Below are positions 1-64,000 of a DNA stretch of 64,000 nt, piece by piece. This DNA comes from Opisthorchis felineus (taxonomy: Eukaryota; Platyhelminthes; Trematoda; Opisthorchiida; Opisthorchiidae). The DNA lies in the NCBI GenBank assembly GCA_004794785.1, contig SJOL01004185.1:79105-143104 (forward strand), in the 5' to 3' direction. The position numbers were made by a program, and so were the translations under genes. The notes under the pieces are model-generated. The model searched no databases and was not told the origin of the DNA. It worked only from the letters and a program-made list of their open reading frames with translations. Position 1 is the stretch's first letter. Every line of letters begins with the position of its first letter.

Positions 1-3000
1 GACCAGGAAAATACTGCTCCAATCTCGCGAACAGCGCGGTTTGCGTGCCACAAGACGGATATAAATTGTTAGCCAGGCGCAAGAGCGATTGTGACTCTTG
101 TTGGGACCAACGGGCCCCGGAATACTTCACTCGGGCAGGCTTATCTGCATTATGCTGGGTGGGGTGTACGTGCCGGAGATGTTGACTCAGGCCAATTTTC
201 CTCGAGTAGAGTGGTGAAAATCTACATCGGACAGAGACATGATCTGAATCAGTGTGTGTTCCAGAATGATCGGTAGTGTAGTATTGAGCTAAGGGCTATA
301 TGATTGATTTGGCTCCAAGGTTGCTCAATTGTAGGAGGACACCAAACAGTACAGCTACAACCACTGTGTCTAAACCCAGTACTACTAAGGAGAAAAGGGG
401 GCGACTGTTGAAATAACATTCACCAGTATCATCACGTCTTTCATCTAAACTGTACGTACAACAAAGTTCTGCCTGAAGTGTACTGAGATTCCCTACTTGT
501 AGGCTGAAAACTCCAGCGATTAGGAGTATATCTGAACTCTTTGTGGTGGATAACAGAGTGATTATATCCAAAAGTCACTGGTGGTTAGTTCACTAATAGG
601 GGTTGTCGAGAAGAGCGGTTAGCATTTCGACCGGCGTTGCTTTTATTGAAGTGGACAGACGAATAACAGAGAGGCGACAATTTTCGGACATCCAGTCAAA
701 TCAGGAAGCCTCATTTCGGGAGCTACACTGACACCGGTGCAACTAGCTGCAGTATTTTTAAAAGCCTTGACATTTTCAGTCGATACGGTTTAGACAGTGA
801 AGGTGCTGCAACCTCACTTAGTGTACTTGGATTCTGTATTCGGGTTTCGGATACGTAGCAAACCTCTGTAAGCAAAGAATCAATAGGGCACACAGGAGCA
901 GTACTTTGACCGGTTTACTTGAAGGCAATTAAGGATTCAGCAAAAAACGAGGACCACTTGATTTTCGATTGTGAAGCAGCAGACGGTGTCTGTGTTATGG
1001 GCTACTTTCATCGGTTGTATTTGGGCTGAGATCAGGAGTCTAAGATCCCACCTCCCGTGAGAGGAAATCCGTACTATTGTAACTAACTGTCTTGGGTTGT
1101 ACTAAACGATATCTTTGCTAAAGCGTTCACTTTTCGCATGGCCAACGCACATGAAACGATTCCATAAACTCTACACTCGATTCAGTAAGCCGTTTTATCT
1201 TGTTGGTGGAACGGCATACTTTGATCCTCAGCCACCAACCAATTTCAAGCCTACGTAACTAACAGATGCGCTGATGTAGCAGCACGGTGCAGTCGTCAGC
1301 TTCCCTCATCCTGGTCAGTTACGCACATAATCTGTATTTGAATGCATATCAGTCTATTTTGCACTGTCTCAGTATATCTTATAACTCTACTTTCTCCAAA
1401 ATCCAGTCTTCTGTGATGTTCAACAAGTTCCAATCAGCACTCAGTCTGGGTCAAACCATTGATCAAACCAAGTGATGAATTTGTGAGAATAACCCGTTGG
1501 GGAAACTATTTTGCATAAAAAACAGCCACCTCGGATGGCTGTGTTGACAGTGGATCATTATTCAACTGCAGAGTCACTGAATCTTTCATTACCAGGAAAT
1601 AAACCAGTCATTTAGCGATCCAGGAAGTGCCTCAAGTGAGGTTCCAGAGATTTTGTTTACTTCCAAATGGAAAATTCAGCCCCATATTGCCTCTCTTTCA
1701 GAAGTGAAAGTTTCCTTGGAGACAATTCCCCAAAGGAGCATACTTTACTTTATACAGCGTCTCGGTATGTATTTCACAAGCAGGTATGCACAAAAAGTTG
1801 ACTGTGGTGACATGCTTCTCGTGAATTGTTAGGCTTTATGCAACAGCCAGGACACAAGATAACCACCCAACATTTTTAACAAGTATCGGTTAGCTTGAAT
1901 CACGGGTATCACCATGAATGTTACGTTCCTTAGTCAGTCAGGAATTTACGTTTGAGCTTCTTTTTAGATTAAAATCATGCAAACGGCCATTAGAAGAGCG
2001 CGAAACCCTAGAACGCAAAAAAATCACGCCCTGCTTAGAAGCACATTTTTCTGAGTGGGACACAAGGTTTTTAATAGTTTGTGTACCACTTTTCCGGACA
2101 TACTGTTAAGGTATATGAATGAAGGATCCAAACAGATGAGATCTTGATTATTTATTGGAAAAAAACGAGGTTATTAGGATGGAGTAAGAGATAAAGTACA
2201 CCAGGTTACACCAATGATTCAGCTTCATGGAGGGAACGATACTTGCTTCGTTGAGTTTTATTTCTACGCTTTCAGTGCAACTGACAGCATCTCCTATTTG
2301 ATAAGACTTGATTGCCTCACAGAAACCAACCGTATTCCTGCCAGACTCACAGCCACTGTAGGACAACTTAGAATTTTCTTACCAATATCCCATCGCTGTG
2401 GAAGAACCTGTTTGAAATACATTGCAATGAGGAAAATCTCATTTGACGGATAATCAGCCTACAGTTTTGATTTTGTCCCCACGAGACTGTTCAAGCTCAA
2501 AAATGCGTCGAATACGACCTAACGGGGGCAAACCCGTTTAAATACTTTCTTACACGTAGCAACGCTCTTGATTATTTTACTGTACGATTCAACGGACATC
2601 CTCTCTAGGAGTGAAAGATTTGTGTATCCAGTTTACACGTTGAACATGGCATTGTGTGACAAGGTTTAGGTGAATTTAACGTAATATACCGGTAATCCGA
2701 ACAGTTACTCACAATAATAACAATCTTTACCATTTTTATGGTCATTTCATTGTTTATTCTACGAAACTAAGCTTCACAAACCTTTCTAGTCGTCGAGGCG
2801 TTTCAGTTCGCTTTGTATTTTACGCTAATTGGCGTGCTGTTTGGGTTTTTAAAGCACCTACGTCGTCTGTATGTCCTCACAACTAGCTGCAGCATATTTT
2901 CTCCAGATGCATTTTATACCGGTGTCTTCATACGGTGAACCATTGGCTTCTTGTTCATGCAGAAAGATTACCTCAAAATAGAATCTCTTGGTAGGACCAG

Positions 3001-5410
3001 CTCCTACACAAACGCGCATTTTGCAAACAGTGAAAATAATTTGTTCCGTGGTCTGCACACAGTTGTGGTAAGTGTACCATTCATTCGATTACAGCTAAGC
3101 TAAAAACACTCGGAGCATCTTCCATCCATTTGTTTACCGTAAATTCCTCTCAGTTACTTTGTGCAGCAAATTCGCTACCTTTCCATGCAACTGTTCTCGG
3201 CGTACCTCCAAAAGCTAATCATATATTTTAACCTTGTTATTCTAAAGTCTTTTTGGAGCCAGAGACTTCTACGTTCCATGTTGAACTGAATCCTTCTCAT
3301 ATTGAACGAAATTGTGCCCCCAGGATTAGGTGTTACCAAAACTACCAACTGTAGAGCGCGTTCTTAATCCTAGTCTGTTGATGCGATCATTCTCAGCTTT
3401 CTGGTCATTTGGACAAGTGGCTTGTGGTTAACTTGAACCAAATATATAATCTAGTCGGTACTAAAACTGAGAGTAAAAGTGCTCCCGCTCATGTTGCATG
3501 GGGGTCCCAGAGTTGGTGATGGAAACGGTAGATGACCTCGAGACTGCCTAATCGAAGCAGGTTTGTGTTGCTTTCCTCCGCGCTTATAATTGGTCAACGT
3601 CAATGTGTAGGTCACTCTGCCGAGTTAAGCTGCGCTTGATGGGCATAGGCAAACGTAAACGGTACTGATCAATAGCTACTGCTCCAAGAGGCGGATTTCC
3701 TCCAATGAACGTGAATTACTACCGTTTGCGGATTCAGTGGTACTGAGTGACCTGTGTGGATTTAAGTAGGATAACTGTCACCAACAGTGACACTTATGTG
3801 ACCTAGATGTCACGCAATCCAGCCGTGTTCTTTTTTCTTGGAAACTAACTCAAACGTATCGAAATCTTCTGTACCCTCAGCTAAAGCACTTGTGTTGAAC
3901 AGCAACCTATCTCTTCAAGGGCAAGCAATTCTGAAACTTTCTTAGAGGCACATACGCTTACAGGCGCAGCAATTAATAACCCATCGTTACAGTTTGCGGT
4001 CAATGTTGTAATGCTGAGCAACTCCTCAAAGGATTCATTCAGAAATATTCATTTCCGATGAAAGACCACATTAGCAAATTAATCTGTTCTGCGGTTTGGA
4101 GCAGAACAATGTAATCTGTTGTGTTCAAGCCTTGACACTCAAACAACCAGGGAAAGCCAACCCTATCGGTAAAACCATTGAGGTAAAATTCGATGTCTAC
4201 CGTGGCTGTAACGATCCGCACGAAAAAAAATCAGTTGTTACAAAACATTTGCATCAGAAAATTAGAAAAAACTTATAAATGATCTGGAAATAACTGAGTA
4301 ATCACCAGAAAAATTGCCAGACCCAGAGCTTGTGGTGGCAGCATCTCAATCCAAGAGCCCATTGGCATCATTGTCCCACCGAAGAGCAGTATCCAGTTTA
4401 TTGCAGCTTGCTACAATTCTTTGACCAGAGTTGTTCACAATAGATCGACTATTTTCTACAAAACACTGCCAACGCTGAACGGTGAAGTGTGTACACAAGC
4501 AAAACTACGTCAAAACGTGGTTTTAGGCATACAGTACTCCCTCTTTAATGTGTCCCTCTTTAAAATGATTGACGCTAACGCTCCTGAAACATTTTCCTGA
4601 CGAAAACGCATCTGAGACATGAGAACACTCTCTAATCCGAAATCCGACCGAATTTTTACTGCCTGATGTGAATTATGTAGTCTGATTGAATAAAGTCGGC
4701 TAATGTCCATATCACGACCAAATCAGACTGTTTGAATAATTGTGGACTTAGGGTGCATGTAGGTATAGGCCCATACTGAGAGACAACAAATCAGCAAGCT
4801 GCGTAAACTAGTGCGTATTTCACTAGCTACCTGATCAGTACCTAAGCCACAACCGAGGCAGGGTCCCGCATTCACTGCTTCACTTTGTTTATCTTCATCT
4901 GCCTTACAGCCTGGTACTCCGACTGCCTTTATAGTACATTCACTGGGTACCGTTCATCACCTATACTTCTAGTATTGCACACGACTACCCTCTGAAGCGT
5001 GAAAGGGGAAGTTTATAATGCAGTGTCGCCAAGGTAAGCGACACACACGAGGTAACAGCATAAAGTCTGTTCACCGAGTTTATATTCATGAAGGAAGTAT
5101 AGAATGAACTTAAGTCATCAACTCATACTCAGCTAACATTTGTTTTGGTCCCACCTGTCATTTCTGTCTCAGAGTTTGTCAATGCTGTTCAGCGTCGAAT
5201 TCAGGGAAGAAAAAAAGCCCTCAGTTTGGGGAAGGCAAGAAAAGTTATTCAGAGGAGCATAGCTTCTGATCGTTTAATAGAGTGCGCAAAAACAGCAAAT
5301 TCAGTTTATTGCAAACGACAAAGAAATCATCATGCGCATCTGGAAAATGTCTTGATTGCCTAAAGAAAGTAATCGATGGCCAGCAGTGTTTTGAAGTATA
5401 AATTATGGAA
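1..5410. other. Unassigned spacer, no gene recognised
   Basis: I found no recognisable protein family, RNA gene or repeat copy here. Open frames are short (under 95 codons) and none is bounded by convincing splice signals. The only local structure is at 3778-3813, where GTCAC and its complement GTGAC alternate four times in 36 bases. The stretch could be intronic or intergenic. Confidence 0.5.
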
Positions 5411-5412
5411 AC

Positions 5413-6030
5413 TGCTTTGCACTACACGAGTGACGTCCCAGGTGACTTCAGTCAAGAGAAAGTCATAATGGATTCTCATGAACTTGGGTTTCGCAGGGTG
5501 CATCAAACCAACAAAACGCTATGTGCTTAAACCTGAGTGACGAAAAAGCGTTTCCTCGAATAAACTGTGTCCGACTGAAGTGAGTGGCTATCATTTTCAT
5601 CTGAGGGATGTTCACTGGAGAATACATCCAATGCTGGCGAAATACGTCATTGCTATAAAGCGTTTCCACTTCCCCAAAGTATCCATTATGCCAAGAAATG
5701 AAGTCGCCAGCATTAAACATAATCAAGAACGTGCTGGTAGGATGTAGCATGATTGGAGGAAGGTTCAGACTATTCATCTTTGAGATCAACTGGAGACTAT
5801 GAGGTGATCGGGGAATCGACACACTAACGTGGAATACATGCTTAAAAACAAATGCTCAGATGAGGTCAAAATTATTCACCAAACAGGTTCGCATGCCTAA
5901 TGAGAAACTCAGGTTCAGAGTCTAGCTACATATACAGAACAGCTTATTGGTCAAGCTGATCTGCCTGTTTTCCAACACCACCTGAACGCTGCGGTCCAGT
6001 GATGCCGGTATCATTGACACTTGGAAGCTT
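5413..6030 (-). pseudogene. Decayed LINE endonuclease (APE-type) fragment
   Basis: Read on the minus strand in broken frames, this resembles the apurinic-type endonuclease of CR1/jockey-like non-LTR retrotransposons, the enzyme that nicks the target for reverse transcription. Three landmarks appear in family order at about family spacing. RSGGVG (5988-5971) stands for the Gly-Gly-Gly-Val segment. FNAGDFISWHN (5717-5685) stands for the GDFN motif. RTQFIRGNAFSSL (5573-5535) stands for the PTR..LLDL segment, followed near 5430-5413 by LGRHSC where LGxSDH is expected. The GD of GDFN and the SDH catalytic pair are lost, and frames shift between blocks, so it cannot be active. No reverse transcriptase follows on this strand. 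The open minus-strand run 5822-5463 (119 codons) is this relic rather than a host gene. Confidence 0.55.
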
Positions 6031-6039
6031 CATTATCTC

Positions 6040-9000
6040 AGGAGATTTCTGTAGAACTGCTACTATAGATAGAAAAAATCGCGCAAGTGCTAACGGTTCA
6101 ACCGTTCTAAAACCATGTTCACCGTTGGTTGCGGACATCTACAGTTACCGAAAGGTTGGCTAGCATTCGTTTTAGGTAAAAATATTGTAACAGTAAAATA
6201 AACAAAAGTGGTAATTCTTCGGAATGTTGTGTCGATGTTGGGTTTTCGTAAGGCGGAGCACTGAAGTTGTCCTTTCTACTCCCATCGCACGAATGTTACC
6301 GCGCACTACAGAGAACAGAAAAATGAACACGAATCACGCAAACGACCGCTTTTGTTTGACTGCTTGTCACGAACGAACATTTGCGTCCAAACTGAAGTGT
6401 ACTTTGATTCTAGATGTATCCGCAAAATGAGTTGACTATGAATGATGAGGTAAGGCGAGATCTGTGAAACCTTCCATCCACTACTTTATTCACCTTTACC
6501 GGTCATTGCATCTTAATTAGAAAAATATGTCGCCAAATTATGCGCTCTAGAATCCAATCAGACAATAGCCATAATCGAACTCGTATTGTATATTGAGTTA
6601 TTGAATACCTAATCCGTGCAGTGAACGCTATGATCCCTTGTCGAAATCAGTGTCCGTTCGAAACCCTTACGACCCTAATCGTGAGCAAAGCTGTCATTAA
6701 TCGTGTGAAGGTGAGAAAATGCCTGTTTTGAGGAATTATCGAAGAACTAGAACCAATCTGGTGATCAATGTGGGTGAAATGAACACGCCAGCGCGGTCTT
6801 CAGACCTAAAGACGGGAGGCGAGTATGTTTCCGGTAAAATGGGCTCACCCACAGAGGTTTCATCTTTTAAGCACTGTCTGTCTGAATATATCACTGAATT
6901 TTGAGACCAGATGTGTGACCGTTTGGCGGAGCATATGCCGACACATTAACTGTTCATATCATCCAGTTACTCCTTAGCACACAGTGTAAGCACCCGTGCC
7001 ACTGGATGAGACACATGGTCCTATACTTGATAGATGTGGTCTTCTATGGTTAGTATGTCGCGTCCCTGTTGTTTGCAACGTTGATTTTGCGCAAAACATT
7101 ACGTCGACGGTTGACTATTCGCTGGGCACACAGTTCCTTTTGTGTCTGTGAAATTTCGCAAGTATAAAGCTCTCTGCAGTTTGCTCCGTGTTGTCGGTTA
7201 GAATGCTTCTTCATCTTTTTTTTCTTCTAGAGAGCAAAAGCCTCCAACGTGATTTGCCCTTTTTCTCCAAGTCAGCCTTCTGCCAGCGAGGCTAAGTTCG
7301 GTGCTGATGCATTTGGCGTGGAGCGATATGCGTACAGAAACGTATCTGTTAAACTGTTCCTTCTGCCTTCCCCGTTTGATTTTTGGAGAGTCTATCGTGG
7401 ATGGTGCTGGCTTGTTGGATTGTGGATGACAAGTAGGACTAAATAAAACGCTCCATAGCCCATGATTTGCGAACCTAAGAAAACCGTTCTGACTTAAAAT
7501 GCGAAACGTTGTCAGTTACACGTGTCTCTGGCGTGTCAAAATGTGTAAACAGGAAAGTTAAACAAAGGATAGGTGTAGCTATTGAGATTGTATTTAACGG
7601 AGGAATTCACATATGGAATATGCTTCTACAATAAGGGAAAATTACCCCCTGATTATGCCTAACTGCAAAATCCCTGTTAGTCAAGGGGAATCCCATGTAG
7701 AGCTTGACTTTCTCCTGTAGAACTTTGGCTGTTCTCTCCACAACCTGATGATATCTTTGATAGAAGTTTCACAATAGTGGGTTGGATCTGCTCAATTCCC
7801 ACAAGCTTCCTTGGTCACTAGGATCACTAAAGTGCATTGGGGAATACATGAAAGATAGTAAAAATCGTAATCAGTAGTGATCAGTAGTGAGTTATACTTT
7901 AATCCAGAATGCGCGATCTACACACTGATAGTGTATCGCAATAAATAAGAAACGAACTTTGGCACAAGCGATGAAGCTTCTATCTCAAATTCAAACATTG
8001 TCTAACGACTCACAAACTTTAGCGCCATGATCCAACACAAAGCGGAATTTCGTTAACTGAAAAAGGTACTTTTACGCTAGTGCTCTTATGCTTCGTTGTC
8101 AAGTCATGACCGCCTTTGGATCGTCTCTATTCGAAGTAAGGGTGGGCGAAGTGAGCTCTAAGAGACAAACGGTCCTGTGGCATACGAAATGCACGGCTTC
8201 ACCAGCGTAACATGTGGAGGGGGACCAACTGGCCTATCAAGAAAGAACGTTCCCGAAAACCATCTAGAATACCTCAGGATGACTGGTCTGATGTTCTCAC
8301 TAGCCCCACGCAAAGCTTCGGAGGCATCAATCGTCAGACAGAGTTTGGCAAAGCTGCCCTGACCTTCCCAGGGTTTAATCTTTCGCCAGTCCTCCGGGGC
8401 TTATGCGAATTCCCAGGAAGACGAAATCACCTGCTACATCAATCGGCTGACATGCAAGCATGAGGTTTGGGTTTGATCCCAGACAGTCTTGCAGCAGCAC
8501 TTTACTACGCTTTACCTTCGTAAAAGGGTAGCTGCTTACCGAACAACCTTTTCACCTTGAGGAATCTGAGTTTGTGCAAACTGACCGTGACTCAACAGCT
8601 GGTGTACTTAGCTATGTGAACCTTCCCTGGAGATCAAAACAGAAAATCAGCTTCACATAAATTGCCCCATCATTTTGGACAGGCAAAAAATCCCTCGCCA
8701 TAACACGTATGTTCTCATGGGAGATGTGTATTTCTCAGGTTATCCACAAACAGACATTAAGTATTTTACTCACGCTTTCTCGGAATTTTCGTCTTCTCTG
8801 GAAATGTTGTACTTCTCAGTCTGCGGCGACGCCAATGAAACTAGTACTAGATGTGTATTCGTGTTCACTTACACGTATAAGGAACCCTTGTCGGTACCTA
8901 ACCATTTTATTGTCCTTAAGGTATACTCAAAAGATAACTACCGACTCCTTCCACATAACGCGAAGTGAATTATTTAAAAACTAAATGTAAACTCCAGCAA

Positions 9001-9230
9001 CTTGAATTGTCTCCAGCTGACCTTCGAGACCGCAGACTTTACTGGCTTTGACGAATATGACCTTTCCAAGTATTGCGATGAACTCCCAAACTATCTGTAG
9101 TTCTCTTTCGATTTGTACCGTTGCGGGGGAGCCATGGGTATCAAACCAGATAGTATCACTTCTTCTGTACTCCACAAACTCTGTCGTAATTTGGAAAGAG
9201 CATCAAAATATGAAGACAAGCCAATGACAA
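6040..9230. other. Unassigned spacer
   Basis: No family recognised. There is a perfect 10-base tandem duplication (TCAGTAGTGA) at 7871-7890. Two overlapping plus-strand open runs of 60-97 codons at 8177-8463 and 8675-8968 show no domain I can name and no paired splice signals. They may be further transposon debris. Confidence 0.4.
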
Positions 9231-9350
9231 AAACACTCTATCCTTCAAGTAAAACATTAGGTTGACGGGACTTCGGGGACTGCGCCTAAATGATGAGCCC
9301 CAAGAAGGGCGAAACCGGTCGTCGGTTGTTGAAGGGTTTCCAGCAATTTT
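9231..9350 (+). repeat. Family C repeat fragment (C1) carrying a hammerhead-like motif
   Basis: This is a partial copy of the dispersed family C, oriented by its ribozyme strand. It shares the upstream block of other copies (TTCAAGTAAAACAT, then TTGACGGGACT and CGGGGACTGCGCC), then the hammerhead core, then the downstream block ending near TTTCCAGCAA. Similar blocks occur near 13.05, 13.35, 23.1 and 27.3 kb. It lies about 300 bases upstream of the LINE RT relic, in the same orientation. Confidence 0.7.
9284..9326 (+). ncRNA. Hammerhead ribozyme-like motif in C1 (core C3 mutated)
   Basis: Core TGATGA at 9291-9296 lacks only its leading C, which is A at 9290. Stem II is GCCC (9297-9300) with loop CAAGAA and GGGC (9307-9310). 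GAA follows at 9311-9313, then the self-complementary ACC/GGT of stem III (9314-9319) and cleavage base C at 9320, giving a GUC triplet. Stem I (GCCTAA with GTCGGT) keeps three standard pairs plus one G-U. The motif is recognisable, but the core mutation and weak stem I suggest it is inactive. Confidence 0.6.
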
Positions 9351-9654
9351 ATGAGTAGTTTTCTATCCTATCCTTATTAAGGCAGAGTTAATCCGACAGT
9401 CCAACGGTGCATACATACGGAAGGTGATGAAACCTCTTTTGGGTCAGAAGAGAGAAGAAAGCTTCCACCGATATCAACTAGTTGAGTCGCTCGCTAAGAC
9501 CTTGGCGTTTTTCATTGCATCTCTCTCACCAATGTGTGAATACACCAGCTACCAGTGTACCTATGCATCGCGTACATAACAAACTGAAAGTCTCTTTGTA
9601 AATAGGTTTAGTTGACTTGAGAGTGTCTGTCTTAGTCTAAAGGGACTGTTGCAT

Positions 9655-10600
9655 AAAACTTCCTGTTCCCTGTCCCTAAAGGGTTAAGCACCATCAAAGT
9701 AATCTCACTATCATTTTAAGAACTGGTGCCTCATTTTCATGCACCTCGGAGAGACTAGAGAGACTGACGCATAGTATCGTGCAACCCTAACTGGATGCCC
9801 TCAAAAACATCTATCGGTTTGTTTATAAGCAAAAAAGGTCAAACACGGATGCATTCGCTTGCATAACATATCAAATTTTTAGAAGTCTTGACGACAGAAA
9901 TGTGTATCCGGATTCGTTTCATAGATTTTGTTAGTGCTTGGGATTCACTTGACCGGCCGTTTGCCCTACTGAACCTTCTTTGTAACAACACGCATGGAGC
10001 CGTTCTGAAAACTTAACACGATCATATCACTGAAAATCAACTCTGTGGTAAAAGATCGACAACGGACGCAGCTGTGTCGTGTGCCCCAAAGAGCAAGCCG
10101 TTCACGTTTCCTTTTTACATTTTACACAGACTCCTTGTATGCTGATGAGACAAACATTGTAATTAAACATGGCAACGATATCTCCGTTGGCACAACCTGT
10201 TCTTTGGCCGCTGAGCCAAAGCTATTCGAAAAAGGATCTCTGTGCTACCTGACCTTAGTTGCAAAGCGTTTTTCTCAAACCGTCTTCAGGCAATTGCATC
10301 GAGATTGTCTTTACACTTTGGCATGGCCAAAATCCGGATGTTTCAAGAATCAATAACGGTTTCCCTTTTACCTCAGAGTTAGGTTATCTTCCTATCTGTC
10401 TCGTTATGATCACGCAGAAGAAGTATGCCTATGAATTCTGCGACGAAGCTTTTTTTTTATCAGGCAATGAACTGATCTACACAGTCCTGTTTCGGTAATC
10501 CAATCTTTATGTCTTGCTACTGTTTATCCATTAAATCGCACTGCTTACCCGCAGTTTTTGTAGACTGTTGAAATTTTTTTATTGGTATCAGTTGTAGTGT
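9655..10600 (+). pseudogene. Decayed LINE reverse transcriptase
   Basis: This is a broken non-LTR reverse transcriptase, readable across several frames. In order: a PVPKG block near 9665 (family PVPKK); YRFVYKQKRSNTDAFA at about 9812-9860 (family QFAYKxxRSTxDA); motif A as FIDFVSAWDSLDR at 9918-9956, with the catalytic Asp retained at 9924-9926; VPQR at 10081-10092 for VPQG; FLFTFYTDSLYADE at about 10108-10149; and HGND at 10168-10179 where YADD is expected, so the paired Asp motif is lost. A thumb-like FTSELG segment follows near 10370. Frameshifts separate nearly every block. The style matches LINE RTs common in flatworms. No endonuclease was found upstream; the family C fragment C1 lies there instead. 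Confidence 0.75.
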
Positions 10601-10842
10601 TCGAATGCAGTCCTCCGCCGGTAATATATCCTTAATTTTCCCCACTGACTACTTCATAGATCGACATATCAAAACATGTTCAAACATAGAAAGGATTCTT
10701 CTCATCCCGTGTACTATGAACTGAAAAACTGTCTTCCCACACGCCCCGTGAGGATTGTATCGATATACATCAGAACATCCGCCTACAAAAAGTTTATTGT
10801 GCTCTATTTGGCATGACTCAAGACCTCGTCTTTGTCTTTTAG

Positions 10843-10952
10843 GTGTGGGTTTTTGCAGGTGCAAACTCTGCTATCTGGATTGGCCTAAATTCCCTGCTAC
10901 TTTATGAACATGCCAAGCAGTCCAATTTTGGCAACTTTCTACATATTAGAAA
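10843..10952 (+). CDS. Candidate internal exon, membrane-helix-like, unassigned
   Basis: A pyrimidine-rich acceptor (GTCTTTTAG, ending at 10842) opens a frame that reads VWVFAGANSAIWIGLNSLLL followed by YEHAKQSNFGNFLHIRK. A weak donor, AAA then GTGTTT, follows at 10952. The first half is hydrophobic enough for a membrane helix. The W-I-G-L-N-x-L-L pattern and the distance to a final R-K faintly recall the first helix of NADPH-oxidase flavocytochromes, but no later NOX motif appears downstream, so this is only a suggestion. It follows a LINE RT relic and could instead be transposon sequence. Confidence 0.22.
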
Positions 10953-11575
10953 GTGTTTGTATTTTTTTGCAAATCCTTTGAGACGCTTGTCTGAGAATTT
11001 ATCAGGAGTAACGGATAACCTCCCGTCTTGTGTTGTCTTGTCTTACAATGTGACAATGGCACCCACGTACATCATTCAGCGGGCTACATCCTACAATCGT
11101 TTGAGAAACCATGGCACTGGTACCACGGCTGATAGTCAGCAAACAGGATGAAATACTTCACGCTTCGTTTGGTTCGGTTTCTTAGGCCCCGCGACACACG
11201 CAACGTATCATTGAACCAACACAACATTCACAAAAAGTATTTAGTCGTGTTCCAGAAGACAAACAGCTTTAAGGTGCTCATCTGTCATTCATCTCAAATC
11301 CCAATATTGGTGAATCTCTTGGGTGTGGCACGAATGACTGATTGCTCGTTTTTGGTTGCAAAACCGGATCGAAACCTCCTGGCCGAGTGTACTATTCAGT
11401 GATGTTCTACGACTCTACAACCATTTTTGTTTAGGTCGCCAACATACCGAAATTCAAAATGATTTAAAAGGCCTAAATTTATTGTCCAATTTGGTTAAAC
11501 GCTTTGAAGAAAGAATTCTCTTACGGATAGAAATAGTCAGACGCATAGTACGGTGGTTAAGGTGGCTGTACCCAT

Positions 11576-12035
11576 GTGTTACGCCTGCCGAGTTACCGCC
11601 TGCCGAGAGGAGCGCTGTTTTCCGTGCCGAATTCGGAGTGGCGAAAACCTAGAAGCGGACGGAATTCGACGTGGCAGAATGGAATGAGGGATGTTACGAA
11701 AAGTTTGGGTACCATTGGTGATACTCGCCTTCCAGAATGGGGTCTACGTGACGCCCTGTGCTTGGCAGGAGACACTGAACGATATGGCGGCTAGTCGATG
11801 TCAGTGGCGTTCATACTGTCAGTTTCTAACCAGATTGTCTGGCCGAGTGTTGGAGGTGTAGGCACCTCGGATGTTTGTTGTAGACTAGCCCTGCCCACTC
11901 CTGTCCCTTTTTTTCCCTTACTATAAGGCTTTATTCAAACCATTTGGCGTAGTTGTAGGGCAGTGAAGCACAAATGTTCTTCTGTGGTGCTGATGTCAGT
12001 TATGATGATGATGACACCAATCCTCCAAACATGCA
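11576..12035 (+). repeat. Dispersed repeat family E, copy 1
   Basis: By eye this matches the reverse complement of 59385-59735 along about 350 bases, at roughly three quarters identity. Shared landmarks in order are ACGAAAAGTTTGGGT, CGCCTTCCAGRATGGGGTC, GAACGATATGGCGG, ATGTCAGTGGCGTTCAT and a pyrimidine tract before TCAAAC/TCAAGT. Both copies run into a TGATGATGATG-type trinucleotide stretch (12003-12014 here). Ending in short tandem trinucleotides is typical of RTE-clade LINEs and the SINEs they mobilise, so an RTE-related 3' end or SINE is likely. It contains an open run of 72 codons, probably meaningless. Confidence 0.75.
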
Positions 12036-12039
12036 ACAG

Positions 12040-13015
12040 TTTTTCTGAAGGAAATAATTCTGTTGAACCAAATAAATTTCGTAGAAGTATACTCCTCCAT
12101 GGGTAATAGGCCTCTTAGAACACAGCAGGAATTGTCCCATGAATGGGTTTTATCTCCAGAACCACTAGCACAAAGGGGAAGTGCTCCATTGATGAGGATC
12201 GTTAACCTATGCCGGAATATCACCGTGATCGCCAAAATTAACCAGGGCAGCTCGTCACCGCCGCTTCGTCACCGATTTACAAGCGTAGTCAGTATTCCAC
12301 GGACAAAACAGGCATACTCGGTTGAACGGGTCAAATCGTCTCCCTCGTGGGAAAGGAAATGAGTGAACGGTTCGGCTGAATGTACCACTTTGGACAGTGA
12401 GCTCACCTGTCTGCTTTGTTGAGGCGCAAATTTGGGCAAGTTCGGCTTTCAGGCCACAGCTTGATTCCTTACCTGAACCGAGCGGTGTGTATCCGTCAGT
12501 TGGTGAAAAGTCCACTCCTCGTCCGCTGCCCATAGTGCATCTATTCAGTGAGAGGATCATCGGCCGGCAGCATGCGCTGCCTAAGTAGGACCTTCTAACC
12601 GCGTTTCAGTTGATGCAAAGTGTACTCCTGACCAGGTCTTTTCTTAGCTACCTTTCATAAAGTGGGGAATTCAGGTACCTTAGGCCTGTGGCTTGACGCG
12701 CGAATTATGTACGATTTCGGCACAATACTTCAGTTGTTGAAAGTACATTCATTTCTCAAAGCCTAGTCACTGACGTTCAACAGGACACACTCGCACACTA
12801 CTTGTTAGCACTGAGAGTCGAAAGAAGCGTTCACTCTTTAATGTCCTCTAACAGAATGCGCAGCGCAAACTTCAGTTTGTTCATATTTGTTGATGCATTC
12901 TTCTTCGGGAGCGACAGTAAACATCAAATTGACGTTAACTAACACTACAGAAGGTGAAATGGATGTCACCTCAGGAACAAGTCGTGAGGTTTTTACTTGA
13001 CGGTGGACACTAATC
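12040..13015. other. Spacer with a GC-rich patch
   Basis: Bases 12240-12590 are visibly richer in G and C than the surroundings and are open in more than one frame on both strands (around 100 codons). I recognise no family in any frame. It may be old repeat or exon debris. The rest is unassigned. Confidence 0.35.
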
Positions 13016-13275
13016 AAGAGGGTGCTGAAATCTGCAGCCCACGACCGGGACTCGGTACTCATCAGGTAGGCACAGTCCCCGAGTTCCCGTCAACCGTATG
13101 TTCTACTTGAACACGAACTTATAAGCCGTTGGCAAAATGCGCTTATTTGCAACACCAGTTAGTTCTGGTGGGAGACTCAACTGAATCCCAGCTGAATCTC
13201 TCGTTCATGATGTTCTTCTTCAACTGAATGTGCTGCACCAGGCCGCCTCATTCGAGATACCGAAATGCATTGCAT
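13016..13275 (-). repeat. Family C repeat, copy C2 (tandem unit)
   Basis: On the plus strand this runs from the hammerhead region (13037-13071) through GTTCTACTTGAACACGAACT and an AACTGAAT block to the landmark TTCAACTGAATGTGCTGCAC (13219-13238). Its ribozyme strand is minus. It directly adjoins copy C3 in the same orientation, giving a head-to-tail pair with a spacing of 290 bases between the two cores. Confidence 0.7.
13037..13071 (-). ncRNA. Hammerhead-like motif in C2: perfect stem I, stem II lost
   Basis: On the minus strand GCCTAC (13071-13066) and GTGGGC (13042-13037) can form all six stem I pairs, and the core CTGATGA (13065-13059) and the CGGTC cleavage side are intact. The 11 bases in between (13047-13057) replace stem II and the GAA segment, so the copy cannot fold as a hammerhead. 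It is valuable because it preserves stem I. Confidence 0.55.
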
Positions 13276-13535
13276 AGACGTAACTCACTACTCATGAGGT
13301 TGCTGAAAACTCTTCGACATCCCACAACCGGTTTTGCCCTCTTGGGGCTAATCAGATGGACACAGTTCTGGAGTATCCGTCAATCTTATGTTCTACTTGC
13401 ACACCAACTTGCACGCCAATGGCAGAATGCACTCGTTTGTAGAATAAACCACTTATAATGGAAGAGACAACTGAATGCCAAATGAATCTCTTGTTTAGGT
13501 TATTCTTCAACTAAACGTTTGTGCGGACAAGAAAA
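13276..13535 (-). repeat. Family C repeat, copy C3 (tandem unit)
   Basis: Second unit of the tandem pair. The plus strand shows GAGGTTGCTGAAAACTCTTCG, the hammerhead complement at 13320-13356, GTTCTACTTGCACACCAACT and CAACTGAATGCC, ending with TTCTTCAACTAAACG near 13503-13517, the C3 version of the TTCAACTGAATG landmark. Confidence 0.7.
13320..13357 (-). ncRNA. Hammerhead-like motif in C3
   Basis: Minus strand: stem I TCCAT with GTGGGA gives five pairs counting G-U wobbles. The core reads CTGATTA (13355-13349), so the G8 position is T. Stem II is GCCC/GGGC with loop CAAGA. The GAA segment is AAA (G12 lost), and the cleavage triplet is GUU. The shape is conserved but two core positions are lost. 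Confidence 0.5.
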
Positions 13536-13559
13536 TATACTGCAATATCTCGTATAGTG

Positions 13560-13675
13560 TACAACTGAAACACAAGGTGGCCTTTGTGCAACACATTCAT
13601 TTGAAGACTATCATAAATGCGTGACCCAGCTGAGATTCAATTGAGTTTGCTGTTGACACCAAGTTAACTTCAAAA
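13560..13675 (+). repeat. Family C fragment, inverted relative to C2/C3
   Basis: The plus strand carries AAGGTGGCCTTTGTGCAACA and CATTCATTTGAAGA, the reverse complement of the TTCAACTGAATGTGCTGCAC landmark and its following GGCC block. The hammerhead part is absent. Strand is given in the ribozyme sense used for the other copies. Confidence 0.5.
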
Positions 13676-13679
13676 TGAG

Positions 13680-16240
13680 CATACCTCACCATGTTACGAG
13701 GCTGTTCATTGAAGAATTATCTGTTTCTAACATTTGTATTGGCTGACTTCATTTATAAGCAGTGACCTAAACGGTACTTTACTGAAGCTTTTCATAACAT
13801 TCAATAGCCACCTAGCAAGTAAGGAAACCAGCCATGCTGAAGAATATTGCTTCTTGTGCGGACCAACCTACCCAATGTACTCGAAGCATAGCAAAGCTGC
13901 TCTACAGTGTTCCCCTCTACACTGCCCACCCCTCCATTATGATTGGTTTTGGTTGGTCCGTCCCTAGTTAACGTTTTGTCAACATCAGGGATAAGCCTGG
14001 CTACAAAACCCCGGTTTCTGCTTTTTTTCCCCTACTACAAAAAATGTGGGCTTTTTAGCAGGGCGCATCTTGATCCGCGGAACATCACACTGGTCAGCGT
14101 TCACCCCATTAGCAGTGACACGCTTTCAACCTGTCCCGGTCACACAGAGGTGCTATCTTATACGGTCTGTCATATACAGCCTAAAAATGGACCGACAGGT
14201 TCGTTCAGAACGAATTTTCAGTTTTGTCAGTCACGCACTCTAATGATGTTGGCGGTTAAAGGCTTTTTTTATTTGTTTAATAGCCATTGAACTTTCGTAG
14301 AACTATCGTAGAGTGAGGGATGTCCCACACCGAGGCCTGTTCACAACGTGAATGAACATCCTATGGAATCAACAGTGTCCTGATTGTGGTGTTGGCACAG
14401 ACGTTTGAAACGAGGCAAGATGACCACAAGAGGTCTTGTGGCTTCATTGTGTCTCTTTCTGTGTATGCCACACGTGCAGAGCCTATCTTCTTTCCCACAA
14501 TGTCAGTACATTGCAGTCTACGGTGATGAGAGCAATCGGGTTGCCATACTTGACCCACAAATCCTGGGTCCGAAGTAGCAACACCGCCAACAGAGCACAT
14601 CCGAAGCCAGTAACATATGCCCAGTTTTAATGAGTAGAGCTGAAGTGGGTGCACCGCAAAAGGCTGCGTACTACCGGTAAGTTGATGAAATCATCTGAAA
14701 GAAAACATCAACAATGGGTTAGAACAGTACTGACCGAGGAAAATAAGGACCTCGGTGGTATGGCAGCCTAGTTACGACGATTTAGAGCACATACACGGGG
14801 TTCGAAATGTTCATCCGATGACACCGAAGCAGTGGATTGATTGCATCGAAAAAATTCACATTACGCCCGCGATTCACCACCAAATACGACAAACAAGAGT
14901 GACCAGGAATTTCAATGGGTGTTCGCACATACACCTACGATGTACACAACTGGATGAAATGATAAGGTAATTAGTCGTTATGATACAACCTGATTTACCC
15001 TTCGCCGTTCCTTATTCCTGCATCAAGAGCTATCACCCCTACCCTTACCCTTCGATAGCGTTTGCCGAGTTATACCGCGTCACTCAATGTCCCAAAACGC
15101 CACTAAGATGCGATACCATCCGCGTTAGAGAGCTCCGAGTTAAAAGTTGCTCATTCACATTGAGATTAATCTCCCGCACATCCTGTCTATCATCAGACAG
15201 CCTTTAAATTTTTACTGCCCATCTCGACTTCCGGTGTGGCCTCCATGTCGGTTTGTTTGCTCAGATCAGGATTACGAAACCAGCCAACTGGGTGGGAGTT
15301 GCATTTCTCATACCAAGGCCCACTCGTTACCGTAACCACAAGGAAAAAATAATGAGGAATCTTTCCTTGCCTATTGCGAGCTGCTCAAGGGTGGAACATG
15401 TCTCTAGGTCATCTTACTTGTTCTGTTCTGTGCCACAGTGAGCTTGTCGGCTAAGCTGTCTTTTTCAAACTAAGCTTGACATTGGCTAGATGGCACAGAC
15501 TTGGAAATAAGGAAACAGTGGTCATTCATGTTGACATGCAGCTCATCATCTCCAGTACCGCATTGGGTGAATAGCGGCCGCTGCCCCCAAATCAAATGGG
15601 GTAGTGTTATGATCTCCAGCTCAGACACCGAGGTGGTAGCCACTGATCTGTGTCCTGATTCTCGGACGTCTGGCTAGTGGGCCGATTAGCTGACACTACC
15701 GAAGCGTGGTTTTCATTGCTCGTAAGGCAGTGTTCACCAGCTGAAGTGTTCTTGTCGTTCAGGCATTACTTCTTTGTGTGAACTTATTCAAATATTTTGC
15801 TGCTACCTTCGAAGAAATGGACAGGTTAACACATTCCCTAGCGACCAATGAATATTTGATGGCTTTGTTTAATCGCGCATGGCTGTGTTCGTTCCGACTG
15901 AACGAACCCGAGAAGCACGTACCCCGTTTTGATTTTAACGAACAATGAAACGAGGTTTGTATATGGTATGTACTTTACCTTGAAGCATTTTAACAATATT
16001 TTCGCAATGTTAAATTACCCGAAGATAGTATTTATCGACTTATGTGGGGCCTGTTTGATAAATGGTAAAATATTAATGCAACTAGGTTTTCCACGAATAT
16101 CTTGGTCTCAACCGTATTACGGAACCCATGTGAACTGTCTGGCCTTGTCATTCCAGTGTACCGATTGCGAGAGGGGCGTTGAGCATGAAGTTTCAATTCC
16201 TTCGCCAGGACTCATTCAAGAAGCAAGAAATAAAAACCGC
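13680..16240. other. Unassigned spacer upstream of the Penelope-like relic
   Basis: Several open runs of 60-115 codons occur (13943-14290, 14361-14654, 14755-14970, 15929-16357). None gave a recognisable domain, except that the last third of the 15929-16357 run may enter the Penelope-like element. A stretch at 14430-14480 begins with a signal-peptide-like MTTRGLVASLCLFLCMPHVQ but stops soon after and lacks support. Confidence 0.35.
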
Positions 16241-16249
16241 TGTAGGTAT

Positions 16250-17585
16250 CCTCAACAGTGTACCGTACCTGGGGAGTTTAGCTCACCTACAGACGTTGGC
16301 AGTAGTTGGTTAGGAGAAAGATTATGTAATTTAGTACAGCCTTTGTATGCTTTATAAAACAGACTAAATGCACTTGTACAAACCACTTGATGGCTCCTCT
16401 GGACCAGATGCTCAAAAGTCAAAATACTGATGGCTTTCACTGTTTGATACAAGCCGGTAAGTAATCCGAATTGTTTCACAGTAAAAGAACTTGAGTGACT
16501 TTGAGCAACTGGTGCTTTCTTTGGATGTGGAAGCTTCATTTACAAATGAACTGCTGACCGAAATATCACCTTTATCGTAAACATCTAACTGAGAACATCG
16601 AAATCCGTTTTGAAGTTGAAGAAAATTATTGTGAAATATATATTTTAACGTGTAATTTATTTTTGTTGTTGGATATTATCGTCAAGTAGATAGTGTAGGA
16701 ATGAACCTCATTTGGGTCTACTTTCAGCCTACATTTTCTTGGCTAAAGTAATCCATTTCCCCAGTTTAATAGATGGTTTAATAGATGGGCTCATAGATGA
16801 CACAGTCACAATTTGTGGATGGTTAACCATCAACGTCGACCTGCTTGATTTTTTAAATTGTGAACATCCATCAATAAGATTCAAAACTGAATTTGCCGTT
16901 CTTGGAAGTGGTGTTACGGGATATTGACCCAATAGCACCAAATCGGAGTGTACAAAGAATAGACACTTGGGTCGGCCAGTACACACTTCCTAAGTTTTTT
17001 TCCAATGCTATACAAATAGGATGTTTTACCCAGAAAAAAACATCTACAGCCAGGCTTCCTTGGAAAATGACCTGTTAAGAAATGCCCTCAAGAAAAACTG
17101 GTATCCGGAGCCGTTGATCTGCAAACGGTTGCAACAAGGGAGCCACCTCATCCGAAGGTTTAGCACCGGAGTAGATATAGTTTTATCCATTCCAACTAAG
17201 GGAGATATAGTCTTTTCATTGTTCGTTTGGAAAGCTTTCGTGCGCTATCAGCAAAACTTTTCAGTCTACGAAGCTGAACGCACTAGTCAGAGCACGCCAA
17301 TCTATCGCTCCATGCTTAAAATACAGACGCGCAGTTCAGCCAACTAATCCTTTCTATATCTATTTGCGTGTAGCTTTGGTGAACCGTACTCAGGACAAAT
17401 AAACAGGATTCCAGAACACCTACCAGGCTAATTCCGCGAAAGCACAATGGAAACCATCAAGAGTGAGTTCGATTCTCGGGCATCTGGTTCAGAATGGTCA
17501 CCTAGTGGACTGCCCATCGAACGTAGCTCATGAACTTGCGTTGTTCAGTGTCCGGATTCGTTACCAAGAGGTGAGAAATGTCTGA
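16250..17585 (+). mobile_element. Decayed Penelope-like retroelement: RT plus GIY-YIG endonuclease
   Basis: This is a relic of a Penelope-like element, whose single protein joins a telomerase-like reverse transcriptase to a GIY-YIG nuclease. Readable blocks in order: QPLYAL (about 16340); NVxFIFVVGYYRQVDSVGM (16647-16703), the YYRQxDGVAMGSPLGP region; FSAYIFLAKV (about 16724-16753); LIDDTVTIC (16790-16816) at the YVDD site; LLDFLNCEHPSIRFKTEFA (about 16841-16898); PFLEVVL..RSVQRIDTW (16896-16970); LENDLLRNALKKNWYPEPL (17060-17116); LKIQTRSSAN-stop at 17318-17347; then in the same frame FLYLFACSFGEPYSGQ (17351-17398) for the GIY..YIG motifs; IPEHLPG; and SSILGHLVQNGHLVDC (about 17463-17510), matching the usual HLxxxGH tail. 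Frameshifts near 16705 and 16900-17030, plus stops, make it dead. No intact terminal repeats were seen at its ends. Confidence 0.88.
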
Positions 17586-17589
17586 ATCG

Positions 17590-20045
17590 AAAAAAAGTAA
17601 TAGTATGGGTTACCAATACGCTCATTATAAATAACACAACGCCTCCTAGTCCAGCACATTTAAAAGGAAATATGAGTGTGTGGACAGAATCGGGAACAAG
17701 GCATTTAATTTCTGCCGCCTGTGTGAATAGTTTTTGTGGACCTTGTTCCACGAATAGCTAAGGTGACTCGTACTCTTATTGGTCAAAATTATGAGTTTGT
17801 AACGCAATGTTTGTGTAAGATGTTTGACATTCGCGTTCACCTCTCTTACGTTTGAATAGGCCTACTCCTCCCCTTCTGGAGGGAGGGAAACCGTGGTCTC
17901 GGTTTCGGCTTGTCTGCAGAACATATTCTTGTCCGTGGCGGGGTTTGAAATGTGAGAAATTCTTGTTACTACTACTTCACCAGCAACGCCTGATTTATCA
18001 CTTCTGAATAGGTGAACGCGTTCACGCTTGAGCGATGTGATTGGCTTGTCGGACTGCTCCAAGTGAATGCCACGTTTGACCCACCGGTCAGGACTTCCCA
18101 GTCAGGTAGCAATACTAAAGCTAGAAACCAGCTTAGCAAATCTGATTATTCCACTGCCTCCTCTGTTTGGTGTGGACGGGACAGGAGGACTGTTCAAACG
18201 AGAATAACAGGCCTGTGAATTCCGAAAATCCCGTAACTTCCTGTTCTCTTATAGTGAATACTTACCGCTCCAATGACTTTGAGAATATGGTTTCGCTTCG
18301 ATTGCGTTCAATGAAGAGAAGGCAAGGTCAATTCGAGGATAACACCAAAAACAGCAGTACCACAGGGATCCGGTGAAGCCGGAATATTTCGTGTGGTCGG
18401 TTTTCCAGTCGGATCTTGCTCAAATATCATGCTTCGCCTTCATTGCATTTTAGCTGGTTTGCAAAGGTCCTTCCACTCCACCATGTTTGTAGAGCGGATA
18501 CACTGCACTCCTTTCAGCTAGTTTTTTTTTATTCTAGGAATTTTTGAAAAAAAAAGATATCCCTCACATCATTTAGGGAAGACTACTTTGGTCATGCTCA
18601 TATGTAATTGCCATGGAATCAACATAATATCGTGGGTTACCACTGTAAATATGCTGCAACTCCTGAAGATAGCTGACTAACTAAGAATGAGGTCAGCCGC
18701 TCATATTAGAGATTATAAATTTGAGGCTGTGAAACTTTGGGTCCCGTTAATCTGTTTCATCAAGACATCAAGAAGACACAGATTGTGAGATGTTAGCTTT
18801 TCAAATTACTTTCATCAGTCTCATTTTGCATTTCTGGGTAAAAGCTACATTAACAAAGGTTGGACATCTGTCACATGAGGCCTCATGACAGAATTTCGGG
18901 CGCGGTCAAATATGGGAGAACTTTATAGCCTGAGTCAATACTTTTGTGCACACAGTGTTGCCCTAATTGGCATACCTTCACAAAAACCCAAATTGTTTGA
19001 ATCTCGGTCTCAGAGTAAAATCTCAAGGTTTTGAGACATATTAGGTAAATGTCGTCGATACTGAGGTGTCGCTTGCCAGGTGGATGGTCCGTAGGAACTT
19101 TTTTGTTGAGTGCGAAGGCATCGTCCGTTCGACCTATATGTTTCCCTGCAGCTGCAAATGACTTAACAGATAACATGTGCGGCAGGGTAGTCACCAATAC
19201 TTTCGAACTTAGCCTGAAATGTCAATCCCCCGGTTTCTGAGGCAGGTAGTAAATGAGCTGATTTAAACGTACGGTTTATGGTAGATTTGTGTTTTGCAGT
19301 ATATTTTTATCAGCGTGGTCATCTTTAAACAGTAAACAAGGTGGGAGCAGTGCTAATAATATCAGACTGTGTTTTTGGTTTGCTGCAAAATCTGATGAGC
19401 CCCTCCTGGGAGACGTTGGCGATCAGTGTCGGTTTCAGGAAGACTTCGTTCTCACTTGGGTGAATACGACACCCGCTCAATGATAGTGTTCTCACCAAGC
19501 CCCGCTCACACGGACTGGACAAGAAACTAATAATGTGCATATATTGACCACTGGAGCTCAACGGGAGGCCGTTTGCTGTGAGTGTCCATTCGGGAATGAC
19601 TCCCTTTTCGATTTAACCTCAAAATATTGGCAGGCTTGAGTGACTATAATTCGGGGCTTTAGGAAAATAAATTGAAATTAAGATCACAAGTAACAGGCAA
19701 GATACCATTCCTGTAAAGTTTGCAAGGATGAATATTGGGGATATTATCACAGAGTTCTTCCTCAAACATTGTCCGAAAAATATCAGTTGAATTCTGACGT
19801 AATAGACTGCCCTTAAAAACCATCTAGTTGTCTGTGACCGATTCCCTCAGAAGTGAAATGGACATTTTGTTTAGAGAAGGGTATAAAGTCGGCTAGTGGA
19901 TAAACTGACAAATTCAATATGACGTCGTGTGCAGTAACATGTTCATGAAGGTATTCGTGGAACAACGAATCAACGATAATGGAAGACAACTTCTAGGAGC
20001 TTACAAGTAAACAGGCAAGTCCCTGGAAAAGTTCAAATGATCTTC
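17590..20045. other. Unassigned spacer
   Basis: No repeat copy or domain recognised. The longest open run is on the minus strand at 18883-19197 (104 codons), with no family resemblance I can defend. CTGATGAGCCCC at 19391-19402 resembles a hammerhead start, but the rest of the fold is missing. Confidence 0.35.
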
Positions 20046-20178
20046 AATTGAAAGTTTGCCCTTTAAGTGGAGCCAATCTACACTGAAAAGCCGACAATCA
20101 CTGTACAGCTATTTCATCATCATCAGCAGTGCTGATCTCACGAAACTCCAACAGAGAGTTTTGAACCCGTCACTGAAT
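20046..20178 (-). repeat. SINE-B fragment
   Basis: The plus strand matches 61828-61990: TTTAAGTGGAGCCAAT, then AAAAGCCGACAATCACTGTA, CAGCTATTTCATC, and CACGAAACTCCAACAGAGAG before a TTTTGAACCC box. Read on the minus strand it is a tRNA-type B-box followed by the SINE-B body and tail. The A-box end is missing. Confidence 0.65.
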
Positions 20179-20179
20179 T

Positions 20180-23070
20180 TCGCATTATTTAAATCGGTCT
20201 CAGTAATACAATTGGCTTGCGGATTTTCGTTCGTAGGTTTCCAGTTGGTTTCCAATCGGTTTGAGGCGGTTTTACTGTGATCCGTAGTTAACTAAGTGAT
20301 TTTTTAAAACTTCTAAGGGCTCCCGGTTGCCCACTTCCCTAGCAAAATGTTCTTTACAGGAGTCTTATCTCTTAAATTTTCGTTCATCTGCACGAATCTC
20401 TGTCATTTCTGGTATTCAGTCATTCTTATGGAATTTTAGGAAGTTTTCAAGAGGAATACGAAAACCGCAAATACAATTTAAATTAGAGGATCTATGGGAC
20501 CAAGCAAAGGAACTTCATCCCATTGACAACCAAAAGCTAGGTTGGCTGAAAGAAAAATGGGTGTATATGTCTGATGAGTTTCTGCCTGCTCTATGCAACA
20601 GCGTTTGTGTCTTTTGGCCGAACCATGTCAAGTTATCAAACAGCTGGGTGTCCTGTAAATAACTTGATGTTTTTGCAATCAGACGAAGACATCTATTCCT
20701 TCCTGTCAATGTGCAACCATTTGTCATGCTCTCCTAAAGATGTGGACTGGTTTTAAAAGATTGTGAAAAAATGAGCAGTGAACATCGTACACATTAGCTG
20801 AGAATAGCAATAGTGTCTGAGGCCAAAGCCACCTTGAACCGACGGTTTGACGATGATGCGCCAAACATTCCCATCATTTTCAACGTAGTCAATGACGAGT
20901 GAAAAGGATTTAATTCTCCAGGTTTTTAAAGAAGCTGTAGAAGTTACTTGTCTGTCCAACAGGGTGTATGATTTGTGGGAACACTGTGTGCGGTCAAATC
21001 ATCTGTGAATGCTGCAACTGGTTGTCAGATAAAATGAATGGTGATTCATCCCCGGAGCATGGGCTTCGTTTGGTATGATGCTAATAGCCGACGATCTCGA
21101 AGACGCTCTGCAAAATCGGCCGTAACAACTAGGCGCATATAAATTTGGATTCACGTTGTGTTATTCACGGCCAATGTAAAGAGGTAAGCATTAAAGTGAA
21201 GATACTTAGAAAGAGGGAGTAGTATACTTCAAACAGAAAAGTGCTTACACATCTTTTTCAGCTCGTTTGCATCATAAGCATCGTATCTCGTTTCAGAGAG
21301 GTTCATTGGATCTCTTTTAAACAAGCATGCACATTGTCGGAAATGAGACGACTTTCACCAACTGTCCAGCTTGTTTTCTAAGCGTGTTGGATGCCAGCAT
21401 GCTTGGTCGATCATGGCCCAAAGAAAAGCGTCGAACAAGTTTTGAATAGTTTTTCACTCAAGTTGTAGTCGAAACCTAATTCCACCTGGCGCCCATGTTC
21501 AGTGTTTGAAAAAAAAACAGGTTACGAGGATTATCCATTCACATGACATTTAGATTTTCGATGAAGAGCTGTCGTCATATGACTCTACTTTGATAACCAC
21601 ACACGGTAGCCTCTGTAAAGTTCTTCTCTTCAGCTAAATGTCACTTACAAGGGCTCAAAGTGGAAAACTAAGGAACCATTTATTGAATTAAGTGGACATT
21701 TTAGCTCAGAAGTAAACGGTCTGAAAAACAGTATGGAAAATGCTAGGAATCTATTATTTTTTCCTTATCTTCATGCAATCAATTGTTCAACAACGCTTTA
21801 CACCTGGATTTCAGTTTAGTAGAGGGTGGCTAGTGCACTGCTGTCTAATGGTTCTTTAGAAATGAAGTGAAACATGAGCTAAAGGTTTTAAAGTTAGTTT
21901 ACAAGCAGGCGGCACGTAACTTATCCGTCGTTAGTAGTGACATCGCCTTCCAACATATCATTTTGCTTGTTCAAACCTCTCAGCACTCTTTGGTAATAGT
22001 AAAACCTCTTCCATCTTCTGGCAGTGATTATTCTTAGTTGAGGAAACTTTTCATTATGGAACGGGATGCAATTTCACATCCTCACTGTTTTTGTACTGCT
22101 CTTGTGGTTGGAAGTTTCGAGTGTGATTGTTCTCAATGTAGGCCGAGATTCAGTCACGCGTTTCGGCGCTGTTGTCTTTATTTTTGTTACATTTTCGCAG
22201 TTTACTTTTGGTATAACAACAGTGTTGCTGGAATGAATCCCCAATAAATCCTGACTTTCATACGCAGAAGTGGCAATACTCTTCAACTATTCATAAACGC
22301 CGCGTTCGACAGGTCTACTTTTGAGACCAGCTAGCTAATCCATCTAGTGTTAACCTAATCTATTTGGGTTCCCTTCTGGTCAAATTATTGCCAGTTTGGA
22401 ATTGAGTCAGACAGTTAGTGCCTCACTTCAACACAGACCCTGTACAGATTGGCCATACAGACTAGCACCTGTCTGATCCAAGCTGAGACTGCCCCTCAAT
22501 GACTTCTGTTGGAATGAAGGTGGTCTAAGTCTCTTTTTGTCGAATTTCTCGTTAATCCAGCATTCGTCTCAGTTATTTAAAAGTTCAGTCTTGATGTAGA
22601 CAACAGTTTTATACCGGAAAATCCATCTAAGGTGGTGACGGCGTGTGACGGTCCCCTCTGGGACGCAACCTCAACTGGGAAACAGTTTTCGAGCAGCCGA
22701 AATGGGATAGTCTACAATATACCAAAAATTCCAGGACGAAACCAGACAGATCCTACGGGGAACAGTGACACCAAATTGTCACTTAGTCAGTATACACCTA
22801 CAGAATCTTAAATAGCAGGACTTTTGGGAAAAAAAGTACCAACTAACTAGTGTTGTATTGCCAACTTATAACGATGTAGTCAAACGAACTAGTGATTTCA
22901 GAGCGTAATTGGTAGAAATTTGGCCGCAGCGGATAGGACAACTGTTAACAAGTAACCGGGACTGCTGTTCTTTTGCCGTCTGAGGGACAATGCAATAAAT
23001 GTCACTCGGGTTGAGCTTTCAAAATTATTTTCCACTTGTCAGTAAAACAAAACGACTTATACATGCATCC
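20180..23070. other. Unassigned spacer
   Basis: An open plus-strand run at 20327-20662 (111 codons), followed by another at 20574-20756, contains a charged stretch (QFKLEDLWDQAKELHPIDNQ) that could be an exon or old element. No splice pair or family fits. The remainder shows nothing I recognise. Confidence 0.3.
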
Positions 23071-23079
23071 GCTTACCAA

Positions 23080-23260
23080 TTTGGTTTCGACGGGAGAATC
23101 ACCTGGAACTCAGCCTAATCTCTCGTTTACAGTGTTCAAGTAGAACATAAAGCTGACGGAAACTCGGAGACTGCGCCCATCTGATAAGCCCCAAGAAGGG
23201 CGAAACCGGTCGTGGTCGGTGGAACAGTTTTCAACAAGCTTACGTATTACGTCTATACAA
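23080..23260 (+). repeat. Family C repeat, copy C4
   Basis: Ribozyme strand is plus. The blocks are CTCAGCCTAATCTCTCGTTT, GTTCAAGTAGAACATAAAGC, TGACGGAAACTCGGAGACTG, then the hammerhead, then GGAACAGTTTTCAACAAGCT. This is the copy in which the ribozyme is most complete. Confidence 0.75.
23175..23217 (+). ncRNA. Hammerhead ribozyme-like motif, best preserved (C4)
   Basis: Hammerhead RNAs cleave their own backbone after an NUH triplet. Stem I is GCCCAT (23175-23180) with GTGGTC (23212-23217): five of six pair, one as G-U. The core is CTGATAA (23181-23187) against consensus CTGATGA, so G8, the general acid, is A. Stem II is GCCC (23188-23191), loop CAAGAA, GGGC (23198-23201). GAA is at 23202-23204, stem III is ACC/GGT (23205-23210), and the cleavage base is C at 23211, a canonical GUC. 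Stem III is self-complementary ACCGGT with no loop, as in minimal hammerheads that act as dimers. The fold is near complete, but the G8 change should abolish or greatly slow cleavage. Confidence 0.72.
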
Positions 23261-23264
23261 CTGA

Positions 23265-26200
23265 ATATCATGTTTTTTTTCCGTGACTTGCCCGTGAACT
23301 GTTTCCTACCGAGTTTCATATATCTTTCCGCAGCAAAAGTGGATACTGATCATGCTTTTAGTACTTCTCCTTAGCAAAAACTATTTCGGTGTGTTCAGCT
23401 GGGCCTTTGACGCTTAACAATAGGTTGAAGAACATTACTAAGCAGTTTCATTCGAACTTCGATCAAATCTCCTGTTCGTCAAAATTGCCCTGAAAACAAG
23501 CGTTTCATCGGACATCAGTGGCCGAACACTCCAATATGGCGTTACCGGAGCTGATCAGTCAATGCACATTTCACCAACTACAATGATGTAGAGACCGAAC
23601 AACCGAACACCAATTCAGCATACAGCTGTGTGTGGGGGTTGAGTCCTGCTCTCCCATGAACACATGTAATGTGGCGCTGTGGAGTGAATGTTCTTTCCGT
23701 CAACTTAAGCAAAATTACCAGGTCAGACTCAGCTCACACGTGTAGCTGATCGCCCTTCTGATACTTGAATAACCATCTTAAAAAAAGCATACAAGTACCA
23801 CTTGTGAAATGTGCTTTCAGCTGGCCGATGTGAAATTTCCACCCGGCCTACGCAATCAGCCGAGTGGATCTTGACAACTAAACGCGTCTCTGAAAGTACA
23901 TTTTACAGCAGCAAAGTACTGGAACCATTCCACTCGCTGAACAGTGTAGGAGGACATATCGCTCCGCCAACTAATTAGGTCAACCGCCGTAATGAAGGCC
24001 TTATGAACCCCTTTGGGGTTGTTCCTCATCAAAAACCAACAGGTTTGTTGTTTGCACAACGTTAGCCGAATATGCGACCGAAAGTGAGCCCGGCCCAGAA
24101 AACTGTTCTGGTTGATCACTTTCTTCAAGACAATATAAAGTAACTATCCCTCATGAACAGCACGTTTTCGCTTTATTCTGCTCATTCCGGACAGTTTCGC
24201 CTGGGCATTTGGGTAAGGTCATCTCTCAGATAGGTGACTATCATGGGAAATGATCAAAAGGGGTTTCACATTGAGATATAGTTTCACTTTGGACATTTGT
24301 CGTTGCCTTTTGGGAGGTTTCTTGGCTCTTTTATAAACTTTTTCTTTCTTCAAACTATTTCCTCCAGCGGGTTCATTGTATGTCTGCGGATGGATTACTG
24401 GGGAATACTGAATACGTGCGCTAGCCTGATAGCAACCTAGATGTCAAACAGATCATTGCGCATGAGTACGATTTGTAGGCCTTATAGTTAGGCTTACATT
24501 TGTTCCGTCGCGCTTATTTTTTAATTTTCTGTCATGGGTCCGAAGAGCATTCGAACGAGCAGTTTTGATTTCCAAATGTTTTCCCTTTCTCAGTGTTCAT
24601 GAACAAATTCGGAGACGACCGATCTGAGGAGGATATGGGTAATGCGTAATCAGACCGTATCTGTTGGTGCAGTATGCACCTCATTCAGGTTTGCGTCCAA
24701 ATCCTTGTGTGACAACATCCGAAAGACAAAATCTGCGTTGTATTTCTAGAAATTCGAAACCAATGGTATAGAAATTCCTCTTATGAATAAAATGAATGCG
24801 GTAAACATCTGAGCCGATAACCGACCGGTGTTTGCAATGTGCTGGAACCGTGATAATGGTATTAAAATGCGCAGTCCTCGCAACTACGGATCAGGCGATT
24901 ACATGGCCAGTACTGTGGTGTTGTGGACATCTCCAACACTTAAGTTGATCCCTCAGGCAAGTCTCGTGAGCGTCCGTAAGTTTTAAAAAATAACATGGTG
25001 TGCAGAAGGGCACTATCAGACTATGGAGAAGGACTCGCATGGACTCGTATGAACCAACGTAATCAAAAATCCGAAGGATAGACAGTGCTGAGGCTGCGTA
25101 GCCTCACGTCCACCAATGGTCGCATTCATGGGAGACTTCAAACAGAAGAAGGCTTAGGCCGGATGTGCCTGCCTATCCAAAGTTGTTTGACGTGTTTTAA
25201 ATGATCGACTGTTATGATCAGTCGTGATAAGATCAATGATTTCCACCAGTGCCCCAGTGATTCAAATCTACACTACAGTTTTTTAAAGCCACGCTACCCT
25301 TCCTGGACTGTGTGACAAATAACTGTTGTGCGAGACTAAAAATAAATTTTTGCCTGGAATTTGAAAAAAACAGTCGTCAAACCATCCTAAGGCAACACTG
25401 ACTCATTAATATTTAGTCTATTTATAACGCTGTGCGTGGAAGAATTCAACTGAACCTCATTCTAAGTTGACGTCAAAAGGAAAATTTGGGAAACGTCATA
25501 TCGGTGATACTTATTAAGCGGCAAATAAAAAGGATAGTATGCACTCAGTAAGGAGTGCTAAACGCACACGACATTAGAGAGTAGCTTTTCAAAAGGGAAG
25601 AACTTTACGCTCAGTATTTGCGCAATTAAAGGTCAGTTTCCTGGTTGAAAGGACTAGACCACAAACCGTGCAATTTTTATACCACGCACACTGTGGCTGT
25701 CACGGTCGACTGACCTCAAATTGTCAAGTTCTCCGCCACCGATAGAAGGTATATGGTTTTCTTGTACCTTAAACTGAATGCACGAATGTCCTCATAGAAC
25801 AGTCGGCCGAGGAACTACAAGCCTGATTTAATGTGTACAATAGAAAAATAACTAAGCGACCTGGAAATGCAAACTGATATCGGATACTGTTTAGAGTCTT
25901 CTTGTTTGCGAGAATGTAGTGGACACAGGAAATAAAACTGATCCAGAAATCATGACGGGGGGATTACGATTCACGACACTGCCCAAATGGTCAAGGCGAT
26001 GGAAATCGCCAAGTATCCCAGCGTGAATGGTGTAACGGGTGTAGAGCTGACGAACGTATGGGGAGTAGCTTTAGATCAGCCAAGTTGACGGGTAGCTGTA
26101 TGCAGCCGTCAGATAACAGAAGCCATTAACAGAGATAAATTGGATTTAAAGTAAGATACACGGTCCGATCAAAACTCATTTAATCCATCCCATCCTCTTA

Positions 26201-26445
26201 CTCAATTATCGTAGCGCTACACCCCCCAACACGAATTCTCAAGTGAAATCTTCCATTGTTGTGGTGAGCCAGAAGTTTCAGACCACAAACCCGGCGAAAA
26301 TTCATGGAAGTTCCTCTGAGCTCATTGGTCTTAGCGCTAATACTAACAACTAACGTATACTCTGACGCCGCAATTAACACTGATACAGCCTGCTATTGAA
26401 ACGACATACGAATACATCATTCTCCTTCTGGTGTAGTAATGAATA
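23265..26445. other. Unassigned spacer
   Basis: No repeat copy, RNA gene or protein family recognised. Open runs are few and below 91 codons; the largest, 23856-24128 on the minus strand, has no recognisable domain. This is among the emptiest parts of the window. Confidence 0.4.
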
Positions 26446-26452
26446 ATAACAA

Positions 26453-26632
26453 TCGTTCAGAGCTGTAACACTCTTTCAGTGCGTAGCTGCCGCACCACCC
26501 GAACGAAACACGAGTAGTGAGAAACCGCCAAGTTGTTTAAGCCTAGATAGCAGCAGTCAGTGTGCTGGGTTCGGCTTGAAACCGCGGTGCTCCCGGTCAG
26601 TCTTCTCCCATCTTAGCCACTGAGCTATCTTA
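26453..26632 (-). repeat. SINE-A copy, diverged
   Basis: Read on the minus strand it starts with an A-box-like AGCTCAGTGGCTAAGATGG and runs through a degenerate B-box region (GGTTTCAAGCCGAACCC) to the SINE-A 3' end GTGTTACAGCTCTGAACG. The central part is more altered than in other copies. It lies on the boundary of an open minus-strand run (26630-26905) with hydrophobic character that I cannot assign. Confidence 0.65.
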
Positions 26633-27204
26633 AGCTGTCTTTCGGGTAACGTAGTCACTTGGCTTGAAGAAGCTTTTTGTAGAAAGCCTAACTTTCCTCA
26701 GCTTCAACTCTACTGATTTTTTCCACACTTTCCTCAAACTGACAAAAAAACCTTCTGTCGTTGTAAGTAAGCGCTCATTTATCGAAATTGCTACGAAAAC
26801 AACAAACAGTGCGATTTTCCATATTTCCAAAATTACTGTGTAAAGAGCGTAATCAGGCTGTGACTTAAAGATGAGAACAATGAAAAAATGCGTCAACACC
26901 TGCAAACTCCATATTCAGTGGTGTTTGCCCGGTACTCTTGGACCTCATGATACAATTGCTAGTAATTCAGAAGCCGTAGGCCCACGGGCACACATCCAAG
27001 CAGGAGAACATGCCTACACGAGGCACTCGATGACGAGCGCATGGGAAATGTCATTGCAGCAATACATGATTCTTGTAGACTATACTGAAGAGTCGATCAG
27101 GATATTATGGGCTTGCTCTTTTTAGTTTATCCTCTATTCCATGTTCACTTAGTGCGATATCGCTGCGTCTTGGTGCCACTAACATATTTACTCTGACCGC
27201 TGCA

Positions 27205-27565
27205 ATTCTAGCTTAGATTTTGTTTCCAGATCGTAGTTTGGTTCAAAGCCGAGTTTCTATTTTCGTGACAAAGACACCGCTCATTAGGTTGATGAAAACT
27301 CGCCGAAGGCCCACTACCGGTTTCGCTTTTCTTGGTGCTCTTCTGGTAGGAGTAGTCTTTGAGATTCCATTCACCGTTTTACTTGAACACCAGCTGGTGT
27401 GCAGTTGGTGGAATATACTCATTTGCATTGATGTTAACGAGAAACTCAACTGAATTCCTCGTTTGTGCTATTCATCAACTGATTATGCTGCACACGGGTC
27501 ACCTCATATTTCAGTTGGCACAATATTCGAGACATCACAACCTCAGTGGTCCTAAAATCGAAAAA
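27205..27565 (-). repeat. Family C repeat, longest copy (C5), with degraded hammerhead
   Basis: It spans about 350 bases. From the plus-strand left: GATGAAAACTCGCCGAAGG, the hammerhead complement at 27305-27350, TTTTACTTGAACACCAGCT, AACTCAACTGAATTCC, CATCAACTGATTATGCTGCA, and TTGGCACAATATTCGAGACA at the right. On the ribozyme (minus) strand the core is CAGAAGA instead of CTGATGA and stem II is reduced, but GAAACCGGT and stem I (CCTAC with GTGGG) persist, with cleavage base A. It shows the full extent of the family. Confidence 0.72.
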
Positions 27566-27599
27566 ACGTTTGGTGTTGGCAACCAAATAAAATTTCGTC

Positions 27600-29630
27600 A
27601 GGGGGTGGGGGGTGGTTAGATTAAGAAAGAGAGAGTATTATTTAACGATACAATCAACAAACTCGCTTTTATCTATTCCGAATTTCAATTTTCCATCTGG
27701 AAGAATAGCCGAAATAATCGAGTGTAACAGAGCGGATTCGTACGGAACTCGTGAAGTGAATCTGTCCTATTCATCCTGGTTAATTGCACTAAATTTAGAG
27801 AATACTGACCAGGAAGGCTACTAGTCCTCATTCAGCTGGTTGAGGAAATTTCTCTTGGATTGGAGCGACAGTCCGTTCGCAGTTGACAGTGGGCTGCGCG
27901 AACTGATCGCCTCGGCATGCCCGACCAATACACCGGTCCGCACGCCTCAGGTGGGACGCATTGACGGTCCCACACACGAATGCGTGAATGCCATGCTGCT
28001 ACAGCCAATCACCGTGTAGCTCACCAGCCATTGGCCGACTAGGTACGCCGATATGCTGGAGGTCACATGATTAGGCACATCGGCCCCGCCGATCGTGTTG
28101 AGACCCACATTTAGTCTTCCCCAGGTCATCTAAACCACGGATTTGGAATTTCTAGTGCTCCGGCGACTGAGACATTCCATCGAAATTCCATCAGCGCAAG
28201 TAAGGCATAAAGGACAGATTAACTATTGGTGAGTATGTAGTTCTGACAGCAACCAGCCGTCTACTGTGATTTGATTTTACTATTTCCCATTATTTTTCTC
28301 CATCTGTTGCGAGGGCATTTGTGATGGCATCATAAGGCACGGTAAAAAACATCATTAAACAATGGGATGTGGTGATGAATAGAAGGTATGCGTTTTCTTT
28401 CCTTGCTTGCGCAAGCAGGGTGAAGATTGCAGGCAGAACGGTGAACCTCACCGGTAACTTGTTGCCCAAAATGTACTGTGGCGTAGCTGACGGTCGTCCA
28501 GATAGACCTAACATGTCACTGCAATCTACAGTGGAAACGCGTAGTGTGAAACAGGGGATGCTGACATCCCTTGGCAGGATGAGATTTAAGTGCCTGCTGA
28601 TGAGTAAGGTCACATGTACGCCCAACGCAGTGCGCGCTGGTCTCATTTGCGTGTTTGTCAAACCAACTTTTACCTATGAAGGTCGTGTGTGCTGAAGTAC
28701 TATGTGGGAACACACATTTGTAACTTATGAATGGTATAGGGCGAGCCGTATCCCGAATGAGTAAAAAATTTGAGCAGGACTTCTTTTTGCCCTTAGAACC
28801 GTCGTATTCACCCGACTGAAGGAGCCACTGGGAACAGAACATCCCCATGAATACCTTCTGGTTTAGCATGTATTGTATATGGCCTATAGCCTATTGGGAC
28901 GTTATGCCCTCCATATCTTGTCCCCCTTCACCTAATACCACCCGGTGTGGAATACGCGAACGCTGCTCCATTCCAACTCACACATTCAGTACCCTGCATT
29001 ATCCGTTGATTACAAATCAGTCATAATTTTCAACAGATCAACGGGAGGTAGACCACTGTATTTCTCTGAATTTTCTTTCCCTGTCAACTTGGACAGCTTG
29101 AGAAAAGCATTGACAGTTCCTTTTGTCAGGTCGAATGAACACTGAGCACAATTTGTCATTGTTTAGGCAGTCTCATAATCCCAGATGGTTGTTCTTCGCT
29201 TGGGCTAACCTCTTCCTAATCTCTATAAAAATATTTCTGTGGCACCAATGGTCCGAGCCTCTACCTTTATATAGTTTGCTGCCTAAAGTACGCAGCGGAT
29301 ATATGGTCCCACTTGCTAATGTTTTTTTACATAATCAGTTAACTGTTCCTCTCAGCAGTTCCACTTCTTTCTCTCGAACTCTTGTTTGAAAATAAAATGG
29401 GTGTTATTCAGGTTGAGATGGCTACATGTCTGTTCGGCTTTAGAGGTGTAGCTCTCCATAACGTTGAGCTTTAATGGGGTATTGCTTCTAGGTTCTGTAC
29501 GCCGAGATGTGAATTTTCACATGGCGGCTAGATCAGTGTTCAGACCAGTGTTCAGCGCCGGTTTTCACGAAACTTGAGAACGCGCCTCAGTGCTATTCTT
29601 GAGCTGCGGTATTCTCAATCGGATGTTCCC
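27600..29630. other. Spacer with a GC-rich island
   Basis: Bases 27870-28110 are conspicuously GC-rich and free of the local AT-rich texture, with no intact frame or family I recognise. Bases 28290-28870 are open on both strands (up to 123 codons) without a convincing domain. Nothing else is supported. Confidence 0.35.
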
Positions 29631-29637
29631 CACTCAG

Positions 29638-29744
29638 TCTTCATATCCAGAAATTTCCCGGGTGCTGGCGTTCCCGGCTTTGAGGCGGTATACAAAGGAA
29701 GCCAGCTTCATGTTCAACCAGCAACTAGGAGTAGTGGACTTCAG
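29638..29744 (+). CDS. Candidate internal exon, unassigned
   Basis: Acceptor GTTCCCCACTCAG ends at 29637 and a strong donor CTTCAG then GTGAGA follows at 29744. The 107-base frame begins in phase and reads FISRNFPGAGVPGFEAVYKG followed by SQLHVQPATRSSGLQ, ending on a codon boundary. The composition (P, G, S, Q) is protein-like, but no domain is recognised. No partner exons with matching phase were identified nearby, so chance remains possible. Confidence 0.28.
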
Positions 29745-29941
29745 GTGAGATTAGTGATATGTGGGCTCTGTCCAATCATATCTTCGAAGAGAAGAACGAA
29801 CGGGAATATGCTATTACCCACACTTGCTATGGGTGTTCTCTCCTCAGAAGTGTGCACATTAGATCGTATGATTAAGTAAAGCCCGGTTGTGACCTCTCCT
29901 ATAGAGTGACCCCTTTTGGAGAGTCGTGGTAGTTTCCCTAA

Positions 29942-30135
29942 GAAAAAAAAATCGTTCAGCTGTAACACCCTTTCAGTGCCTATCTGCCATGCCACTCAAA
30001 GGAAGCACGAAGGCTGGGATACAGTCAGGTTGCCCAAGTGTAGACAGGGGAAGTCGAGATGCAGAGGTCGGGTTCGAACCACTTACCTTCCGGTCAGTAA
30101 ATTCGCGCTGTAACCACTGAGCCATCTCGCCCCTG
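29942..30135 (-). repeat. SINE-A copy, nearly full length
   Basis: A tRNA-derived SINE on the minus strand. The head is GGCGAGATGGCTCAGTGGTT (pol III A-box), followed by the B-box GTGGTTCGAACCC. The body runs through CCTCTGCATCTCGACTTCCC, CCCAGCCTTCGTGCTTCC and GGCATGGCAGATAGGCACTG. The 3' end GTGTTACAGCTGAACGAT is followed by an A/T homopolymer (T8 in the SINE sense). SINEs of this type are transcribed by RNA polymerase III from the internal boxes and moved by a partner LINE. Confidence 0.85.
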
Positions 30136-30340
30136 CTACTACTTCTGAAGCTGAGGTGGAGGGGGGGTGGCATCAGCTCGATGGTTTTCTCTTGAATCGC
30201 TGGCCCCCTAGATGACCACACCAGGCTAGTGCCTGTTCTTGTAACTAGGTTTTCCGCAAGCTTCTGTCCATTGCTCAGAATAATTTGAAATCTTCATCAA
30301 TAACCTTCCGACATTACTTCAGATGGACTGTTTGATCACT

Positions 30341-30575
30341 CGGACCTTCCGGTCAGTAAATTCGGCTCAGTGGTTAGAGCGCGACCGGAAGGTAAGTGGT
30401 TCGAACCCGACCTCTGCATCTCGACTCCACCTGTCCAGGCTTGGGCAAACTGGTAGTATCCCAGCCCTCGTGCTTCCTTCGGGTGGCATGGCAGCTAGGC
30501 ACCGAAAGAGTGCTACAGCTGAACGATTTTGATTTCGCCCTAACCACAGCCATCTCGCCCTCTGAGCCATCTCTG
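30341..30575 (+). repeat. SINE-A copy flanked by inverted SINE-A head fragments
   Basis: The central plus copy (30364-30540) has A-box GCTCAGTGGTTAGAGCGCG, B-box GTGGTTCGAACCC, the standard body and 3' end GTGCTACAGCTGAACGAT. Its left edge (30341-30364) is a minus-oriented piece, GGACCTTCCGGTCAGTAAAT. Its right edge (30543-30575) reads AACCACAGCCATCTCGCCC and GAGCCATCTCT, again complements of the SINE head. The ACCTTCCGGTC and GACCGGAAGGT segments can pair as a hairpin. Confidence 0.8.
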
Positions 30576-31469
30576 CTTCAAGAGAAATTCAGGCTGTCGT
30601 GGTACCACTATTACCCCAATACACTGCACCCCCGTCCGAAAGGAACGCACTCTCTGTCTAAGGAAAAATCCCGCCCTTCTTGAAAGCTTCTGGCATTTTC
30701 TCCGCACGGCTCAACTAGAAATGGATGAAGGAAACAAATTAGGTTCCACTTACTTCACTTGGGATAAAAGAGCATTAATTGCTGTGGAGTGTTTCAGCCG
30801 CCGGCCCGTGGTTGATACTTGTGTTGTATAGTGTTTATCGCGAGAGAGATGTTTGGCGAATGAATAAATCCGAAATGCCAAATTTAATTGACATGATCTG
30901 CAGCGTGGTCGAATGTTACTTCTGGTACCGACACGCCGTTTTTATCTTCCTAGTCTTTTTAGTTCCAGAAAGTCCCGAGTTCCGTTGCTGAAGTACAGCC
31001 TGCTTATTTCTGATTTTGATGTGTGCCTACTGCTGTCAACACGTCCTGTTGTAGACCCGGCTGTTTGCCTTTTGTTTCTTTTTCTACAAGCACTACAGCT
31101 TGTAACAATGGGTACTGACCCATCTTGGTTCGTATGAACCAGAGCGGTCGCCGAGCCAGTGTCGAAAGTGAGGATAAAAGTGTCCTACATCGTGTTGCAT
31201 GGGGATCATCCAGCCGGAGAGGAAGATAAACCGTCACATTGCTAATCGGAACAGAAGTATAATACTATCGCCTACTACTTTCGGAAATACTGGAACGACG
31301 TCAAAGCCTTACGATGTGGTAAAATTTACCTATGCTAGACGTACTCAGACTTGGTTGTTGCTGGCCGGCAGCACCCATTGTGTAGAGCAGAATTCTCTGG
31401 AATAACTTGAAATGCTACCGTGTATGAACTCAGCAGTGATCATCGGCTTGCACGACGTCTGAGAAGAAA

Positions 31470-31632
31470 ACGTTCAGCCGTGACCCACTTTCGGTGCTTA
31501 GCTGCCATGCCACCAGAAGTAAGCACGAGGACTGGGATACCGCCAGGTTGCCGAAGCCAGGGGAAGTCGAGAGGCAGAGGTCGGGCTCGAACCACGGACC
31601 TTCCGGTCAGTAAATTCACGCGTCTGAGAGGT
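31470..31632 (-). repeat. SINE-A copy, 5' truncated
   Basis: The minus strand carries the SINE-A B-box GTGGTTCGAGCCC, the body and the 3' end GGGTCACGGCTGAACG. The A-box region is replaced by unrelated sequence after AATTCACGCG. This is the third SINE-A copy within 1.7 kb, in alternating orientation with its neighbours. Confidence 0.8.
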
Positions 31633-31639
31633 AAACAAC

Positions 31640-34600
31640 AACGATGAATCACATCTGTCCATTACCCAGTAAACTACGATCTATGCCACTGGTTCTGAAT
31701 GGTTCTGGTCTTGCTCAGATATTTAAAAGCCTATCGTAAAAGCTTTCGTTTGGAAGCATCGGAGTGCTGTCCACAAATGTGTCATGTACACCACGTTTTA
31801 TGCCAGAAGCTTAGCTGTTTTCGTTTCACTCCTTTAGTCGCATTTCAGCATTCTTTAGGGGCAATTGCGTGGCACACCTCATGCTTGTGTTCGGGCTGTC
31901 CGTCGTCAAGGTGATAGCACGGTCATATATAATCGATTGAGTAATGCACATTTGTCTACCACATCTCGACCATATATCGATTGTTTTATCGGCCTGAATG
32001 ATTTTTGACTTCATCTATTGATTGCCTATCCTTAACGGATTTCAACCTCAGTATCCTGAATATTATTCCTCCGTCTTTCTCAGCAATTTGGTTTACATAT
32101 GGTTTGTATAGGTCATGAGTATGCTTCTAGTGAAACTAACCTGCTAGTGAGTTGGCAGTTGTTGGATGATTTGTATTCTGTTCTGTCGACTTGGAGCTAT
32201 TTTCCCGTGACATTCAATGCCAACTTGACCGTCGATCACTTAAGTTGCTTTCTAGGGTAGTGATGGAGCTTAACGGTTAGTAGTGTAGCTTCTGATTAAA
32301 CACTTTTTTAGGTATCCACTGGACGTATCACTACCGATGTGAGCCATGTCGTTGCTACGTGCTTAGATTCTGATCTGTTTGGTTTTTCGTTTTTGTCAGA
32401 TCGTGCTCATTTGTGACCGAGAATAGTATACTTCATTAGTGCACAGGAATACAGAAAACATTAGAATTGATGTGTATCCTGGATTCGGGAGTTTGAGATG
32501 TAACAGATAAATGTCTAGCTGCGTTAATACCACTTTAGGGTACTTTTAACTTACTAACTGCATGAGTGCTTCTTCGCCCCACTCACCGAGACTTCGGTAA
32601 TCATTTGCGCATCAATCCAGTGTACTCCCAGTTGACAGAAATTAGTGGGCGAGCATCCTCGTTTAAATATGTAACTAATTTCTCAGCGTACTAGTTTCCA
32701 CCTGTAACTGCCTGTAACGCCTGTAACTGTAACTTCAGTGAGCCTGAAGCCTGAAACTTTTCCGGTTTCTTGATTTCCTATCGCAAAGTCGATATGTTTG
32801 CATCACATCGCGAGCAAAGCAAGGTAAGGACCTTTACTACTCAATACTTTCTTATAAAAGGGTGGAAACCTGTATCCTCCCTGAGAATTGATATCCCCGC
32901 TGCCGACAACAGACCTACTCCCTCTACTCCAGATGACTGACGCTCTTTGTCAGCCCTATATCTGTGCGTTAATTTCCAGACAAGAACTGTCAATTGTGTT
33001 GACAGTCACAAATCTGGTGTGAGATGCTTGGACACTCCAACTTTCCCCTTTTCATTAGTGGTCATTGATGTGTCGTTGGTTCCTGTTGACACTAAGCAGC
33101 TAATCTTTGTCATGACAGCTTTTGGGATTGGCCGGTCCTGTCAACGTAACGGCCCGTTTTCACTGTTATAGCATTAACACAATCGCCACACCAACCGAAA
33201 TGTATTCGGCAGAGGTACAGACAACCTGCGCCATTATGATTGACGGTGCGTGTGTGTAAATTGGAACATGACCTCTGCTCATTGAGTTAGCCGTTTTTCT
33301 GATATGTTCAAAACCGCAGACTGTTCCAGAACGTATCTCTCTACACTGTCCTTGTACTAATCGCCCCAGAGTCATGACCTGGTCCCATGAATGGAATGGA
33401 ATTATTTTTCAAGTGTTCATTTCCTTCAACCTTCAGTGAATGTTGACCGCCAACTGTATGATTCCAACCAACACTCCGATGTAACTTTGACGGCTATTCT
33501 ATTTACATAATTATCTCGAGAGTCGACTGTGAAATTCACCCTGCGGCTTACGGTCGTGAAACATTTGAGTAATCAGATCAGTCACTAATCGGTAGGTACT
33601 GACTAACCTATGCAAAGAGGGTTTTCTCTGTGTACACCTTTGTTTTCTCAAGTAGAGGCCACCATTCATAAAATGGTAACACTGTTAGTGGAGCCTTTGA
33701 ATCTGTAGCAGGTAGCGAGATCTTCCGAGAAGAGATTTCTTTTGGTCGGTCATTTCAGAAGGTCTTCTAGAGGGAACACAACTAGATTTCGTTGCACAAA
33801 TGACTGACCAGAGGACCTCAAAGCCGTGTAGGGCCAGAGGTTGTCAAGTATATTATACACTACGACGTGCCACCAGTCATGTTTCATATTTTGTTTTTGG
33901 ACTCACCAGCACATGGTTTCACATTTATCTTGTAACCCTTAGGACTATCATTTCCGGATCGGGAGATGCATAATCGGTGTAAATTCAACTAAGTGCCTCC
34001 TTTGAGGAATATGACCTGTACTCGCCCCGATTTCTGACGAGTTGAATGGATGGGGTCGAACGCTCAGTGTGGAGCACATGATCGAAGATACACCGTAGAA
34101 AAACACTATCATTTTCCCATATCTGTTCGCACGCTCTCACTATAGACAACCTAGATGTCTATAAACGCAAAAATCGCCATCATAGTTGATTTTTGTGTAG
34201 TTTCGGCATTGCAAACCCTGCAGTGCAATCAGGTCAAACTAGTAGACTGTGGATTGCTTCTTTTGAACTGATTGGTTCTTGCACAAATTTTGTGTACTAA
34301 CCTCCCGTATTATGTTTTGGATGTACTTGAACAGATTTCATTCAAAACAGTTGTTTTAATTAGTTGAAATAGGGACGGAAATTCACAGAAATTCACAAAT
34401 GGCAATATTCCTCATCCGTTGTCACAACTAATTCCTGCTATTGTATGTCTTCCGTGATTTGGTCTCAAGTACATTTCACTATCAACCGTGCTTCTACTAC
34501 GATTACTAATGTTGATGTACCGAGAAGATTCATTATGGAGTGCGCACCTACAATAGCATGTCACGCGTTACAACATTAACAAAACTAACGAGGCAACCGG

Positions 34601-37600
34601 CCATTTTGAGCCAACATGATAGTGACAAAATCTGCTTGATACACAGCACGCTGGAACCACTAGATAAATAATGCCTAAATGTTTGTACGTCAGATTGGGT
34701 TCGTTTCACGTAGTAGGGCGACGGCAAGGGTCAGTAGTCGTGATTTCAGCTGAAACGACATTAGCCCAACTACAGTCTTCCTCTCGCTTTTACGACCATG
34801 TTGGAAACGTGGTCTTATAGTGGAGGAACCTAACCCTTGTGGCCAATGTGTACAGCCACATGGTCTTAGTAGTGGTGGAGTCATTAATGAGAGGGATGTT
34901 TGATGAAGAGAGCGCTGTATCCGCTAAGATGTTCATCCATAATCAAAGTAACTTTGGCTGTACTGCGCGTGATTTTATGGAATTCCGCTTGGAATTTACC
35001 GTGAGATCCATTTTACAGGTTGGTCCTGTAGCCGTTACCCTCTTGCGACCGTTTTTCTGTTCTCATAGCCTGCGTAACAACAGGTCTTCAATGTGGGACA
35101 TTCAGTCCAGTTACATACTCCTACATCGATTTCTGTCCAACTCAGAAAGTATTGATTCACAACACAAGTCCGGCTTATGTCGTGAAGCCTCCGTGGACTG
35201 CCTCTTACTTTCCGTATGCTAAGATGAATAAGCTACGAAAGATTATTTTGAAACAATTTGCTCTTTATGCCCATGGAAGACGTCGTTTGTCCGTATTTTA
35301 GTGTTAAGTATCTAAGGAATGAATGTACGCTGAGTTGGAAATGGAATTTTTCTCCGTATCATCCTCTGTTCTGTTAACAGACGAAAGGAACGCTGAAGTT
35401 TACTTAGTCGCCTGTGAGGCTTCGTGAACCTAGAATCGATAAGGGGAGATGGGACTACCGAAAAAGTCGTGGCTTTTCAGTCCTGCTGACATACTCATGC
35501 GCATCGGTGTATGGGTAATTGTAGCGAGCACCAATAACTTTACCATAATCGTAGACAAGGCGATAGTGCTACACTTGTAGCCACCTACCTACCTATTCAC
35601 ACCGAAACACTCACTTATAGTAGGAATAGAAAGATGAAGTGTCATGTGAGTGTCGGTAGTTATTGGGGGTCTAACTGAAAATAGTTTGTGCATGCACGTT
35701 GTCAGCAGCTGTTGCATCGAATCACTGATTTATCGAGTCTCCTGCTGTCATCGGTGTCTTGTCAGCCGGCCTTTTTAACTACTTGCTTAAACCGTCCACT
35801 GGACTAACCTGCTGGTGGACTTTTGCTTTGTTCCCAAGTCAGGACTTATCAATGTTAATTCTCCTCACGGATGAGTGGAGTTGGAAGTTATTAGGGTGCA
35901 CCGGAAGTTGGCGTGCACGCTTCGTCATTGCAGTTGAATCAAAACACGCTTTCCAGGCCACTGGACCTTCCGGCCCTTCGGTGCCGTCGACAGTACTGCA
36001 GTTTTTCCGTTGGACTGGTGTTGTGTGCGCTTGTGCCCAGCAAACATGCCAGTTCATGCTTGCATTTTGCACTCGTCGATGCGGACTGCAGTTATGGTGA
36101 GCTGGCTATCAACACCCGTCGCTAAGTCATCCACGGACACAGTACCATTCTTGTGTGATTACCGAGAACAAAGGTCTTTGAAGCACAATTGTTCTGGTTA
36201 GTTTTGTGTGTTGCAGTAGAAAAACGTATCGATGTTCATCGATCGCTGTAGTTGTTTCAGATAGAAGGATTGGCATACTCGCAGGAGAACAGCCACAGTT
36301 TGGGCGGCGATGTAGAATAATGAAGTGAACATGTCACTTGTCACGGTGTTCATCGTCTTTTTCAAACAGCATTTGCTAATTTCGATAGGCAAATCGTCTT
36401 CGTTGCAATGACAAGAGTAATCTTAAACAGCAGTTACCTAGTTTGGGCTTGCTGCATTAGCTGGGCGAACAGCGCGTCTGGCCGAGTTACGCAGCAGCGA
36501 AACGCTGACCCTGACAACATAAATGTCACTTAGCTCTGTACATCAACGTGCCATTGAAAGGTAGCCACTCATCCTTGCTGTGTATTCGGGCCCAGCTAAC
36601 TTTTTGATGACGTGTGTGATTCCTTGCGTTCCTCTCTTATCTAGAAAAAAATATCGAAAATCACAGGATCCCGTTTTTCTTTAGATCGGTTTCTATTGGT
36701 GCCGACTAGCCTGGCTCTCTGTTACATGTGACTTTCACGATAATGCGGGGACATGCGAGGTTGATCATAAATGAAATCCAGGTTAATTGCAACATCTCTA
36801 TGGATTTCGGAGATCGGAGCACTGACAAAACTATAGGCTTCGAAATTCATCGTTTGTATACGCCATTTTCAGAAATGATGCTATTCCCACTCCAGGTTCA
36901 ACTGACTGATTTCTGCGAGATACGCGTGTAACTAATTTAAGTTTCGAATCACTACATGTTTGTTCTGATGGTCTGGTGCTTAAAGATCTTCATCATTGTC
37001 ATCGACAGCAATAGACCGGTGGTAAATGCCGGCTATTAACCACCATAAAACCAGGATGAACGAATGCTTTAGTAGAGTTGGAACAAAGAAAGGTTAGGGA
37101 ATGGGTGAAGAAATCCCGCGTCCTTAAGGAAGGCAGTCAATAACCAGGTGTGTACGTCTTGGAACAGTAGCGAGTCACATGCATCTGAGCACCATACCGG
37201 AGTAAAATGTCATCAGCAAGATTGACTCAGCGTCCCTTGTGAAATTCACCCAACAAGAGTCCAGGGTACAGCAACAGACAAACCTCACCAGGCCATTATG
37301 CTAGAAAGTGATAGCCTGATCTCCACTAGGATCGGTTAGTTGCTTTGCTTTGTGGGGGTTCCAACCACCTTCAAGCAAAATTACGTGAACTCCAGATAAG
37401 AAAGCGTAAAAATCACACAGCATCTAGTTTGTTTGTAGCCGCTTTCACTTCGCGCAGCCATGTCACGGTCTGCCCTCCTTGAATCTTTTGTAAATATGGG
37501 TTCGCGATTGAAATCATTGCTGTTTTTTGGTAGACGGTCGTTGTGCGTGTGTTGTGCTCGTCCCAAGCACCTTGGCCTTATCAGTCTAAGGCATATTTGC

Positions 37601-38035
37601 TACTCTAGTAGTCCGGTACTGTCTTACGCACCACCGTTACAACTTGGTGCAGCCAGCTAGGTTATGCTATGCTTCAAAGACATTGAAGCTAAATATTTCT
37701 TCTTGATTTGATTCCTTCAGGGGCAAAATTTTGTAAGACCGCTCTAACATTTGTTCTGCGTACACGGCCCTTCAGCTTCAAGGCAATTTTGCTGACGCCA
37801 CAAATAACCCAATTTGCAAATACTGGTCGAGTTACCTCACTATGTGAATCGGCTTCATCTGTCACACGCTTTATGCAAAATAGGCAAACCGACCAAAAAA
37901 CATCAGTCTCTTCACCTTGAACATCAGGGGATTGAAAATGCTGAAACAGGACTCTGCATTATGAAGATACAAAACGCATGTCGAAACACAGGGCCATTTT
38001 TTGACGTTCTGTTAAGAGTAGTTCATGTGGATTGG
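31640..38035. other. Unassigned spacer
   Basis: This 6.4 kb has no recognisable element. Short repeats are a degenerate tandem of CCTGTAACTG units at 32701-32732 and a direct repeat of AAATTCAC at 34379-34398. The open plus-strand run 34839-35222 (127 codons) includes a possible donor at 35020 but has no known domain or clear acceptor. The runs at 35759-36201 are open in three frames, which argues against real coding. Confidence 0.35.
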
Positions 38036-38039
38036 TGAT

Positions 38040-38240
38040 GGTCATCCGGATAGTCCAGGTCCGCGCTGGTTCTCATCTAGATGCAGTTTAGCCTCTTAGA
38101 TTCCCAGTCTCTTCTAGTATGCGTTCTATGGTGGTATCAATGAAAAAATTGAGCAAAAGGGTGGTAGGGGACAACCTGGGTGAGCCCTTAGGTGCTTGTG
38201 GAAAACTATTGGACAGTCCACTGTAAACAAGACTAGAAAT
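38040..38240 (-). pseudogene. Decayed RTE-like reverse transcriptase fragment
   Basis: The minus strand reads GLSNSFPQAPKGSPRLSP then TTLLLNFFIDTTIERILEE (about 38219-38109). This corresponds to the RTE/CR1 motif B region, GVRQGCPLSPFLFNFxIDxIMExxL. About 20 codons on, in a shifted frame, comes DLDYPDD (38061-38041) for the catalytic DLDYADD box. The Asp pair is retained but the box has an Ala-to-Pro change, and stops and a frameshift lie between the blocks. Only the palm centre survives, bounded on the high-coordinate side by SINE-B sequence. Confidence 0.68.
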
Positions 38241-38249
38241 ATTACAACA

Positions 38250-38340
38250 GAAGGCTTCTGATGATTCCCAATAGGGATGAGACGTCTGAACAGTGCTTCT
38301 CGGCTTTTCTGTATAAATTGGCTTCACTCAGAAGTGCTAT
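38250..38340 (+). repeat. SINE-B tail fragment
   Basis: GATTCCCAATAGGGATGAGA, CAGTGCTTCTCGGCTTTTCT and TAAATTGGCTTCACT match the body and tail of the copies at 20.1 and 61.9 kb (reverse complements there) and at 62.26 kb (same strand). The tRNA-like head is absent. It abuts the RTE-like RT relic. Confidence 0.65.
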
Positions 38341-38344
38341 TCCA

Positions 38345-41300
38345 TCTACAAAACTAAGGGCTAATTTAAAGTTGAATAAGAAGACGATCGTTGGTAGGCG
38401 GCAAACGTGGTAGTACACTTGCAGTGCTTATCATTAGAAGTAGAATCGCCAAAAGACGTACCGTTCAGGGTTCCAGGAGTTGTCGTTTCCGCCGAGAAAG
38501 TGCAGTGGGAAGAATTTTGTGACGTGAATTCCGTTTCTTTCTATGGTGAAGTAAATATTCTACATTGGTTCATATGAAGTGTTTTACACAGTGTTGTTGT
38601 TTCGGATGGGAACCGAGTTAGTGTGTCTGTGGTAAGATTCGCTGACCTCCGTGGTCACCGCAAAAATTATCCTCAAGTTCCAGGTGGATGTACTTCCTTC
38701 GACACCATGGTATAATGTGTTCGCATCTTGGAGTTTACCGACCGAGTGCTTCTCTTCATCTTGACTCACAAATGGACCACAATGACTGTAATTTTTCAAT
38801 ACTAGCCACAAATTTCGGGGTGTATGCTAAGATTCGTTAAGGTTATCTTCATTATGGTATGATCGACTTCTCGAATTCAACATTTCTGGCCTATTCCAGT
38901 GGCTGAGTATTCCACAACTATGCGATGGTAGCAACAAATGAATTTACTTAAGGCGAATGTGGTTGCCATTTTTTGGTCGATTTTCCTTTCGACTTTCTGT
39001 AACTCTAAACCTTTTGGTCCAAGCCGTTGGTCAGTAGTCTCAAACGACTTTGAGCACGAACTGTCAGCTGGATGGTCAGATTTCGTGACAGTCGAACTAT
39101 GGCTAGTCCATGTGTATGTGCAAACCTCGAAATTAGACAAGCATGGACCCGAATTCAGTCCGAATACCGTTGTCTGTCAATTTGGTTGCCTTTAGCAACC
39201 ACATATCTCGGGCAACAGGTGTGCCATGTGAGTCACGCACATGGCCAGTCATAAAAAAGTTATTTTACATCGGAACGTCGTATGAGTGAGAGCACACTGA
39301 CATCCCTCTTCTTGCAAACTATGCGATCTCTTGGTTCACCTAAGTTTTCAGTTTGTGATGTTATATCGTTTTCAATCCCCGACGATGAAATCCACATTTT
39401 GTACTGTTCGGAGTTGGCTGTGGGACAAGTTATTTGAATGTTCCCACTTTAATAATTAGAACCCACCGTCGAATACAGTCACTACTTGACGCCTAGGGTT
39501 AAGAACAATGCAAAGACAAATGTAGAGTTAGCTGCGTCCTTCAGCTTCTCTGTCTTTTACTCAATGGGCTTGAATTTCCCTGGTCAACGCACACTGACAG
39601 CTTTAAAAATGCCGCAGTAGAAATAGATTGATTGAGGAACGGAGACACCGCGGACAGATAAACGAAGCTTCTCAATTGCCTCTTGAACCTACAGCTGCCT
39701 GTATAGGTTGTTTCCGGTAATCAGTTGGGCCTCGTTGAGTTACGCGCAAAACCCCAAAATTCAAATCGTTCAAATGGAGGTTTATCAGCAAACGCGTTAC
39801 TATGAATACAGTAAGAAAATAAGAAAATTGTACAAACCTCAAATTGACAGCCTCCATACACCGGTTTAGGAACTGCTGACTCCTAAGGGGATCCCAAAGA
39901 CCACACCGACTCGAGGCAAGGTGGTCACAGGATAGCTAAGTCCACGTGTGGATTTAAACACGTGCGATGACAGGATCAAAGAGTGGTTACATTCAAGTCG
40001 AAAGACAAGAAAGGCGGTATAGGTGAAAAACCGAAACAACAAAACGGGAAATCACGTTCTACATAATGAGGATAGAAGAAAAGAATCAACAGCCCGATGG
40101 TTTTTTCAGGGTTAGTATATCGACGCCGATTTGTCAGACCCCTTCATTCTGCTTTACACCCTCTTTATAAGAAGTACCATTGATTAGCTTACATTCTTTC
40201 TTACTCAGAGGTCAGATATGAAGAGAAACCGGAATATAATGAGGCCATTTAAAACGTTATTTTTATATCTGTATGAGGTTATACACCAGTTTTAAAATGG
40301 CAATGTCTGTTCGATGAATCTATTCTCACTATTCTGCAAAGAGTGTTGCGCTATGCAAGAGTGACAAAGATTTTGTACAAGTCGGGCAAATTAGTAATTG
40401 CTCCCCTCTGGTTCCACATCAAGGCATTTTCTTCCTAGAACTATCCTTCCGTCGGCTCTCGAGCCTTCATTTCATTGTATTTTTCCTATAGTTTCCTTAT
40501 TTTGGCCGAGGCGCCATAGGTGTCAGTGGCTTACCATGTAGGAGCACACGCTCTTTTTGCCATTCTGTCTTGTCTTGATATGACCTACGACCTTGATCTT
40601 TTCAGCAAGAGTAGAGCAGTCATCATCAGTCATCAACAGGTTTAGAAATTCTTGTAAGCTGATTTGAGCCACGATCATCCGTCGTGTGTTCCAGTGTTTT
40701 GGGTGAGTAGAGCTTAATCCCTTTTGCTTTACCCAGCGAGCGCAATGAGGTCAAGGCTGAACATAGAGCCCTCAACCACTCGTAAATTCTTTTTCCCATG
40801 AGTGCTACTCCGTGGTATTGAAGTGCTTCCAGGTCTATCACTGGAGGATTCCTCGAGTACGGAGAACTCATATAGCGAAAAAATCGATTTTACTGAACAA
40901 CGGACACTGACTAAAGAGGACATCCGCATTTGAGTTAATTTGTCGGGGCCAGTTCAACCCAGTCTGACCGACAGTGAGCTTTACCCAGAACTGGTCTGAA
41001 CTACTGGTAGTCCTTCCTGTTCCTGGACGAAAGCCGTCAGGGTTATCTGAATTTTTGCTTTTATATCATTCGTGTACCATTACCGAATGAACAACTACAG
41101 CTTCGGACTTGTTCCGTTTTAGCGCGTTCCGTTCACCCTCGTTAGCTGGGTGAGCACTAATCAACAGATAAAAGTGAACCAGCAGTAACTGTATCCTTTT
41201 TGGTGCAATATGTGTATTGCAGCGATACGATCAGCAAGGAAACCTCTTAATTGTCGCATGTTGTGCACATAATGGTTGAGTCTAAAAAAATCGACCGTAA

Positions 41301-43550
41301 CAGATCAGATGGATGCACCTGACCGGGACTTTATTATGACAGCAGCAATCAATGTCATCTAATACATAGGGACGTTCTCACTCAGTCTATTTTGGCAAAT
41401 TATGTCTGAGTGCAACAGTTTGAACATGCTGCAACAACTTCCGAAATGTCAAAATAATGAAACAAACAAGATATTTTTGAACTTTTTAGGATGCGGACTC
41501 CTCACTTTCATTGGTGTACTCCCTAAACATTATTGACTGTACAACGTGCGCGCGCCCAGTGTTTTGAACCCCATTGTCCACCTTTACCTTTCATTGTATT
41601 TTTTGTCTACGTATTCGCTGCGTTGTTCACGGGACTTTCGGCTTTCCTGTGGAACTGATCCCTGAGTTCGGCGGACCAACCAGCAGCTTGATGTGCCGGT
41701 GAGAACTTCCGGATGGCAACACAAACCCAGGCAAACAATCGTCGTACGTCGCATGTACACGATCGTTGCTCTCCGCCGTGTTGTGTTCAGTGGTGTTACG
41801 GGGTCTGCAGAGCTGTCAAGTTGATGGAACTTTAAAGATCACTCAAACATCACAATGAACTGCACCAACATATTCGAGAAAAACAAGATAGAGAATCCAC
41901 GGAAGGATCTTGACAATATGAATTTACTCAGTGCCCAACGTTGTCCGCAGAATTCCTCGGTTAAGAATACCAAATCCTATGGTGTTTTCACATGGTTTTT
42001 CATGGGTTTGCAAGTCAACATTTCGGTGTCCGAGATTTTCACAGTGCTCGCGGTGGCTGTTCGTATTGTACCCCACCATCACACTGGCTGAAAACCCGAT
42101 CGCCATTCATCGTGCGGAGCGGTTTATTGTCGCTACCCCGATAATCTCACTGTTGTCACACCGCTTCAGAGAACACATATCAAGACCAGTGAAATTCTAA
42201 CGAATTTCGGAAGTACCAGAAATGAATCCCGACATTTACTCACGAAGCGAATGTCTACGAGCAGAGCAGGTAGTCAGAACACATGGCAGCATTATCTACC
42301 AAAAGTACACTTATGGTTTAGTGCTGCGGCACCTCAGGAAGATTAGCCGGATATTTACTTTGGAAAATCGCACGACTGAATCATTTGCTTAATGCCGATT
42401 CCGTTGTTTCGGCTGGTTCAAGAACTGTTGTATATTAAAGCTACTTTGGTTAGAAATATGCCTTAGCACAGATTTTACCACATTCAGTAATAAAGAATAC
42501 CGCTGTTTCTTTTTACAACAGACGGCACATATGAATTTCAATATGTCCTTATAGGAATGCGAAAGTGTCCTAGTAGGGATCTGATAATGTCCCCAATCAA
42601 GTTGAAATGCTCCGTTTGTGTTCAACGCTTTGGGCTCCACTTCACAAGTTGTACCTGAGAGACCTTAGATGTTTATCGGGACTTCTTAGGGTTTTTAATG
42701 ACAAGCTTTCGGAATAATGTAGGAACGCTGTAGTTGTGATTCCCTTTCATCAATGAAGATTGTTCGGACATCGTTACGTTAACAAAGTTCAAATTGTCAC
42801 CTGTTTTTAACCTTCGTCCAAGTCAGCACGAAACCGGCATTTCATTGTCCATCTAGTTTGATCAACTATCCGGACATTACTTAATAATCGATCTAAAAAT
42901 AAAAACTACTCCTGTCCGTCATCCTTCTTACATAGTTCCCTAGTGGCTCCGGAAGGCAGAATTTTTGCTCTTCAAATACGTTGTTATTTTAGGAAAGATG
43001 CTGAAATATGTTGCGATGGAAATGTTTTTTAAGGCAGCTTGCTGTAGGCTCAATAACTCAGCTAACGCTACTGTGCATGGAGATGCCACCACCTAACCTG
43101 TAGGAGCCTCACGTGGTTCGCCACTCCGAAACTTTAGGTTGGTTTGCTGGTTAGCACAACATTCGGTCATGACGATACCACAACTAATACGCGCGTCTCT
43201 AGCTCCTCTCACTTGTCAGCTTGACCGTGCACGGTTCGCGAATCAAACAAGGGCGTTGACTTCGTCCATCATCAGTTGTTCTCCTCAAATCCTCCGGTCT
43301 CCACCTCCAACCGAGACTGACATCTCCGGAACAAGTGATTTGACTCATCTCTAATTTCCGAATTATCTGTTTTCTGGGTTTGTGTTTACATCCATTCTTT
43401 AGTGTCCGTTGCTCAGTTGCCTTCACACGATTCATCCAACAGGATTTTCTTTTCTTTAGGGGAGAGAGAGGGGGTTAGAGCTATGTTCTATCCAAGGTAG
43501 CACATTTCTGTCTTTATCGCTTTACTAATGACGATGAGGACTGAAAGTTT
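38345..43550. other. Unassigned spacer
   Basis: Open minus-strand runs at 38877-39140 and 40626-40929 are charged and protein-like in composition, but I could not match them to any family. The plus-strand runs at 41855-42200 and 43139-43354 are likewise unassigned; the last lies just ahead of the jockey-like LINE and might belong to its 5' part. Confidence 0.3.
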
Positions 43551-43559
43551 CTCCTACTG

Positions 43560-45780
43560 AATATCAGTTTGCACACATTTTCCAGCCCGAATTTAATGTC
43601 TATGATGATTGAAGAGTTCATAACTCAGAATGGTTCGGTAACTCAACTGCTACTGTTCATTCTGGTTGTGGAGAACTTACTCGCCATCCGAACTGCAACA
43701 AACCAAAAATCCCAGACGTGTTCACCACCAATCACAATCCTTATACTCTATCTTATACTGCGCCTTAGGATCCTCGGACCACCACCTGATCACATGTTCC
43801 ACCCCACTGAACGCCTTCTCATCGTGTTTTCCTGTAATACTCTTCTGCCGGCTTATGAAGTATGTCAACTTTTCCCTCATGACCTTGCAAGTGTCTATCA
43901 AATGGTCCTTCACTAACTGATCACAGATTCACTGGATTCCTCATCGACCATAGGCACTGTTCCTTCCTCATTTCTCCAAACTTGTTGAACATTCTTCTTT
44001 CAAAGGATTTCATCACAATTGTCTCCTCGAAAGGATCGTAGGTATGAGCGTTGACTGGGTAATCGTTCTCATTCACCTGTTCTCAGTACCCGTCTTTCCG
44101 TAACTTCCACAAACCCATCCTCGATAGAGAGAAAGAATAAAATCATCACCGAAAAGGCTGACCAGCTATCAAATACACCTACCAGGAGCCTCTCCTTCTA
44201 AAGCCTTTCCGGTTGTGGTATTTACATTTTTCTCCCATTCCTGATGCTCGGCCTTCCCCAAGAGAAGGTTAATCTGTCCATGTATCATTTCGCTCCTTTC
44301 ACCAGATATTTCGCAGCCTCTCGTTTCTGTTGCGAGAATGTGTACCAGAATTAGCCTTTATCGTAACCTATCCTTTCAATCTGTTCTTTCCTACAGGTTT
44401 TTTTCCATCTTGCTGAAAACTGACGCATATGCTCCTTATTCCCAAGCGTCAGTCCCGATAAAACGTCAACAATTATAACCCAACTTATATCATCCGCATT
44501 TTGTACATTGTCGAAATCTTTGATGACCGAATATTTGCTGCATGACCTAGAGAATAGTAGTGTACTGACTTGTCATTGATTTTAGACCAGACAATCAGTC
44601 AACGTGGGACCAGTTGACATGTCTCACACCTGTGATCTTGCGCGTCGGATAAGTCTGGTTAAACGATAGTAGTGTAGCTTGAGATCCTGGAAGTTTTTGG
44701 TGTTTTCTGGCACACCGATCTTCTGTTCAAACTACCATTATCGTTTGGTATGAGTTACGGCCGAGAGTGGATTGAAAGCTCCTTGAGCGTTTGATTACTC
44801 TATGTGCGTCTTGATGCGGCAGTTTCCGCAAACTTTGTCACCTAAGCATCAGCCCCTCAAGGTCCCGTTCTTTACTCATATTTATTTTTGTCACATAAAC
44901 TATCGTTTTTCCGTGGATTCCTCCAATATTCACGCTTTTTCTATCCACCACTCCGAATTTTCTTTCTATCCTGACCCTGTGCCTATCTTCAGATTCCAGA
45001 TGGCCGTGTACAGACGACCAGCACCGTCAAGAAAAATCTCTCTGAAATTTATTATTTGGGTTTTGAAAACTCTGCGTCATTCCACCCCCTCTGGAGCTTC
45101 CCCTTGTACTTTGTAGTTTTATTCGGACATACTAGTTTCTATAGACCCGGAATGTATTTTTGTTGTTCTTCCTCCACTGTTCCAGGTTTCGGTTTCGTTG
45201 CCAGTCTTTCCTTATCCAATTGCGTTAAATTGGTTGCTACGTGTCGTTTTATTTTTCGGCGCTCGCAAATATTTTACCGACCCCAACTTCTCGTTCTTTG
45301 TAGATCTCAGAGTAGTCGTACTTTAGGACACTTGTGTCACGTCTGGAGTGGTCCCTTTACCTACCTCTCAATCGTAGGTTGTATCTAATGGTGGATCGTT
45401 CACCTATTTGTTACCCCGTCCCTTACGGACAGTCTCCAAGCTCTTTCACACTATCTCTTTCTTTCCTCGTTGCTTCCATGACAAATATTTCACAAACTTC
45501 GCATCATTCCACTGGTCTATGTTCCTTCAACTTATCCTGCCCTGCGGTCGGGCTGGTCTCTTCACCTTTTCCTTCTCCAGGACAAGCCCGCTCTGGAGCG
45601 CCTTACGACCTATCATATTTTCAACTTCTTGCACCCTTTAACTCTTCATGACCAGAATCAACACGTCCCTGCGGAATTTTCGACTGTCATTTCGTTTACT
45701 TGATTTTTGTGCACTTTATTCAGAAGGACCTATACTCACGGTCTATGAAATTCCTCTGGAGACCCTGCACTGCATGATAG
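43560..45780 (+). mobile_element. Decayed jockey/CR1-like LINE: endonuclease to RT C-terminus
   Basis: A 2.2 kb non-LTR retrotransposon carcass with blocks in the right order over at least three frames. Endonuclease end: IPDVFTTNHNPYTLSYTAP (43709-43765), then LGSSDHHLI (43765-43791) with SDH intact. Linker: KIITEKADQL (about 44139-44168). RT start: CVPELAFIVTYPFNLFFPTG then FFPSC (44339-44413), with LIPKRQSR and NNYNPT following, the family PIPKKGSR..NYRPI. Motif A: LEILEVFGVFWH (44678-44713) for LDISKAFDRVWH, both Asp lost. Motif B: APQGPVLY (44852-44875) for VPQGSVLS. Motif C: SNIHAFSIHHSEF (44922-44960), where FADD is expected. C-terminus: CHVWSGPFTYL (45335-45367) and TDSLQALSH (45425-45451). 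It is inactive. The strongly pyrimidine-rich plus strand makes the complement look misleadingly Lys/Glu-rich and open. Confidence 0.85.
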
Positions 45781-47399
45781 AAAAAGTCCCCCCTGTGCAA
45801 AAGTTTTTTTACTGTTCCTTTCCACAAAACAGAAACTTCCTACTTCACCAAAATTAACCATTGCTTAGTCATACGGTAGAACAACATGTATCCTACCCTG
45901 GTGAGTCAAACCTCTTCGCCGTTTTCTCCTAGTCATGTTTTGAACAGCTGTTGTGGACCATTTTGGGGCGTTTATTTATCTATCATCTATTCTTTCAGCC
46001 AAGAACCCGTACATGTACACGGTATTCTTGCAGAGTGGGATATTCTTCGCTGGCAAAGTACTGACAGTTTAATTTGGGAAATAATCTAATAGTTTCTCAC
46101 TAGAAGGGAGCCAACTCAAACACGATTTCGAAGGATTGTAGTACACATCTACATTTTCAAGTAATAAGCCTCCAAGGCGTAGCAGCAGTTGGCTGAGGGT
46201 GGTGAAATCTGATGTATATTACTGTCCGGAATGGTGCGAACAACTCACTCATTATGCTTGGAAGAGCACTTGGTTCGACTCAGTTCAGATGTACTATTCG
46301 GTATCCTTGTTAAACGGCTTAACTGTCTTTGAGTGCTCCGACTGGTCTTATCGGCCATACCTTCCATCGGCATAGTCTCGTCCATCCATGATGTTTTTTT
46401 TGCCGCCGGCATACCTTTATACACGATGTAGCGGACTAGTTAATCTTGGTCGGCCACCAGAAAGGGACGATGATCCACCACCCCCCACCATTGACAGCGC
46501 TGCTCCAGTCAAGACCGCTAACGCAAATTAACCTGGATTCACACACAAACAGATGTCGCAAGTGTTTTTGATAATCTGTCATGTGGGGGTGACTCATGTT
46601 TGATGATCAGGCAAGACAATCCTCGAGTCAATTGAGACAAGCAAGTTTTGATCCCTCGGTTTCCTGCCCATAAGATTTTTTTAAACAACTGACTCATCGA
46701 TTGGACTATTCTACCGCTTGTGGTTTTCGTAGTATGACACATCTTTACCGCAAGCATTAATCCGACTGAACCGAGCTGCTGAGGAGGGTGTTTTCAGTGA
46801 GGCAACACTTAGGCACGATTCACCGCTGTCAGCTTGATAGCCTCTCGGACGGACGAGAAGCAGTCGTAGAATGGGTGGGTCGATGGTAGCCTATTTGGTC
46901 TGCGATTCATTTGTTGTACCCAGGATTCTCAGATCAAGTGCGTGGAACTGTAAGGTTTAGGGTCTACGTGACCCACACCTCGACATTCAACAGGTTGACC
47001 AGAGTTGGTGGACTACACTTAATTGAAGCTTCATCATTACTGGGAAGCTTCAGGAATACACATCTCACGAATCACGAAGGAGATTGGAACTCGCAGCACT
47101 CCGAATAGGGACGGAACAATCCACCATTCAGCCGAGAGTGACGGATCAGCAGATTAGACGAGGCACGGCACTGCTCACCCTCCAACCACGCGTTTTTACG
47201 TTTGAATTGTCCTAGAGACCAACAAGACCAACTGATGATTACCAGGATCACGGGAATAAGACAGCTGTGTAGCTCTTTTGTCCCCAGTTGAATTTCCTAT
47301 GCAGAGCGGAATCCATATTTGAAACTCTGGAATTTCGTTTACAAAAATTAGTTCATTTGTGCTGCTTCCCTTACTTGAACTTGTACTGTATTCATTAAA

Positions 47400-47515
47400 A
47401 GCACGTATTTTGAGTTAGGATCAGGCCCAACGCGCCCAGCAGATAAATTGATATGTGGAAGGCGGGACTCGAACCACTGGTCTTCATGACCAATGGCTCT
47501 TGGTTTCTGTTCTGC
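47400..47515 (-). repeat. tRNA-like fragment with canonical B-box
   Basis: The minus strand has GGTTCGAGTCC (47475-47465), an exact pol III B-box, preceded by CATGAAGACCAGT. No A-box or acceptor pairing is found, so it is a tRNA-derived repeat remnant rather than a tRNA gene. It may be a third SINE type or a diverged SINE-A head. Confidence 0.4.
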
Positions 47516-47948
47516 AATGATTCTTAACTTACAAGTGCTTAAGTTTGATAAGCCAGAAGAACAGTCCGTGTGTACGCACATGGGTCTCAACTTAAGTCAT
47601 CTTTTTGCTGGACCGAACCAAGGTGGAGTGTTATACGGATTGAAGGCGTCACATTCCTTGCATCAAAAATCCGCAACGGCTGTCTTATTTTATTGTCCCA
47701 ACTCCCCTTCAGTAATCAGTTATCTAACTTCAATTTACTTCAGTTTTTTCTCCTTTGTTTCAAAACTTAGTCTCATCTGATTAGGTCAGTTTCACATGCT
47801 TCCGTATCTTAGTCAATTAGTTTCAAAGCTTATTCGATTCTGTAATGAATCGTACGTTCACTGCTTTCCGAATCAAGATCCTGACTCTATCTGCGCCCAC
47901 TTCTAGTCCACAGCCTTACCCTGTTCAGTCTACGGTCTTCTGCTTAAT

Positions 47949-47964
47949 ACACACACACACACAC
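47949..47964. repeat. (AC)n microsatellite
   Basis: Eight AC units in a row, followed by GAACAC. Confidence 0.9.
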
Positions 47965-48834
47965 GAACACACTGAACGCTTTGTCTGCCCATAATACTGT
48001 TTTCCGTTTTTCTTTTGCTCCCCGAGTGAAAATGTCAAACAGATGCTATCTCATCATCAAGATTGTGACAGTGCTGTCAGCTGAGTTTTCTCTCCTGGTG
48101 GAGTGATTGATTGTCGCAATGCAAAGTTTGCTGTCGCTGTCGCTTTCTGTTTATTTTTTGTCGGTTCACACACGAGCTGATGTAACTTCATCACATAATG
48201 CCAGATTTCTTGCGTTGCCAACAGTGATTTCCCACCCAGTGGCATTCGTTTTCTACGGATTGTGATTGCGAGTTTGATGTAGGAATTCCCTCTTCTCTTC
48301 CTCTACCTCAAGATGTGCCCATGTATGTGTCTACGCCTGTATGACTCGAGCGCATGTGTCAAAGCACCGCGATAAACTAGTTATATGTGTACTGGAACAA
48401 TGCCACTATAGGTGGTGTATTATCCTGGATGGGTGAGCGACATGTTGTCCTGCGAGGCATCTCAACTCCAAGAACTAGAAATAGAACTAGATAATAGTCG
48501 TGATTATATTTCACTGGAATTTAAGTATACCCAGGCAATACAGGTTACCGATGCCCCCAATGTTTGTTTCAGGTCCTCTGGCCTCTGAAGAGCTATGTAA
48601 ACGTACCTTACATCCCTCACCAATATTACCCATCGCTGTGTCAGCTCGACTCATCCTGTAACAGAAATTCTGACGTCATATGTTCACTGTCTTTTATCGA
48701 TATTTAACGCGTAAGATGAGTGGGTCGAGTTCCACACCTTCAGATCCCATTAGGTCCACACGTATAGGTGATCTACACTTTCGATATTGCTTCTAGACAC
48801 GCTTGCTGATCAAAAGCTGTCTTCTAGTTTTGAA

Positions 48835-48990
48835 GAAATATTCTTTGCCAACGAAATTCACTCGTTTGCACATCACACTGGTGGCAACTGAATCTTCAAC
48901 CGAATGTGCTGCGCACAAGCCTTCTCATTTTCTAGTTTGGCACTATATTCCCAATACCATAAACGATTAATTCATTTGATGCACTCTAAT
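48835..48990 (-). repeat. Family C fragment (C7), without the hammerhead
   Basis: The plus strand shows AAATTCACTCGTTTGCACAT, AACTGAATCTTCAACCGAAT, GTGCTGCGCACAAGCC and TAGTTTGGCACTATATTC, matching the right half of copy C5. The left half containing the ribozyme is missing. Confidence 0.55.
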
Positions 48991-48999
48991 AACCCTATT

Positions 49000-50810
49000 G
49001 TCCAAACCGTTTGAGCTGACGTCTGTCGCCTTTTCATAAACGGGGTGGAAATGCCAGCGCTATTAGCTGAGTTGATCCAGTTTATCCACTCTTTTGAAAG
49101 GCCACTTGCCGAGCACAGCCCCCTCGAACACACAATCACATGTCAAGCAGGAAGATTACATATATCTGGACCCGTATTGGTGGAATGTTCGAGTGGCGCG
49201 GACAATTCGGCAAACCAACATAAGAATAGAAAATAAAATGTATGGTGTTTTTGGTGTGACCACTTTTCAAGGCGATTTTATGTTATTTCTATTGCTCTGG
49301 CTGCAGATGGTGCAAGATATAGTTTCCCGTCAGACTGCTGCTCTGATAAGATTTTCTGACTAAGCGTCCAAATGTGTTTTGGAGCTTATACACTAGGGTT
49401 AGATTGTGCTGCTACACAGTTTATTCTTTTCATGATAGGTTTTCTCAAATAAAACCACGGTCACACAGCAATACAAAACGCATCCGACGTTGGTGTTGCT
49501 AAAGCTTCACTTGACGATTGTTGATGATCGTTCGACTGGAAAGCCAAGACACTGCGCGCACATTTTACTCGTCTTTGTTGTGAAGTATGTAGCTTGCGAA
49601 TTCTGGGTGGGAATCGAATGTACAAGCGTTACTAGGTCTCATTCAGTCAATTTCTGAACGATGTCCGGTTATTTTTTAATTTGCTCACTTTTCTGTGTAA
49701 TGTGCGGTTTAGGTCCTACACTTGACAGCTGCTGACTAACACATTAAGCAGCAACCTTACAGTTTGGTTTCCAGATATACTCCTGTGTATATTTTATGGA
49801 CAAACTGTGACATGCGCATACCTTCGTAAAAATTCCAATCAGGTGAAGTCGTGGTTGGAAAGTATGATTGTTCAATTGAGTGAGTTTTTGTCTTATGTAA
49901 TGACGGGAGATAGTGGCTTCCAGAGCATCATGTTCATCGATAGTTCAGAGAAGGCTAGCATGGAGCCCGCACCTGGTGGAAAGCCATGCCAGATCAAGGT
50001 TCAATACCGTAACTCCTCTTCTACCTAGAAGTCTCCTCTTTAATGACTCTCCCTCCACTACCTACCTATTACTGTGGATGACATTCGAGAGAGAGACAGG
50101 TCATTCTTTCGTAGATTCCTTTGAAATGGGACCAACTCTGTCGTACAGCCTGATTTATTTGATGTATCGGATGTGTTTCCTAGAAAGAGTGACGTACAGC
50201 AATAAAGGAAGGGAGGTGTAAACTTGAGATACACGGGATACACAAAGCTGATTGATGCCAGTCATCTGTGTTCGTCTAATATGTGGGAGTGGACACGATG
50301 GTTGCTTTTTTCACATGATTTACATTTTCGAGGCTAATTATACTGTAGAAAGCGACTAGGGTGTGCAAAATTACCATCACAAAAAGACGAATGGCCCTTT
50401 TTTTTACACACTTCGACTGTTCCCTTGTCCAAATCTTCCGACGTCCAACGTCTTGAAAATTCAGTAATTTCTCATCCAAATGTAACCTGATATTGAAAGG
50501 TAGCGACGAATCAGATGTGTTTTTTTTTTGTGTGGCTCTGCTCACTCTCCCCCTTCAGGAGCTGACCTACGCGGTCGGTGTAATGAGTAGCTAGCATGAA
50601 AAAGCTTACTTGCCGCACGTCCCAAACGATGCTTCTAGTCACCATGTGCGGAATCGCTGAGGAACGCAGTGGTACTGTTTGTGCAATACTAATCGCTTGC
50701 CTTCAGTGCACTTGCTGGCGTTACTATTCTATCTTTCAATTTTTGTATGGTAACCGAGTGCAGCGTCCAGGGCTGTTTTATATTTTTATTCTGACACCAC
50801 ATAGTTATGT
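49000..50810. other. Unassigned spacer
   Basis: Overlapping open runs at 49045-49363 and 49807-50221 show no recognisable family. No repeats of the window's families were seen. Confidence 0.35.
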
Positions 50811-50813
50811 GCA

Positions 50814-50997
50814 GTCGAGATAGCTCAGTGGTTAAGGCGCTAGCTTACGAACCTTAGTTCGAACCCGACGTCAGCATCTCGATTGTTCCTGTCTATGCTT
50901 GGGAAACCTGACGGTATCCCAGCCCTCGTGCCTCCTTCCGTTTGCATGGCAGCTAGGCATCGAAAGGGTGCTACAGCTGGATGATTTATTTTTTTTG
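50814..50997 (+). repeat. SINE-A copy with clear A and B boxes
   Basis: A-box TAGCTCAGTGG is at 50821-50831 and B-box AGTTCGAACCC at 50856-50866, spaced as in a tRNA. The head cannot close an acceptor stem, so it is SINE rather than tRNA. The body continues with CAGCATCTCGATTGTTCCTG, TATCCCAGCCCTCGTGCC and GGCATCGAAAGGG-type sequence, then GTGCTACAGCTGGATGATTT and a T-rich tail at 50987-50997. It is the copy with the best pol III promoter. Confidence 0.85.
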
Positions 50998-50999
50998 GA

Positions 51000-53900
51000 T
51001 GTTGTTATCTCATAGAAGTTAATGAAGATTCAGTTACTTCTGACTCATCAAAATGTTCAGGAGAATCCGAAACGTCCTCCTTCTTAGGCAACATAGCTAA
51101 GTTGTTTGTTGCGGAGTTACGCAGTTAGCTGTTCTTATCTCCCCTGCGAATCTAACTATGAGCATGCAGTCGGTCCATTCTGATAAAAATGCGCAGGGAT
51201 GCCATAGATTGACATCACTCATTTTACATATGATATCAGCATTCTGGTTAATTAATTTGAAAGAACAATCGATTCACTCACTCAGTCACTCTAGGTCTGG
51301 AGAAAATTCTTCCATCTATTGTAAACATTCTCAGCAGCTTGTTAACACAGTATGTTTTCTAAGTGGAATCAGTGGGAGAAACCATGGAAACCTACGTTCG
51401 CATGTTTTGCTTCAGGTGTCAGGCTTTTTGTGTTCCTAATTAGGCGTCGAGCTTGGTGGCTAATTGCAACTGCTCGAACTAAAAACCGCCGGGTTGGTTG
51501 TTGTTTGGTGCCTGTCCTCATGTGTTTTTTGCTCTTTTCTATGCTGGATAATGGTTACGAGGCAAAATCCTGACAGGGTAAATGATGATGTGTGTACATG
51601 ACGCTCTTGTTAACTTGTTCGATGTTCCCTCGGGTTGTTTGCGAGAGGTTAGCAAACATGACCTGGTTGACTGGGGGGCAACACGGCCGGATGTTGTTTC
51701 CACTTCGTTGCCCCTCTCTCCTGCCTGTTTCGCTTAGAATCTACTGGAATTCCGAACGAATGATCGGTTGAGTAAACATACTGTTCTAACTCATGGATGT
51801 CCTGTCGATTAAACCGTTCGTTCTTTACAAGCATAAATCTTGTGACTTTTTCACTAGTGACTTAATTCAAAGATTTGGCTGCGTCTCCTCTGGCCTAATT
51901 TCCAGGGGAATGAACCGATTTCACACATGATATTGGGGAATTCTGCTCATAACTATCACCTATCGGGACGAGAATTCGGGTTCGGGATGAGGGTCTGGGG
52001 ATAAATTTTAAAGGCTGGTCTGAACGTCGTGGACCATCCAGATGGGTATTAAGAAAACGACTCAATTGATCTCCGATGGGCGTAATTATGTTTGATTTTG
52101 GATTTCCCAGTGTTGAATTTGGTACCCCAATCACTAGGATTTCGGTGCCAAGTGTATGTAATAAAACGACAAAACAGAAACACTGTGGCAATAAAATCTC
52201 TCAGTGGTTGGAGTATGAAAACACAAGCGGGACAGGAATTCATCGAGGGAGAATGCGATGAGAACAATTTGATTCACTTTCCACGGTAATTATGGGTTCT
52301 TTTCCAACTGTGACCATTTTCAGACAATGAACACTGAATTCTCCTTTGGGGGATTCAGCACTCTACTTGCCCATCCACAGTAAATATTTGTTACCCAACC
52401 TAAGCATCTCCGTCCGTTTTTTATACCATGGCTTGTGTTTTCCCCATTTGACTCAGCAATAAGGCGGGCAGTTTCGATTGAGGAGTAACATCTCATGTGG
52501 CCCTCTGGCTGATGTGATTCTGTCCACTAGTGTCACAGCAAGGACACAGGAAAATTAACAATGTATTCAATGGAGTGTCTTTACATCGCGTCGAGTTTTA
52601 AACCGTTAGACGACGAAGAAAGCTCTTCTGATACTGGGTCCTTGGATTAATTGTGTAGGTATTTTGACAGAGAAGCGGCTACCCAAATTCACCTCCATTA
52701 GGTTGGTGCTTTTTGGAAACGGCCACGACGCCCTAATGGCAGCTCTAAAAAAGCTCGAAACCCAATCTGAAACGACTGGTTTGTGGAGAGACTCAGGAGG
52801 TTCCTTGCGGTCAGCGTTTTCAAACAACTCATCGCTGCGTTCTACAGTCGTAAAATAGCAAGCAAGCGGACAAACTTGGACACAGCGCCTATGCAGTACA
52901 TAACGATCGGAGGCCATTCGACCGATTATGTTACGTGTGGCGGAAGCAACTACGATCCGACCAGTGGATCCATTTCTAAACAAGAAAGCGTTTGCTGTCG
53001 CCCACCTCCCTTGACCATCGATTGACCACTGAGACGCAACGACCGCTTGTGTATCGTGACAATGGTCTCATGGTCCACTATTGACCCCCTGTTTCGTTCT
53101 GTATCGTATAACCGTTTTGCTCAGAGTTGTTAGGTACCAAATCTGAAACCGCATGGCGAAAACGTTGTTCACTGAATGATGTTCCAGATTTAGCCTATAA
53201 TTCCATAGTATCGTGTCTTTTGTTGGCGTTCGAGGCTCCTCCCGCGGAGTAGCGTGGTTGATATTTAGATGACATAGTGAAATTCGAGGACCCCTGTTCC
53301 ACGGACACGTTTGTTCAGCGCTTACTTAGTTGACTGTAATATTATGGTTTTGCAGTCACAGAGCAGTTCCTAATTCACTGTTGTTTTTCATTAAGTTGCG
53401 ATTACGACCGTTCCACGGGACACCTGTTGACTCCATCCTGTTAGGTAGCCATAATCGATGTTGGTGTTCTTTGTGATTCTGGTTCGTAACAGCGTCGCTA
53501 TTCCTTATCTTATTCGGTTGCCAAGTCCACGTCCCTCGCACGAATTTCTCGCACTTACCAACTGTTTAAAGCATAATGCCCGTACTGTCCAGGCATGTGC
53601 CGAAATGCGTTGACCTTCAATCAACAAACAGGCAAACACAGTCTGTACAACCAATGCCCATTTGACTTGTGCTAATCTCCTTAACCCGGCACTTGCCTGA
53701 CCCTGATCGTTCTCAATATTCTCCTTTGGTGGGACCATCGTACACCACCTAGGAACAACATTTTGGTTGCCTCCTCGAAACCAACATGGAACTGTATAAC
53801 TCCTTTTTCCAGGAGGCATTTCTTGTGATTTTTCCAGGTGGTATACCCGGATCAGGACGGCTACAGTCTCTAGTCCTGCAGTAGCGGCCACCAATGTATC

Positions 53901-56900
53901 TTCTCATTGCATCTATTAAATACATTTATTGTCGACTGATATTAGCTGTTACGTATTAATCAATATACTGGGTCACTTCGACTGTATTGAATTTCACGTG
54001 CATGTTTATTGCAAACAATTAGTCCTTTGTTTGTTAAAGTCACCAACAAACGTGCATATTCCGAGTAAACGTTTGTGCAAATAGTCTTAACTATCTATTG
54101 ACCATCTTCGTTGATATACATGTCCATAACCGGATTTACTCTGCAGTCCCTTTGCTGACAGGTGCGGTCCAGTCAGTTTATCGATTCTGTATCGTACAAT
54201 GTCCGTTTCGGTCCAGTTCGCTTGTTCAGCTGTTCGCACCGTCAGTAAATCACCACAAAACACATGGTATACTGCCTTCTGTAACGATATTCGTGCTGGA
54301 ATGTAATGATCTTTTGATGACTGATTGGTGATGTATGGACGACATATTCGGCAAGCTCTCACTCTGTTGTCCAGTTGAGCGGTCAGTTGCTGTGCCAGTG
54401 CAGAGCAAGATAATGGACAAATTATGGTGCATTGGTCGCCGCACACGGAATAGTAATCAGCCTATCTGGGTACGACGCATATTTTAAACCGGACATGCAC
54501 AGTTATCCATAGCATTATAAACACCACCAGTTCGAATAGAACCGTCAAGAAACCTTTAACGCACTATGCCTTTCATTGGTATGCACAGCGATGCTACCGA
54601 TCAGTATATTCTGACAGACGCTGGTCATACTTACAACGCACTTCGAACTTATAGACAAACATCCGTTTGAGGCCATCGGCTCGTATGAACCAGGCCCGAA
54701 ACATCTCTTTGAAGGGTCAATAGCTCGTGCTATTTTGTGGTGACTGTACTTTTCATATCCGGTCTGTTTCATGTGGAAATCACGTCACCCTCAGAACTGT
54801 CAACACTTCAGTCGTCGGTCATCGGTTGCAGTACAAAGTGGCAGCAGCCATGAGTTCGCTCCCATTCTCGATGTGCGACCACTGCACGACTCATTTCCAT
54901 TCATGGTCTGGTACTGTGTTATGCTACCACTCCGAAGTCCCCATAATTGAGTTTTGGTATGGACAGTCAATCATTGGCATTCCAGCAAGTAGTGGAGCGT
55001 GATGTAAGCAATGCGATGCAGTTCGGAATTAGGTAGCTGAGTACTTGTCCTATTAAGACGATTTGGCCTTAGGCGCAATGAGCTCAAGTGTTTTTGCTGC
55101 ATTTAGGTGCAATAACTATGCTGTGGTTGGATCTTGAAAACTTTGTTTTTGATTGCTACTGTTGCCGTGGTCTTCAGACGATTTGTCAATGGAATGCTAC
55201 TGTGCCATTTCGTGAGAACCTACTTCAATTTTCGATAATTCTCATTTTTACACTATGAAAACGGCATTTCCTCTTCATGAGAACCCCCCGCGCAAAAAGT
55301 GCTTGAAAGGGAGTGATTTGGTAGATACGAATCTCTAATGCTGGCAAAATGCTTCAAGAACTGAATTCCCTGCATCTGCGTGAATGAAACAATTATCGCC
55401 CGAGTGGTTGACAGTTTAATCTGTGACCTTGACCTCACTTCACTTGTTAAATAGAGCGGCATGAACCGCGTTCTGCTCATCTAAACCAAGTTAAGCCTGG
55501 ATGAGTGATGTTCACTTTAGGGTTGAGGACAGCTTGTTATTTATCTTAGCTGTGCAATTACAAGAAGGTTCGTTTTGCTGATGATCCTGGGCAACTATTT
55601 GTCTCTGGCCCCAAGACTCAGGACTGTTCACCTAAGCAAGAGTCGAGAGATTGCGAATTCGTACGTTGTTGGGTATAGTGCATGACAAAGAATTCATGGA
55701 GAAACCATCGAGTTGGGATTCACGTGCCCGGAGGATGAAGAGAAATACCTATTTCCCGAACCAGAGGAGCGGATAAAACTAATCGAATAAAAAAGCATGT
55801 GATGTTTCATGGTTCAATATTTTTCCTAAAACGTCCGCACTGCATTCATTTGTTGATTCCGTCTGCACGAATCCTCTTGTTGTTGTGATTAGAAAACAAA
55901 GTCTTTAGTGTTTAGCCAGCCGACAATTCCGTTCGACCACTGTGCCTAATGGCCTTTTTTATGCCAATTCTTTGCTCGTCTTTCTTTTCCTTCTCCTCAC
56001 CCAACCAATGGACACGAATTTAGCCTAGTAACTATCACTCATCAGTATTCAGACAGTTTGGATAGTGCATCTGATGGGCACGATGAGTTTTCGTTGCCAT
56101 CCATTCATTTCTGTTTTTGTTAGTGGCACTTTCGGGTTTAGTCATCCCAGCATATTAGCTCGAAAATGTGCACACAATGAAGGTGCAGAATCAACTATCC
56201 AGCGTTGATATGATGAAGAATTTCTGCAGTGCCGCTCGTTTACAAACAGCTGTACTGGTCAACAACAGCTTTATGCTAGCGGAAGCTTGCTTGCTTGACC
56301 ACAGTGCTGAAAGCCGCGATTGGCCGCTTTTAGTTTGGAGGTTTGTTCATCGCTTTCGGTACGCGTGTTTTCAGCATTATGATGCATGCTATCCGAATGT
56401 TTTTAAATAAAGATTCTCTTCTGAATCAACGTGGCGTCATCATTGGGACAGGGCTTGCGCCATAATGCACATCCTGTGGTCATCCTGTCATACCCCGGAG
56501 TTTGGTGGAGAATCCTGGGTCCACTGAGGGCACTCGGATATGAGTAGACCCGTACAGAACGCACTTTCCGAGGTAGCCAGTTATTTCCCAGGCCACGAGG
56601 CCTCCAAGTAAAGAATACGTTGACTGTACACGTTTTTGAAATCCATCTTGGATGAGTGATATGTCCACTCCTGCAGCTTAAGTATCCGTCACTTCTATTT
56701 TTTGGAATTACGGTAACATGTGTTCACCAGGTGACCCCCTCATGACTACGAGAAAATAGTAATCACGAAAAAATCAGTGTAGTAAGAACGAAAAAAGGCA
56801 CCGGAAAATAGACTGGGTTGGCCAACATGACGCTCAATGGAGGCGACACCTAACTGGCTTGACAAGGAGTCCTTGTTTTGGCATGGTGATCCACTTTTCC

Positions 56901-57720
56901 TTATTAGGTTGGTTACCACCATCTGAAGTTAGCTGTATCGGAAAAAGCACTTCTGTATCTTGAATTACATGTGGCTTTGATCATCCCAAATCAAGGCAAA
57001 GCAGCGCTTCAAAACTTCACTGATTATGACTAAGCAAAACTTTTCCCAACCCTTTTATTGGACCTTGCAGCTGTTTTGCCGTACGCAAGTTAGCCACAAA
57101 AACAACCGTCACCAAACTAACGGTATGAAAGCAAACGTGAAGCTCAATACGGTTTTTCGAGTGCCCCATTTTGTTTCAGGTCTCGAACACTTTGTCTCCC
57201 GAATTTTTAAGCAACTCTAGCACAAACCGAAGTCGATTCAGCAGTGGTTTTAGGTAGTTCGGTTATCTGGAGTGTTCCATTTCGTCCTCCTACTGACTGC
57301 CACGTTACAACAAATCTGCTTCCAGGGCGCATAAATAAACGTTTTCTTAAGTTTTCTATCTCTCTCTCTTGTGTCAAATATACCAACATTCGCAAACTAA
57401 TCAACCATTCTTGTACAACTGTCATCAACCATAGGTCTGTCTTCATTTTCCTTATCGCACAAACGCCGCAATTCACGGTTGTTTCTCAAACGCAGTGAAG
57501 CTTCTCCACATATTTCCTGTAGCTATGCAGCGTGACGGGGCGGTCTGCCGCGTTCGCTCCAATAAATTCAAACAACAAGCGCTCGTTAGCAAACAACTCA
57601 ACTGTAACGAAATACGACTTTTGAGCCTCTTGTCCGTGCTGCGGGGAAACGTAAGTCGGTAGGCATGATGAGGGCTATGTTGAATCGGTTATGTTTCTGT
57701 GCCGCCATTCGGGAGTATTC
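51000..57720. other. Unassigned spacer
   Basis: I recognise no element in this 6.7 kb. Longer open runs (52606-52983 minus, 53505-53894 minus, 54087-54446 minus, 57207-57476 minus) look partly protein-like. The 54087-54446 run contains a CxxC followed by a region vaguely like a retroviral-type integrase, too weak to call. There is a possible exon end at 51415 (TTCAG then GTGTCA) without a paired acceptor. Confidence 0.3.
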
Positions 57721-57724
57721 ATTA

Positions 57725-57900
57725 CTGGCATAAAAAGCGGCAGTCCCAAATTTCTTCCAATAATTATACCATGAGAAGACTAGTCAGAATTCGCTGGGAG
57801 CTCATCACCGGTTTTTCCCTGTTTAGTGCTCACCAGAAAAGTGTATTCCCACAATTCCAGTCAGCCTTTTTTTTCTTACTTACGTACCGTATTGTGCACA
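57725..57900 (-). repeat. Family C fragment (C6) with diverged hammerhead
   Basis: The plus strand around 57785-57838 (GCTCATCACCGGTTTTTCCC then TGCTCACCAG) is the complement of a family C ribozyme. On the minus strand it gives CTGGTGA for CTGATGA, AAA for GAA, and an intact ACCGGT. Stem I is not maintained. The flanks match family C only weakly. Confidence 0.45.
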
Positions 57901-57904
57901 CTTC

Positions 57905-59380
57905 TCCGCATCACTGATTTTTACAGTGTGAGTTCTGAATGTCAGTGCGCAAGTGACTGGCCTTACAACACAGACGGTGATGAGCATACCTATATCGGTT
58001 TCTGGCCTTTTTCGTATATAGAGCCTACTATGGCTGCTTGGCGTTAGTAGGTAGCGTGTTCAGACTAGATTTATCACCTGCAGGGTTCGTACCATCGACA
58101 TGCGTTCATGTGATGTTTGCGATGTACACCCAGTGCGGCAACTTTGCAGATTTAATCTCTGAATGCTCTTATCAAGGAGAGATATTGAGTCGTTTGAACT
58201 GTCAGTGACTCAGAGTTGAATTGGTCAGTGGATCTATCGCAGAAAATGGGGCTGTACGCATAAGAGTGCGTGTGTAGCTGGTGAGCATATGGAAGGCGGT
58301 TTTAGACGAGCCGTATTGATATGAGGTGGGTGCGGTTGACAGCTAAAGACAGTCGTTAACGGAAGCGATTTAAGTCTGAAGTAGAAAACGTAACCCGACC
58401 AAAATCCTTGCGACACCTCTTCCTAAACCCGTTATCCTAGCACTAACGCGCCCACACAGACTGAAATTGTAAAGACACTTAAAAGGGATTTTCCCATGAG
58501 ACTGACCGGAAGAACCAGACCCAAGACTTGTCCCCGAACCCAGGCAAGTTTCTCTCTAGCCCACCGGTCGTGATACTTGCTTGTCCAACCAACAAAAAAC
58601 TGACACCTAACATTGACTTGGTCTTCTAGTAGGATGAGGTCTATTTCACAGTCTGCCTTAAAACACAACCAAACTTTTAACCCAGTCACTTGGCCTGACA
58701 AGGCCACAGTGTCAACAGCAAAACGTTGCCCTGCAGTAGATACACATTTTTTCGAAACAAAAGGCCATCTGGTTCAGACAGATTGTTCGGCTGTTCAAAA
58801 CACCGAAGAAATTTCGCGACTTCAACGGCTCGGTTTTCGATGGATTGTCTTTGTCTCTAGACGACGACCATCGATTAAGTGAACGTTCCTCTTGGCCTGA
58901 GGTACTTATTGTAAGGTCTGATATTCCATCACCTTGATTAGTGACAAAACGTTTGCAATAAAATTGTTAAGTTGTGCGAGCAATTCAGCCAACAACTGAA
59001 GAACCTGAGCTACGGACATTTCCTTCTACATCGGCAACTTCATTACAGTACATAGATCATGCTGGCAATGTCAAGTACCTTAAACGACTCCATTGAGCCC
59101 ATTTTGCCAAGCTAGGATGGAAAATATCCAAGGAGGTCAGTCTTAGACTCTTCAACGACATTTGTCAACCCCAATCAGCACACCAGATTGCTTTGTAACT
59201 TGCTATCTTCCTAGATGGGAACCACAGAACAGTTCACATGACCGAATCACTCAGCAATGGTAGTCTCGCGTTGTGTGTGGCTATACAAAGCCTCATCTCC
59301 TCAGAAGTGGCACGATTCGCTTTCAGTGAACTGGCCAGACTATCGCAACCACCGCATGATCGCCGTCGCCGTCCACCCTG
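57905..59380. other. Unassigned spacer
   Basis: Open runs on both strands at 58432-58882 have no recognisable domain. The segment CTTGGCCTGACAAGGC near 58687-58702 recurs as GTTGGCCTGACAAGGC at 61731-61746, hinting at a further low-copy repeat. Confidence 0.3.
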
Positions 59381-59384
59381 TCCC

Positions 59385-59735
59385 TAGTGATCACCATCAT
59401 CATCACTGACAGCAACACCACTTGGGAACGCTGGTGCTTCCCTGCAGTGCGACCATGTCGATGTACTTGAACAAGGCCGCATAATAGACTAGGAAAAAAT
59501 GGGACAGGGATGAGGACATAGGGTTAGTCTACCACAGACCTCCGAGGCGCTTACATCTCAAGCACCGTCAGACAGTTTGGATAGAAACTGACAGCATGAA
59601 CGCCACTGACATCTGTTATCCGCCATATCGTTCAGTGCCTCCTGTCAAACAGGGAGGGTCACGTGGACCCCATCCTGGAAGGCGAACAGCACCAACGGCA
59701 CCCAAACTTTTCGTAAAAATGACGCGTCTACAAAC
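59385..59735 (-). repeat. Dispersed repeat family E, copy 2
   Basis: This is the reverse complement of the copy at 11.6 kb; for example CGCCATATCGTTCAGTGCCT, GTCAGTGGCGTTCAT (as its complement) and ACCCAAACTTTTCGT all correspond. On its own strand it ends in a TGATGATGATGG tract (complement of 59390-59404). It is better preserved in the middle than copy 1. The open plus-strand run 59596-59811 lies mostly inside it and is unlikely to be a gene. Confidence 0.78.
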
Positions 59736-59739
59736 GGTG

Positions 59740-60880
59740 CATGATAATCCCTGTGAACGAAAGTGTAGCAGTTGTAACCAAAATGGTCAACGTATAACAG
59801 ATGGTTTCTAGCCGAAAAACTGTAACTGAACTGAACTGACTTGGGTAGTCCGTGATCAATGAATACCTTTGTCCGGAACCTCAGTGGCAGGTGTATTAAG
59901 TGCCAAAGCTGTCCGGGTTGAAATGTGGTGATACCAGATCAGTTTTAAGATGATGAATGAAAAGGAGGGAACTAGTGCTGTTGCACTGATGTCCGCCAGT
60001 GTGTACTCTGTAGTCTTGAATCTTGACCACCTCGCTTTATTCCAGAGACAATCACGTCCTGCAGTGAATGCCAGCCCATTGCTATGAGCACAGTGCTGCG
60101 ATCGTTGGTTTATGCTTATTCATCGTTGTTATTTAACCAAAAATACAAGGACGGTCGGGATGTGCAACCCAGGAAATCCTAAAGCTGTCTACGATTGCAC
60201 TGCATGATACTTATGAATGTCACTTCAGTATTGATCAAAATCTTCCTGCTGGCTCAGCCAAACACGTCCTTCGGTACTGTATTCAACATCCACTTCAGTT
60301 CTTTCCGTTGAACGTTTGAAGTGTTGATTTTCTCCCTAGTCCGGAAGAACTGTGCTCCTCGAGTTTGCCGTGATTCACTCAAACAACCTATGCTTTTCCT
60401 TTGGGTAAGGAACTACCTGGAACGCAGCGGATTTAGAAGCATTTACAAACATACACTTGGCCGGAACAAACATAGTGGAAAGCAGACACACCTACAGGAC
60501 GTGTTTCTCGACAACATGGCCGGAATGTTAGATTCATCTCTGTGTTGGTAGGTTAGCGTGAGGGCAGCGATGCCTGTCCACAAGCACTTCCAGAGTAGCC
60601 AGTTAACTAGATAATAAATGATGCTCCCCAATAAGCACGTTCTTTGTAGTTCCAAGGCAATCTAGAAAGACGCTATCATATTCGGTCAGCTCTGAAAGAT
60701 CCCCTCTGTTGGTTTACCAGGTTGTTTTCTTCCATGGAACTCTCATTACAGATAACGAAATACTATGTGTAGGACTGGTACATCTTAGCAATTTACTGTG
60801 TTCTGTTTGTCCGGATACGATGGTTCTTCTTTATGAGTAACTTTCACCTAGATAGGTAGACAAAATTAAATAATGGTTAA
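59740..60880. other. Unassigned spacer
   Basis: No family recognised; one open plus-strand run of 76 codons (60321-60551) has no domain match. Confidence 0.35.
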
Positions 60881-60884
60881 ATAC

Positions 60885-61025
60885 ACTCATTTGCAAATTG
60901 TTTTGGTGTTGGAGAATCAACTGAATTGCTTGTTTGTGATACTTTAGAACTGAATGTGCTGCCCAAAGTCCTCCCCACTTTTAAGTTGGCGATATTCAAG
61001 ATATCGCCGTCTGTTATTTCTTTAC
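60885..61025 (-). repeat. Family C fragment (C8) with terminal hairpin
   Basis: The plus strand has CACTCATTTGCAAATTG, AATCAACTGAATTGC, GAACTGAATGTGCTGCCCAA and a perfect 8-base inverted repeat, GGCGATAT TCAAG ATATCGCC (60988-61008). The hammerhead half is absent. The hairpin sequence is partly recognisable at the same place in C5 (CAATATTCGAGACAT), so it seems to be a family feature. Confidence 0.6.
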
Positions 61026-61204
61026 ATAACGCGCTACTTATATAATGAGCGGGGGGTTCCTTAAATCTCCGTTTAACACCAGTGTGGTTTCCAGATTATC
61101 GTGGTCCGCTAATTGCGCACAATTTGGTTACTGGGGCGACTTCGCCTTTCTGATGTCCCTCAAAGGTCAACCGATAATGGGCTGTCTAAGGGTCTTCAGT
61201 AACC

Positions 61205-61295
61205 TTATAAGTAGTAAGTTGTCAATGAAACATGAAGTGGTCTTGTGCAGCACATTCAGTTGAGGAATGTCATAAACTGGAGGCCCAGTTTAGTT
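61205..61295 (+). repeat. Family C fragment (C9)
   Basis: TGGTCTTGTGCAGCACATTC and AGTTGAGGAATGTCATAAAC are the reverse complement of the TTCAACTGAATGTGCTGCAC landmark block. They correspond closely to the inverted fragment at 13560-13675 (TATCATAAATGCG there). It is opposite in orientation to C8, 200 bases away. Confidence 0.5.
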
Positions 61296-61827
61296 TCCTG
61301 ATAAATATAGCTTCCTGTTGTCTTTACCATAGTTCCGGATTGTGCTCCCCTTGTGCCGTGGAACACTGCGAAGTGTAGTCGACCAAACGAACAGCTATCA
61401 CTCCATGAGACAGTGTCACTACGACACTGCATTTCTTATTCTTAAGAAGTGTTGTCAACTACGTGAAAAACTACCACGTCTTGATCGAACATTAACAGCA
61501 AGTTGTTTGAATGGCACTTGTGTGGCCACTCCGGATCATAACTGAAATTGACAGGCGCCACTCTTCACTTTATGAAGGCACCCTTGTTTAAACAAGGTGG
61601 CGAGTTTCAGAAAAGTTACTAAGACAGTCGTTTGATTTATTGCTGGGAAGCGGTTTGCTTTGGATAGAAAAATTCGTCAGGCCAAATGAATAGGCTGGTG
61701 TCAACTCGAACAACCCAGAAAACTTACCAAGTTGGCCTGACAAGGCGTTTGTGTCAGTAGTGAAGCGTGGCACAGCAACATATCTACCTATATTGTTAGA
61801 AGTGTGAAGAGATGTTGGAAATTTTAA

Positions 61828-61990
61828 TAGAGATTTTGTCCTGTAAGTGGGACCAAACGAAACTGGAAGGCCGGAAAGCAGTGTACAGCCGTTTCATCCT
61901 TATTGGGAATCATCAGCAAGGCGCGCCTCCAGTAGGGAGTGTCGTGCCCGCGACTTCACTCACTGGGCGAAATCTCCATTAAAAGTCCCA
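61828..61990 (-). repeat. SINE-B copy, minus
   Basis: The plus strand reads GTAAGTGGGACCAAAC, GGAAAGCAGTGTACAGCCGT, TTCATCCTTATTGGGAATCA, GCGCGCCTCCAGTAGGGAGT, then a degenerate B-box complement. On the minus strand the tRNA-like end comes first. It forms a head-to-head pair with the copy at 62165. Confidence 0.7.
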
Positions 61991-62164
61991 AATCTCACAG
62001 TACCAACAATCTCTGAGTAGCTCATAGGAAGAATGAAGCCCACCCGAGAAGTAGTTGCTCGAGGAACAAGTCAACACGTTTGACCATGTGATGTAGGTCC
62101 CGTGGTTGAAGGATGAGTGGCGCTATATCCTGCCTACGTGCGAGCTGATCAAACTTCTAATCAG

Positions 62165-62335
62165 CTGCTCGTCGCCTAACGGTTAGGTGTTCAAACTATT
62201 AGCCGGGAGATCGTGGGTTCGAGACTCCCTACTGGAGTTTCGTGAGGTGTGCGCTGCCGATTATTCCTAATATGGATGAAACAGCTGTGCAGTGCTTATC
62301 GGCTTTTCAGCACAGACTGTCTTCAAGATCATTTT
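62165..62335 (+). repeat. SINE-B copy with tRNA-like head
   Basis: A-box-like CGCCTAACGGTTAGGTG (62173-62189) and B-box GGGTTCGAGAC (62215-62225) resemble a tRNA-Glu or tRNA-Asp type head. CTCCCTACTGGAGTTTCGTG, ATATGGATGAAACAGCTGTG and CAGTGCTTATCGGCTTTTCA follow. The acceptor arm does not pair, so it is a SINE and not a tRNA gene. The head differs from SINE-A, so the two families arose from different tRNAs. Confidence 0.72.
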
Positions 62336-62339
62336 GATA

Positions 62340-63420
62340 TTGTCTTGAAATCGTTGTCTTCCGACGATCAGTGCTTAAGGGTGAAAAGGCCGTAAAATAC
62401 GCAGTTTTTTTTTCAAAAATAATATTGCAGCATCGTTCGAGAAGGATGAAGTGTGATACTGTTTCAAGAACAGGACTAGGTATGATTCACTTTTCAAGCT
62501 CACCAAAATACCTGAATGAGAAGGATTCCTTGCCTTCTTCTTCCCTTCCCAATGGGCAATGCCTAAGATGAAAATACTTCATCTGATCCTCACGAATTTT
62601 TCTTATAACAACACTTGAGTTTTCAGTGAGAACGAAGAGTTTTAGCAGAACAGTTTGGAAAACAGTCGATCGATGTTCCAAACTTTTCCGAGGCGATAAA
62701 TTCTCGACCAGTTTAATGCACTTCCCAGTCGATTGAGTATAAAGATTCTTGCCAACTGCAGCTGAGCTGCTATCCGTGATCTGACGGCAGAATGTCCTCT
62801 TTTGAAAATGTAGCGGGCTGGAATTTCTCAGATCTTTTTATTACGCTGACGACCTTTCTTTGGTCGCTTGTCTATGCATAATTCGAAGCAGGAATTGAAG
62901 TTCACGCTTTTCTACTACTTATAACTTACCAATAGCTTAGTAAGATGACCTGATTGAGGACCACCCAGTGTCCACTAGTGCAGTGAACCATACGTTGCGT
63001 TGCTGGAAGTGCTCAGCCCTATATCGAGTACAAGGAAACGCTGACTACAATGCTGGGCAGCCGATCCTGACTCAGGCATCGGGGAGGTATTGACCTACCC
63101 AAAATCCGTCCACTCAGAAACTGTTTGCTTGCGGTTGTTATGGCTTGCACAGCCACACTGCTCACTGGCTCTGTGCCCCTGAACAGTCAAGCCCAGGTAT
63201 ACATCACTATCGAAAACAGCAAGCGCTTACCTCAACGAGCAAACTCAGGTTTTTTAGCACCAAGAGAACTTTAACCGAATAGTGAAGATGAGACAGCACT
63301 GGAAGCCATTTTGGACCAGGTGCTGGTCCACACAGTTTCCACTTGTTGATTTACCGGATATCTGTGATAATATCACTTTTTATTTCAGGTAGATCATTCA
63401 AATTACATGTTTTTTTGTGC
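62340..63420. other. Spacer before the candidate exon
   Basis: No element recognised. An open minus-strand run at 62681-62487 has a usable donor (TTCAG then GTATTT) but no defensible acceptor or domain. A pyrimidine-rich TTTTTTATTTCAG at 63377-63388 is an alternative acceptor for the exon below but would introduce an immediate stop. Confidence 0.35.
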
Positions 63421-63422
63421 AG

Positions 63423-63615
63423 ACTGCAGACTACAGCTCTGTAGAGCATTTGTCAGGTCACGATCCTGTGCCTCCCGAGGACGGCGCGGTTTCGGCTGAT
63501 CCTGAGAGTGCACGCCTTTCAGCGAAGTACTATATGCGCAAATACAAATCAAACATTGTCAGCTTACCTTCGATAATCAGCAAAGGCACGGCCTCATGGG
63601 ATGGATTTAAAGCAG
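63423..63615 (+). CDS. Candidate internal exon of a host gene, product unknown
   Basis: This is the most exon-like stretch in the window. Acceptor ATGTTTTTTTGTGCAG ends at 63422, and a donor AAAGCAG then GTTATC follows at 63615. The 193 bases (64 codons plus one base) have no stop. They begin TADYSSVEHLSGHDPVPPED, with an acidic, Ser/Pro-rich first half, and continue with a basic Tyr-rich segment, KYYMRKYKSNIVSLPSII, then SKGTASWDGFKA. The codon choice is balanced and protein-like. I cannot name the family. The next exon should start in phase 1, probably beyond the window. The alternative acceptor at 63388 gives an in-frame stop, which fixes the start at 63423. Confidence 0.5.
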
Positions 63616-63619
63616 GTTA

Positions 63620-64000
63620 TCATATTACTAGTATTTTCGTTGTTTGGAGAAATCCCCAGTTCCTCATCTGATTTAAACAACTTACACCATCGTAAATAAA
63701 GTTTGTGAGAGTTTATGAGAGGATAACGTTAGAAAACCAACCCATCCGCAAGTTCTGAGGGTACTATTTTGAATAGCCGGAAGAACTTGTTCAGCCCTGA
63801 CATCGTTTATGAAAACTTCCATATTGGGATATCTTCAATTTTGAATGAATAAAACCGTGTTTATCAGGACAATGGGAGACAAGTCACCAGTTTACATAAT
63901 TGTTTTGCATTTCCTGCTGCACTGCCAACTTTGGTATTGTGGTCGACCTCGTTGGCTATTGCTCACGTAGGTGACACAGTTGCTGGCAACGTGGTTTGAT
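63620..64000. other. Presumed intron
   Basis: AT-rich sequence after the donor at 63615, with no further exon or repeat seen before the window ends. Confidence 0.4.

Follow-up and report, generated by a model that had tools for sequence, protein, structure and literature searches.

Hammerhead copies in the window

The locus raises the question of whether a short repeat of Opisthorchis felineus, here termed family C, encodes a hammerhead ribozyme, and if so what kind of element carries it. The window, i.e. the whole 64,000 nt stretch of DNA analyzed, is part of contig C541. The focal hammerhead is on the plus strand at positions 23156–23233, extended stem I included, and is matched by Rfam and by R1, a family C model built from 13 copies whose rows include the focal copy and four further window copies. 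The repeat unit around it spans 22959–23268 (plus strand) and is a row of a five-window-copy profile. A sequence-only reading had proposed a hammerhead at 23175–23217 of the plus strand, and the order it described is present: stem I, core, stem II (GCCC/GGGC with a CAAGAA loop), GAA, ACCGGU, GUC and stem I. Read from the sequence, the predicted cut is after the GUC at 23211. Because the core reads CUGAUAA, with an A at 23186 in place of the core G (G8 in the hammerhead numbering), and three of the 22 designed pairs are broken, the focal copy is probably an inactive ribozyme as it stands.

The other copies are found on both strands. A hammerhead with the core AUGAUGA is at 9265–9342 (plus strand), within a repeat unit at 9080–9378 that is also a row of the profile. 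A head-to-tail dimer of family C units with a period of about 288 bp is on the minus strand at 12991–13588, as displayed by the unit alignment and the profile, and its two units are identical in 163 of 236 aligned columns (69%). The hammerheads of the dimer are at 13304–13380 (unit 1) and 13021–13090 (unit 2, where most of stem II is missing). A copy with a decayed core is at 27293–27370 (minus strand), in a profile unit at 27259–27556. These four copies are, like the focal copy, R1 rows, and have E-values of 1.7e-21 to 7.3e-9. Two very decayed copies outside the model are matched by R1 at 57784–57861 (minus strand, 30.3 bits, E = 2.7e-5) and 61124–61198 (plus strand, 23.7 bits, E = 0.0019). 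The R1 search of 223,497 bases of contig C541, which covered the window and its flanks without L001 (which reads N), gives 22 places at E ≤ 1. Thirteen are the model's own rows and nine are new, several of the latter belonging to the families D and E described below.

All five other copies of the sequence-only reading (9.3, 13.05, 13.33, 27.3 and 57.8 kb) are thus matched by R1 at E ≤ 2.7e-5. The reading gave them single defects; counted over the 22 pairs and the core letters, each of five window copies has several, and none of the five aligned copies is intact. The column majority of the 13 copies does restore CUGAUGA, GAA, GUC and a six-pair stem I, GCCUAC/GUGGGC, as had been claimed. A genomic copy outside the window, L009:1957–2034 of contig C541, matches this majority exactly; it has every core letter and all 22 designed pairs, and displays the core of a type I hammerhead, CUGAUGA...GAA...NUH with three helices and open at helix I.

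In the neighbourhood, another dispersed repeat family is at window positions 29940–31621 and 50816–50996, whose copies, present in both orientations, reach 85% identity. To the right of the window on C541, L010 and L012 contain open frames of a cadherin-like gene; the L012:1925–4318 frame finds its best named matches in Schistosoma, at 52% identity across 42% of the query, and in Taenia (37%). An ATC trinucleotide microsatellite of nearly 4 kb starts at about position 5450 of L011, near a family C insert.

Model scores, core counts and covariation

The best-scoring Rfam family is Hammerhead_HH9 (RF02275), which shares with family C the core, the stem II length, the CAA-AA type of loop II and the outer stem I. 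It matches the focal copy over its full length at 23165–23239 with 35.2 bits and an E-value of 3.7e-5, counted across 64 kb and 4227 families. A second window match is at 9291–9320 (27 bits, E = 0.016). The L009 copy is matched with 35.2 bits and there are nine matches of 31.3–36 bits in L027–L031, although HH9 E-values vary with the stretch searched. The HH9 model was made for a conserved amniote ribozyme.

None of these matches attains the Rfam cut-off. There are no matches at gathering level in the window, the HH9 gathering score being 52, and the 10 of 18 flanking loci searched at that level gave one match, a tRNA. None of the 12 Rfam rows in L027–L031 reaches its own cut-off (best HH9, 36.0 vs 52 bits), and HH9 is silent at E ≤ 0.1 on the decayed C541 copies in L005, L011 and L015. 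Hammerhead_3 (RF00008) gives nothing at E ≤ 0.001 in the whole genome; its control matched in none of 14 genomes, so this silence carries no weight. Matches to Xist, SCARNA7, MIR9555 and MIR837 are all below their cut-offs and were rejected; those to MIR9555 and MIR837 overlie parts of family C in inverted arrangement.

The core pattern CTGATGA-N4-CAAGAA-N4-GAAACCGGTC, in which stem II is left free, is found at 3,690 places (1,826 + 1,864) in the 630 Mb genome, and its reversed control at none. Thirty-five stem II variants are present among the listed places of this pattern, apparently 100 in number. Nineteen of the 35 keep four standard pairs, and of five pairs changed on both sides three are still paired and two unpaired. 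The covariation score of the 13 copies (0.107) does not exceed that of shuffles (0.111). Compensatory changes in the stems, whose absence was one of two refuting outcomes named by the sequence-only reading, are therefore not seen above shuffles within family C; its other point, a significant hammerhead model match, came out positive, so that the outcome is mixed. Lack of covariation is not taken here as refuting a hammerhead, as independent decay of copies made from few masters would give the same result. In our own weighing the weak scores and this lack of covariation, like the single-copy folds and the ends without duplication described below, rank behind the number of core matches in the genome and the intact copies: a dimer-type ribozyme, seen as single decayed copies, is expected to give such a picture. 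The central claim stands: with a significant HH9 match, albeit one under the curated cut-off, an intact L009 copy and the core count against its control, family C on its sequence carries a real hammerhead motif.

Stem architecture and predicted folding

Stem I of family C is extended. The six pairs are followed by GAC/GUC and then by GGAAACTC/GAGTTTTC, with internal loops between them. In the palindrome ACCGGU, ACC directly adjoins GGU, so that there is no room for a loop and the two cannot close as a three-pair hairpin within one copy. The self-complementary stem III of the sequence-only reading is thus impossible inside a single copy, and its description of a minimal hammerhead with a tiny stem III is wrong in detail, given the longer stem I and a stem III that, by prediction, needs two family C copies to form, as a double hammerhead.

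The RNA energies are consistent with this. A single hammerhead in which stem III is reduced to its outer A-U pair has −22.1 kcal/mol; in the single-strand optimum (−30.2 kcal/mol) CUG is paired with CGG instead. For two strands the optimum, −64.5 kcal/mol, is precisely the double hammerhead, compared with −60.4 kcal/mol for the sum of two single optima. Folds of single copies are no different from shuffles in four of six cases (z = −2.06, −0.17, 0.12, −1.07, 0.31 and −2.14). According to passages of PMC7229834 and PMC7761336, newt hammerheads are known to cut as dimers, and those of Penelope-like elements (PLEs) likely do so. The palindromic stem III of family C suggests that cutting is controlled by copy number, where one unit stays whole and two units cut.

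Abundance, tandem units and age

Scaled up roughly from a single contig, where R1 has 13 matches at E < 1e-8 in 223.5 kb, family C can be guessed to number about 37,000 copies in the genome. Its units, of about 290–307 bp, are found scattered, as pairs and as an array of at least 12. There is one type I hammerhead per tandem unit, and the periods are about 288 bp in the window, 293 bp in L009 (one unit and a partial second unit), 304 bp in contig C79 and 307 bp in contig C14. A pair in contig C68 at 293 bp spacing (L029) was rejected as a clean tandem because its members are separated by unrelated sequence and an inverted junction. Three units analyzed have a GC content of 0.454–0.466 and a longest ATG frame of 62–98 aa in the doubled unit, i.e. 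GC is below 50% and there is no coding capacity, as is described for retrozymes. A Pfam search of 10 of the 66 window frames of at least 90 aa found no families.

The C14 array (G000:C14:132097–135511, minus strand) displays 12 sites at an exact spacing of 307 bp and then runs into an assembly gap. Two units lying far apart in it are identical at all 305 bases compared; towards the other edge, the final unit carries several base differences. In C79, neighbouring units 304 bp apart have three differences and a third unit is more decayed. Given the identity of the two distant C14 units, family C has been amplified recently, at least as DNA. The repeats had been called relics, which is apt for the window copies and does not hold for the family as a whole, given the C14 units. 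Family C is thus more than a fossil, even if DNA amplification may enlarge an array.

Insertion ends

The sequence GAGTGTATTTCGCT is found at 3,487 genome places, its reversed control at three. Among 100 listed of these places, 55 stop right after CGCT(AA) and pass into unrelated sequence, 44 run on into the next unit and one is unclear. The 3′ end of family C is fixed, because the listed places either stop at this position or continue in tandem. No poly(A) was seen at the 3′ end among the 100 listed places. In the 55 flanks, bases 3–20 past the fixed end are T-rich (401 T in 990 letters), possibly because the enzyme prefers such targets.

Target-site duplications were analyzed at six hand-picked ends, four of which had been noticed by eye beforehand. 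Duplications are present in L009 (plus strand, 12 bp), L003 (13 bp), L031 (12 bp) and L015 (8 bp); the L009 minus-strand and L011 ends, two of the six, have none (7 bp or less). At random window positions a duplication of at least 12 bp has a frequency of 0.001 and one of at least 8 bp a frequency of 0.086, so that the L015 duplication is within chance. The L009 duplication is partly common to the element's own sequence. Where present at these six hand-picked ends, the duplications all exceed the 4 bp described for retrozymes.

The L009 insert consists of one unit and some 75–80 bp more. The 5′ part is inverted in L031 and L015, and several of the 23 family C clusters on C541 show head-to-head pieces. 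Target-primed reverse transcription with twin priming, as known from LINE biology, leaves marks of this kind: a fixed 3′ end, duplications and 5′ inversions.

The ends were also compared with the ribozyme cut, GUC|GUGGGC. Direct insertion of cleaved linear RNA would yield copies whose first bases are GUGGGC or whose last are GUC. No start at the cut is found among 100 listed of 6,066 places, two of which break off about ten bases upstream, and no end at the cut among 100 listed of 5,146. The nearest end in the latter list, about eleven bases past the cut, belongs to the inverted part in L031, and two rows show small internal rearrangements near the cut. Because no listed end is at the cut, the template would have been either an uncut tandem RNA or a re-joined circle, and cleaved linear RNA has left no direct trace in the listed ends. 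Tandem RNA that stayed uncut would account for the copies equally well, and the insertion ends fit both this and a circle.

Other hammerhead families in the genome

Two further families, D and E, display the same fold. Family D hammerheads are at L005:1606–1677 (plus strand, HH9 E = 9.2e-5) and L015:1543–1613 (minus strand, HH9 E = 6.6e-4). CTGNTGA with the loop TAATAA is found at 245 genome places, most of those listed reading CTGATGA, and at none in the reversed control; stem III is the palindrome ACTCGAGT. Family E hammerheads are in the window at 61877–61924 and 20041–20175 (minus strand) and at 38256–38338 and 62206–62319 (plus strand). This family has the loop CAATAA, the stem III palindrome ACAGCTGT and the cut triplet GUA, and 233 genome places have the complete core with stem II left free, again with none in the reversed control. 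By eye, the stem letters differ among families C, D and E yet mostly pair, and stem I of D is similar to that of E, the two families being possibly related. Upstream of both D and E, words resembling tRNA promoter boxes were seen by eye, and no tRNA model match for a tRNA head was found in the two places tried.

Nature of the element

Family C is best read as a non-autonomous, non-coding retroelement of the metazoan non-LTR retrozyme kind, inserted via target-primed reverse transcription of tandem or re-circularised RNA, with a probability of about 0.77. The sequence itself contains the hammerhead, the tandem unit, the fixed 3′ end, some duplications, the inversions and copies that cross the cut site. 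Transcription, cleavage, circle formation and the enzyme used are steps that we infer. Tandem units would be transcribed together, and two hammerheads in one RNA would pair via the palindrome ACCGGU as a double hammerhead and cut after GUC. The cleaved product would be joined into a circle. A reverse transcriptase (RT), borrowed from an autonomous retrotransposon, would prime on nicked target DNA at the fixed 3′ site of the RNA (...TTTCGCTAA) and would copy onward for a length that varies and in some inserts exceeds one unit, at times inverting the 5′ part. Insertion would leave a target-site duplication of 12–13 bp. The published model of metazoan retrozymes (PMC7229834, PMC7761336) is in agreement with this reading, which is also favoured by the presence of PLE-type RT and GIY-YIG in the genome.

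An alternative is that family C is the terminal repeat (pLTR) of a PLE left as solo repeats, its hammerhead being the PLE hammerhead. This is considered unlikely. Direct and inverted partial repeats, 5′ truncation and tandem hammerheads are PLE-like features, in part as described in PMC7761336. PLE copies with an RT of the PLE type and a GIY-YIG domain are present in the genome, and weak family C matches lie about 400 bp from one of them (L026:3839–4010, E = 2.7e-7). On the other side, the three family C units contain no long frame and no region with RT and GIY-YIG, and R1 finds nothing in L019–L024 (L021 is part of L026) or L025. The two PLE copies compared, L025 and L026, end in a different 3′ tail, and family C was rejected as the tail of the PLEs found. 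A tail word pointing to a link with family C would be the ...TTTCGCTAA end, or GAAACCGGUC between the repeats. Because the six GIY-YIG places found come from 150 scored of 553 candidates, other PLE families may exist in the genome.

The PLE copies are at L025:2220–3900 (plus strand) and L026:2100–3430 (minus strand), with RT and GIY-YIG, and each displays by eye a hammerhead-like word in its 3′ tail. Rfam does not recognise this word in the L025 tail, where there is nothing at E ≤ 5. The L025 copy also has a 59-bp inverted 5′ repeat.

It is more doubtful still that family C is an ordinary SINE or satellite with an unused passenger hammerhead, its tandems made by DNA recombination and its dispersed copies by reverse transcription of linear uncut RNA. 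A SINE driven by a LINE may show a fixed 3′ end, duplications and 5′ inversions. The lack of listed ends at the cut (100 of 6,066 and 100 of 5,146 places) and of covariation across the 13 copies would agree with an idle ribozyme, and the near-identical C14 array could be DNA amplification. An unused passenger is difficult to reconcile with a core that is complete in 3,690 copies and with the same fold in three families of different sequence in one genome, and an insert of more than one unit with a fixed end needs a tandem or circular template. That the fold is a chance resemblance, as the never-reached gathering level might suggest, can practically be dismissed, given the window HH9 match at E = 3.7e-5 over all families, its repetition at other loci, and a core complete at 3,690 places vs none reversed, even though the copies are related and count as one origin.

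Under the retrozyme reading, a tentative and rather doubtful extension is that circles re-ligated after hammerhead cutting are reverse transcribed directly at the target site, in a target-primed and rolling manner, the ribozyme acting as cutter and perhaps as ligase. This is suggested by the shared 3′ end outside the ribozyme, the intact cut site, the inserts of more than one unit and the LINE-like 5′ inversions.

Comparison with known elements

In the Sm-alpha repeats of Schistosoma, stem I is extended and loop II has six bases starting with CAA, and both traits are also found in family C. Families D and E are, by eye, closer to Sm-alpha than family C is, and family C differs from it in that no tRNA-like or Pol III head is shown. 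Passages of PMC6155905 describe Sm-alpha as a fluke type I hammerhead in a short repeated element, like family C. The minimal hammerheads of PLEs share with family C a very short stem III, tandem copies and possible dimeric cleavage (sections of PMC7761336 and PMC6155905); family C differs in its extended stem I, the absence of an RT or endonuclease frame in three units and the different tail of the two PLE copies.

The closest likeness is to the metazoan non-LTR retrozymes of coral, mussel and axolotl. As far as described in the text of PMC7229834, these have a type I hammerhead in tandem repeats of about 150–450 bp, from dimers to large multimers, a GC content below 50% and target-site duplications of more than 4 bp when present. 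A weak palindromic stem III is found in part of them (amphibians), and PLEs are present in the same genomes. All of this is like family C, and retrozyme-like repeats are stated there for platyhelminths. Family C differs in sequence and species, and in its fixed 3′ end outside the ribozyme, its 5′ inversions and the lack of listed ends at the cut. The passages of PMC7229834 considered here make no mention of these features, and the word "inverted" is absent from its main text. Family C is known from sequence alone, its circles and cleavage being predicted. Among the titles and abstract openings listed in a literature search, which is a weak basis, none describes family C or a fixed 3′ end. The retrozyme kind is thus already known, and family C would be a new family with insertion features that deserve a full count.

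The step by which retrozyme RNAs re-enter animal DNA is only proposed in the published scheme, where a primed circle gives tandem cDNA, as far as the passages of PMC7229834 describe it. If direct reverse transcription of circles is true, thousands of O. felineus inserts would hold a genome-scale footprint of the step that the published model only proposes. Because this genome holds copies by the thousand in good preservation, together with a fixed 3′ end, young arrays and three coexisting hammerhead families, it makes the step testable by counting ends.
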